Shown here: positions 1-64,000 of the stretch, in pieces
Layout of the letters: each line of letters starts with the position of its first letter
How positions within the stretch are numbered: position 1 is the first letter of the stretch
Source of the DNA: Glandiceps talaboti
Lineage: Eukaryota > Hemichordata > Enteropneusta > Spengelidae
Length of the DNA stretch: 64,000 nucleotides
Assembly (NCBI RefSeq): GCF_964340395.1
Contig: NC_135570.1
Coordinates: 556,001-620,000 of the forward strand
Reading direction: 5' to 3'
Program-made: the position numbers and the translations under genes
Notes under the pieces: generated by a model
Told to the model about the DNA's origin: nothing
Databases searched by the model: none
What the model saw: only the letters and a program-made list of their open reading frames with translations

Positions 1-1554
1 TACATATGTAATAATACCACTAGTATGTGCACACACCAGTGTAAGTAATCTCTGGTAAATATGTAATAATACCACTAGTATGTGCACACCCAAGTACAAG
101 TAATCTCTGGTACATATGTAATAATACCACTAGTATGCACACACACCAGTGCAAGTAATCTCTGGTACATATGTAATAATACCACTAGTATGTGCACACA
201 CCAGTGCAAGTAATCTCTGGTACATATGTAATAATACCACTAGTATGCACACACACCAGTGCAAGTAATCTCTGGTACATATGTAATAATACCACTAGTA
301 TGTGTACACCTGTGTAAGTAATCTCTAGTACATATGTAATAATACAACTAGTATGCACACACACCAGTGCAAGTAATCTCTGGTACATATGTAATAATAC
401 CACTAGTATGTGCACACCCAAGTACAAGTAATCTCTGGTACATATGTAATAATACCACTAGTATGTGCACACACCAGTGCAAGTAATCTCTGGTACATAT
501 GTAATAATACCACTAGTATGTGCACACACCAATGCAAGTAATCTCTGGTACATATGTAATAATACCACTAGTATGTGCACACACCAGTGTAAGTAATCTC
601 TGGTACATATGTAATAATACCACTAGTATGTGCACACACCAGTGCAAGTAATCTCTGGTACATATGTAATAATACCACTAGTATGTGCACACACCAGTGC
701 AAGTAATCTCTGGTACATATGTAATATAATACCACTAGTATGTGCACACACCAGTGTAAGTAATCTCTGGTACATATGTAATAATACCACTAGTATGTGC
801 ACACACCAGTGCAAGTAATCTCTGGTACATATGTAATAATACCACTAGTATGTGCACACACCAGTGCAAGTAATCTCTGGTACATATGTAATAATACCAC
901 TAGTATGTGCACACACCAGTGCAAGTAATCTCTGGTACATATGTAATAATACCACTAGTATGTGCACACACCAGTGCAAGTAATCTCTGGTACATATGTA
1001 ATAATACCACTAGTATGTGCACACACCAGTGCAAGTAATCTCTGGTACATATATAATAATACCACTAGTATGTGCACACACCAGTGCAAGTAATCTCTGG
1101 TACATATGTAATAATACCACTAGTATGTGCACACACCAGTGCAAGTAATCTCTGGTACATATATAATAATACCACTAGTATGTGCACACACCAGTGCAAG
1201 TAATCTCTGGTACATATGTAATAATACCACTAGTATGTGCACACACCAGTGCAAGTAATCTCTGGTACATATATAATAATACCACTAGTATGTGCACACA
1301 CCAGTGCAAGTAATCTCTGGTACATATATAATAATACCACTAGTATGTGCACACACCAGTGTAAGTAATCTCTGGTACATATGTAATAATACCACTAGTA
1401 TGTGCACACACCAGTGCAAGTAATCTCTGGTACATATATAATAATACCACTAGTATGTGCACACACCAGTGCAAGTAATCTCTGGTACATATATAATAAT
1501 ACCACTAGTATGCACACACACCAGTGTAAGTAATCTCTGGTACATATGTAATAA
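1..1554. repeat. 55-bp minisatellite, about 28 copies (continues off the left edge)
   Basis: The unit begins tacatatgtaataataccac and contains tagtatgtgcacacaccagt. Copies differ by single bases (tatgta versus tatata, gtgcaag versus gtgtaag), and a few are shorter. The tatata variant appears only from about 1050 onward, so homogenisation was local. Short frames in it are repeat artefacts. Confidence 0.95.
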
Positions 1555-2814
1555 TGACAATTACAAGTTTCTGATTATTTTAAGTACTCCACGTGTTTGT
1601 TGGTTTCTAGTGTAAAAATTATAAGTTTTAGTAACATTTATATATTATAAATCAAAAAATGAAAATTATAGAAAATTAACCTCCATTTTCACCCCCTCAT
1701 CCATATCCAGCTGTGTTAGTTGAACTGATAGAGAGGATGATATAATGTAACTGTCATTCATTGATAAACAAGAAGACAACGTGCAACTTGACTTAATCAA
1801 TACAGCCAACTTGAGAACTAAATTTTCATCTACAATGTAGTGGCTGGTCTGTATCTACAGAGCAAATACTACACAAATAAATAAACTCCACATAGCGTTT
1901 TTGCAAACATAGACAAAACACCTGCCATTCATACTTTTACAGTGAGGCTCTAAAAATCCTCTTTCTCTCTCAACTTGCACTTAGTGGTGTACAAGCAAAT
2001 GCCTTCTAGTGATTAAAAACTACCTAACTGTTTTACATAGAAGTGTAAACTGTCTAGCTGTTTTAACACTGAGATGAGGATAAATCACCAATTGCAGTTG
2101 TTACATAATACAGACTGAATCCTTGTCAGCCAAAACTCAATAATATAATCTTTGCATGACTGTCTGACCTCCTGTCTACATTCCAGTTTTCACATAGTCT
2201 CAGACAGTAATCACATCATTAATATCGTGTCCCTCAATAATTAGTCTACAGGGAGACTACAGGAAACAGACTGCCTGGTATTGACAGGTAGTGAGACTTT
2301 CATGTTTTCCGATTGAAATACTCAGGGGGATTCATTTTCATGAAAACAAAGATTCTATGAGTCTTTTATTGCTCTAATAAATAGTGTGTGACAAATTCTT
2401 TTTTTTAAACTGAAGACAAATTAGGTTGTTTACACCATCTGTTTTTTTTTTCTGAAAATAAACTTTATACATATACCATTTTGCAATGAAAGGCATGTAA
2501 ACTGAAATTGATTGTTTATGAAATTGTGCTCTATTTTAAAACTGGGATTGCAATAAAATGTATTGAGGATCAAATATTTTTTACCTTCTTTACAAATTAC
2601 ATGTCTTCATGTATCTAGAAACTATGCATGTGGTTGTTTTTTACCATATCTCTCTCTCCACTGTATAGTCAAATGGCTTTCATTAACTTGATATTTTGTT
2701 CTTACCACCGACAGCAGTAGTTTAATGCTACTGGAGTGTTGATATATACTTGATGACGTTATCACATTCTCACATGACTTACTTTCAAACTGGAGGTTGA
2801 GTTTGTAGTAAATT

Positions 2815-2960
2815 GACTGAAGTAACCAATTATAGCCACCTGTCAGTATGTGGATTACTACTGACATGAGCTGTTCACCCTTTAGCTAGATTTTCATCAA
2901 AATTTGTTCATTAGACTATATGTGGAGAGAGAGAGAGAGATCATAGAAAACGTGTATAGT
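2815..2960 (+). repeat. dispersed repeat, copy 1
   Basis: It shares with 42722-42870 the ordered blocks agtaaccaatta, tgtcagt, agatttt...aatttgt and agagagatcatagaaaac. The two copies are diverged but colinear over about 145 bp. Confidence 0.5.
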
Positions 2961-3529
2961 TACTAGACACTTCATCCCTTTGATTTAGAGTTGAAGAGAA
3001 AGCAATTCAACAACTAACATTAACTTCATCTCATGGACATTAGTGTCATAGAAAAACACACTAAAATTTGTAGGTGACTGGAGTCGTCTGTTCTTACATT
3101 TTAAAGATTTAGTATACTTTGTGTGTTTGTTCTTTGATTATTTAGTACTTAGACATGCTTGACTACAAACTCAAATGACGTCTAATACGTACTGACAGAT
3201 TGCTTTAAGTTCTCAGTTCTAAGCTGTCTGCCAATGTCTGACTGTGTTGCTTTCATTTCAAACAACATAAAAGTGTCAGATTTGTTTTTGCAACAAAGCA
3301 ATTCATGTCTGAAAAAGATGTTGGTGTTGATATCAAGTATTGGGTGTAACGTTTACTGAATACTAGAATAGAATTGGATAAAGTTTAAGGATATTTTGTT
3401 TACAATATGAAATCTATATTGTGATACTAGCTTGGCTATTTTCGTTGTTTTTGTACCAGGCTGAGATTCAACATATCTTTGTCAAGTGAACAAGTTGTAG
3501 CTGGAATGTTATTGCTCCTAAACAACTAG

Positions 3530-3658
3530 CCCAGAGACTTGGCTATCTAAGTCAACCTACTGGCTTGATAGTATAGCCCACAGACTTGGCTATCTGACTT
3601 GACAGTTCTAAAGGTGAATTGACATTTTCAAGCCAGATAACCTAGTCTCTGGGCTAAT
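3530..3658. repeat. inverted repeat (hairpin-forming, MITE-like)
   Basis: tagcccagagacttggctat near 3530 is nearly the reverse complement of agataacctagtctctgggcta ending at 3657. A third, direct copy (tagcccacagacttggctat) lies between them near 3575. Confidence 0.6.
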
Positions 3659-5264
3659 GAACAACAATATAGTATACATTGAAAAATATATTTCTACACA
3701 ATGTTTTTGGTAACAAAAATTTTCACACTCTACATATGCAAACTTTTTAATTTGTCGTAACAAATTCTTATTAATTATAGGAGGTACGGAAGGTTGGATT
3801 TAGTACTTTTTAAAGTTTATTGTATTTATTTTACACCTAATTAAACAAACTTGTCTTTCTCTTGTAATTGTTTTTAATTCTTTGATGTTACTTTGTTAGG
3901 GTTAAAGAGTGAAAGTGTAAACATGGAAATTTTCACTAAAGATTTATTTTTTCTTTTATAACACTGGCAAACCAAGAAAAGCACAAAACTGAATAGTGAC
4001 TAAAATGTCTTCTTGTACACAATATACCAGTCTGGTAATTAGTAAAAATTAGTCTTTTGGAACTTAGAGTTGAAGAGTGAAATTGTAAACATTTCTTGTG
4101 GCAAAAATATGTAGGCTTTGAAGTTGATCAGTGTCCAACTTGTAGCTGTGATAACAGACAGCAGGTTTTTTGTTGAGGGTTAAAATCATTTGGTTTCCAT
4201 GTGAGTTGCCACATGATATGGAAAGGAAAACACAAAATGTTGGCATTTTACAAGTGATTGCTTTGTTTTAATGGCATGTCAAAATGGCCAGGGGGGCACA
4301 TGTATGTTGCTGACACATAGTGCTGATACATTTTTGTTAAAAAATTTCAGTTAATACCGGTATGCATTTAGTGCAAAAATACCTTTATTCACTGTGGACT
4401 GCAAACAAAGGCCACTTAGGTCATTGATTTTACAAACAAATGCCACTTAGTTCATTGGTTTTCAGTAAGATTAATTGGTTTTGGTTCAAATATTGCAAAA
4501 CTAGAAAATTCCTGTGGTTGCATCTATGAGAATTAGGTCTCAAACAAATTGTGTCGAGGTCATTGGTTTTTAAAGAGATTGATTGGTCTGGGTTAAAATT
4601 GTACAAAATAAAAAAAATTCTTGTGGTCATAGATAAATTTTATTGAGTAGAAGTAAACATTAATTATATGGTAATTGATGAATCTAACACAAACTATATG
4701 GGCTTGTCATGTTGAGTGAACTTTAGGTATGGGTCATGAATTAGTCAATTAATAAAATTCTTGCAAGAAGTAGATATATATAATTATACAGTTTGAAAAA
4801 TAAACATCAATTGTAAATGTCATTGTAATGGATCCTGATTAATTAATGATGTGTTACATTCTTTGAAAGTTTGATGTTTTTTTCACACCCACATGTTCTT
4901 ATCATGAAATGTATGAGTCTCTTCACTATAACCTATGTACCAGTGACAACTTGTACCAGTGTGTGCACATACAAGTGGTATCTGCATTGCAGTGCACTAC
5001 CAAAAACATTGCTATCCTAAACTTTTTTGAAGGTAATTTGAAAAAATTAAATTACAAAGTCACGTGAGAAATAGTGAGATTTGATGACATCATTGCCTTG
5101 TGCGATCAAAACAACATGGTGGAATACAGTGTACCACATGATGTCGTCTGTGTATAGTACAGAAAGTATGATGATTACATCAATTAGAAGTCTCTGTTGA
5201 CCTCTGTAAATATGAAGAAAACATTTGAACAGATCCTCGAAGATAAAAAATGAATAAATAAAAT

Positions 5265-5340
5265 AAACCGTTACCCTACCTACCCACCCTATTTTGAAAT
5301 TTGGTGTTATCCGAACCATGCAGTTTATTTTTACCAGGTG
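5265..5340 (-). repeat. partial copy of the AGGCC-type element
   Basis: The reverse complement contains catggttcggataac, aaatttcaaaatagggtggg and taaaaataaactg, in the same order as the left arm at 10160-10215. Confidence 0.45.
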
Positions 5341-6182
5341 GACTCACCATGCATTCAGCCTCCAACAGAGACTATGGTGCAATAAGATCAATACACAATC
5401 TAGGTCAAATAAATATACTTAATTTTAGCAAACATTGTCTGCTATAGTATTTGTCTTATATTTTAGAGTTCATGGGGTTTAGTCAGTCAATGTAAAGATT
5501 GACTTGAGTGCAAATGTTTTAGACCTATAGATTACAGCCTGTAGACCCACCACAGATCTAGACACCACTCAAACATTGAAGTGCTCTCTTTTATAAGTGA
5601 ACAGTAGACTGTTTACACTTAAATAATCTTATCCATGTCTAAATACCATTCAAATTGTTTTACGATGCCCCATAAAAAGTCTCCACTAATGCTTGTCCCT
5701 GTATGACCTACCCAAAATGCATTGTTTAGGGCACCAAGTTGAAAGTCTTCATGAATTATATTGTTAAGAGTGATCATAGAATTGGGTAAAATATTTGATA
5801 AAGTTGATTACTGCTGTACGCTGAATATCATATTGTTAAAGTGTGAAATTTTACCTTGAATCATGCAAGTCCATGTATAAGGATTTTAACAATTTTAACC
5901 CATCATAGAAAAGCTTTTACATATGGACAGCATTTATTACATCTGATTGTGGCATTTTGGAGATACAGTCATTTTGAGGGCAAGATGTATCAGATAGACA
6001 ACAGATGTGAAGACAAAGTTGTAACTGTCAAATTTTTATTGCAGCATTCAAAGCTTGAAATGTTTCCTGTGTCTGTGTTCTTATCTATGGCTCAATCCCA
6101 CCCACTGTGTCAACACCCACTGGAGTGCAAACTGTCTACAACGTGTAAATTTTATAACATTTTTTCTCTTTTTTGTCAACAG

Positions 6183-6213
6183 GCAAAGAAAGAACAGGAA
6201 ACATGGGAGCAAG
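6183..6213 (+). CDS. candidate 31-nt upstream exon of the SPARC-like gene
   Basis: A polypyrimidine tract (tttttctcttttttgtcaacag) precedes 6183, and a consensus donor gtaagt follows 6213. In frame 0 the exon reads AKKEQETWEQ and leaves one G. The follistatin exon at 24587 needs exactly one incoming base, so the join gives ...WEQ-DPCEFKKC with GAT for Asp. A charged stretch just before the follistatin domain fits the acidic N-terminal region of SPARC proteins. The intron would be 18.4 kb and other exons could lie between, so the assignment is an inference from splice signals and phase. Confidence 0.4.
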
Positions 6214-6436
6214 GTAAGTTTGTCTACTGTCAGGTATCATTGTGTAAATTATTAACCCTATCAATACTTTTATTGTGTTGTGTATACAAGTTTGATGTTT
6301 AGGGTCACCATGGTATTCAAGGTCAAAGGTCATGTAAGGATATCAGTGTCAAATGTCACATCAGACAACAACTTATCTTGTATAAGGTAAAACAGATGAA
6401 GGAGAAATCAATCCACTCAATGTGGTGCTAAATTTT

Positions 6437-6929
6437 TGAGAAAGGACACTGGTAACAGTAAGAACTCTAGTAGTAACAGTGCGGACCCTGGTAACAGTGA
6501 GGACACTGGTAACAGTGCGGACCCTGGTAACAGTGCAGACCCTGGTAACAGTGCGGACCCTGGTAACAGTGCGGACCCTGGTAACAGTGCAGACCCTGGT
6601 AACAGTGAGGACACTGGTAACAGTGCGGACCCTGGTAACAGTGCAGACCCTGGTAACAGTGCGGACCCTGGTAACAGTGCGGACCCTGGTAACAGTGCAG
6701 ACCCTGGTAACAGTGCGGACCCTGGTAATAGTGAGGACCCTGGTAACAGTGCGGACCCTGGTAACAGTGCGGACCCTGGTAACAGTGCGGACCCTGGTAA
6801 CAGTGCGGACCCTGGTAACAGTGCAGACCCTGGTAACAGTGCGGACCCTGGTAACAGTGCAGACCCTGGTAACAGTGCGGACCCTGGTAATAGTGAGGAC
6901 CCTGGTAACAGTGCAGACCCTGGTAACAT
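6437..6929. repeat. 18-bp minisatellite, about 27 copies, inside the probable SPARC intron
   Basis: The unit is ggtaacagtgcggaccct with variants gcagaccct, gaggacact and gaggaccct. Because 18 is a multiple of 3 and the unit has no stop in several frames on either strand, long frames result, for example (NSADPG)n on the + strand and LLPGSA repeats on the minus strand. No flanking splice sites or start context support translation. Confidence 0.93.
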
Positions 6930-7419
6930 TAGGGGTCAAAGTTGGCATAGTTCTCCATACAGTGTATGATTTACCATAATTTGGGTGACAAACCCCAGTA
7001 AAATGACTGGTGGACTTAGGTTTTATTTACTTGCCACTCTTAACAAAACTTACGGATTGTAATATATCAGTGTTTTGCTTTTATGTTTTACACCTCATAG
7101 TATTATAAGAGAGATAAAAAAACAGGTAAAATTTCCTACACAGTACACATATAGAATAAGTTGTTTTGGGAACTCTGGTAGAAAAATCTTAAAACCTACT
7201 TAGGTAGATTTTACCAATATTTTTACTGTTCAGAACAAAAACACTACAGATGACTTTTATTAAATAATCTCAATAGAATCTGTGATAGTTTATAGGAAAT
7301 TATGTTATAATACGACATTTTATCATCAAACTCCTTAAAACTCTTGCTTTATCATCAAAACTTTCAAAAAAAAATTAATATTAGGTGTGAAAATATTGTC
7401 TGACAAACCTGTAGAAAAA

Positions 7420-7525
7420 AGTTGGTCCAGAAAAAAAGAATAATCCTGTGTAGTCCTCCTGGCACAACTGATAAGAGATAACACTAATTTGAGAACCTGG
7501 GATTGAAACCTATAGCTGGCCTGTG
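7420..7525 (-). repeat. tRNA-like SINE family member
   Basis: It shares agttggtccaga, agaataatcctgtgtagtcct and gagaacctgggattgaaacc with the copy at 18225-18330. Read on the minus strand, ggtttcaatcccaggttctc resembles a pol III B box. Confidence 0.5.
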
Positions 7526-7874
7526 AAGAGTAATAACTATGTGAGGTCTTCAGTTCCTGAGATGTAATGTTACGATATTAGTTAGCTGTTGGAATGGGGT
7601 CAGAACACTGTAGCAAAGCACTTACAAACACTGTCACATTAACCTTTTAAGGTTTAGAATATCATATACAAACTTCCGATGAAGCCTGAGACACCAAACA
7701 CTTGAACCGAAGGGCTTGTTACTGACTTTGGAAAATAATAGGTTTTGATCTCTCGTGACCTTGGTCTAATTGGCATACTTTGTAATAAAATATAGCACTC
7801 ACTGTGCCAACAAGGGTGAGTAAACCATGAAGAGGGTTCAGGCTACATCTGAGTGTATTTCATAAAGTGCTCTT

Positions 7875-7920
7875 AATGGCCTGTGATTCAATCTCAGGTT
7901 CTCACATTATCTCTTCAATG
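7875..7920 (+). repeat. tRNA-like SINE fragment
   Basis: ggcctgtgattcaatctcag then gttctcacattatctct is the reverse complement of the 3' part of the copy at 7420-7525. gattcaatctc resembles a B box. Confidence 0.45.
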
Positions 7921-7946
7921 AAGCCATAATTGTTGAAGACCAACTT

Positions 7947-8603
7947 TTTCATTGTTCTGCCAGACAACTGTTACTGTTTTCATTGTTCTGCCAGACAACT
8001 GTTACTGTTTTCATTGTTCTGCCAGACAGATGTTACTGTTTTCATTGTTCTGCCAGACAACTGTTACTGTTTTCATTGTTCTGCCAGACAGATGTTACTG
8101 TTTTCATTGTTCTGCCAGACAACTGTTACTGTTTTCATTGTTCTGCCAGACAACTGTTACTGTTTTCATTGTTCTGCCAGACAGATGTTACTGTTTTCAT
8201 TGTTCTGCCAGACAACTGTTACTGTTTTCATTGTTCTGCCAGACAACTGTTACTGTTTTCATTGTTCTGCCAGACAACTGTTACTGTTTTCATTGTTCTG
8301 CCAGACAACTGTTACTGTTTTCATTGTTCTGCCAGACAACTGTTACTGTTTTCATTGTTCTGCCAGACAATTAACTGTTACTGTTTTCATTGTTCTGCCA
8401 GACAGATGTTACTGTTTTCATTGTTCTACCAGACAAATGTTACTGTTTTCATTGTTCTGCCAGACAACTGTTACTGTTTTCATTGTTCTGCCAAACAACT
8501 GTTACTGTTTTCATTGTTCTGCCAGACAACTGTTACTGTTTTCATTGTTCTGCCAGACAACTGTTACTGTTTTCATTGTTCTGCCAAACAACTGTTACTG
8601 TTT
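7947..8603. repeat. 31-bp minisatellite, about 21 copies
   Basis: The unit contains ttttcattgttctgccagac and aactgttactg. Variants are acagatgttactg and ccaaacaac, and one copy has a 4-bp insertion near 8370. All three + strand frames are open because the unit lacks stops; the resulting Cys/Phe-rich frames are not genes. Confidence 0.95.
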
Positions 8604-8717
8604 TTCTCACACTGATTTTAATCATAAACCAACATGGTCTTTTAAAGGGCCATGATTAAATGCCATATTCTTGCTAACCTAAACCCCCCCCCCCCCCTCA
8701 TCTATATATTATATATA

Positions 8718-8788
8718 CATATTTTCTACATACCTATATTATATATAATACCTATATTATATATAATATAGGTGTGTAGAAAATATGT
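8718..8788. repeat. AT-rich palindrome
   Basis: acatattttctacatacctat on the left is the near-exact reverse complement of ataggtgtgtagaaaatatgt on the right, with tatattatatataat runs between. It is preceded by a poly-C run (8682-8697). Confidence 0.7.
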
Positions 8789-8929
8789 ACCCTACTCCAC
8801 ACAATTAAAATCAACACAACAATTGTACATTGATAAAGAACCAGATCAAGATAGCCCTTTCCCCCCCCTAGCCCTCATACTATATTTTCATGAATTTTAA
8901 CAAGGGTACATTGACCTTGACCCAGGATA

Positions 8930-9182
8930 AGGATTTTCATTCTCCCACTCCCTGACCCCCATCCTCATTTACCCAAGACCACCTTGGCTTAATTACCAGG
9001 ATTGAAACCACTCCCTGACCCTCATCCCCTATTTACCCAAGACCATCTTGGATTTACATTCTCCCACTCCCTGACCCTCATCCTCATTTACCCAAGACCA
9101 TGTTGGATTTCCATTCTCCCACTCCCTGACCCGCATCCCCTATTTACCCAAGACCACCTTGGCTTAATTACCAGGATTGAAA
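8930..9182. repeat. about 60-bp tandem repeat, 4 copies
   Basis: The unit carries ttctcccactccctgaccc, catcctcatttacccaagacca and, in two copies, ccttggcttaattaccagga then ttgaaac. C-rich on the + strand. Confidence 0.8.
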
Positions 9183-10159
9183 CTATAAGACTCTGAATAG
9201 ACCTCCTTGAATTTCACCCATCTTTAATATTTGTTGTTATACTTAGATTTTGACCCCAGGTTTCTTGTCTCATGTCACCATGTTTTAAATACTTACAAGT
9301 AAATTGTAATCCCAGGTTTCTGGTCTCATTGGTGGTTTCTCACCGGTGGCCTCAGTTCTGATCAATAGGTGTCAATTTCATTTGAACACTACCAGTTTAT
9401 TTGTTTGCATGTTTGCATATTGCACTGGATGAGTTTTACAAATAAGTGTCTAGCCACTGTGAATTCAGGTTAAGTTTTAAGGTCAGAAAGGATTACTGGC
9501 AATGAAGTCACATACTTTAATATTACTTATAAATTGTGTGGTCGACTCACCCAACAAACTTTGTGAACTGAGTATTTTCAGTGTGTGTTAAATTCTCACA
9601 TTTCTGTCTTTGTATATTGTATTGTATGTCATCCAACAAACCAGACAGCCTTACAAAGGTCAGGTTTTGGCTCACTTATTTCCATTGATCTAATACACAA
9701 GAGTTTACTTTATTTGTCAGGTAACTTTTCAAACTGCGGTGTCTACAGACGACCTAGTTGTTATATTCAGACACTATTAAATCAGCTACATTAGGCTAGT
9801 TGTGGGAGTGTTATAGGGTGGTGTAACTGATGGTTTACTGTCCTGAGTTTTAAAATTGATTATTTAGATAGTTAATTCATTTCATTGAGTTTGTCCACTT
9901 TCACTCACCAGTGAACACCACTTCTAAAGTTACTGATTTAAAGTACTGCATGACCCAGAAGAGACAGAATAATTGTCTATCTATCTTCTTTCACTCTGTA
10001 TGAGTTAATTGCCGATTATCTTTAAACTTTTTAGAAGCATCATATTTTTGTCATTGCTTTATCCTACATTGGTGAACTTAAAAAGAAATCATAAAAGAAG
10101 ATGAAAAAAGCCAATTAACAGGTGCCAAAAATGAGTCAAAACTGATACATGACTTTAAT
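9183..10159. other. non-coding, nothing recognised
   Basis: AT-rich sequence with short frames only; no repeat, RNA gene or plausible exon seen. Confidence 0.45.
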
Positions 10160-10518
10160 AGGCCAAATAAAAAAATTGTGTGGTTCCGATTACGCTCAAT
10201 TTTAGAATAGGTGGGTGGGGTATTTTGTTCGTATTTGAGTGTCTAGCTCAAGTAGTTATGTTTTCCGTTGTTTCCATATGGTCTCTGTGTTATTGGTTTC
10301 TTCTCATCAGATGTACAGCCATTACAGATTGGAAGAACAGTTTTTTACTGTCTTTTTAAGGTGATGTCAGTTTCCGCAACCATTATTTCTTGCGAAACTT
10401 CACAATTTTCATGATTTTATTATTTTTTATCAAATTCGTAAAAAAAGGTTTAGGGTCGGCAGTAAAAATCTAGGAGGGATCGGCTAACCGGAACCAAACA
10501 GTTATTTTTTTTAGGCCT
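10160..10518. mobile_element. MITE-like element, about 360 bp, TIR beginning AGGCC
   Basis: aggccaaataaaaaaattgt...ggttccgatta at the left matches the reverse complement of the right end (aggcctaaaaaaaataactg...ggttccggtta). A related arm occurs at about 5265-5340 in the opposite orientation (ccaccctattttgaaatttg...tatccgaacca). No coding capacity. Confidence 0.6.
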
Positions 10519-10534
10519 AAATTAGAATATTTCT

Positions 10535-10679
10535 ATTCCCCAATACTTGTCTTTGTTCAGCCAAGGAAAAAACAAGCAACTTAAGGGGCCTTGTCACTCT
10601 GAGTCAAAGAGGAAGAATAGTGACAAACCTCTTTGGTTACATGTATTTTCCAATTGAATGAAGAAAAATATGGGAGAAT
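10535..10679. mobile_element. ATTCCC-type MITE, copy 1 (145 bp)
   Basis: Termini are attccccaata and tatgggagaat. Subterminal blocks ttcagccaagg and ccaattgaatgaag are inverted copies. Related to 56779-56923 and 59287-59426. Confidence 0.7.
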
Positions 10680-12395
10680 ACTACTATGTTTGAGGTGAAT
10701 GCATGTAGCCGAGATATTTGTTGTTGGTTTTCAAAATACCAAGTCATGTTAATAGAATATCTGAGGATCTCTAGATTTGAAAACCAATGACAAATGAATG
10801 ATGATTTTGTGTACTTTAGTTGTGTGAATTGTACCAACTGAAAATATGAATTTTGTACAATTGGAGGAGAAAGTACATGTAGTCAACTGTTCAAAGTACT
10901 TAACAAATGTAGGGTAGGATAAATATTTTAACATTTTTGCAGTTATGACCTTTGTGCAGGAGCTTTTACACTAGAATTCCTGATACTACAATATTTATTT
11001 TACAATTCTTCCAAGATCCAAAGATAACACAATTTAGTATAGCCACAGCAAGACATTTTGCTTCTGATCTTTTCTCACATTTTTTGTGGCTTTTAACTCT
11101 TGAGTTATTTGATATCACCACAGTAAAAGCTTATAGAGGCTTGCCTTTGAAGATCTCTCTTCACCACAGTAAAAGAGATAGACCCAGGCTATAGACTATA
11201 TTATAAGCTATGGCTTCTAAGATTCTCAAACATGCAGATTATAACAGCTTGTAATTTATCCTGTTGTTTTGCCTGTACTTTTCCAGTTCACAGTAAATTT
11301 ACAGCTATGTTGACTTTTTTACCCCCATGGCCACAGTTAGAATATAAATCTTATCAAAATTTGATTTTCCTTTCTTCAAAATTTACTTATTAAGAATATT
11401 GTATGTTGCTTTTCCTCAAAAATTGTTCAAAGTCAGACTTTATTTTGCTATTTTTTACTGATATCTCAAAATTGACTCGTATTTTACTTTCCACCAAGGT
11501 CAGCAGTATAAACACATAAATTATTCAAGTTGATCTTTTCACCTTTCTGTTTTTACTGACTTCAAACTTTTCTAATATTTTCTTGTCCTTCGAGGTATAA
11601 AACACACATAAATTGTTCGGTCAGATTTATAGTTTTCAATTTCTATCAACTTCTAAAAATTTACTATTCCTGGAAGTATTTTGTTAATTTTTCTTGAAGG
11701 CAAAATGTACCTTAAGGCTTAACTCAGGGTTACATATATTTTGCTTTATTTTTTCTCAAAATTTTAGTTAAATTTGGTGTTTCATCTATAAGCAGATCAT
11801 AGACATTTTTCTTTGTTTTCTCATAATTCACAAAAGTTTTCTCAAAATTGAATTTACTGGTATTTGGTTATACTCCCAAGGCATATGTAGAAGTAAACAT
11901 ATATAAGAGTCAGACACTGTGATTTCACCAATTTACAAGTGACCTACAAGGCTAGAGATAAACATACCTAAACTGTTCACACCCAGACATTTTGCCCAGG
12001 AGGACTTCCTGTTTTGAATACTAAGTTTGTTGGCATATAAATAAACATTTTAGCCTACATTGTTTAATCTATTGGAAGGTTACACAAAATCTCTATCCTT
12101 GAGTAATTTCTTGACAGGACTCAGTAAAAGAAGAAAATTTCAAGCTCTGTTTCTCACGAAAGTTTTGGATCTTCTCCAGTTATTGCAATGTAATGTAAAA
12201 CGTATTGAAGATTATGATTGAAGGTGTTGTAGAAGTAATGTTGACTTTAAACAGAATTTGCTACATTTGCAACACCTACAGTCATTTGGCAAGGTGAGGT
12301 TTTTGTTTCATTCATTAAATATAAAAGTACTTTTATCGATGAACAAAGCAGGATTGTGATTTGAATAGAGTTTTGTTTACATTCATGCAGTTTTT
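10680..12395. other. non-coding, nothing recognised
   Basis: T-rich and A-rich sequence with many short poly-A/T runs. 11330-11870 has loosely recurring phrases (ctcaaaattgactt, ttttctcaaaatt), perhaps a decayed tandem repeat. Confidence 0.4.
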
Positions 12396-12955
12396 CAAAC
12401 TTTCCTCAATAACAAACCATACTGTGTTCAGTAGTAAAAGTGTTGTTATCTATCAATGAAACTTTCCTCAGTAACAAACCATACTGTGTTCAGTAGTAAA
12501 AGTGTTGTTATCTATCAATGAAACTTTCCTCAATAACAAACCATACTGTGTTCAGTAGTAAAAGTGTTGTTATCTATCAATGAAACTTTCCTCAATAACA
12601 AACCATACTGTGTTCAGTAGTAAAAGTGTTGTTATCTATCAATGAAACTTTCCTCAATAACAAACCATACTGTGTTCAGTAGTAAAAGTGTTGTTATCTA
12701 TCAATGAAACTTTCCTCAATAACAAACCATGCTGTGTTCAGTAGTAAAAGTGTTGTTATCTATCAATGAAACTTTCCTCAATAACAAACCATACTGTGTT
12801 CAGTAGTAAAAGTGTTGTTATCTATCAATGAAACTTTCCTCAATAACAAACCATACTGTGTTCAGTAGTAAAAGTGTTATCTATCAATGAAACTTTCCTC
12901 AATACCAGCCATACTGTGTTCAAATGTAAAAGTGTTGTTATTTATCAAGTAAAAC
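12396..12955. repeat. 62-bp minisatellite, about 9 copies
   Basis: The unit contains aactttcctcaataacaaac, catactgtgttcagtagtaa and aagtgttgttatctatcaat. Copies are nearly identical; the last two are truncated or diverged. Confidence 0.95.
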
Positions 12956-13075
12956 AACAACCTATAGACATACAAAATGATCAACTTTGATTGTAAATGT
13001 ACATGTTACATATAGTCTTTTTGGCAAACACTGCCTGATTTAGCTGTAATCTGTCACTTTCTAGCTGAGAATTAC

Positions 13076-13427
13076 ATTTATTGGAGTTGATACAATGGTT
13101 TCTTACCAGATACTTCATCAATTGACCCACATTTATTGGAGTTGATACAATGGTTTCTTACCAGATACTTCATCAATTGACCCACATTTATTGGAGTTGA
13201 TACAATGGTTTCTTACCAGATACTTCATCAATTGACCCACATTTATTGGAGTTGATACAATGGTTTCTTACCAGATACTTCATCAATTGACCCACATTTA
13301 TTGGAGTTGATACAATGGTTTCTTACCAGACACTTCATCAATTGACACACATTTATTGGAGTTGATACAATGATTTCTTACCAGATACTTCATCAATTGA
13401 CCCACATTTATTGGAGTTGATACAATA
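13076..13427. repeat. 55-bp minisatellite, about 6.4 copies
   Basis: The unit contains acatttattggagttgatac, aatggtttcttaccagatac and ttcatcaattgaccc. Nearly identical copies; unrelated in sequence to the 55-bp array at 1-1554. Confidence 0.95.
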
Positions 13428-13847
13428 ATACCAGACATACCATCAGTTAATCCACGTGTACAGGTTGTGAGGACAGTTTAGAATCTGTTCTAGTCTGTAA
13501 TTCTTGTCACAATAAGTGTGATAAATGCCAACTGTACAAGGACACACGCCAGCAAATGTTTTAGGTCAATTCAACTCTTGACATTTCTAAATTGTTTAAT
13601 TTGTCCTCACATTTCATACTTGTTCACACTGACATAGAATGCAGCATGCTAAGAAAATTAATCTGCCATACATGCCATCTACTGTTAAAGTTTAGATTAA
13701 AGTGGCACATACTGAGTTGATTTTATTTTTATTCGGGTGAAAGGTTCACAAACCTTATTTAAACTGCATTTTAGTGTAATGTCAATGCGTGTCTTGGATT
13801 ACATTAATAATAATCTTGTAGTGATGTTAGCACAGTATACGGCATAG

Positions 13848-13850
13848 TAC

Positions 13851-13915
<65 letters not shown>

Positions 13916-13942
13916 CTAGTAGTAGTAGTAGTAGTAGTAGTA
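13848..13942. repeat. (AGT)n microsatellite, about 31 triplets
   Basis: An almost pure AGT/TAG run, interrupted twice by ACTAGT. The minus-strand frame is a poly-Thr artefact. Confidence 0.95.
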
Positions 13943-14690
13943 GGGAGTTCTTTTGACATTTCAGTATACATATCGCTTGGCACCAGTCCCATTGGAGAAA
14001 CTTTCATATTTAGTTGCATTATCTTTTTGTTTGCTATTCGTTTTTAGTTTTGTAAAGAAAAATGTCCGACTTAAAAAAAATTTCCCCCATTTATTGTATG
14101 GGTAATCTCTCAGGGCTCTACACTTTCACCTGACTGTTTATTTTACAATCACACTGACAGTCAGGTTATCATTTTACACACAGAAGAAAAATCAAGATAT
14201 CAATTGGCGAATTAATGCAGAGACAAACTAAAACTGTTGACATACAGCAATGTGATGTTAGATATCTATTAGTAAAGTTGATACACTCACACTCACTATG
14301 GATATTATCTATTATCATCCATTTACACAGATGTAGGCTTACATTCACATGACTGTCTCTTTAATGAAAGATGACACCATAAAGGTCCCCAAAGGAATAT
14401 CTACCTCATTGAGGGGTCCACAGAAGTATACCTTGGTCCTTGAATTTCTTGAAAACTCTGATATGTGAGACACAAAGGGTTTGATGACACCATTAGTCTC
14501 TATGGCTATGCAAGGATTTATGAAAGAATGTTATAACTTACAGCAATAAAAGTTTTTTGAAGTAGAATACCTAGGATTCTAGACATGGATAGATTGGTCA
14601 AATGTACTGTGATTGTCTTTGTTTATACTAGAATGGTCTCAAGTAGTGTTCAGACTGACACCTCTTAAAAAAAGACCTTTTTTGGAAGAT
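13943..14690. other. non-coding, nothing recognised
   Basis: No exon, RNA gene or repeat structure seen. Confidence 0.4.
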
Positions 14691-15077
14691 AAAGAGTGGA
14701 TTTAAATTGTGAGTTACAACATAATGAAATATAGGTGTATATATCAATTCTGGTTGGTCACAATGTAGTGAAATATATAGGTACGTATATACATCAATTC
14801 TGGTTGGTGATAACATAGTGAAATATAGGTATATATATACATCAATTCTGGTTGGTTACAATGTAGTGAAATATATAGGTAATACTATATACATCAATTC
14901 TGGTTGGTTACAATGTAGTGAAATATAGGTATATACATCAATTCTGGTTGGTTACAATGTAGTGAAATATATAGGTAATACTATATACATCAATTCTGGT
15001 TGGTTACAATGTAGTGAAATATAGGTACGTATATACATCAATTCTGGTTGGTTACAATGTAGTGAAATATAGGTATA
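14691..15077. repeat. about 45-52-bp tandem repeat, 8 copies
   Basis: The unit contains catcaattctggttggttac, aatgtagtgaaatatataggt and a variable ataatactatata or acgtatata spacer. Length varies between copies. Confidence 0.88.
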
Positions 15078-16093
15078 GGGGGGGTATCTCAGGGGCTTTC
15101 ATTTTTGTGAAATTAGTATGCCAAGGATGGTGACCAGTATAGTCATATATTCCTGAACTGAAAAGAGAACCCTATTACAAACATGTGTTATTAAAATACT
15201 TTGATGTCCTTAAAGCACTGACTAGCTGCAAATTATAGTAGACCCTGTGACAAGGATTGATGGTCTGTGGACATGAGACTAACTTTAATTTAGAGTCCTG
15301 CCTAGGGGGCACACTCATCTCAGAAGGCCTAGGGGGCACACTCATCCCAGTGAAAACTGCTGTTGGAACAAGGTTGTGCAACCTTTTTCTACCTTTAACA
15401 TGACAGTGTATTACACTCTACAGTCTAAACTAATTTCTGTGTTTTAATTAAACATTAAACTATGGTAGTATATATATAACATGAAAAACAGAAACTTGCA
15501 TTTGTAACCTAGCAACCCCTTGACCTTTGACCTCACAAATGGTCAACATACCACTCATGTGACTATTGTCTTTGTCAATGTAAACTACTTGACATAGTGT
15601 GTCTGTATAAAGACTGCAACAATAACAGTATACAGAGACACACAACATATGCATATTTTGTAATCAGTCAGGGAATCACTGCAACTAGACATGTAGAGTT
15701 CCTGTTTGGTCTACCCTTCCTATTGAAGGCTGTGACATCACATATATTGTCCTAACCAGGTTAACTATTATTATTAAAACCACTCATAACCAGAAAGTTA
15801 GTGATTTTTAGATGTATAGTCCTTTCATTTCATCTAGTTAAAAAAATTATATATTAAAGTATAAGAGGGAGGGGGGGGGGGGGTGTGTTGTTATTTTTTG
15901 AGAATTATTAATATTGGTTTAATGTCCTTACACATATTTTGGTCACTGTAGTATTTGCTACAAAGAGTTTCATGTGACCAGTGAGTGTATTTTCTGGCCA
16001 TGGCGTCAAAACCTTTCTGTGTTCCTTGACAATAATATTATACATAGTATTAGTAGGTAGTTAACTGTCTGTGACATGTTATCAGAATCTAAA
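15078..16093. other. non-coding, one poly-G run
   Basis: 15305-15345 holds two copies of cctagggggcacactcatc. A poly-G run lies at 15870-15884. Nothing else seen. Confidence 0.4.
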
Positions 16094-16350
16094 CACAGTC
16101 CAATAGTTTGCTCAGTTTTCATAACTTGTTTACTGTACTGTTGAGATACATCGTTAGCTGGTCATACCTCCTAGTCCTCATAGCCTGTTTACTGCACTGT
16201 TGAGATACATCATTAGCTGCTTGTACCTCCTAGCTCTCATAACCTGTTGACGGTGCTGTCGAGATACAACATTTAATAGCTGGTCGTACCTTCTCGTCCT
16301 CATCTTCTCAGAGATTACGAGGGCTAACAGTGTATCTCAACAGTGTCATA
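16094..16350. repeat. about 67-bp direct repeat x3 with an inverted partial copy
   Basis: Three diverged copies of ctgtttactgcactgttgag, atacatc, ttagctg and tacctcctagtcctcata are followed at about 16313-16350 by an inverted copy (gattacgagggctaacagtg then tatctcaacagtg). Confidence 0.7.
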
Positions 16351-18224
16351 AACGTGCTATGTATGCATTGACATTTGTAATATTATTATACTAAGTCTGT
16401 TTATAAGTATTTTTGCTTGGGAAAGTAAAAAGTTTATCAACTTGGTCAGATTGTGCCACTATAAAGTTATCAAGATATAAGTCACCACCTAATGATTTAC
16501 CAAATGTTGTAGACTGGATGGTAGTAAGTCCTCTGCCCTAGTTTTAACTTGACCCAATGTAATCCAAGATGAAGACTGTCACCATGACAATAAAACATTT
16601 CATGCAAATCACTATCACTGGTTGACCAGTTGCTATGGTGATATGATCTCAAGAATGTATGTACTATCATAGAGTATAAATCTCCCATGAAATGTTAGAT
16701 TACAAAGACATGGTCACTGTATGAACCGTGATATTTTAACACATTTCTTATCGTGTCCAACATTCCATAAATTCTTTTTATTTTGTGAACTTTTTGGTTC
16801 GCCACAACTTTATTTTAAGAGAATGTCCCAGACATACTTTTCATGAAAGGATAGCACAGATGAGGTGTATTTTGTCTTTGCTATTTTTCTTTATGCTTAG
16901 AGGAGCCAAAAAAAGTAATTGTCAGTAAAACTGTATCGTACGTGTGACCTGTCTGATTTTAGTACATGTATTTCCTTCCTAATAGAGAGGTTGCATGGTG
17001 CAGGATTGGGAATTACTATTGTGGGTCACCTAAGCATAAACAATATAGTAACGATAAAATCTGGTTCAGCTTTGTTCCCCTGTCTAAGAAATGAACATTT
17101 TTTATTTAAAAGTGTTTGCTTTTACATTTTACAGTGCTTTGAGGAATAATGTAAAATAGTGACGGAAAGGAGATTATTTGGATAAAATTTGGATCCTTCT
17201 GTCAAGATTTCCTATAATTTTGGTTGGAAACTCGAAACTTAATAAAATATACCAACTTTTTTTACCAAAAATTCTTGAAATAGGTTTTCACCAAGATTCT
17301 CTCCGATAATTATTACTAAATAATAAAACTTTTTACATTTCCTATATGTAATCATAGTCAGGTGAATTAATATTTATATTATATCTCTCAAATGATGACA
17401 TGATATCTGATGATATTATCTTCTGAAGGGCTTGATAATACTTTTGATATTTGATATTATTTTGATAACATTTTTGATTGACATCTGTTTGAAGTCCTTT
17501 AAGTCAGCCATCTTGTTTGTTAAGTCTAAATCTACCCATGGTATTGCCATAAAGAGATTGAAACTGATCAAGAGATTGATGCCATGGATAGCACTAGACT
17601 ATCTTGTTTGCTACAGGGAGTTTCTAACTTTTTCACATGTTATCTGTTGAAGGGAAAAGTCAGTCAATATGTTGAAGTATATGAGAAGTGGTGAATCATC
17701 GATATAAACCAGATACAAAACATCTTTTCAGAGTAGTATGACAATGATTTATACAATTAGACATAGGGTTGTATCGGTTCAAGGTAACATGCCACCATTC
17801 CTTTGACTCTCTATAATAGAAATGTACAACAGTTGAAATAGTGGAGGCCAATTCAATGAGTAATAGTTAAAACCTTGAGAAAAATGTGGTGTCCTTATAA
17901 TCACAGTTTACATAAAGTTAGCTAAGTGTATAAAGTGTTTTTGCCAAGGTCTAGAACTCTGTGTAAAAAGAAGGAAATAATATTAAATGCTTCAGCTGTG
18001 AATTCTTGATTAGAAACATATTACTTATCCTCAGGCTGGGGATATGGATATAAGATTTGAAGTTTAACTCACCACTTTTTAATAGGCATTCGACTTGTAA
18101 TGTATATGATTGATAACCTTGAAGTATATATAGACTGAACCCTGTTATAGCCCAATGTCACTGGCCCATTTTGCATTAAAATCTAGGTTTCAGTGAAGAA
18201 TGGCTGTTTGTCAGAGCTATATAA
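16351..18224. other. non-coding, nothing recognised
   Basis: AT-rich; only short frames without splice support. Confidence 0.4.
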
Positions 18225-18330
18225 AAGTTGGTCCAGAACAAAAGAATAATCCTATGTAATCCTTGTAGCTCCACTGATTAGAATAACTCTAATGTGAGAA
18301 CCTGGGATTGAAACCCTGGCCTTTAAGATA
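18225..18330 (-). repeat. tRNA-like SINE family member
   Basis: agttggtccagaacaaaaga, ataatcctatgtaatccttg and gtgagaacctgggattgaaa match 7420-7525. On the minus strand, ggccagggtttcaatcccag is B-box-like. Confidence 0.55.
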
Positions 18331-18419
18331 TAAATTATGGAAACATTTAAGTATGATACGTTTCCTTAGAAACCTTACTTGAAACTTAGGGAGTAAAATC
18401 TAGGTGTTTTGGCAGAGAT

Positions 18420-18520
18420 ACAGAAAATGTTGGCATAGAACATAAGAAAAATCCCATGTGTAATTTTGAGATAACACTAATACGATGACCAAGGATTGAA
18501 ACATAGTCCTTTAACTATTG
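18420..18520 (-). repeat. diverged SINE family member
   Basis: agaaaaatcccatgtgtaat, gagataacactaat and aaggattgaaacatagtcct follow the same order as the better copies. Confidence 0.4.
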
Positions 18521-18879
18521 TTTTTCCTAAATTTTTCCAACCCAAACTGTATCTTGAAAACTGGGATTACTGTACCTGTAGTCCATGGAATTGTGAATTT
18601 ATGTGAACCCTAAGGTAGGAATTGTTCAGTGAGGTTGCTAACAGTTACATCACAGCTTGTACAGTGATCAAATTTAGTTTAGAAGCAAAACATTTCTTAG
18701 GGGAATAAAAAAATGAATTAAAAAAAGCCAAAGGTGTTTGGGTAGATTTATTTTCAGGGAAAAAAAGAATACTAGTAGATATTCAACCTGAACATTGATG
18801 CAAAGCAAAGAAATTAAGTAGAGCTAAAAACTGAAAAACAGTGACATACAGGTATTCTAATACATGTAGCTTGTAGACA

Positions 18880-19560
18880 GTGTCTGCCTAAAAAGGTGAC
18901 CTGAAGCTATATACAGTGGAATGAACACAGATGATTTGGATAAGACGTTTGCCCGAATAGTAACAAAGCCTGGAGTGTACAGTGAATAGCATGGATGTAC
19001 TAAGTGTTTGCCTGTGTACAGTGAGTGTGTTATACAACTTGGGATGGTGTACACTGTGTGGCAAAAATAATGTGTACCTGAGGCCAACATGAATATTAGA
19101 GCATGGTGGTGGTGTCCGCCTCAGGGAAACAAACATGTATATAGCTTGGGGGAGGTGTTTGTGTCAGAAAGTGACAAACAGCAGAATGTACAAAGAATAT
19201 AATCGTCCATTATAGCGTGGAGGTGTGTCGTTATACTATACCCAACACATAGGGAGTATAGAGCTGATAAAATGGCAAACAGCTCTATGTACAATGAACA
19301 TGGTAATACTAATTCAAACTGTTAGAAGAACTGATAAAATGACAAACAGCTATGTATATAGCTTGGAGGTGTCTGCAGTTTCTGCTTCAAAAATTGACAT
19401 ATGTCAATGTACGATGTATACTAGACAACTTGGAGGTATCTGCCACAAAAAGTGATGTATGCCATTGTAGCATGAAAGTGGTATCGACCTCAAAAAGTGA
19501 CATACACCAATATACAATGCATATAATGCTTGGAGTCACTTAGACGAGATATGTGTCATC
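18880..19560. repeat. decayed tandem repeat, about 50-60-bp period
   Basis: Recurring phrases gcttggaggtgtctgc, caaaaagtgacatacaccaa and tacaatgtatata appear at irregular spacing; short frames on both strands come from it. Confidence 0.55.
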
Positions 19561-20559
19561 CATCCATCGCCCATGACCACCCAAGAAATGTACATGTACA
19601 ATGTCACATACATACTGTATTACTTTCCAACTCACAAGTGTTCTACAGACTACTTCAATCTACATACCAAACAAAGCTATACAATGACTACTCTGTTTTC
19701 TTCCAATATGAACCACTGTGATGTTATCGTTAAATGTCTATTCCCCCTCCAGGATATGTGCAAGGGTTGGGGGAGGGGGTAGGGGGTAGGGGAGAGGCAA
19801 TCTCTACAAAACAATATTTAATTGCCATGCTTTGTAACAACAAAGGGGAAAATGTTCAAATTAAAAGATTTCATAAATGTGTTTAAGATGTATGACATGA
19901 AATGTGTGTGTGTTAGTCTGTCTTCAAATAGTACATTTAGTTAAAAAAGGTGTTTTTTTAAAAAACTTATGACTAAAAAACCTTTATTGGTCAAAAAAAT
20001 GTTTGATTATTTTTGTCTTCAACTAGATGTAGTACAAAATAAAAAGTAACAGAAGAGTGAATAAAAAAAATGACTTTGCCAGTCTTAGAAAATATTTATT
20101 ATCTAATCTTCAACTAGTTCTAAAAAGAAACTATTTGTTTCCTTTCTTCAATGAGTACAAAATAACTAAATGAAATTTAAAAAGTAAATTAAAAAAAACA
20201 CCAAACTTTGCTAAAAAAAGTATTTTGTTTATTTTTCTATCTTCAACTAGAGAAAATTAAAGAATTGAAATAAAAACAGTAAATGAATAAAAAAAAGATT
20301 GCCAGTCTAAGAAAATATTTATATATCTTCCTCAACTAATAAACATTGTTTACAGCTTGTAAATGATGTACAAAGGTTATAACACACAAACAGTTCAAAG
20401 TTTTTAGCATTGAGTTTTCAATCGTGTTTCTACATGGTCTCAACATTTGTATTATGTCTGGTTACAAGTCACCTTTTTACATCTCCATAGCAACCATCTC
20501 CTTCAAAATGATAAGAGATTTGTGTAATGCAGTAAATAAATACATTAGTAGAGATATCA

Positions 20560-20665
20560 AAAGACTTTGGTTGGTTTAGGAGTTAAGTTGTTGTATGGCA
20601 GGACATATCTGTTTTTAAAGGCCAGGGTTTCAAACCCAGGTTCTCGTACAGTTTCAGACAGTCTG
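20560..20665 (+). repeat. tRNA-like SINE, best promoter-like copy
   Basis: tggtttaggag (A-box-like) is followed, 50-odd bases later, by agggtttcaaacccaggttc (B-box-like) in the order and orientation of a pol III internal promoter. The 3' part matches the reverse complement of 18225-18330. Confidence 0.5.
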
Positions 20666-20989
20666 AGAACATTCAAAATATTTCTTGAAAATTGACTATA
20701 TCATATGCTACCTGGAATGAAGATATACTTTGAACTAATGTTACTGTTTGGCTTACAACAACCTATAGACTAAAGGAAGTATTACCCAGCTGAAGATATG
20801 ATTATGTAGACAATGTAATCTGTCTATAAGCAGAGAGGCTCCATAAATATTGGTAATATCTTGGATGATAGAATGTTGTTGTATAATAACTGATCATTAC
20901 GTGGTGTCACCATTAGATAAAGTTTTTACATGATAGATTAAGACATCAACTCTAGGATTAAGATTAGAATGTAATTGTAAAAACTGTTT

Positions 20990-21080
20990 GGTAGAGCTTT
21001 AGATAAAGACTGATCCTATGTAATCCTTGCACTAATGTGATGACCTGAGATTGAAACAGAGTCCTTTAATAATAAAAAAA
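20990..21080 (-). repeat. diverged SINE family member
   Basis: gatcctatgtaatccttgca, ctaatgtgatgacctgagat and tgaaacagagtcctttaat match the family consensus. Confidence 0.45.
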
Positions 21081-21724
21081 AGAACTGTTGTTGGTTGAAA
21101 GGACACAGGTATTTATAATCAACCAGTGAAGGTATAGCAACAATAATCAGGCTGTCCTGAAGATGTCCTTACATGTTTCTGTTTGTTGTTTGAAATCGAT
21201 GCTCAAAATGAACCAGGGTTATTGTTCATAAAAATTACTGTTATCAGTGTCATTTTTTTAGCACCAGAAAGTGTGTGATTAGTTAGTCAGCTTTATGCTA
21301 TAGCGTTTTGATTCAGTATAAACAACTACCCTCAATGATAAATGATAACAACTAGTATTAACAATATGAGGGTTTATAAACTTTATTGAGTACAGAGGAA
21401 TTGTTCACACTGTGTCTATTCTCATGATTACCTTACAGATGTGATACATTCAGGGTCAAATACATGACATACTTGTTGACTGGACATCTGTTAAGTCTGC
21501 ATTCTTGTATATAAAGTCAGCAAGGTTATTTACTTGACTTATCCCAGATTACAACACTTTTATTCTCTGAGGTAGTGCACACAATGTGGCTGGTCAGTTT
21601 CCTGGTATTGGATTTGGCCTTTAATATTTTCTCTAAATATGTTTTGGTGGTGTAGGTGAATACCAAGTACACATAAATGAAAGACAATAACCCTGTCCAT
21701 ATATGGAATGCCTTGTATCAAATA

Positions 21725-21905
21725 TGCCCCTTTAAAAGGCACCTCTAGCAGAGTATGGATTATCAAATATGACCCATAGAGGCACCTCTAGCAGAGTATG
21801 GATTATCAAATATGACCCATAGAGGCACCTCTAGCAGAGTATGGATTATCAAATATGCCCCATAGAGGCACCTCTAGCAGAGTATGGATTATCAAATATG
21901 CCCCC
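21725..21905. repeat. 43-bp tandem repeat, 4 copies
   Basis: The unit contains ggcacctctagcagagtatg, gattatcaaatatg and ccccatagag. Confidence 0.9.
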
Positions 21906-21949
21906 TTTCAATAAGTTGATGCTACTGAGTATATCCAAATTATACCCTA

Positions 21950-22500
21950 CAAAAACAGGCTGAAGTCTTTTAGCAGTTGTGGAATCTCTTTTGTGAACTC
22001 TCCCAGAGAACAAACACAAATGAATACAGACTGAGATCGTTGTCAGGTTACTGGGTGCCTTTAATTCTTGAACTTTCCCACAGATTGAAGTCATTGTCAA
22101 ACCATATTGCATTGATGTTTTGGCTAGCGATTCTGTTTTCTAATTTCCGCCAACAGCTAAGTCTCTATCAAGTTACTTTAATCTTTTCCTTTGAACTTCC
22201 CCTATGTACACATACTGAGCTCATTTGCCAGCTACTATATGAGTCTGTGTCTCAGCTACAGATTCTCTCTTGCAGTTTATACCAACAGACTGATTCTTAA
22301 TAATATCTCAAGTTACTTATTCTTTAAATTTCCTTTGAACTTTCCATGTACACATACTAAAGCCAGGCACTGTGTATGAAGTCATTGACAGACATTATGC
22401 CTTAGTCTGTGTCCCAGCGAGAGATTTTCTGTTGCAATTTCCACCAACAGGCTGATATTTTGTCATTTAAGTTCCAGAATCTCTTTTGTTGAACTCCTCC
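21950..22500. repeat. decayed tandem repeat, about 160-bp period
   Basis: Recurring phrases: ccaacagactgat, tatcaagttactttaat, ctttgaactttcc and tgtacacatactgag. Three to four diverged copies; the frames here are by-products. Confidence 0.5.
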
Positions 22501-22769
22501 CTCCCACCTATGAACACTGGCTATCATATATTATGTATGCTGACTTCGTTCTACAAAGTTTAACCTCCGACCTCTAAAAGACAGTGGTCTGAGGTTTAAT
22601 AAACACATACTGATTCAAAAGTCTTTATCAAATGACAGACTTTGAAGTTCCAGTATAAATACCATTCAGTATTTTCTGTACAATATACCGACAAACTGAA
22701 TTTTATTGGATGCAAAGGTTGAAAACTTAAAGTCAAGTTTACTGAACCTTTTCCTTGAACATCCACTAT

Positions 22770-22980
22770 AAGTATATACAGACTCAAGTCTTTGGTTCAG
22801 CTTCTTGTACTTTTCTTATCACATTCCTCACAGACTATAAGTACAGACTCAAGTCTTTGTTCAACTTCTTATACTTTTCTTATCACATTCCTGAGAGACT
22901 GTGAGTACAGACTCAAGTCTTTGGTTCAGCTTGGTGTACTTTGCTTACCACATACCTGACACAGACTATCAGTACAGACA
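22770..22980. repeat. about 65-bp tandem repeat, 3 copies
   Basis: The unit contains agtacagactcaagtctttg, ttcagcttcttgtacttttc and ttatcacattcct. Confidence 0.8.
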
Positions 22981-24586
22981 CACATTGAAATCTTTTATCT
23001 AACTACTGGATCTCTTGTGACAATGATTACCATATGTTGTAGTGTTTGATTATTAAAAAGGGAGAGACTAGACCCAAGGCTGATAGTCTTCTCCATGATC
23101 TATGACTTTGATGGTGATTGTGAAGGGTTCTTTTTGACAAGGTGAAGACCGTTGTTTGAAGTGTTCTAAAATAATCACATCGCTGACTGCAGTGTCAGAT
23201 AAAACCATTTCTCATGTTGTTTTAGCAAGTGGGTGTTTTGAAAAGGTCATTTGGCCCGGAATGTAGGTCACTAGGGCTATACTATGTCTTAGTACCAAAT
23301 ACATTACAAATAACTGTCCATATCCAGAAAAATTGCCAAAATTATACTCTTAACTTCGTAATAATGTAAAATTTAAAGATCGAACTGGAATAGTTGGAGG
23401 GAAAGATAAAAGATTTGTTCATTTTTTTCAAAGATTAAATTGAGAATAGAAAGGCCAATTTTAGTCTAGCGCTATCTGTGGCATCAAATCTCAAGATTTC
23501 CTTTATGGGTGAAGGTAACTTGATATCAAGGGTAGTATCTAGACTTGACCAATTTTTTAAAGCCCAGATATTTGTTTTTGTCGCTATCACAGCGTAATGT
23601 TTTAACGATGCTAAGACTCCAGACTTAATTAATTACTCCCAACCAAGCTGTGGTGAATCCATTTTAAGCTTAGACGTAACCTATGGTGTATTGGCGTCGT
23701 CACAACATACATTGGGAGTGAAGTTGAATGTGTTGGGGATCCTGCTAGGATCTTTATTTATGTTGTAGTTTGTGGATCTAGAGTACATTACCCTCCTTTA
23801 AACTAACAAGGACATGTAGTTGTGCAAGATACATGCCATAAAAATTGACTAGACCCTGTAGCTTATAAATCATCCTGGCAATGAGTGACTGCTAAAGTTT
23901 ATGGTAGTGAAATCTTTTAAATTCTTTACCCAGGATTGTACCAAGGCAACCCATGATATATACATCCTTGAAGTATTCTATTGTGCATTCCAGGGGGGAT
24001 AAATAAAAACAAAAGAATTTTGTAATGTATTGTTGGGGGCGCTATATAACATAATTTAGTTATTGCATATTGTACATACAGCTTGTCATTATCAACTGCC
24101 AACATTATTATAATCCATGAAAATGTTGATATTTTGATGATTTGTAATTGTTGCATGCTTATGAATCAAACATTTATTGATTTAATTGTAACAAGTAGTG
24201 GACTGCTTGTCTCCCGCTTGCCACCATTTGAAGAAAATAACTGAATACCAGTTACAGTAACCATGGTAACAAAAACATGGACATAAAAGACAGTGAATAA
24301 ATCAAACTGGGTCTAGTTTCCGTCATGAGGGTTGAGTTGCATACATTTGCATTCAGTGAACCAAATCCATTTGATTGAATTTTCACTAGCCAGAATGAAT
24401 TTAAATACATTACATAAAATGTACCTTGTGGTCACCTGAGTGTGTTTCACTGTTGCTGCAATGTGCCAATTGTTTTTATGTTACAAATTGTCTTTGTAGT
24501 TTTGAACTTCAGGCCAAGGATGGGGAAAATTCTGTGATTTTTTTGCCTAACTTTACTAAATTGTGATTGTTTGATTTGTAAACCAG
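22981..24586. other. intronic or upstream DNA of the SPARC-like gene
   Basis: No further exon recognised. CTCF-like cores occur at 23467-23480 (TAGCGCTATCTGTG) and 24035-24045 (GGGGGCGCTAT). Confidence 0.4.
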
Positions 24587-26674
24587 ATCCGTGTGAGTTC
24601 AAGAAATGCAAGAAACCTGTAGGATCTATGTGTCAAGTAGTTGAAAAGAAAGGTAGAAAGACAGCAGAATGTGTTTGCCCAGAAGAGTGTGATGATGAAG
24701 ATTCTCCAGTGTGCAGTGTGTATGGCCGTCAGTATGACAACCGCTGTAAGCTTCACAAACTGGCATGCAAAAAGGGAAAATATATCAGGGTAGCTTACGA
24801 AGGAAAATGTATCGGTAAGTATCACAATGTACTGCTGTATGACATTGACTTCCTGTATATTATTGACTTTCTGTTTATACGATTTAAATCAACTTCACTT
24901 GACCCAATGTTTATTTCAATTCCTCCACCAATATGACCACAACATTTTTAGTATTACTTCATTTTAGTATTACTTGTCTTGTGTTGCAGCTCTTTATGGC
25001 ATTATTGTTTTTTCTTGCTTGTAATAAAGTATGTCTTATGGTTAATGAAAATTAAGGCACAAAAACACTTTTTTACCATTTTTTAACCTTTTTACACGTT
25101 CTATTTTTTGACTGACATGTAAGTGTTGATTTCAGCTTCTCAAGAACCATGCCAGGACTATGAGTATGAGCAGTTTCCACGGCGATTGTTGGAATGGTTC
25201 CTCCATCTCAAGGAAAATGATGAGTTTGGAAGCATTAATCCTCGCAGCACTACTAGAAGCTTGTCTATGCAAGAGAAGAGAAGCCTGGCAGAGGTAAATA
25301 TATACCAGTCACCTGTCTACAATTTTGGTGTAATAGCCTGGTACAGGTAAATATATACCAGTTACTTGTCTATACACTTTTGGTGTGATAGTCTGGCAGA
25401 GGTATATATACCAGTCACCTGTCTACACTTTTGGTGTAATAGTCTGGCACAGGTATATATACCAGTCACCTGTCTACACTTTTGGTGTAATAGTCTGGCA
25501 CAGGTATATATACCAGTCACCTGTCTACACTTTTGGTGTAATAGTCTGGCACAGGTATATATACCAGTCACCTGTCTATACTTTTGGTGTAATAGTCTGG
25601 CACAGGTCAATATATACCAGTCACCTGTCTACACTTTTGGTGTAATAGTCTGGCACAGGTATATATACCAGTCACCTGTCTACACTTTTGATGTGATAGT
25701 CTGGCACAGGTAAATATACCAAGTAACACTTGGCACAGCCTGTTGGATGTACAGAGATCGACTTGTATTACATTTCATCATTTGATAAGAACAGTTTTAT
25801 GGCCTCCTTACATGATAGTTCATATCCACAAACAAATTTTAAGTACCGTACCATTTCATGTATACATAAAGAGGCCATAAACCTGTTGATATCAAACTAT
25901 GGAAAAAACACTACTGGTAGGCTCTGTACATCCAACGTACATGCTGTGCCAAGTGTCATGTAATTCGTTTATTTACTTTCCATCTTTGTGACTAGTTCTG
26001 CTTGTAAATGCTTGCATGTCACTGGTTGTATTTCAAATAAGACTAACTCAGAGAACCATCAGAAGCCAATTTTAAATATCAGCCTGAAAATCTAACTTTT
26101 ACATCATGTGTTTTGTTCCAGTGGAAATTTGATTTGTTAGATCGTAAGGGTGACAAGAAATTGGATCGCCGTGATTTCCGTGACTTCCGTTATTCTCTCA
26201 TGCCGTTAGAACATTGTGCTGATGACTTCTTTAAGGGATGTGATGATAATGGCAACAAGAAGATTACATTAGATGAATGGTTTGAATGTTTAAACCTTGA
26301 TGAAGGTATGTAGACAATCAGATATCAGTGTGGCGTGTGTGTGGTGTGGTGTGGTGTGTTGTGGTGTGGTGTGGTGTGGTGTGGTGTGGTGTGGTGTGGT
26401 GTGGTGTGTGGGGGGGAGAGAGAGCGGGAGGGAGGGTGGGTGAGCAGGTGGGCGGGCAGGCGGGAGGGAGGGAGGGAGAGAGAGAGAGATTATTTTTGGC
26501 CAATTAGATAGAGGTTATTGAAGTATAACAATATTTTAAGCCAATCAGATGAAAAGACAAACATCTCTAGCAAATGCAATTCAAGTTGGATTATGACATG
26601 TCTATTATTTATTTTTCCAGTAAAAATTCACAAATAATGATTCTAATTTATGTATTGTTTTCTTTACAGAGTAA
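24587..26674 (+). CDS. SPARC: SPARC/osteonectin-like secreted Ca-binding matrix protein (3' exons)
   Basis: Coding exons are 24587-24814, 25136-25293, 26122-26305 and 26670-26674 (stop TAA 26672-26674). All junctions are GT-AG and the phases agree. The first exon is a follistatin-like/Kazal domain with 10 cysteines, from DPCEFKKC to YEGKC. The next encodes the start of the extracellular calcium-binding (EC) domain (PCQDYEYEQFPRRLLEWF). The third has two EF-hands: loop 1 DRKGDKKLDRRD and loop 2 DDNGNKKITLDE, with the EHC...C pair between them. The protein stops right after the EC domain (CLNLDEE), as in SPARC; SMOC and testican carry extra thyroglobulin domains. SPARC proteins are secreted, bind collagen and calcium, and act in basement membranes. 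The first EF loop is an ordinary 12-residue loop with Lys at position 3, whereas vertebrate SPARC has an insertion there, so this is SPARC-like and not surely the one-to-one orthologue. Signal peptide and acidic N-terminus are not located. Confidence 0.88.
25280..25715. repeat. 51-bp minisatellite that repeats a 5' splice site, about 8 copies
   Basis: The unit runs from (t)ctggcacag|gtatatatac through cagtcacctgtctacactttt to ggtgtaatag. It starts at the exon end of the SPARC-like gene (aagcctggcagag|gtaaatatata at 25281-25304), so each copy resembles the last exon bases plus the donor. The rest lies in the intron. Confidence 0.9.
25721..26121. other. remainder of the SPARC-like intron, nothing recognised
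   Basis: Ordinary AT-rich intron sequence up to the acceptor ttttgttccag at 26111-26121. Confidence 0.5.
26328..26495. repeat. GTGTG/GA-rich microsatellite in the last SPARC-like intron
   Basis: A (gtgtg) run of about 75 bases, then purine-rich gggagggagg and gagaga runs. Confidence 0.9.
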
Positions 26675-27054
26675 AAAAACTATAGAGAAAGAGGTTGTAT
26701 AACTTGTGAAACCAGCAGACTGGCTATTTTAAGTTTCATCTTTTTCCTACTCTTCCCCAAAAAACAAAACGCTGAAATATTTTTGTACTTTTTTAAAGAC
26801 TCGTATGTCATGTATTTCAGTTTTTAACTCTGGTATTTACTAGTCAGAAGTCACTATCTATTTGATCAATATATCTGTGGATGCTGTCTGTAAATGTGTT
26901 TTGTTGTGAATTCAGTCATTCCGTCTAACACACAACTCAGGCTATACTATATCCTTGTATTCATCTCAAGTCTTCCTCTGTTTTAACAATTAGAAGAAGT
27001 AAAACTTTTTTTTGAAACAAGTTTTAAGAATACACATGTACACCAACTGCAAAC

Positions 27055-27225
27055 CTCATGTGTTAAGAATTTTAACCTCCTGTGTGTTAAGATTTTTAAC
27101 CTCCTATGTGTTAAGATTTTTAACCTCATGTGTTAAGATTTTTAACCTCATGTGTTAAGATTTTTAACCTCCTGTGTTAAGATTTTTAACCTCATGTGTT
27201 AAGATTTTTAACCTCATGTGTTAAG
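27055..27225. repeat. 22-bp tandem repeat, about 8 copies
   Basis: The unit is ttaagatttttaacctcatg with length variants (cctcctgtgtg). Confidence 0.9.
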
Positions 27226-28107
27226 AGTAATATACTTCAAATTAAATACACAGTCAAGTTGTGTTCAGCATATTTACAGTAAATTTCATAAGAACTATTT
27301 GTTGGTACTGTACAGAAAAGTTATATCAGGATATATTGATATATGGCTAGATGGTAAACAAGTACTTTTCTATATCATATTGTGACATACTGTCTTAGAT
27401 GCACTGATAGTATAGAGGCTATCTATAGCATTCAATATCACAGAATTCTACCCAATAATAAGTTAGCATTTATTGGAGGTGGTTACATAATGTCCAAATA
27501 TGGTATATTTGTCATACAAGGATGCTATTCATTGTTTACATCATTCTAACAGTTGTGGGTTTACTCATTTACATGAACAACTTTTACTTCATAATTTCTC
27601 ATTGAGCAAGACTGAGTGGAGAGAGATCTTGAGATTTGAAGTCATGGATAGCATCTAGACTAACTCACAATCAATACACCTGTTTTGTTGAAATATTCTT
27701 GTTCCTTTTATTATACTGTGTGTATCTTGTATTGGTATATACTATAAGAAAAGAGTCTGAAATTGCATGGTTAGAATTTTGATTTGATATAGTTTTAAAG
27801 AAATCTGGTAATTTTTTAAATAATCACAACAGCAGCTACTAAGTAGTTGAGAAAGTTAAAATGAATCCATTTTATTAAAGTGCATGCATTATGTGATCTA
27901 GAAAGTTATACAAAATTAGGTGTTTTCTTTTTATTTGTTTATGTTTCACTGTATTGTGAATTTACTTGTCCACATTAAAATGATCTTTAATTTACTTTAT
28001 TGTTTTTGTCTAGATTTGTATCATTACTTAAGTGCCATCATTTATGTTATGGTGAACTTCAGTAACACTGACAAAATGGTGCTAAGTTTTCAGAAAACAT
28101 TTCATAT

Positions 28108-28122
28108 ACCGCCCTCTAGTGG
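28108..28122 (-). promoter_or_regulatory. CTCF-like motif
   Basis: accgccctctagtgg; its reverse complement CCACTAGAGGGCGGT is close to the bilaterian CTCF core. It lies between the SPARC-like gene and PUF60. Confidence 0.4.
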
Positions 28123-28334
28123 ATTACAAAAGTATTGCTTTGTTTAAAAAAACACCCCCCCCCCCCCCCCCAGTCTGTGTCACCAGGGTCAGACTGTGAT
28201 CAACAACACATCTACCCAAACATATGGAATAAATATGAGATTTTACAAAAATTAATGAAAAAATTGACCCTTGTTTCCACCCTCCAATGTAATGGAATGT
28301 CCTAATGCAGCTTTCACAGTTTTGTTTTTATCCT

Positions 28335-28605
28335 GTAGTACGATACATAGACTGCAAGATACGATACAAAGACTGTAAGATACGATACATAGACTGCAAG
28401 ATACGATACATAGACTGCAAGATACGATACAAAAACTGTAAGATATGATACATAGACTGCAAGATACGATATGTCATGTTGTTCAGCCCTAACACAATAC
28501 CCAAGTGGTTAGCTGATAGCGTGGCACCACACATTGCAAGATACGATATGTTGTGTTGTTCAGCCCTAACACAACACCCAAGTGGTTAGCATGGCACAAC
28601 ACATT
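28335..28605. repeat. 21-bp repeat (about 6 copies) followed by a 76-bp repeat (2 copies)
   Basis: First part: gatacgatacatagactgca. Second part: aagatacgatatgt, ttgttcagccctaacacaa, cccaagtggttagc, starting near 28461 and 28538. Confidence 0.85.
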
Positions 28606-29357
28606 ATATCTTATAGACTATGTTATGATGTTTGTCTCAATGTCATTATGTAGTTTGTATCTGTAACCTTCTCAGTGTCATTATATAGTTGTATCTGTAA
28701 CTTTTTTTACTGTTATTTCCCCATTAAACTATTTGATAATTCCAATTCTATGTGTAGTGTATTTACTTGTAGTTAATTTAGGAACTTGATAATTTATGGG
28801 GTTTTGCAATATATAAACTATAGACTCTCTCCACGTCTAAGGAAAAACAAGAGAATTCATTGGAGCTCAGCAGAACAATAGTTGAACAGCTTTCACTTCC
28901 CATTCATGGCTTTATGTGACTAGAAAGGGTGTGAGAATAACCAGTTTTACATAATGATTGAGGTATGCTAGAAAGTACACAATTTATTTTCAGGGCAATA
29001 AATATACATACCAGTGTGCACACACCATGTGATCAAGCTTTTAAATCCGAATTTACAATAACCTATAACTTATTCTATTGTTTGGTATTTTACTTGTTTG
29101 CATAGGTCTGTAGAAGTGAAAATCACAATTATTGACGATATAGGGGGGGGGGACTTTCTATTTGCCTGTGATTTTGTTTTTTAAAATACGAATGTCGCTT
29201 TATTATGGAATACTCCTATGAAATGAGTGCAATAATAAAGATAAAATTGTATGAAAATTAACAAGAAAATGACAAAGTAAATCAGACGAACATGACCATT
29301 GACGTAGACAGTGGAGAGAGAAGAAATGACGTGACGAAAAAAGTTTCCGACAACACC

Positions 29358-29371
29358 TAGCGCCCTCTACG
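29358..29371 (-). promoter_or_regulatory. CTCF-like motif in the PUF60 promoter region
   Basis: tagcgccctctacg, whose complement carries the core AGAGGGCGCTA, 31 bp before the PUF60 start codon. Confidence 0.35.
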
Positions 29372-29401
29372 AAATTCAAACATTGATGATCACGTGACGA
29401 T

Positions 29402-32400
29402 ATGGCAAGCATAGTAGCAGGAGTGGGAATATCTCTCGATCACCAAAACGGCGATATTTCACAGGTATGTATCATGATAATTGCATTTCATATACTTTGA
29501 TCTAGACGTTTACGGATTGATTGAAGGTACTGTTGTGGAATTAATGATATTTTCACTGTTTTGCATCATGAAAATGCATGTGATTCACCAATCAATGTCG
29601 TAGCTCACATTTCTATTGGTCGCCATATTGGATCTTTTTGTGGTTGCGTCTCTACGGCGTGGCTAGCCGGAGAGACTTCCTTAAAACAGCCAAAACCGAA
29701 TGTCAAATGTTAGCTTATGTTGTCGATTGCGCCTCATATCATCAAAATGTATATTCCGCCGGACAGAATTTGACGATAGGACAAAGATGTTAGTAATTGT
29801 TACGTTAGAAGAAGTGCAGCGATTCGGTCTTCGGCAAGATCAGCCCTGAAGGGTTTCCTTGGATTGATGAAGTGGCAGTGCAGTGGTCGGGTCCCCCCCC
29901 CCCAATAAATAAAAAAGCAAAGCGTAAACAAACCCAAAACAGCAACAATCAAACAAGTGTTATGATATCATTATGATTGTTATGTTCAGATAGATCAGAG
30001 ATTGTGTCGATGCATCTACACCACAAATTCTTGAACTTCAAGTTGAAGACATTTTACTGTTCAGTGTTCGTGAATTTGTGGTCAGATTTTTTCCCAACAA
30101 TTTTGGTCATGAAATCATCATTACAGTCTCTGTTTCTTATCTCTTCTAAAATAAATATTATTGTAAGACTTCCCTTATTGCTATATCACTTTTGAAGTAT
30201 TGAAGGATCTTATAAAAATGAAAACAACAACAAAAATATTAAATGTAAAATAGGTTGTTTGTGTCTGTGTGTAAATTATAAGCTTTTTACAGTTATTTTA
30301 TTAGAATGTGAAGGGCCTATAGGAAGTATTTTAATCAATTCTGAAAAAAAAACCTATAGTACACAGAATCAATTTTTCTGTCAACACTGATTTGATTCCT
30401 TGCAATGAGGAAAAGACTGCAGTGAAAAATGTTTTGAAGAATTTCCATCCCCATCTTCCAAATCATTGATGTCCTTACACACTGTCACATAAAATTAGTA
30501 ATATATCTCATAATCTATATAAATGATTAACTAGTAGTTATTATTATGTTGACATAATCAAATATGTTTTTTGCTGTTTTTCTGTTTCTGTCTTCAAAAG
30601 CCAAAAGATTTATTCGTATGACCCCAACTAGGGTGAAAACTACGTTATGACAAGAAAATGGCTATGGACTACCGATGGTAGACACGGTATGCTTGGTGGA
30701 TGTAAATAAATGTGCCATTATGAGGTGTTTCTGTTTTGAGCATTTAAGATATTACATGACATTCTTTTGTTTGAATTAGTGTAAAACGACTTGCGTAATG
30801 TTTGTTGTATGTAAGATTAAAGATACAGTGTTTATGGTACAGAATTTATTAGAGTTACAGTCAAAAGTCCAGTTTAGGATGTTTGTCAAATGAAATATTC
30901 ATATCTATGTAAATTTATCAAAAATGCATGAATTTGAACCATCGTTTTCAGTATATCCCGAACACCATGCTTGACTACAGGCCTAATGACTTTTACCAGA
31001 AGTTATTAGCCATGCTAAATTTCCAAAACAGGAGAGTGTGGATTCCAGGCTTAGCTAGTTTCTGTAATCCATGTCACAATGTCATAGAAGTCATTCAAGC
31101 ATATAACAGTAGTAAATTTGAAATGTCAAATGCCAAACACACTTGATAAGTACCTGTATTAAGTAGTTTGATTGATTGCTTTACAGATGGCGTCTGGAGC
31201 TGGAGACATCGGTGAGCCAGCAGCAAAAGTGATAAAGCTTGAAGATGGCATGAAAGGTAATTTGATCTCTGGGAGGGAAAAATTGTGATTGTGGTGATTG
31301 TTGTTGTCTGACATGAAAGCACTTAAATACTTGTCGACCAGTGGCTAACATTAACCTTGCTCCAAATGCCTAAACTTGACTACTACTCCTGCAGTGTTCT
31401 TGCTAAGGTTGGGGAACCCCTGGTAACAGATGGGGTAAAACTTGCGTACATCTTGTGCCTGAAATTTGGTGGGGTATCTCAGTAATATATGACTGAGAAA
31501 TTCTTGTACATTTTACCTACTTACTGACCTTAGCAAAAACACTGTACTAGTACTACTACTACCTACATGATGCAGACATGCTTGCCTGTCATGGCAACCA
31601 AAGTAGGAACAACACACATTCTTTTCACATGGAGGTATGAAGACAAGGACCAAGCCAAGAAGAACTGGTGATGTGGCGCTTGAAGATTCTACAGTAAAAA
31701 CAATGTCTTACACTCAAAATATGAATTCCAAACTTACATCCGCAGACAAACACACATGGAGATACATACATATCCACACACACACACTGTCAAATACATC
31801 CCTATCAACAAGATGGATAAATGTTTCACATCTGAAAATACCCTTGTCATCCCTGGTCAATTTGTCACAGTCCACACTAATCCACTTGTTATATATATAA
31901 AAGGCTTATTCCATTCTTGTATAAGTAGAAATGAAGGGGTGTTAGGTCTAACAAGTATAGATGTTTCGTGTAACTCTGGTTGTGTTTGGCTTACCATCAT
32001 CAGTAAAAATGATCCATGTGTCACTTGCATTTGTTAATTATGTTTTTCTTTTCTTTTTCTTTTTTGTCTTTCTGTGCATTTTTTCTTAAGTTCTAGATTT
32101 GATGCGAGCTGTAACCTGACATATCTTCTATAGCTATGGTACGCCATGTTTTGTGCCGGGGCTGTTCCCTCACAACTATTGAGGAACTCCTTCATTACAC
32201 ATTTACAACCTATTTTGTTCATTTACAAAATGTCTGCAGCACTAAAAATATATTTATAAACAATGCTGATCAGAATATATTAATTTGGGAACTTTGACAA
32301 AATTACTGACACGGTGCCAACAATTGTTTCACTGACTTACTGTCCGCTTTTTTTGTGGAGATGGTGAATGTCTGAGGAAAAGTGATAGTGAAGTGACAAC

Positions 32401-35400
32401 ATATGTAGATTAACAATAAAGACTTGTCTTGTTAAAAGCACTTAAAGCTGAAATTATCCAGATTACTTTTAACACGCCTCTATAATCTAAACTTTTGCAA
32501 TTTAATGTCGTGAATGCATCTGATCTGACCAAGTCCACTTATTATTTTGAACTGCATCTTCTGTAGAATATGAAGTGTTGATGGTTCAAAATGTTCTCTT
32601 ATGACAAGGAGCTGAGTCAGTTTGAAATTTCACACACTAAATGTTTATAAATGTGTGGTTTTTTTTTAAATATTCCATTGTTATGACATGGTTTTTGTTT
32701 AGATCTTAAAGCAAGAAACCATGTATAATTTCATCTCTGTAAGTGTGTTTGCTTCAAGCTAGGTATTTATTGTTTATCTAAAGTAAAGGGTTTCTCTGTT
32801 TATGGTGACTAAACTGACATCACAAAACAGATCTGAGTAGTTGAATACTTTCACTTGAAATACAAATATACAAATGTAGGTAGTTGTGTTTGTATATATT
32901 TGCTCATTGTAAACCGGTCAAAGCTGAAGTATAAATTTTGTCAGTCTTTATGAACACAATGAAAAGGCAGCAGTAAAATAAATCAATGAATTTATCGGCA
33001 AAGTACCATCAATATATTTTTTGTAAATTATCAAAAGAGCAAGCAGAAGGTCACATTACCTGTAGAACCCTGCATATCATATGTTGTCAACTTCACATAG
33101 CTAAATGACATCTCCACAGCTAGCCCGTTGTCATAGCAGCCCTTATGTCCTGTGACGTGTATAGTCAGATTTGAAACAAAAAGTTTTCAGTTACAAAACA
33201 TAAACAGCCATACTAATCATTTGTTTTCAAAGTTTGCTGACTTGACTTGGTCCTTCTAGTTTGAATGGTGTGATAGAAACATAACTAATGTTATTTGGGT
33301 TTGATGGCAGAGGTTCCAGCAACATTAGAATTCACTAGCTAACATGGTCACATGGTTTAAAGCTGACAATATTTGCATAAATACCATATATGGGTAATAA
33401 CCAGACAGGGTAGTAACATACAACATGAACATAACCATTCCTATCTGATTCTGCTGGGATGTGTAGTCTCACAAATTTTTGAAAAGACATCTAATGTTCT
33501 ACATGTTTCACAGGTCACCTGATCACCAAAGCATAATGTTTCACAGGCCACCCAATCACCAAAACATAATGTTTCACAGGCCACCCAATCACCAAAGCAT
33601 AAAAGGGTGAAGGGGGAGTATTATGTGTCTAAATTTAGTGTCCAATAAATCACTATTGTAGTAATAAGTAATGTATACAGTGACATCTATATACATTGGG
33701 ACTCAGAACTGACAAACCTTTGTCTGAAATTATCACATGAAAGATAATATTTTAAATTGCTTAAAGAAATACTCCTATGTAATCGGAATGATTCTAACCA
33801 AATGTACATGTTTCAAAGTTCATACTTAAGGCATTTGTGAGGGGCATTTCCTTGAACAGTATTGTGAGTGTGTACGTTGTTGTGAAATCGTGTGTGTAAT
33901 CATGATTGTATGAGACTATAACACCTGTAGCACTCTAACCCAGTATTCATCAAGTATGCGAGACTGAGAGTGTAGATATTTATTATGCACATGTCAGTGT
34001 GTTAACACGAGAGAGACGACACATTCACCTGGTGATTGGCACATCTACATGTAGTGGAGTCTCCTTTAAAATAATACACTGTACAGACTTTTTAAGCACC
34101 AGACAACAAACAAGTATACCACTCCCTTCAAGAACTAACGTTTCATGTTTTATTTCCAATCTCTTTTCTGTGTGTTTTTATGCATTGATCTAGTTAAGAA
34201 GCAGAGTTGGTCAGGAAAATGCCCAAAGCAGGCGTAGCTACACAGACGACTCTCCAATTCTAGCTTGCGTGTACTGTAGCCTTCGCTGGCCTTAGGCCAT
34301 CAAAGCCTCAACAAATGCCATGATGTTATTGGTAAAGAAATTGGTTACATATGTATCATGCTGTGCCAAATTAAAACCACTAGTCTTTATGTTTGCAATG
34401 TTGTGTTTATATATACTTAGTACTCAGTGCTTTTTTTTGACAACTCTTTCATTGGCAATATAGACTCCTATGGTAAGCGTTTTTGGTGTTAAGGATTTGC
34501 ATATTGCAAGGTAGTCCAAGCATGAGTTAGTAATATTTGTATGAAACATTTCATCTCTAGGTTCATCCACAATGTGTTTTTGTTTTCATTTTTAAAAATA
34601 AATTGTTAATAGATTAATAATTCAGGTTTCAGTCTCAGATGTTCTCAAATGTGACAGCCAAACTGAGAACAGTGTTTATATATATAAAAAATAATTGTGT
34701 TTATACATTGTGGATGAGATCTGGAACTGTGAAAGTCAGATACTAACTTTCCATGATCTTTTCAGATCCAGACTACCAGAGGAGGAGTCCATCACCTATG
34801 CCCATTGTTGAGCAGAAAGGACCAGTTTTGGCTGGACCTGGAGCCCGCAAAGATGGTCCACAAGGTTTACCCAAACTAACAGAGTCCCAGTCTGAAGCAC
34901 TAACCAAAGCCAAGAAGTATGCTATGGAACAGAGTATAAAGAGTGTATTGGTCAAGCAAACATTGGCACACCAACAACAGGTACTTTGGTCATGAATTTA
35001 CAACTCGTCAAAATACATGTGTGTTTGTCATGAATTTACAACCGTCAAAAATACATCGATGTGTTTGCCTGAGTAATGTGAGGCAAGGAAAGACTTCATG
35101 CAAAGACAACATTAGGGGTAAAAACAACACTACAACTGATACAACAATAGTGGGTGCCTCTGGTGTAGGTTTCCACATAGATGTCTCCAATGTCTATGGT
35201 TCATTCAGTGTGCCCTCTAATAATAGCCAAATTTGGTTTTGTGAGTCAAAATGATAAAAACTGGCATTTCTTGTGAGTCACCACATAAGAGATAGGAGAA
35301 CACCAAATTTTGGTGCGCCACTAGAAATTGTGTGTGTCAGTGGCATGTCAAATTGGCTTTGAGGGCACACTGATGTTGACCCGCTAGTATAAGGTAAAAT

Positions 35401-38400
35401 GCTATCACAGGTACCAAGTATTTTCATTGTATTGTATTTCTTTTTTGTAGCAAATGACAAATTTACAAATGGCAGCTCAGAGACAGAGAGCCCTAGCACT
35501 AATGTGTAGAGTGTATGTTGGATCAATTAACTTTGAACTAAGGGAAGACACTATCAAACAGGCCTTTCTACCATTTGGACCAATCAAGAACATCAATTTA
35601 TCCTGGGATCCAGTCACGATGAAACACAAAGGGTTTGCCTTTGTAGAGTATGAGTTACCAGAAGCAGCTCAGTTAGCCTTAGAACAAATGAATGGTGTTA
35701 TGATTGGAGGCAGAAATATCAAGGTGAGTCTCTCAATTGTGCTTCATATATAATCTCAAGGGTATTACCATTAGATAGGCAATCATCAGATACAGTTTGA
35801 AAGTTGTGTTGCAAGCTTACCTGATAACACTGTCCCTCTTAAGGGTCTTGGTCATTGCCCAGTTTATGCCTTCATTGCATGCAACCAACTGTCTTGTAAG
35901 ATGGATTGCTAAACATGTATGTATATTGGAAATAGAAAAACAATGTTATTCTATGATGTTATTCTATGTTGTCTTAACTAATGTGTATTTTGTCTATAGG
36001 TTGGACGTCCCAGTAATATGCCACAAGCACAACCCATCATAGATCAAATCATGGAAGAAGCCAAACAATACAATCGGATATTTGTATCCTCAGTTCACCA
36101 AGATTTATCGGAAGAAGATATAAAGAGGTAAGAAAATACTATCTTTATTGTCATTCTCAGTACTGGAAATAGAATTTGACCACGTAGACGCACCATAAAA
36201 ATATCAATTTATTTATTTGATATCTTGGTTGACATGATTTTTGTTGCATACTTTATACATTTATTACTACCACTGATTGTTATATGTTGTAATATTCTTT
36301 CTAGGTATACTTTGATATTTACTATTTCATTATTTTCTCTCTATTTCAGTGTGTTTGAAGCTTTTGGAAAGATCAAAATATGTACGCTGGTGCCAGACAC
36401 TGTCCCTACAAAACACAAGTAAGTTGGTATTTTGTTGTGATGTCTTTTTTGACTTCCTTGAGAAATAACATTCAGGTAATTTATAGAGTGCCTGTCTCTA
36501 ATACAACATCAAGTTCCGTAGTCTGTCAGATACAGACATTCGTGCCACGCTATCAGCCAGTACTTGTAGTTAAGAAGCCTGATAAGCCTGAACAACGTAT
36601 CGTACAGTCTACAAGTTCTGAGGTTCTGTAAAGTTAGAAGGACAGTAAAGTATAGTTATTTTGGAACTGTAAATTAAAAATGAATGTGACATTTCAATCA
36701 GTCTCAAACAGACTTTGATCGCATTAAGTCATGTTAGACTGGTTGAAATATCACACTTGTTTCTAATTTACCAATCCAAAGTAAGCACATTTTACTGTCC
36801 TATTAAATTTGGGAACTATTTACCATTATATTAATATTGTAGTCTAGTTCCTATACTGTATCGTTACAATTAAACGTCCACTCACATAGTCTAGTTCCTG
36901 TACTGTATCGTTACCATTAAATGTCCACTCACACAGTTGGTATCCAGACTATTAATATTGTGTCTTTTCTTTTCTTTCTCCACAGAGGTTATGGCTTTAT
37001 AGAATATGAAACAAATCAATCAGCACAAGATGCGATAGCTTCTATGAATTTATTTGACTTGGGAGGGCAGTATCTAAGGGTTGGCAGGGTAAGTAAACAC
37101 ACATTCCTAGGCCATTCTGGATTCTGTCATTTAAGTGGCCAAATATCTTTTCTGTTTCAACAAAATTAATGTTATAGTGAAAATAGATTTTATCAATAGT
37201 TTCTTTTATCCCCTGTATATGAAATCTGAGTATAACAGATAAAGAATGTACAATGTTCATATGTTCAGAAAAATTCTTGCAATTCAAACCATATCTGGAA
37301 ATTCCTGGAGTATGTGGAATATTCCATAGTAATGCCACTCAAGTAACATTATTTTATGGAATGCTCAGCTGTGAAAAATTTCAAGTTGCTTAAGTAATAC
37401 ATATTTAGTTGTGATAAGTCAAATGGCAATGTGTTAGTTAGCAAGATCTGAAAAATATGGCAATGTGTTTGTATGTTCTCCAAAATATTCCTTGTAACCT
37501 AACAAAATGTTGATACAGGTATAAATCTTGGGAGTTCAAGTAAAACACTAGTTGTACAACCAGTGTAATAAATAGAGTTGTGTTGTATTCATTTCTAGGC
37601 AATAACACCACCTAATCAACAAAGTGCACAGATACCTGCCGGTCCAAGTGGACTTCCACCAGCAGCTGCAGTAGCTGCTGCAGCAGCCACAGCCAAAATA
37701 CAGGTGAGATAATCATATGTAGTAGTCATACAGTAGCACTGTTTTGAAATGTTTTACTGCTGGTGGTGCACCAACTGTAGATAGGTCACAGCCACATTCG
37801 CTTTGCAGTTGTTGTCAATAATGTTCGTGATAGCGTGTTCAGGGGATGTGGTACACGATCTAGTGAAAGTACTTAAAAGTTCTTGTCTTCAAAAATAGTA
37901 CTATATAGTGTGTAGAAATATATTGTTTGCATTCAGAGTTTAAAAACAAAATAATCTTTAGCAATATTGCAATGATAGTCAGAGTCAACTTTGTCTTCTG
38001 AAATTACTTACGCTGGATTGCATGCCGCGGCATGTACTATCATGAACGTGATGGATTATAATCACAAAACTGAAGTGGTTGAGACCTACCTAGAGTGGGT
38101 GTGTTGTCAGTGGCAAAACATTTCAAAATAGGACTATACAGCGTTTTATTCACTGGAACTATTTGGAAAGTTGCCATAATTGTTCTTTACTATAAACTAC
38201 TGTGGACAACATTATTCATAGTTTGATTGTAAATGCAATGCAGTTATAGAAGAAGGTGGAGTGTAAAAATTAACTCATAAGTTACATCAGTTGTAATGGC
38301 TGCGCAGTAAAAAAGCACAGAGAACATAATTACAGTTAACTTCTTACTCTGAAATGTTACTGAAAACACCAAAGTATATATCGTGTGTCTTTCTGATAAC

Positions 38401-40654
38401 CAGTCATTACTGATAACATTATGTACTATTTGATTCCAGGCATTAGATGCTGTAGCTGGTACACTAGGAGCACCAGGACTTGGAGGACAGACTATGAATG
38501 TACAAGGTCTTGGTGCACCAAGTCTTTTAACAGGAAATACAGGTGTAGCTCCAAATCTTGCGGCATCAGCTTTGTTACCCCAAGCTGTTCTAGCAGCCAC
38601 TGCACCTGGTATTATCACAGGTAAGATATATTACAAGTTTCATTCCAAATTTTGTTGCTGTACAGTTTTGTATCGTCACACTCAGTTGAACTTACTAGAA
38701 TTATGGTGAGATTTTAGCATGTTAATGGCCCATACTCAGTCTCAGATCAATATACTTGTGTTCTAGTAGGCTTCTAACATGTCAACTCAGTAAAGTCATA
38801 GTGAGCTTTTAGTGTATCCTGTGTCATGTATACAGCAACCCTTAGTGTTGGACATTAAACAAGGCATTCCAGTACCATGGGCACAGTTGTATGAACAAGT
38901 ATGAAAGACAAGTGTTGTAATTCTACTTTCTTTGTCTGTCTGTGTGTGTGTGAATTGTCTTCAGGTGTAACACCTGCCAAGAATGTGATGTCAGCAATTG
39001 CACTAGCCAATACAGTAATGGCAAGTCAAGAGAAGAAAATGAAAGAAGAGGAGGAAAAGAAGGAAATTGAGCTGCCTCAAACTCTCAGTGAACAAGAAAA
39101 CGTGTCAATATCTGGTAGCAGTGCCAGACACATGGTCATGCAAAAATTACTTCGGAAAACAGAGGTAAGTGTGTAACTTTCACTTATGTTTGGTACTAAC
39201 ATACAATGGGTTTCAATTTAACTATAATATGTGTTTTTAAATGTAGAACATGAAGAGAGGTCCTACACTCCTCAAAATCCTTTTAAGTGGGAAAATTTCA
39301 AACCAATTGTGGAAAGTCTAGGAAAAGCATAATACCTTGTAAGAACTTGTTGAATAATGATATCGTTAAGTAAAGAAATGTAGAAAATTCCCTGTCATAA
39401 ACTTTATTTCAGGAAGACAAATGACATTCTAATGATGAGTTAGTTGTGCTACAGAATACTCATGAAAATGAATTTAGTTAGTCACGAAAAACTCTGGAAA
39501 ATGACTGAAATTCTCAGGATGAAATCTTCTAAATTTTCAGTACCTTGAAGTACGTGAATCCCATGATATTAAAATAAGTCAAAATTTACAATAACAGAAT
39601 CTAGAATACAGTGTGACTATAACAAAAATTGTATTTAAATAAGTATTGGGTTGTGTAGGCAAGTCTCAGTGTCAATACAACATACAAGTCAGGTAGCAAT
39701 AATATACATTTGTTTTGATTTCAGTCACGAGTTATGGTTTTACGGAACATGGTGACAGTAGATGATTTAGATGATGAACTTGAAGGTGAAGTAACAGAGG
39801 AATGTGGAAGGTATGGTGCTGTCAGCAGAGTTGTTATTTATCAAGAGAAACAAGGAGAAGAAGAAGATGCTGATGTCATTGTCAAACTTTTTGTAGAGTT
39901 TTCACTAGCAAGTGGTAAGTAGAGTAGTCAATACAATGATATAACCATGTGACACTTGAGTGTGGTATACTCGATCTCAAAGTGATACTGATTAAGAGCT
40001 ATCTGTGACCATTCAGATTTCTGTATTTGAAGGTCCTGAAAAGGATATTTTCATTTGTGCCAGATAATGTTTGAGTTAACAATCACATTGATCAGCAATA
40101 AATTAAACAAAAAACACCCGAGTCAAGTGAAATACGCAGTTGTCAAGTTGTACAATACAGTGTTGTCAGGTCATACAAATGTAGACTATATTGCAGTGAA
40201 AATATTTCAATAGAAATTATATTGTTCATGGTTCTAAGCAGCCATAAAGATCCACTTGTTATTTCTGTTTATGTAATACGAGGCTAGTGAGGTAGTTACA
40301 TAAACAGATCAATGACTTGATATTTCGTACTAGGTTCCAAGAATCAGATAAGACAGAGAATAGAGTCACTTTGGAATGGTAAATTTTGAAACAAATATGA
40401 TTTCTGTCCTTCTATAAACCTTGGGCTATCTACTGTAGCCGTTGATCACTTCTTGACATAAACTGACGTGTAAATGTCTGTCAAACTGGCAGACATTGTC
40501 AGTTTTCTTTGATTATTCTCTGAACATATTTCATCTTTTTGCAGAGGCAGAAAAAGCTATAGAGTCACTAAATGGGAGATGGTTTGGTGGCCGACTAGTT
40601 GGAGCAGAAACCTATGATCAAGTCAAGTTTGATTCCAATGATCTGTCAGGATAG
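29402..40654 (+). CDS. PUF60: PUF60 poly(U)-binding splicing factor, 12 coding exons
   Basis: Exons: 29402-29464, 31187-31256, 34766-34980, 35451-35723, 36000-36127, 36350-36418, 36986-37088, 37599-37703, 38440-38620, 38965-39164, 39725-39914, 40545-40654. They total 1707 nt, a 568-residue protein plus stop, close to the roughly 560 residues of human PUF60. Phases agree at all 11 junctions. Order: conserved helix [19 protein letters not shown] (about aa 94-112), RRM1 (about 135-212, [13 protein letters not shown] and KGFAFVEYE), RRM2 (about 232-308, [12 protein letters not shown] and KGYGFIEYE), an Ala/Gly/Pro-rich linker, the motif [18 protein letters not shown], then a C-terminal UHM (about 472-568) with its Arg-Trp-Phe motif in [11 protein letters not shown]60 is nuclear, binds uridine-rich 3' splice-site tracts and works with U2AF in recognising the branch region; the UHM binds ULM tryptophan motifs of splicing factors. 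Start at 29402 was chosen because exon 1 is open, ends in a consensus donor and joins in frame. Exon 2 itself begins with ATG, so an internal start at 31187 is possible. Confidence 0.95.
29465..31186 (+). other. PUF60 intron 1
   Basis: It starts gtatgt and ends tttacag. The first 300 bases are relatively CpG-rich. A poly-C run lies at 29892-29902. The 72-residue frame at 30928-31146 has no clear homology. Confidence 0.6.
31257..34765 (+). other. PUF60 intron 2
   Basis: It contains a 33-bp repeat, three copies, at about 33508-33600 (cataatgtttcacaggccac). I saw no other exon or RNA gene. Confidence 0.55.
34990..35065. repeat. about 40-bp direct repeat x2 just after PUF60 exon 3
   Basis: gtcatgaatttacaactcgt then caaaatacatgtgtgtttg is repeated with small changes. 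Confidence 0.8.
36487..36631 (+). other. possible alternative terminal exon in the PUF60 RRM2 intron
   Basis: After exon 6 (ends AA at 36418), a pyrimidine-containing stretch and ttatag at 36481-36486 could act as an acceptor. Joined in phase it reads [19 protein letters not shown]... for 48 codons, ending in TAA at 36629-36631. The composition ([20 protein letters not shown]) looks more protein-like than the surrounding AT-rich intron. ATTAAA occurs at 36673-36678 as a possible polyadenylation signal. The product would end inside RRM2 and lack the UHM. No transcript evidence is available. Confidence 0.3.
36639..36801. mobile_element. 163-bp MITE-like inverted repeat in the PUF60 RRM2 intron
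   Basis: The left arm starts aggacagtaaag and continues with tgacatttcaatcagtct. It pairs with the right arm, which ends cattttactgtcct; the arms are about 65 nt. It starts 8 bp after the stop of the candidate alternative exon. Confidence 0.7.
37089..37598 (+). other. PUF60 intron 7
   Basis: No repeat or regulatory structure recognised. Confidence 0.5.
37704..38439 (+). other. PUF60 intron 8
   Basis: A 14-bp perfect palindrome catgccgcggcatg lies near 38020-38033; otherwise nothing seen. Confidence 0.5.
39165..39724 (+). other. PUF60 intron 10
   Basis: Nothing recognised beyond splice sites (gtaagt...gatttcag). Confidence 0.5.
39915..40544 (+). other. PUF60 intron 11 with a hairpin
   Basis: tctgtttatgtaa near 40264 is the exact reverse complement of ttacataaacaga ending near 40308; 13-bp stem, 19-nt loop. 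Confidence 0.55.
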
Positions 40655-41710
40655 ATTAAACAGACAGCTCTCCAAAAAAAGACACTTCATAGACTATTGT
40701 GAAGTCTAACTACCTTCCTATGGTTGAAAGCCAATCAATGAACTTTGCAGATCATGAATGGTAACTTCAAGTTCAAGGACAAATGTCAGCCACATTGATC
40801 AACTTCATGACAGCTTCCATGGATATTATGACAACGCAACTTTAAAAAAAAAGCCAAAAAAAAAGAGAGGAAAACTTCAAGACTGGAATTTGAAAAACTC
40901 CAGCTGTAATGTGTAAAATAACATAAAAGTTCACGTCTGAAGTTTGGTATGTCTTAACCTTCTAAATTGACAATCCCCAAACTGACATTTGTAGAAGTAT
41001 GGTGATGGTTCATTTTTTCTGACAAAGCAACAATGCTATATTTACTGTCAATAGTCATTTATATGAAATATCAGGTTCTACATTTGGCTGGTGTTGCCTT
41101 GAATCCAAGCTGTCTTGTTTGATAGAAATGAAATGAACTCTAGCTAATATTGGTCTTAAACAAGTGTCAATGTTGGTTTGACTGTAAAAATGTCTTTAGA
41201 TTCTACCATTACTGTACAGATTTGCACTTGATGAAATGCATAAATAAACCTTGACAGAATGTAGAGATATTTGTAAGTCGTATATTTCAGGTGTTCAAAT
41301 ATTCACAAAAGCAAAAGAAAAGGACTGTTGTCATGCCAGAAAATAAACAAGCATGGCATGCAGAGGTTAGGGGTGCTATTTAAATTGATAAAGAATAGGT
41401 GTTGACACTGTTACTAATGTTGCCTTAGATCTATTCTGTTATTTAAGTAATAATTCTGTCTTATTATAGTGAATTCATGAAAACTACAATTGTGGATAAA
41501 TTGTTAGTTCACACTTTCTACATTTTTGAATCACTCTTAACAAACCAACAAACCTATCTTATATTACGAACAAACAAACAAGCCTGTTACAAACCAACCT
41601 ACCTATGTTATATTTTTAGAGGTTTTCCCTTGCATCAATAAAGCTGCCAGAATTTTGTTTATGTTTATGTTTATATTTTGTTATGTGTTCAATAAACGAT
41701 GTGACGCTAC
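40655..41710 (+). other. probable PUF60 3' UTR
   Basis: Possible polyadenylation signals: AATAAA near 41243, 41635 and 41691. Which is used cannot be told from sequence. Confidence 0.45.
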
Positions 41711-41868
41711 TTTTGATATGACCCCTATATCAACAAAGTAGTATGCATTCTTTATGATAGACAACTATTTTATCTAGTCAATAAATCAATAAATATGTAT
41801 ACCTTGTATGTTGTCATTGCACTTGTGTTGATATATCTATTGAAATGTATGTAACATCTCCATATAGC

Positions 41869-42045
41869 ATCACAGGGAGCTCAGGCTCAGTTAGTTTTAT
41901 TTACAAATACAAACAAATAAATAAACAAGTAAACACAAACAAAAACAAGTTAACAAACAAACAAAATAAACCGACAAATGAGTAGATACATACATGAGTA
42001 AACGACAACAAACAAACAAAACTAACAGCCTGAGCTCCCTGTGAT
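41869..42045. mobile_element. MITE-like inverted repeat downstream of PUF60
   Basis: atcacagggagctcaggct (41869-41887) is the exact reverse complement of agcctgagctccctgtgat (42027-42045). Pairing continues inward through gttagtttt/aaaactaac. The centre is A-rich (acaaacaaa). Confidence 0.72.
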
Positions 42046-42445
42046 AGCATTGGTAGGTTTATGTACATGTATACCCAACATTATCATTTGGTAACCCTGG
42101 AAACAAAAGGGGGAATATGGTAAAACTTGCATACATATATACCGGCTGTGTATAGAAGATAAGACCTACACTGCAGTGTTTAATATATATATACATATAA
42201 AACCTTGGTCTCGTGTATTTTGTTCTTGGTGTACAATTGTATATACAAATGTTATCGTGTGTGTGATGTCATTGGTGTATATACAAATGCTATACTAGTA
42301 TTTTGTTTGTTCTTGATGAATATACAAAACAAGATTCTCCAACAACTCAATGGCCTCTAATTTTTCTATACTGTGTAGAGATAGTACATGTATAATCACA
42401 CAGGTGTAATACTGGTGGCGTCCTTTCTTGTCCATCACCCAATTT

Positions 42446-42725
42446 GATAGGTAAAGCTACACTGGAACACATTTTGGGGGGTAATATTGTACTTGAATAT
42501 TATTGACTCGCCTGTGGTTGGATGCAATTTTTTGTAGCTGTATACATGGTATGGTAGAATGAATCTGATTTTTGGGGCCTGGTCGATAGGTAAAGCTACA
42601 CTGGAACACATTTTGGGGGGTACCGTAATATTGTACTTGAATATTATTGACTCGCCTGTGGTCGAACATACTTTTTCGTAACTGTATACATGGTATGGTA
42701 GAATGAATCTGATTTTGGGGGCCTG
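42446..42725. repeat. 138-bp tandem duplication
   Basis: Two near-identical copies beginning gataggtaaagctacactgg; the second starts at about 42584. Short minus-strand frames come from it. Confidence 0.9.
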
Positions 42726-42870
42726 ATTGAAGTAACCAATTACAACCATATGTCAGTGTGTGATGTGCTGATCACCCATTCCCCAGCAAGAGATTTAGTT
42801 AGATTTTTGGTAGAATTTGTCCATTTGGACAACACAACAGAGAGATCATAGAAAACAAGCCGACATGTAT
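42722..42870 (+). repeat. dispersed repeat, copy 2
   Basis: Colinear with 2815-2960 in the same orientation. It lies about 200 bp upstream of the start codon of the SRSF7-like gene. Confidence 0.5.
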
Positions 42871-43024
42871 TGTTCCTAGCTTATCAATGTGCCCAGCATA
42901 GGATTCTATCATCTGGTTACATGTAACATGTTGAATGGGCCTCACGAATATGAACGACATCCTTGCACAATTGCAATGCACTGTGGGATAGCAACCACGA
43001 CGACGCAGTTCCGAAGCGTCATTC

Positions 43025-43037
43025 GTCCGCCATTTTG
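43025..43037 (-). promoter_or_regulatory. YY1-type motif at the SRSF7-like gene start
   Basis: gtccgccattttg is the complement of CAAAATGGCGGAC, matching the YY1 core AANATGGCGG. It lies 17 bp before the start codon, a position typical of YY1 sites near metazoan transcription starts. Confidence 0.45.
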
Positions 43038-43054
43038 TTGCAGGTAAAGCAAAC

Positions 43055-46000
43055 ATGTCTGAATTCGACAGAACTTACGGTGGATATCGGATATTTGTTG
43101 GTGATCTCGGGCCGCGGGTCGGTAAATATGAATTAGAGAGAGAATTCGAATACTATGGGCCTTTAATCAATGTCTGGGTTGCCAGGTAAGTACAAGACAG
43201 CGAATTTGTTTATCGTTCGACTTTCAAGCCTTTCACAGGAACCGAAACCACACAGACAAGGAAGAAACTTAAATTGGCTGTTGTGACTCTTGCCTAAGTA
43301 CATTTTATTAATTGGTACATTATTTAATAGACTTCAGCAAACCTACACAAACGGTGTTTGACAGAAGTGAGAATTTTCACGATTTAAGTTGGTGTTATTA
43401 AAAGTATTATAATTATTCACAATAGTTTTGAGGAAGGTGGAAATGTGATAAGCATCGAAAGCTGACGCGACGCCACATTGTAGTAACACCACCAATCGTT
43501 CACAAGTTCCAAGAATATTGCAGCCAAGCACAATGTTATCATGATGGAAGTAGAAATTCAGCTCTAGTATAACATCGGAGATAAAGAGATACTGTGTCGC
43601 TAGTACGAGTACTGCAACATGTGTATAACTTAGTGATGATTGCGAGTGGTGTATGGTGGGGGTTTGCTTCGTACTCGAGGAGTAAATGACCCAGTTTTTG
43701 TAACCACACGTCCGTCCGTGATTGGTCAAACACAGCTGAAACCTTTTCCAAATCGTAGTTCCTCCTGTCCAGATCTGACAGTTTATCAACAGTAACATGG
43801 GAACATGTGATCTCGACCACAGGCACTTGAATCAATCTGTAAAGACTGCACTGTATATGTTGGTTGTTTTTTTAAATGTATAGTAAAATAATTATTTACT
43901 ATACATTAAAAAAACAAAACAAACAGATTGATTCGATCGAGTGCCTGTGCATGTGATCTCAACCAAACATTTCAAATTGGTACATCTGTATTCAATCAAT
44001 CTTTATTATACACTAGCAGAGTGTGGTATGGTAGGGTAGTACAAATTATGTAAAAAAACAAAATGTGTACAAGGCTCACAATTGACAAGCATAAAAAAGT
44101 ATACAAGCCAACTTTGATCTGTTTTATGGAGCTAATATTGTTTAGGCTTAGACCAGGCAAGGGTTCAAGATGTATAATTCCCATGTTTGGTTATTTCCCA
44201 CAATTCCTCATGTCAAGTGTACAGCAGCCCTCTTACGATATAAGCCAAATTTACCACCGATTTGTATTACTCTGTTTACTTTTATATATAACTAGATCAA
44301 CATATATATGTAGTAGCTAGGTAGTTTTAGAACTAAAGAAAAAATAATGAAAGAAAAAAACTGTTTCAAAAATGATTTTGACTCAGTGTGGTGCACATGA
44401 TATGCAAAATCAGTCTGTTTATGTATGTTATCAGGAATGTATTTGTTTATACATCCCGGATTCCCTGATGTTATCACGAGTGTGAAGCTACCATCATATT
44501 CACTTTCAAAAGTTGACCCCTAAGCTCAATCTCAATATGATGATGGCTTCACACGTTCATCATCAGATTCGAAGTCTTCCGAATGGGTACGAATGCGAGT
44601 TCGGCAAATCACATGAAACCGTCATTGGCAGGTTGAAATCATGCCATTGTGATTACTTTTCACTTGAATTGCATGGATTTGCATGCTCGCTTTTTATTTT
44701 TGCCAGAGTATCCAATTTGCGCCATGAATTACTGTTGTCATGGACCATTATTTTTTAACAGCAGCAAGTTCGAATCTGTTGATGACAGTCCGCTTGTTGG
44801 TGGTTTCTCTACTCACATCGACGAGCGAACTTCATGGAAAGGTAAATATATCAGGCGAGTTGATTTCTTACATTAGCTTTCATAAGATCAGTTGTTTCTT
44901 GGCAAAAACATTCGTGGTCTAAGCCTTTCGTCATGATCGAGGTCTCATCACGGAAAGTAGTTGTACTTACAATTCGGGTTGCAATACTCCCATCTTTGTT
45001 TTTGTTTACAAGCAAATATTACATGTAGTGATTGATATACAAATGTACTAATACTATACTTGTAATTGTTCAGTTCCTCCCAGTGTTTTGGCCGTAACTA
45101 ATAGTTACTATTAGGATTAACCTATATGAAAGGAGCCAGCTGGTCCTTCATGTAATTATCTGAACATACCTACAACTTGAAAAGTATTGTATTTTGTCAA
45201 TGTATGTTGATTCACAGACAGTGGAGCACTGTTTATGGTTGATTGTTGCTCTACATGTTACCATTAAAGTTCCACATACGTGATAACCACTTGTCAGTAT
45301 TATTATGTGTACGTCTACGATCATAAAGTTACATTGTAATGATTCCATTTTGTAACCGCAAACAACATAAACATGATTTCTTCTTTTTGGTGCTACTACA
45401 TTAGGTGGTGAAAACCCAATGATAAGAACAATGCTACAACTCAAACTGAACTTCCTGTTTTTGTATCTGCTCACATGAATGAATTATTTTCATTCATAGC
45501 ATAGAATGATTTTGATAAATTAATCAAAAAGATTTTAACACATAGATAATACCTCTGAACTGTTCGACTGTAATTCTTGTATGCTTTGGAATCTAACTCA
45601 TCACCAAGCAGTTTCATAGCACACATTTGCACTTTTTCACATTTTTCAACACTTGACTGAAGTATTAGAATGACAGAAGAATACCATGAAATCCACATCA
45701 TATGATAAACATACAAATTATTACATTATACAAGATTTCTGATACTAATGTGGCTATTGTATTGGTGTACCCTTATTTTATACTTACTTTGATAAAAGTT
45801 TTGCATTTCAAATATCATTATCCTTATTTTTGTAGAATCACTCAATGGCATGTTCTAAACAAAACTCTATGTACATATTTAATCAATAATCATCTGATAA
45901 CGTTCCATGCTGAAATATATGATAAGGAACAACTACCGTGAATAACCTGATAATGAGAAAGGAAGTTCATGTACATTTTTATTATATGTCACATATGTTG

Positions 46001-49000
46001 GACCACCCCATTATGCATTGTTTTTCAGCTTAAACAAGGGCATGTTCAGTTTCCATAACAAGTTCAACTACTAGGTTTCAAAATATTTATGTATACTAGT
46101 ACATTGACAGATATCACTAAGTCATCAACAAGCGAGAAAGAGGGGGAGGCAAGAGAGTGGAGGGGCAAGAGGAGATATATTAAAGGGAGGGAGGGGAGAC
46201 AGACAGAGAAACAAGTGCTTACACTCTATGTAATTTCTCAACCAAAGACACATTGTAATATTTATTTATTACTACAAAGTTATTTTAAAATCATGTCACA
46301 TTCAGTCACATAGAAGTAAAGTAGTTCTGGAGGAGTGTGTCCTCAACAAAGACTTGTATTTTTTTCCATTAACCAGTCAAAATTACAGACAAACACTGTA
46401 TGTGCAAAGAAAGCAGAATTTGTTTTTTGTTAAGGATTGGTTTCATTGAATTGATAGATGTCATATTTTCTTGCCTGTTTCAGGAATCAAGATGTACCAG
46501 AGTTACTGGTTGTGCAGGATGGTTGATTTGTAAAAGTGTGAGTGCAGCGAGTCAGACTAAAGCTATTAACTAGGGTAGCAGTAAATTATAATTTATTATT
46601 GCAGATATAGGTCATAAATAATAGGACATTGATGTAAGTCTATGCTCACAGTAGGCTCATGTTTCTGATGGGAAGGATTGAGAGAGCTAGAGAAGGGTGA
46701 GGGGGGGGGGGGGGGGGGCTCCAGCAGTCATTTGTACAGACTTCCAATGTCTCTACACTAGCTTAGTTCCAGGATTATGATCCACATGACAAAAACACCA
46801 CTGGAATCATTGACTCATGTAATCTAGCAAATGCAAGAACAACACTTTTGTTTTTTTAGTCAGTGTCTCTCTTTGTCCGCTGAAATCTTGCTTTTTGTAG
46901 TAAGATGTCTATGTTTCTGCTAATTTCAGTGCAATAAATGCTCAAATTGCCAAATGATATACCATACACATGTACATACTGTATATAATGGCAAGATACA
47001 TTTCAGGAGACATTGTGGCCATGTATATTTTTGTAATAATGTTATTGTTGTTAAGTTAGCCAATATCAGTCATGTAATGTCAATACAATGCAAGTATTGC
47101 TTATTTTAAATAACACCAAGTGATGCTTAAGATAAGGTTTTTTCAATAATTTTTTTAAAACTTTAAAATTAATATCAGTGTATTGCAACTTATTTTGTTA
47201 AGAAATAAATTTTCGAAAATGAATATTGTATTGCTTGTATTTCTGTTTTGTGGGTTTGTGATCATTATTAACCTCCAATGGGCGACACTCAAGAGAGTTA
47301 AATCACAATTGGTTCCCTCCATCTGTCTTTCTATGCATGCACTGTCATTTCTCAGTCTTTGCACAAAGGTAACACATTATATGGGACAGATGCAGATCAA
47401 TTAATTTCATGACAAAGTAGTGGCCATCTGATAAAATAAATAAATAAAACTCACATCTGGGCTCTCAGAAAACTGTTGTTGCCACTCTTGATTCTCTTAT
47501 GCAAACTCACTGGAGACATGTGCCCACAAATATTTTAGTCGTAATTAAAGTAAGTGTACATATGTTTTAGGGGACAGGGAACTCGATGATCACATGACCC
47601 TATTGATTCAAGCTGAAGGTCATAGTGGAAATTCAAGGCCATTATAATTTGTTTTGCACTTTCTTGAAACTTCCCTGAAACATTTTTGAATACTGAAATA
47701 TGACTGGTAAAGCTGAAAATCAGTCTGTAAAAAGCCAAATGTACATACATTTAGAGAAATGTGAAAACAGCATTCATTTTGCATATGAAGTTGTTTTGTA
47801 GCAATAATCTGTTACCAAGACAACTGATGTCAATATTCCAAATTACACCAAAATATTAGTACATGTATACTGGATATTTGAGAATCCAAAAGTGATACAA
47901 GCATGGCAAAATGTTTTGAGTGCAAGTACCTGTGTATATGACTTATAAAACTAGTTGCCAGAATGTTTTGATATTTGGTTTGGATTGTACAGGGTATTGT
48001 ACTGAGTGTGTACAGACTGGAGAAATCATGTTTAGGTGATCCACTTGTTTGTTCTGGTTCTCAATACCCAACCAACCCAAATTTTCAGTTCCCACATCAA
48101 AATAAAAGAAAATACTTTTGTTTTCACCCGTCCTTAATATTTTGCGGAACAGCAAGAATAAACAAGAATCTTGACTGTTGATGCCATTGACATGTACATG
48201 GGGGTGGTGGCAACATTTGTTCACAAAGAGCATTTCCTTCATGGTGGACAGTATGAAAGCAGGGGGCTGAAATTGGGAATGGGCTTGTTACCAGGAATCC
48301 CATAAAAGTAAGATAGAGAGGAGGAAAAAGGGAGCGTGAGAAACATGAAAAAGACAATTTTTTATTCTTTATCTTTTTTAAAAATTGACTTACCGACCCA
48401 TAGTTGGCATGAAAAAGTTATGAAACACCAAAAAATAGGGCCACACATATCAAAAAGAGTGATTTACCATGAAACCAGCCAATGCAAGGTCATCCAGGAT
48501 GATATTACATCACTCAAGTCAAGGTGTACACACACCTCGAGTCATGTAAGGTACAATACAAAACTATAGTGCCATAGCCTGACTGGTGAAATGTATGTTG
48601 GTTGTTGGCGAGGATTTTATTTATGTTTTTCTAGTTTGGGAATGTTCATACCTATACAAATGTACTCATGATGATCTGATAATACTGAAGCACTTAAAAT
48701 TTTAAAAATGTGATATTTTGTCAAAAAAGTTAAATTTGAGGAGTACTGGGCAAATTAATCTTAAACTTGACGGAAAATTTTGTAGGTGTGTCCAGGTGAA
48801 GAATCATTCAAGCCAATATCACCTTAAAAGCCTAAAATGGTATTTCTTGTCAAGAGGCTAAAACTACATAACTAAATGCGTAATTACATTAAAATTTTGT
48901 CAGAATGTTAGGGAGCAATCTAGATGAAGAAAACTGTTGATGAAAAGATTACAAAATTGTTTATATACTATTTCTGAGATCTTATAAAAAAAAATGTGCA

Positions 49001-52000
49001 ACTTCAAAACTACCTGGCAGATATACATATTCAATTGAACATCCTGTTCTGATAATAACTTGAATTTCAATATCAGTTATACACAATGTCATTGACACTA
49101 TTTTTTTTAAATTGTTGTTTCCTATTTGCCCCAAGTGTGTACATTTGAAATTAAAGAGTGGCCATTTTCACTAGCATTTGTCACAGAATCATACTGATAA
49201 ATTCAAATTAGTTAATTAGTGTGGCTTTTATTTATACATTAATATATACTACAATCAAAACATAAGGACATTATAACCGCTCTCTACATATACCTGGATG
49301 ATACATGTAGTCAATAGACACACACTAGAACTACTGTATATTTTAATATTTATATTTCATAGATCATTATTAACTTTATTTTGTTTAAATACCAAATTAG
49401 AAATGTAAAATTTTCTAAACGGCTAAAATAAAGTGTTATCTTATCTTATCTTATCTATGGTATTTGTTGATATTTTGCAGTCTTGTTGTGTTAAGAAATA
49501 AACTTCCAGATCCACTATACATGTAATTATCCTTTAATGACTTTCTATTCCTTTTCCAAAACTTACTCCATGGGTCTGAAAAGTAAAAGAAAATTTATTG
49601 ACATCAATATCACATGAATGGATACAATAGAAGAAAGTATATCACAACTATTTTGTAGAGTATACAGATATATGGGTAGTAATACACCCTCTGTTTCTGT
49701 AATTGGTATAAAAGACATATACTAGTAATCTCAGTTACACTGTAATGGTTGGTTGCCATGATGGTGTTTTTTTGGCGTAGTGTAGTTCGTAATACTATAC
49801 AGTATCTGTATAGTACCTGCTACGACTCACCATAGAGAGTTGTTAGGGTTAGAAACAACATTTGGCATCCAGACTAGGTTTGGCAATACTTAGTTAGGGA
49901 TCAGAGGGTTGCTTTAGTATAGATCAAGTCCTAATGATTACAACTTGTCCTGGCAAATACCGCTAACCTGAACTGAACAAGTACACTACGTAATATTTGT
50001 AAACAAAAACAAGTACATGTGCAAAGATATTAAGATGGGACTCGGGAGTATCGTATGCACAACTACTTTCCGTGATGACACCTCGATCGAAACGAAAGAC
50101 TTGGACCATGTGCACGAATGTATTCACCAAGTAACAACCGATCTTATGAAAGCTAATGTAAGAAATCAACTCGCCTGATATATTTACCTTTCCATGAAGT
50201 TCAACTATGCTTGCTCGCTCGTCGATGTGAGTAGAGAAACCACCAACGAGCGGACTGTCATCAACAGATTCGAACTTGCTGCTGTTAAAAAATAATGGTC
50301 CATGACAACAGTAATTCATGGAGCAAATTGGATACTCTGGCAAAAATAAAAAGCGAGCATGCAAATCCATGCAATTCAAGTGAAAAGTAATCACAATGGC
50401 ATGATTTCAACCTGCCAATGACGGTTTTATGTGATTTGCCGAACTCGCATTCGTACCCATTCGGAAGACTTCGAATCTGATGATGAACGTGTGAAGCCAT
50501 CATCATATTGAGATTGAGCTTAGGGGTCAACTTTTGAAAGTGAATATGAATATGAATATGATGGTAGCTTCACACTCGTGATGTTATCCAGTGCATGAAC
50601 TATGTAGAGATACTCCTGGCAAAGGTCATTCAATGAATTTCCATAATTTGTTTTATCTGTTTGTAGAAATCCACCAGGTTTTGCCTTTTTAGTGTATAAA
50701 TACAAAGAGGATGCTGACAGAGCTGCACGTGCCTTGGATGGAAGGTATGTATATATATATAGCATATATTATACCATGATGTGAAAGCCAAGTTGTATAT
50801 GTTCAAACTAAAAAAAATATATACATCATTGGTTCTATCGACAGTGTTGAAAATTTGAGTCAACATGTTCAAAATCATCATTGATTTCACTGGTCAGGAT
50901 TGTTCATAAATTGTGCTTATAGAGGTCTAGGTATATTAGCCTTGCACCAAGGGTATTAGTCACAGTACAACTTTTGTATTCAGGTAATTTTAAATTCAGC
51001 ATAGCTTTCTATGCTGAAAAGATTGAAAGTCTTGGCTATTCTGTAAACAACATTTTCAAGCCAGTAGCAATCAACCAAGCATTAGGTCTCTGAGTTTGAC
51101 ATCTTTTTAGTATCATATGTTTGTGAATTAAGATGGGGTATGTATACAAATTGATGATGAACCCTTTCCTTACAGAACTGTGTGTGGGAGGCGTGTACGA
51201 GTAGAACATGCTAGACCCATGCCACCTCGTGGTAGCAGAAGACCGCCCCCACCACGTCGTTGGGATCCCAGCATGAAATGTTACACATGTGGAGAGCGTG
51301 GGCACTTTGCTCGCGACTGTGACCGAGATCATTATCGTAGTAGTAGACGTAGTAGTCGTTACAGCAGGTGAGTCAAATATGAAGGAATTCAACACTCCAG
51401 CATGAACTTTGAACTTTGCCTGTCAGCTGTTGAGTAGTATAGTACAACAGTGGCATATCAACTATCGCCAAACAAACATAGACACAAACTACAACTATTA
51501 TTGTGACATGTTGATATTAGGTATCAATTGATGTTGATGTAACTATACTCACAGTAGGCTGGTGTCTCTGATAGTGGGCATGACATTCATCTCCACATTT
51601 TAGTGTTTACACTATCTTGATTACAGGGTGAATGAATATATCTGGCATCTGCATAACCAGGGTATCGCTATTACCCATTTTGGTAATGTATCACATACAA
51701 CAACAGTAGTTTGAGTTGGTGTCTATCTTAGTTTGTGAATAACATGTTTTGCATAGTAATGCAATCATTGATCAGTAAGAAAATGTATTGTTTTATTTAG
51801 AGATAGAATTTTATCTTAAAAGTGTTTGCACATGGTTGTAAAATCCACAGTTACCCTGAGATGTGACAGCCACATTTAAAATGCAATCAGATCATGGAAT
51901 GTACATGTTATTTTGATAACTACAATAATTATTGCAGTGTGTGTTCAAACTTGGTATATAACCACCATAAATAATCTATTTTGAATTTGAGATAGTCTTT

Positions 52001-55000
52001 CATCTTTTTCATTTGATAACTAGGCTTTCAATAACTTGGAATTTAGGAACAATTATGTTCTATTTTGACTTGTAATGGTCAAGTAGATGATATTGATTTA
52101 TGGAATATCATATGAATACTTGACAAACGACAATTACTAGTGGAAAATGAAAATTGTACACTGTCAAACTCCCAAGTCGATGTTTGTTTAAATGGATAAA
52201 TGTAAATAGCCAAGTATAAAAAACAACATGAAATATGAAAAATATTGCCCTCTTTAAATTTTGCAGTATGGATTATGTCTATTTGTTTACCTATATTTTA
52301 ATGGGTTTTTTTTTTCATTTTTACGACTTGGAACAATACAGATGTACTAAAGATGAGAACAGAGACAAAAAAAAACACATTTTGTAGACAAAGGTAGAAG
52401 TTAGAAGAGGGACACACATGCTATAGTATTACATAGAATGGCTTTGAATAAAGAAATGGTTCTGTAAAAGTTTACAAGCTATGAATTCAAACTAAATCAA
52501 TTAAATATGCAAAGATATATACCAAATATAATTCATAGACAAAATACTATTATAATCAACAACATAGATTATATGAATAAAATATTCCTCTTTCTCCTAA
52601 CTCGTACTTAGTTATGTATAACTATAAACAAATAAATAATCTTTGATATCTAAATAGTGCAGAAAGTTAATATGAAATTCTAAACTTCTATGGTTGAATG
52701 TAACAATTTAATGGTAGTCATAATTAATGTGTGTGTTTGTAACCTATAAATGTATATACCATATTTGAATTCCACTGTAATAATTAAACCTAACATGTTC
52801 AGCTCTTGTACAATGTATGTCTTTCATGGACGTCTTCTTTCTTTTTTCCATGTTATTAATTTTTTTTCTTCATTTTTTGTGCAATGACTTGCTTGTTATT
52901 CAGGGTGTACAGGATAAGTTATAAACCAAACGATACCCACCAAAAACATACTGGCCATACATTCGAAAGCCACAGCCTTGTACTAGCATACTCAGCACCA
53001 ATTTGAGAAATGCAACATGAGATCGAACCAAGCATGTCTTGTATAACCAAACGACAACTGATAATGAAAGCAGTTGGCTCCAACTTACCAATCCCATGCG
53101 GGAGTGGCCATACTCACTTAATTCAATGTGAAGAGAGAGCGAGACCCAAACCCAGTTAAAGCTAAAACTCATAGTGCAACTACATGTTACAAAGCGTGCA
53201 ACTACCAAAATTAAGTCACTGTACACCATGTCACTACACATTCTTCTCCTCCAGTGTTGTACACCATATAAGCTACTGCGTTTACTACTTTTGACTGCAC
53301 TATGCATTAAAACTTGTGTACCAGGAGTAGGTAAATAACCAACAAACCTTTGTCTTTTTCTACTTTTAAAAAGGTACAGGTATTCTACTTGTTCATTCAA
53401 ACTATGGCAGACCAATCATGTCATTACTTTCATTTTAAAAAATTGACAAATTATGCCGTTACTCAGAGTCTTGTCTCCAAAAAACTATGGCAAACCATGT
53501 CAATGATACTCCTGTTTCCAAGTCATAGGATACTCCGAAGGGACATATTTCCCTGAAAATCAAAGTTTCTCATTTCTCTCAAAACTTCCCATGAAAGCTT
53601 GTCTCAGGTCTGGTTGAAATAATAAAAGAAATTTGGGTTTTGTGGTCTTGTTTTCATGGCAATTGACAATCTTTATGATGTTCCCATAGAATTCTAGAGT
53701 ATTTGGCAGCCATATTGGATTCTAAAATGACTAAATTTTGATATCATTTTGACCACATTTTAAAAAAATTTGTGTGAGAGCCCCAGATTATTTTATCTTA
53801 AAAAAAGTAACAGTATAAGTTGAAAGAATTATTTCCAAGGCACAGTCTGCAGTAACAGCATCAACAATTTTGTAATGCAAATACAGGCATATATCTTTAC
53901 AGTAAAAAATGAAGTCAGACCAAACTACTTGCAACCATTTTCATTGAAACTTCAATTTTCATACAAGAATTATCCTATACTTTGAACTCATTGAGTCTTT
54001 CATTTGGTTAAACCTGCCAAATAAAATGAATAATTGGTAACAACTGAGTAACTGCTGAAATGACATTGTGTCGTAGTTTGAATGGACTAGTAATCATTCA
54101 TCACCAGTGCTGTCCATGTACTACTACTATATGGATGTGTTGAACACATGCTAGTCATTTATGGTCTCCGTAATTCCTTTTTTTGTCATGTACATGTATT
54201 TATACCGTGGTGGGGGGGGGGGGGGTGTTATAGATTGATACTGTGGAGGGAATGTGTTATAAATTGATACCGTGGGGGGGGGGGGGGGGTCTTATTATAG
54301 ATTGATACCGTGGGAGAATGTGTTATAGGTTGATACCGTGGGGGAATACCCCATATTTTTATTTGAGAACTTAGTTCTAATCTATAATCTAAGGTGCAGA
54401 ATAGTTCGATTCATTGATTGATGGGGGTTTGATGTGATTGGGTGCAAGGTTCTATTGAGGTACATGATATTAATAGTTATATAATTCTTCTCATTCTCAA
54501 ACACATGGTGTTATACAGAGATGTACATATAGTACATTATACATATGAATGTCAAATGGCTTGACAGCTACTATTTACATGTGGACCTATATTATTTCTA
54601 AAATCATGTACAGTAAACAGAACCTTGCATTGTGACATTGAAATGTTATTTGTACGATATGAGAGAATCAGTGAGTCTCGTACATGTGTTCAGAACTGGT
54701 AGGTACTTAAGAGGTAGTACAGATGTACAGACTTTTTATGTAAAGTAAGAATATATCATGTTACAGCTTACCCCCGGCATTATTTGATGTTGTTTTCTTT
54801 CACCCTTTTGTATTTTAGTTTATTTGGACTGTCAATCATAAATACAGACTTTGGTACAGCTACTTAAAAAGCAAGCCACATAACAATATACTAGTCTTGT
54901 AAAATGTATAACAAGAACCCATGGACTGTAGTTGAGGTCCCTTTGCCAGTTCCAAATTAGGGGGTCCGTCTGCCAGACCTAGTTTAGTCTATGAACTAAA

Positions 55001-55597
55001 GTTACAGATTGTAGTAAATCTATATTTGTATACTCAAGGATTCATTGTTGGCTTACAAATTGGTCCATTCAGGCTATGAATGACAAACTTTATTGGAATA
55101 TTCAAGGCTCAAAATTAAAATTAAATTCCAGCCCTGATATTGTGGAACTCGTCAATACACTCTTTTATTACTTGCATGAAGATAATTATGTGACACAGAA
55201 TAGCATGTATTGTAAACAAAAAGGGTAATAATATCCAAGATATCAGGAAATAGTAAGTATTTGAAGTGATTGTCAATCATAGATGTCAGTTCAGGTAATA
55301 CAGTCGCTGTGGAGATACCAATACATATCTCTAGCTTGTAAACAAATTTGATTTGAACTCATATGACCAGTGGTTATGTATTACTAGTATTACTTTATGA
55401 TAGGTGTGTATGGTATAAGCAGTATTACATGATATGGTTTTAATATGATTACTGACAGTTATATCTATCTTTCTCTGACACACAGGAGCAGATCCCGATC
55501 ACCAATCAGAAGCAGGTCCCGATCTCGTTCCCACTCCAGAAGTGCAGGTGGTTACAGTAGAAGTAGAAGTCGTTCATACTCACCGGGAAGAAGATAA
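43055..55597 (+). CDS. SRSF7: SR splicing factor, SRSF7/9G8-like (RRM + CCHC zinc knuckle + RS), 4 coding exons
   Basis: Exons: 43055-43185, 50667-50744, 51176-51367, 55486-55597; 513 nt, 170 residues plus stop, with consistent phases. The RRM is about aa 11-82: RNP2 is RIFVGDL, and RNP1 is PGFAFLVY just after the first junction. A CCHC zinc knuckle ([14 protein letters not shown], aa 105-118) follows a Pro/Arg linker. The tail (about aa 122-170) is rich in Arg-Ser pairs. RRM plus one zinc knuckle marks the 9G8/SRSF7 group (RSZ proteins of plants, insect 9G8/x16 relatives). Such proteins bind exonic enhancers, shuttle from the nucleus and help mRNA export; RS phosphorylation controls them. 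At 170 residues it is shorter than human SRSF7 (about 238), mainly because of a short RS tail. Intron 1 holds a large inverted-repeat insertion, and intron 3 a probable poison exon (52904-53330). The one-to-one name is inferred from domain order. Confidence 0.92.
43186..43816 (+). other. start of intron 1 of the SRSF7-like gene
   Basis: The minus strand is open for about 150 codons over 43343-43798, but no known protein family, start context or splice pattern supports a gene. Nothing else seen. Confidence 0.4.
43817..43949. repeat. inverted repeat in intron 1 of the SRSF7-like gene
   Basis: The outer arms caggcacttgaatcaatctgt and acagattgattcgatcgagt-gcctg enclose a near-perfect AT palindrome (tttttttaaatgtatagtaa / tttactatacattaaaaaaa) at 43864-43917. 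Confidence 0.7.
44476..45080 (+). repeat. left terminal inverted repeat of the intron-1 insertion
   Basis: It pairs with 49970-50579 in inverted orientation. The two arms have diverged by scattered substitutions and small indels, for example a shorter run of the cattcatatt-type repeat near the left tip than near the right one (tgaatatgaatatgaatatg at 50541-50560). Both arms share the open frame containing [18 protein letters not shown], which is probably a chance frame. Confidence 0.8.
45136..49914. other. interior of the inverted-repeat insertion, no gene recognised
   Basis: AT-rich with short frames only. It holds a purine-rich stretch (46115-46205), a poly-G run (46700-46718) and, at 49431-49456, a sequence ending in about three TTATC units, which looks like the 3' tail of a LINE or SINE nested inside the element. 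I found no transposase, integrase or polymerase motif. Confidence 0.5.
49970..50579 (-). repeat. right terminal inverted repeat of the intron-1 insertion
   Basis: Reverse complement of 44476-45080. It contains a small insertion (about 9 bp) relative to the left arm near 50206-50214. Its outer end is followed by GATGTTATC, the same 9 bases that precede the left arm. Confidence 0.8.
51368..52903 (+). other. first part of intron 3 of the SRSF7-like gene
   Basis: AT-rich; ends with a long pyrimidine-rich tract leading to the candidate poison exon. No repeat of note. Confidence 0.5.
52904..53330 (+). other. putative poison cassette exon of the SRSF7-like gene
   Basis: A long pyrimidine tract (52840-52880) and ...gcttgttattcag precede 52904; CCAGGAGTAG then gtaaat gives a donor at 53331. 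The upstream exon ends with AG, so splicing gives AG|G and an open frame [16 protein letters not shown]... for 34 codons, with stop TGA at 53004-53006. The stop would lie about 320 nt before the exon end, a set-up for nonsense-mediated decay. The block has visibly more G+C than its flanks and lacks stops over about 170 codons on the minus strand, suggesting constraint. Vertebrate SRSF3 and SRSF7 have conserved poison exons in the matching intron, used for autoregulation. Confidence 0.55.
53331..55485 (+). other. rest of intron 3 of the SRSF7-like gene
   Basis: Contains the G-rich repeat at 54195-54355 and otherwise AT-rich sequence with no exon seen before the acceptor ctgacacacag at 55475-55485. 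Confidence 0.5.
54195..54355. repeat. poly-G tandem repeat, 4 copies
   Basis: The unit is gttatagattgataccgtgg followed by a G run of variable length (3 to 17) in intron 3 of the SRSF7-like gene. The long G runs could form quadruplexes on the + strand. Confidence 0.85.
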
Positions 55598-56700
55598 AAG
55601 GTTTGTACTGAAATAAACTTATCTGAGACAACAAACAAACAAACAAACAACAAACCCAAGATTTATGAATGAAAATTGACACTGATTAAAACATTTGTAT
55701 TTCATTCATTTATTCCTTCATCCACCCACCCAACCATTCACCCATTCATTTATTCATTCATTCCTTCATCCATCCATCCATCCACCCACCCACCCATTTA
55801 TTCCTTCATCCACCCACCCACCAATTCATTTATTCATTCATTCATACATCATTCATTCCTTCTTCCATTCATTGATTCATTTGTTTGTTTGTTCGTTCAT
55901 TTGTTCATTCATCCCTCCACCCATCCATGCATTTATTCATTCCTTCATCTACCCACCCATCCATCCATCCATCCACCCACCCATGCAGTCATTTACAGTC
56001 ATTCATTCATTTATTCTATGATGTTTTCTTTTAATCATCAGATATTGGAAATCATCATACCATGCCAATGAAGATTCAGCTCACTGCTGTCTGCATTCAA
56101 GTTACAATTGTCTATCTTGGACTTAGCTGTGAGCAGCTGACTTTGTCAACATACAACAGAGATAGGAATTTTAACATGATACAATATGTACTATAACTGA
56201 ATTCTATTTTGTGCTGTATATTCAGTCAACACTAACTTTCAAATGAATGTTCTATAAAGAGTTAAAACTGATCAGTTCTTATATTTTGTCAAAGCTCCAG
56301 TAACTCTAACTTGTTGTTATTTTTCATTAGTTTTGTCTCATTGCTATATAACACAGAACTTTGATATTCACAGGTCGCTAACACATACTGACATAGTAGT
56401 AATTACTTCTTGTATCAAAACCAATGGTTGTAAATACTTACAAGGGCTGTTTTGTCTTATCAGATTGACAGGCTTTGTCAAACCGTCCATTTGCTGAAGG
56501 CAAAACATTACTTGTATGTATTAATTAGAACCCTTGGTTGGGATGCAAGAACTAATTATTGTTTTACATGAAATAGTCCAATCCATCTGTTCAGCAGAGT
56601 CACCTGTCTAATTATTATTGTTGGTACTACGTATGTACATTGGATTGATGCCCATATGTAAACAAGTCTTGATTCAGGTACAGATGTTAGATCTTGTCTA
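55598..56700 (+). other. 3' region of the SRSF7-like gene
   Basis: AATAAA at about 55612 is an early polyadenylation candidate. The ATTC/CACC-rich satellite (55700-56015) follows. Exact UTR end unknown. Confidence 0.4.
55700..56015. repeat. ATTC/CATC/CACC tetranucleotide satellite
   Basis: cattcatttattcattcatt and catccatccatccacccacc runs alternate. Two + strand frames rich in His/Pro/Ser/Ile are artefacts of the 4-bp period. Confidence 0.95.
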
Positions 56701-56729
56701 TCAACAAACTGGGATACTGTAAGTTTTGA

Positions 56730-56743
56730 TCACTAGAGGGCGA
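56730..56743 (+). promoter_or_regulatory. CTCF-like motif
   Basis: tcactagagggcga resembles CCACTAGAGGGCGC. It lies between the SRSF7-like gene and CAMLG. Confidence 0.35.
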
Positions 56744-56778
56744 TCATAGTATTACACACTACAGCTAAGCGATTATAT

Positions 56779-56923
56779 ATTCCCCAGTATTTTGACTTTG
56801 TTCAGCCAAGGAAAATATGAGTGACCTAAGGGGCATTGTCACTATGAGTTTGCTAGACAAGTAGTGATGAAACCCTTAGGTCATGAGTATTTTTCAGCTG
56901 AATGGAGTAAAATTTTGGAGAAT
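56779..56923. mobile_element. ATTCCC-type MITE, copy 2 (145 bp)
   Basis: Left attccccagtattttgactt...tgagtgacctaagg; right ccttaggtcatgagtattttt...ggagaat. The arms are inverted copies of about 50 nt, and the length equals copy 1. Confidence 0.75.
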
Positions 56924-57617
56924 AATATAATTATACCTCTTCAAACATAATCTATGGAAAATGAGGAAAAATCATGGTGAATTATTTGACTCATTTGGAA
57001 CACCACAGAACCAGTGTGACATGGACATGGGTTGTTATGATGGAGGACAACCAGGGTATAGTATCCATATTTTGTGTTCAAAGGTAAAAACTTGGCTTGT
57101 GCATATGACAGGTCTTGAACTAGTTCATATTCATGGCTTCTAGATTCATACTTACAAATTAAAGTTTCTACTGACAAAGTCAAACATTTCTGTCAAATGA
57201 AATCTAAATTTTGTCAGCATCATTACCCAAGGGATGTCCTACTAAAAGAATGAAGAATAGGGTACTGGGGTTTTATATTATTAGTAATAGTAGGACTATA
57301 TACTTCATACTTCAAAAATCTGTTGTTGTTTTCAGTTTATTTAAAACCTGAGAAATGTTCTGAGAAATGGAAGTACAAGTCTTACAATTCTTTTGAATTC
57401 ACATTTGTTAGTTAGTTTATATCTTCTTAACTCTTAATTAGTCACTGATATTTATTCGTGATCTTGCTCTGATATTTGTTTTGTTTTATTCATCTGTACT
57501 CATTTCATTATCTGGAAAAAAAAACTTGTTAATCATTCTTATGAAATACAACTATAATCTTGAGGATATGACATTTCATGCCACCTTATCAGCTACCACT
57601 GTTGTACAGAAAGGAAG
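56924..57617. other. intergenic, nothing recognised
   Basis: AT-rich; overlapping short frames on both strands without support. Confidence 0.4.
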
Positions 57618-58773
57618 TATTCAACATCTAGTCACTAGTACAAGATTCAACATCCAGTCACTAGTACAAGATTCAACATCTAGTCACTAGTACAAGATTC
57701 AACATCCAGTCACTAGTACAAGATTCAACATCTAGTCACTAGTACAAGATTCAACATCTAGTCACTAGTACAAGATTCAACATCTAGTCACTAGTACAAG
57801 ATTCAACATCTAGTCACTAGTACAAGATTCAACATCTAGTCACTAGTACAAGATTCAACATCTAGTCACTAGTACAAGATTCAACATCCAGTCACTAGTA
57901 CAAGATTCAACATCTAGTCACTAGTACAAGATTCAACATCCAGTCACTAGTACAAGATTCAACATCTAGTCACTAGTACAAGGCGATGGAAAAGATTCAA
58001 CATCTAGTCACTAGTACAAGATTCAACATCTAGTCACTAGTACAAGATTCAACATCTAGTCACTAGTACAAGATTCAACATCCAGTCACTAGTACAAGAT
58101 TCAACATCTAGTCACTAGTACAAGATTCAACATCTAGTCACTAGTACAAGATTCAACATCCAGTCACTAGTACAAGATTCAACATCTAGTCACTAGTACA
58201 AGATTCAACATCTAGTCACTAGTACAAGATTCAACATCCAGTCACTAGTACAAGGCGATGGAAAAGATTCAACATCTAGTCACTAGTACAAGATTCAACA
58301 TCCAGTCACTAGTACAAGATTCAACATCTAGTCACTAGTACAAGATTCAACATCCAGTCACTAGTACAAGATTCAACATCTAGTCACTAGTACAAGATTC
58401 AACATCTAGTCACTAGTACAAGATTCAACATCCAGTCACTAGTACAAGGCGATGGAAAAGATTCAACATCTAGTCACTAGTACAAGATTCAACATCTAGT
58501 CACTAGTACAAGATTCAACATCTAGTCACTAGTACAAGATTCAACATCCAGTCACTAGTACAAGGCGATGGAAAAGATTCAACATCTAGTCACTAGTACA
58601 AGATTCAACATCCAGTCACTAGTACAAGATTCAACATCTAGTCACTAGTACAAGATTCAACATCTAGTCACTAGTACAAGATTCAACATCCAGTCACTAG
58701 TACAAGGCGATGGAAAAGATTCAACATCTAGTCACTAGTACAAGATTCGACATCTAGTCACTAGTACAAGACG
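57618..58773. repeat. 26-bp minisatellite, about 44 copies, with recurring ggcgatggaaaa insertions
   Basis: The unit is gattcaacatctagtcacta then gtacaa. Position 12 is T or C (catctag/catccag) in an irregular order. The insertion ggcgatggaaaa occurs near 57982, 58254, 58447, 58562 and 58705, and a variant (acgatgccaaaa) ends the array. Confidence 0.95.
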
Positions 58774-59286
58774 ATGCCAAAATTTAGGTTTATCAAGTCG
58801 TAGAGTCAGAGTGATGTGAGTAGATGAAGGTAGAATGATTTGTCATATCTTGGAGTCTTAATATATCTATTGCTATTAACATTAACCATAGCTAGTTTAT
58901 TTGTTTATGTACATGTATAGTATTCTTGTAAATCCATAGCTTACTGGATTTTTAGAAGAGACAGTTGGCTTACCTGAAGTTATGGGTACTGGACCCAGCT
59001 TTCTATGTGTTAACAATTTGGAAGTGTGCAAATCAAGTCTGAAACTGAATAGACTCTACACTTAATGAATTTTGTTTTCTCAGCATATGCAACAATTTGA
59101 GATGTTCCGTAAAACCTGGAAGTTACTTGAATTGTCAATGGTGTGTACTTGTTTGGAATTCATTTGAATTGAAATCCCAGTGGAAATTAACCACATGATT
59201 ACCAAAGTACACAGATGAACCAAAGATCAAGGGTCAAGATTTATAAACATACTTGATGTATTGAATATAAATGTTACTGAGATACT
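58774..59286. other. intergenic, nothing recognised
   Basis: AT-rich, short frames only. Confidence 0.4.
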
Positions 59287-59426
59287 ATTCCCAATGTTTT
59301 TCTTAATTCAGCCAAGAAAATATGAGTGATCTAAGGTGCCTTGTTACTACAAGTCACAAAATGAGAACTGACAGAACCCTTAAGTCACTAGTATTTTCTG
59401 ACTAAATGAAGAAATGTATTGGGAAT
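59287..59426. mobile_element. ATTCCC-type MITE, copy 3 (140 bp)
   Basis: Left attcccaatgtttttcttaa, right gaagaaatgtattgggaat: inverted arms of about 48 nt with attcagccaagaaaata inside. No clear target-site duplication. Confidence 0.75.
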
Positions 59427-59864
59427 GATAAGATTATATGAGAGGAAGTAATGTTATGACAAATCTAGAAAAGTAATGGTGATTTGGAAAGTTTTGAACA
59501 CAACAGAACAAATGGTGTGAACACATTGTATTGTTGTGATGTAGAACAACCACGATATACATTCTATGTTGTGTTCAATTTGGCTTGTTCATGGTATAAG
59601 AAATTCTTTTTAAACTACAATATTTTCAGTTCAATTTATGTTTATTATATAGTTCCAGGTTGTAGTGCATGTTACAATTTTAAATCAATGAAAATATGAT
59701 TATTTTACACAAGTCAGGATGTCACGTTTATTTTGACAATTTGCATATTCAGACTTTATAAAACGTTTTCTTGTATGTTTCAATAAAGATTTAAGAACTC
59801 TCATAATTATTGTGTAAATCATAATATGTGTGTTTGTTTTACAGTGTATGAAGGTATAGTGATG

Positions 59865-60085
59865 TCGGTAAACAAGGGGAGTATATTGGTGACAATGGGG
59901 TACATGACATGATTGGTGACAATGGGGTACATGATACATGATTGGTGACAATGGGGTACATGACATGATTGGTGAAAATGGGGTACATGACACAGGATTG
60001 GTGACAGTGGGGTACATGACACAGGATTGGTGACAATGGGGTACATGGCACGTTTGGTGACAATTGGGTACATGGCGTGATTGAA
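59865..60085. repeat. about 27-bp tandem repeat, 8 copies
   Basis: The unit contains attggtgacaatggggtaca and tgacatg or tgacacagg. The minus-strand frames rich in Cys-His-Pro (CHVPHCHQS) are repeat artefacts. Confidence 0.9.
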
Positions 60086-60534
60086 TGAGCAAATGACATC
60101 AAAAGACCTCGCAATGCGTTATATAATTTTTGTTTGTTCTTCGAGGGCAATAGTGATGGCAAGGTCATAAGACCTTTAATATGTTCTCGGAGTCGGAAAT
60201 ATATTTTGACATGTTAATGTATAATGTGTTACAAGTGATGTATCCACTAATCACTTTAATGTGGGGATGGGGTTGGAGGTATGGCTCTAGATGTATTTAT
60301 ACAATTGTCAGCACAACTGCACTGAAGTTCAGTACAACAGTAGTGGTTTGGGCATGCTGTATGTGTGTGTGTCTGTCTGTCAGTGTGAGTGATGTAAACA
60401 CAATCAAATAGTGCCAGGCCTTCGTGTAAAGTGAATCCATTCATTTCTGATGCAAAAATATACTCTGAACATTAAAAAAAAATAACCCCGGTATAGAAGA
60501 CTCCTAATATGAATAAGGGTTCCAGATACACTAA

Positions 60535-60550
60535 TAGCGCCATCTGTCAG
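60535..60550 (-). promoter_or_regulatory. CTCF-like motif in the CAMLG promoter region
   Basis: tagcgccatctgtcag lies about 76 bp before the CAMLG start. The core AGCGCCATCT resembles the CTCF site of bilaterians. Confidence 0.35.
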
Positions 60551-60626
60551 CAGGATGTTCTTTTTTCTATCACTCTCGTTTATGATGCAGTTTCGAATGT
60601 TTGGTGGCGCACTTTAAAATTCAATC

Positions 60627-63600
60627 ATGGCGGACGATGCAGCTAAACGCCGGGAGGCAAGACGACGAAGAATTTTGATGAATTCAGAAGACCGAATGAA
60701 AAAGGTGATGGGTCTGTATAAAGTATCACAAGGTAAGTATTCAAACGTCCGACTGTGGACTAAAATCCCCCATTGGCAGCCTCTGGCGCTAAAGACAACT
60801 GTCGACAAAAGAACCAAGTAAATGATAAATGTGACTTTGCTGATGATGTGTACCAGTATACTTCCGGTATATCATAAACAGTCACACAGATGTCACTGTG
60901 CGAGTATTTATAGATTTCATTTCATATTCTCGCATGTTGCTTTCTATAGTTTTATTTCTATAGATTGGTTTTTGCTTAAAACAAAACAGTCTGCCTTCCA
61001 ACCTCAAGGTGACACAGCTAAATCACTCCCTCCTGCAAACCAACATCTGTTTCGTGTTATCATTTCTTGGAATGTCAAGAATTGTAAACATCTCCGCAGG
61101 CTCATCACCTCGAAGACAAGGGAGGGCATACGATCCCAGTCTCCATTTCTGCCAGTCAGACATGCAAACAAATAAATCACTCGTGAGAATATAAATACAT
61201 ATTTATATTTATGTTACATATTTATGTTAGCATGGTCCCACCCTGTAGAACCAACATATCTAAATATAAGGATTGGACTGTTTGCACAATGATGGCATAC
61301 ATAGAGACTTCCTATACCTGCATCTTTGCATATTTGCATAGACACTGTGCTAACTATGTTATCAATATGGAATGGATTACTGTACAATGATGCTAGTCAT
61401 ACACAAACAAGCTGTAACATACTTGAAATGATGAATATAAATGTATCCCATCAGTTATTTGGACCAGAGACCCTGGAACTCCAGGGTTTACATGTAATAC
61501 AATGTTCTCACATTAATCACTATTCTCTGGCCAACAAACGTTCCCTTTAATATCTCCAATTGATAAATCTAGCTCATCATGTGCACAGCTCATTAGTTAT
61601 TATGACACAGCTTTTACTTTACAAATATTCAACTCTAGTAAAGCTTTGGTGGAACGGTACAATTTTTAGAAAGCAGTGGATGGTTTGATGTTATATGATT
61701 CAGACAATTGGGTCCACAAGCTTGACTAGTTCCTAAGAACTATTTTTTTTTACCCTAGCCAGAAATTTGTTTGTAATTCTCAACATTATCTATTTTGTTA
61801 CTCATTTGACTTGTTAAGTGGTATTTTGTACATTTGTAGATATTAAGATTAGAGTATTTTTGTAAGCCTATAATTTCAGTAATAAAAGTTATTATTATTA
61901 TTATTGTTATTATCAGTTTAGAATTATTTCATGTAGTTGTAGCTACTGATTATATAAGTTTGCACCAGTAAGTGATATGAAATATTGAAGTAAGTTTTTA
62001 GGACATACACATGAGAAAAAGGGTAGCTTATAAACTTTGACCAATTTAGACAATATTTATCAGTAGACATAGATATACTAGGTCAGACTTAGCCCTAATT
62101 GTGTGGATATAGTGGGGGGGGGGGGGGTGTCAAGTCAAGGACTCGCACACCCCATGCAAGCAGGGGGGGAAGGGGTCAAGGTCAAGTGACAAGTCAGAAT
62201 TCAGTCATGGACTCACACACACCATGCAAGTAGGGTTAGGTCAGACTGACTTCTTTGGTATTCATATATGTACAAGTGTTTATGTGAAAGTTTGCCAATT
62301 TCAATAGAAATATTTGGTTGTCTTTCTCTCTTATATAAAATTGCCTTCGTTGGTTTACAGATAGTTCCACTGAAGAAGCTGATACAGATTGCAAAGAGAC
62401 AAGAATAGAGAACGTTAGAGTCACCAAGACTGTTGCAAACACATCCCTTGATGATGTCAAGAATGCAGCGGAACCAGGAAATGGAGAAGAAAAGGGGGCC
62501 AAGGAAGAAAAATTGACCAAGGATAGATCAGATAACCCAGAAGAAAAAGTAACAGACAAACAAAGAACTGAAACAGATGTGGCAGTCCCTACGGAATCAA
62601 TACCTGAAGATGAGACACAGGTAGAAAGAGAAGAGACATGTAGAGATGAACTAGAGATGAGAGAGAGTAGTGAGTATGACAGTCATACAGAAAGAGAAGT
62701 GACAGGTACTGATGCATCAGAAAGGGAAGAGACACAAAGTAATGCAACGCAGACAAGAGAGAGCAGTGATTCTACTGTGAAAAGGGAAGAGACAGGTTGC
62801 TATGCAACAGGAAATGAAGAGATACAAAGCAATGCAACACAGATGAGAGATGGCAATGATTCTACTTCAAAAAAGGAAGAGACACACAGCAATACAACAA
62901 GTACTGACAAGACACCTAGAGATGCCACACAGGTGGGAGAGAGCAGAGTGTTTACTCCTACAAGAACTAAACGGAAACCAACAGCAAGTCATTCAACCAA
63001 TGAAAACAAACTCAAACTGTTGTTTATGATATTACTGGCTTTCATTGTCCGACTATTTATTTCATTTTCACTCTATACAACTCTACTTGGAAAGGTAAGT
63101 ATTATATATTCTAAGTCATCCTATATTAGGTGATCATCTCTTACAATGCCATGCCCATGTTGTCGCAGTTTTGATATAATCTACTAAGAGATGAATTCCA
63201 GTTTTCTTGATCACCTGATGTCCATATAAAGTTCACCAGTGACCTGTGTTCTAAATATGTCATCAAAGATCTTAATGCATCAACTGTATGGCCCCTGAAA
63301 TCCTCCCTATCCCTAGCCCTGACCCCCAACCCATTTCAAATCACATCAAAACCTTTAATACTTTCTAAACTGTAAATGTATAAAGTGATGATACCTTATA
63401 AAGTTGCTGGGAGAAACCATTCTTGCAAGTATTTTTATTTCCACTTGGGTCCTGAAAAATATAGATTGTGTAGTGCCAACTATACAAGAAGACCTATGGT
63501 TTGACAATACTACTCTAGCGAAGTCTCGGTTTACTCAGATATATACAAAAAATAAAACTATTGCTGCTCAATGTGTAGATTTCACAAGTGTACATCTAAC

Positions 63601-63995
63601 TTGAATCACCTAATGATCAAGATAGTGTAAACATTGGAAGTCCCAAAAAAATGTGCACTGCAAGATCACTGAAGTCATAAGAAATGTCACTCTACTGTGA
63701 GTATAAATAAAAAAATGTCCATCCAATAACTTATATCACCATTCCAACAGTAGATGTAGTTTTTGTCTATCTTAGGAAACTGGCACCTCAATTGCCAGAG
63801 TAGGTAATGGTAATGTAGGGCATGTTTATATAAACCCAGGCTGTTGTCAGTGCAAGGTTTTACTATTAATTCTGAATAATTAGTTCACATTCATTGTATT
63901 AAATATTTTCACTTGTCTTTATGTTACAGAGTATTATTGTGCCATTTTTCACCGTACAATCTATTAGTATTTATCAAAAACTACACAATACTCAG
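60627..63995 (+). CDS. CAMLG: CAMLG/CAML, ER receptor subunit for tail-anchored proteins (5' part)
   Basis: Exons in the window: 60627-60732, 62361-63094 and 63930-63995, each followed by a GTAAG donor. They give 302 residues and the gene continues past the right edge. The N-terminus MADDAAKRREARRRRILMNS, then EDRMKKVMG, is the conserved basic motif that in CAML/Get2 binds the TRC40/Get3 ATPase. A long polar, Glu/Thr/Ser-rich linker follows (about aa 36-250). TM1 is about aa 255-278 (LLFMILLAFIVRLFISFSLY), with Arg266 inside it. The last exon (SIIVPFFTVQSISIYQKLH) starts the second membrane segment. CAML pairs with WRB/GET1 to insert tail-anchored proteins into the ER. The ATG lies in the context aatcATGGCGGAC, shortly after a GC-rich stretch, and is the first start in frame with the conserved motif. 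The linker holds an imperfect 30-32-residue tandem repeat. Confidence 0.93.
60733..62360 (+). other. CAMLG intron 1
   Basis: 61860-61910 ends in aataaaagttattattatta, which looks like the 3' tail of a LINE or SINE. A poly-G run at 62111-62128 sits in a short direct repeat (gactcgcacaccccatgcaa / gactcacacacaccatgcaa at about 62140 and 62210). The 117-residue frame at 60822-61175 has no recognised homology. Confidence 0.5.
62620..62945 (+). repeat. coding imperfect repeat in CAMLG exon 2 (30-32-residue period)
   Basis: Successive peptides REETCRDELEMRESSEYDS, REETQSNATQTRESSDST, EEIQSNATQMRDGNDST and KEETHSNTTSTDK share the pattern EETxSNATQxRxSxDST. The DNA shows matching aagggaagagacacaaagta blocks. 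Confidence 0.75.
63095..63929 (+). other. CAMLG intron 2
   Basis: Starts gtaagt and ends atgttacag. Nothing recognised inside. Confidence 0.5.
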
Positions 63996-64000
63996 GTAAG

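Follow-up and report, generated by a model that had tools for sequence, protein, structure and literature searches.

Introduction

The closest described counterparts of the locus analysed here are the human genes SRSF3 and SRSF7. Exon 4 of human SRSF3 (456 nt) is a conserved, stop-bearing exon whose inclusion is promoted by SRSF3 and leads mainly to nonsense-mediated decay (NMD), as stated in PMC10321290. SRSF7 (9G8), a gene of the RRM-zinc knuckle-RS type, possesses a PTC-bearing alternative exon, according to PMC9022966 and PMC12179342. As regards RNA binding, PMC9022966 gives CNNC or CNYC as the motifs of SRSF3 and GAY or CNYC as those of SRSF7, and PMC3439968 reports crosslinks of SRSF3 within its own cassette exon, with one figure treating the SRSF7 exon too. 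In invertebrates, SR poison exons are known for SRSF5, and duplicated genes can have a homologous one in common; this is found in Lareau and Brenner 2015 (PMC4379411), dealing with the ancient unproductive splicing of SRSF5 and the turnover in SRSF4/6, where most human SR genes are reported to have acquired unproductive splicing independently, with poison exons at non-homologous positions. The genes described below are comparable to the SRSF4/5/6 case in that invertebrate SR genes with (candidate) poison exons are concerned and duplicates share a homologous exon, but they belong to a different SR subfamily, and the passages in question (PMC4379411) name SRSF3 once and SRSF7 never.

SR poison exons are, as a class, already known, and the candidate presented here would join that class. 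Among the literature titles searched, none dealt with such an exon in an SRSF3/7 gene of an invertebrate. Rbp1 of Drosophila is SRSF3-like, and Kumar and Lopez are said to have described, in 2005, a mutual negative feedback of the Drosophila SR factors Rbp1 and Rbp1-like, a case similar to the present one in concerning invertebrate SR factors under negative feedback. For SRSF7 (9G8), a 2001 report by Lejeune names intron 3 in its title.

An SRSF3/7-Family Gene in the Window

The window, i.e., the whole 64 kb stretch of Glandiceps talaboti DNA that was analysed and that corresponds to bases 556001–620000 of contig C24, carries on the + strand an SR-protein gene with four coding exons, encoding an RRM, a CCHC zinc knuckle and an RS tail. 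Exon boundaries were taken from splice consensus and frame alone, and the protein was spliced by hand. Coding exon 1 (43055–43185) includes RNP2 of the RRM and ends with NVWVA[R] at the donor AG/GTAAGT; coding exon 2 (50667–50744), with phase 2 on both sides, was obtained as a six-frame match; coding exon 3 (51176–51367) comprises the end of the RRM and the CCHC zinc knuckle, and closes in phase 2 at the donor CAG/GTGAGT; coding exon 4 (55486–55597) encodes the RS domain up to the stop TAA at 55595–55597. The phase-2 intron 3 (51368–55485, + strand) holds the candidate exon which is the main subject of this work.

In Pfam, the window protein matched RRM_1 at E 1e-13 and zf-CCHC at E 5e-8, the RS domain being identified by reading, and the top relatives among solved structures were human SRSF7 (E 2.5e-27) and SRSF3 (E 2.4e-23). 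The domain architecture of SRSF7 (RRM, CCHC zinc knuckle, RS domain) is indeed present, and to this extent the designation "SRSF7-like" given by the sequence-only reading is appropriate; as an orthology label it is loose. At the level of the RRM, the window protein shares 57% identity with human SRSF7 and 58% with SRSF3, versus 69% and 74%, respectively, for L019, a gene of the same genome which has a zinc knuckle too, and 78% to SRSF7 for the related gene L021, so that the RRM nearest to SRSF7 within the genome is not that of the window gene. In an RRM tree (9 rows, 74 columns; no starred clade) the window gene was placed on a long branch beside the pair L018/L020, a position lacking strong support. 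Due to these lower identities and to the long branch, SRSF7 orthology is doubtful, and the window gene is a divergent SRSF3/7-family paralogue.

A Candidate Poison Exon in Intron 3

The candidate cassette exon spans positions 52904–53330 of the + strand (427 nt), between the acceptor TTATTCAG/GG (last intron base 52903) and the donor GAGTAG/gtaaat, after which the intron resumes at 53331. Continuing from exon 3 in phase 2 (AG/G GTG TAC ...), the frame runs for 34 codons to a TGA at 53004–53006, located 324 nt before the exon end and the 53330–55486 junction, i.e., far beyond the distance of ~50–55 nt upstream of the last junction that is taken as the limit for NMD. Since 427 is 1 mod 3, inclusion would shift the reading frame as well. 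The acceptor, the AG/gtaaat-type donor, the 34-codon frame and a stop about 320 nt before the exon end, all claimed beforehand, were thus found in place. An acceptor and a donor delimiting a cassette within an SR-gene intron do exist. When scored with generic matrices, the sites proved ordinary and the donor weak: the 52903/53331 pair ranks 4th among the 7087 acceptor-donor pairs of intron 3, and pairs scoring as high occur 77 times on the + strand and 63 times on the - strand of the whole window. Splice-site strength, being at chance level, was discarded as exon evidence. The in-frame stop is no evidence for a poison exon either, as one is expected within a 427-nt AT-rich stretch.

These observations would be in line with 52904–53330 being a pseudoexon, that is, a compositional fluctuation of a long intron lying between an ordinary AG and an ordinary GT, never included or included merely as splicing noise. 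Equally strong pairs are common, an in-frame stop is expected by chance and, as described below, pentamer repetition within the exon is ordinary. Composition and copy number bear on the other side of the question. With the window itself used as background for the nulls, the GC content of the candidate exon (0.415) was equalled by 5.0% of the 427-nt windows and its contrast with the flanks by 0.8%, in agreement with the earlier claim of a block richer in G+C than its surroundings; the composition of the exon is moderately beyond chance. With 26 CNNC motifs, the exon exceeds all 129 overlapping windows taken from introns 1 and 3. Shuffled versions of the exon average 25.4, however, which makes the high count an effect of composition. 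A single pentamer, ACCAA, is over-represented (seven copies, z 3.49). It gave P 0.05 in a first test as a private repeated motif and was dropped, being ordinary against 154 window tiles (tiles with more than 10% tandem repeat or overlapping the candidate exon omitted), 53 of which have a top pentamer with z at least 3.5.

Unsupervised segmentation of intron 3 delimited an A+C-rich segment at 52924–53253 of the + strand (64% versus 48% outside), its left edge lying 20 nt inside the exon and its right edge falling on an acceptor-like site within the exon. In the unmasked run, 21 of 112 (A+C) and 19 of 112 (C) window segments score at least as high; as the top ones lie mostly at tandem repeats, the segmentation was repeated with masking. 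The masked A+C segment covers 52924–53239, and its score is reached by only 2 of 224 overlapping segments of intron size within the window. Masked segmentation on C only returned 52924–53611 (right edge ~53605–53611, not coinciding with the donor 53331), equalled by 8 of 224 segments, the single distinct place scoring above it being near 26300. In both the masked and the unmasked nulls, + strand segments overlapping intron 3 were dropped.

A genome search (590 Mb, 47 contigs; very common words are skipped by the search) gave one match for the candidate exon, and an origin from a transposon or dispersed repeat was rejected on this ground. Intron 3 does contain dispersed repeats (+ strand) on both sides of the exon. 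The upstream one (51447–51760) has three long matches at 70–74% identity and some short ones among the matches listed, and the downstream one (53539–53837), which does not overlap the exon, more than 30 matches at 74–81% among the best 40 of 2803 candidates scored. Searched at gathering scores, Rfam returned no element in the window. Altogether, the A+C block is among the most extreme outside tandem repeats, it has a single genomic match and it lies in an intron where the paralogues hold hyperconserved exon-like blocks (see below); a pseudoexon is accordingly a rather unlikely explanation, albeit one to be taken seriously.

An internal acceptor, cttctcctccag/TG, with last intron base 53254, scores 4.63, above the acceptor at 52903 and second best of the intron after that of exon 4 (5.0), and would define an alternative exon of 76 nt (53255–53330, + strand) with an in-frame TGA at 53292–53294, merely 36 nt before its end (by reading). 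The functional unit might therefore have other boundaries, namely this shorter exon, a variant such as 53255–53607, or a retained or detained intron. The A+C segment, ending at 53253, fits such a scheme, and a feedback by intron retention in SRSF7, with repeated binding motifs, has been described (PMC9022966). The 76-nt exon, however, would omit the A+C-rich part, which lies upstream of 53254, the inferred exons of the relatives are 355–433 nt long and the donor at 53608 falls inside the dispersed repeat 53539–53837. We consider such alternative boundaries improbable.

The Open Minus Strand

The minus strand of the block had been noted as unexpectedly free of stops, and it is: it stays open for 171 codons over 52900–53415, a length attained by none of 500 dinucleotide shuffles of 52700–53600 (shuffle maximum, 145). 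An antisense gene, of which the block would be an exon, could in principle explain an open frame exceeding all shuffles. Against this, Pfam at E 0.1 gave no family for the 171-codon frame, the rest of the genome offered nothing closer than E 0.5, and open frames of 147–162 codons are present elsewhere in the window. Based on the lack of a Pfam family and of a better genome match, the antisense frame is probably noncoding, and an antisense gene is a very improbable account of the block.

Related Genes in the Same Genome

A search of the genome with the family protein retrieved six relatives, L018 to L023 (L018, L019, L020, L021, L022 and L023). L021 and L022, a convergent pair, are SRSF3-like and lack a zinc knuckle (contig C18, near 23.79 and 23.81 Mb); L019 has an RRM and a zinc knuckle and resembles both SRSF3 and SRSF7; L018 and L020, also a pair, combine an RS stretch at the N-terminus with an RRM and a zinc knuckle (C18, near 9.81 and 9.60 Mb); L023 is an apparently intronless copy. 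All five relatives with introns share with the window gene the position and phase of this intron, the exon completing the RRM region ending in phase 2. Downstream RS exons were located in L019, L021, L022 and L020; the examined stretch of L018 yielded none, making the cassette nature of the L018 block less certain.

The exons inferred in this intron of the relatives are 355–433 nt long, compared with 427 nt for the window exon; their ends were inferred from consensus, with L021/L022 acceptors scoring below 3.5 and an uncertain L019 donor. They lie at 6358–6713 of L021, 5877–6231 of the L022 reverse complement, 5784–6143 of the L018 reverse complement and 6769–7123 of L020, and in L019 from 3570 onwards. 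When joined to the upstream exon, those of all five relatives reach an in-frame stop after 1–3 codons, versus 34 in the window exon. The window exon, L019, L021 and L022 all begin as CAG/GG. Comparison of the window exon with the blocks of the relatives gave no usable similarity, the best two matches falling in the pyrimidine tract. Segmentation singled out the inferred exons of L021, L022 and L019 when run on C and that of L020 when run on G; in L018, the highest-scoring G and C segments were at other places.

The C-rich block of L019 (L019:3570–4002), in a gene SRSF7-like by architecture, has its stop after 3 codons and one genome match. It contains TCAGC ten times versus 1.1 expected in shuffles (z 7.0, above all 154 window tiles). 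Top pentamers of the other relatives were CAACT in L021 (z 4.6) and L022 (z 5.1), ATGGT in L018 (z 4.9) and GATGA in L020 (z 4.4), values that are equalled by some window tiles. CAAC is found 18 and 19 times in the inferred exons of L021 and L022, respectively, against 5.8 in shuffles, and this richness fits the CNNC/CNYC binding of SRSF3 and its crosslinking to its own exon. Human SRSF3 exon 4 (PMC10321290) compares with the window candidate in belonging to an SRSF3/7-family gene, in having about the same length and in carrying a stop as an alternative exon. Its closest counterpart here is the L021/L022 exon and not the window exon, and the window gene differs in having a zinc knuckle.

With SRSF7, the window gene has in common the RRM-zinc knuckle-RS organization and a PTC-bearing (candidate) exon; L019 is nearer to the human proteins. 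A Split-ORF of the SRSF7 type was also considered and rejected for the window exon, which lacks an ATG opening the RS frame; in none of the four exons inspected (window, L019, L021 and L022) is the last stop of the RS frame followed by an ATG.

Conserved Intron Blocks in the Duplicate Pairs

The intron of L021 and L022 aligns in a single block, rich in CAAC and CNNC (L021:6288–6841; L022 reverse complement:5807–6372), of 568 nt at 94% identity, above the 87%, 78% and 89% of the three coding exons. Within it, the inferred exon (356 and 355 nt) shows 3 mismatches in 355 aligned positions plus a 1-nt indel, whereas 18 of 60 fourfold-degenerate sites differ (Fisher p 6e-14). The block has two matches in the genome search. 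Among the candidates examined, it is the strongest for a poison exon, as judged from sequence.

In the L018/L020 pair, an ATGGT-rich block (L018 reverse complement:5728–6150; L020:6714–7130) is conserved over 426 nt at 92.7%, versus 73% and 79% in the coding exons, again with two genome matches. Its inferred exon shows 12 mismatches over 355 positions and a 5-nt indel, against 37 of 61 fourfold-degenerate sites that differ (Fisher p 2e-26), and identity stops at the donor GTAAGTA. Elsewhere the intron gives some shorter, weaker matches and the remainder is unaligned. Further downstream, a second noncoding block of 438 nt at 91% was observed (L032 ~1378–1799, minus strand; L033 ~702–1139), holding an exon-like 36-nt piece, cttcag/ACCATGGCC...AAACAG/gtatat.

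The indels break the reading frame, and the conserved blocks are therefore not constrained as protein. Conserved, stop-bearing noncoding blocks with exon-like splice sites are, in terms of sequence, marks of poison exons. The simplest cause of the conservation within pairs would be selection; alternatively, gene conversion restricted to the blocks might have kept the two copies alike, given that both pairs consist of oppositely oriented genes on C18. A further alternative is that the block acts as a DNA element (enhancer) or as an intronic RNA element and is not spliced as an exon. Conservation in L021/L022 overruns the inferred exon by ~70 nt on the upstream and by 128 nt on the downstream side, and the second conserved block of L018/L020 would also be in line with such an element. 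This account is nevertheless highly unlikely, as L018/L020 identity ends at the GTAAGTA donor and the blocks carry CAG/G acceptors together with stops that are in phase with the preceding exon.

Proposed Regulation

The reading that we favour, and regard on balance as probable, is that 52904–53330 is a poison cassette exon coupling splicing to NMD. Our confidence goes no further because the stop comes 34 codons in, the exon has no usable similarity to those of the relatives and ACCAA repetition is ordinary. The initial proposal of a poison exon gains indirect but strong support from the sister genes, with the same phase-2 intron and two pairs whose blocks diverge less than fourfold-degenerate sites; the contribution of the window exon itself is modest.

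We infer that the candidate exon is included in RNA, that the product undergoes NMD and that an SR protein is the regulator. Skipping of the exon would join exon 3 to exon 4 in phase 2 and yield the complete protein with RRM, zinc knuckle and RS domain; with the exon included, translation would end at the TGA 53004–53006, the mRNA would be subject to NMD and no RS-domain protein would be made. Abundant SR protein, either the gene's own or its SRSF3/7 relatives binding C-containing motifs, would then increase inclusion and establish a negative feedback. Binding of the window protein to its own exon, and thus autoregulation, is plausible.

Six SRSF3/7-family members of one genome have, at the same place, an intron of the same phase with a candidate poison exon. 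The exons are rich in sequences that vary by subfamily: CAAC in the SRSF3-like pair, TCAGC in L019, ATGGT in L018/L020 and A+C in the window gene. As a tentative generalization, which may well prove too broad, the SRSF3/7 family of this animal might be governed by poison exons residing in one ancestral phase-2 intron, with subfamily-specific sequences, and duplicates might keep near-identical exons so as to be sensed and limited as one pool. Whether the circuit is older than vertebrates and whether the identical exons of duplicates are kept for pooled regulation can thereby be asked in a single animal.

Other Features of the Window and Genome

Two further domain-coding exons were noticed in the window: an RRM exon of another gene at 35451–35753 (Pfam RRM_1, E 1e-19), which we take to be a PUF60-like gene, and a Kazal-type domain exon at 24538–24900 (Pfam Kazal_2, E 3e-7). 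Tandem repeat arrays at 6373–7026 and 7887–8655 give rise to long spurious open frames, and a third array, with a unit of ~26 nt, was recognized by eye at 57600–58000. Outside the window, the mitochondrial contig C40 (51,222 bases) has three COX1 matches (read with TGA as Trp) of identical score, spaced by 15,435 bases in the manner of a head-to-tail assembly.
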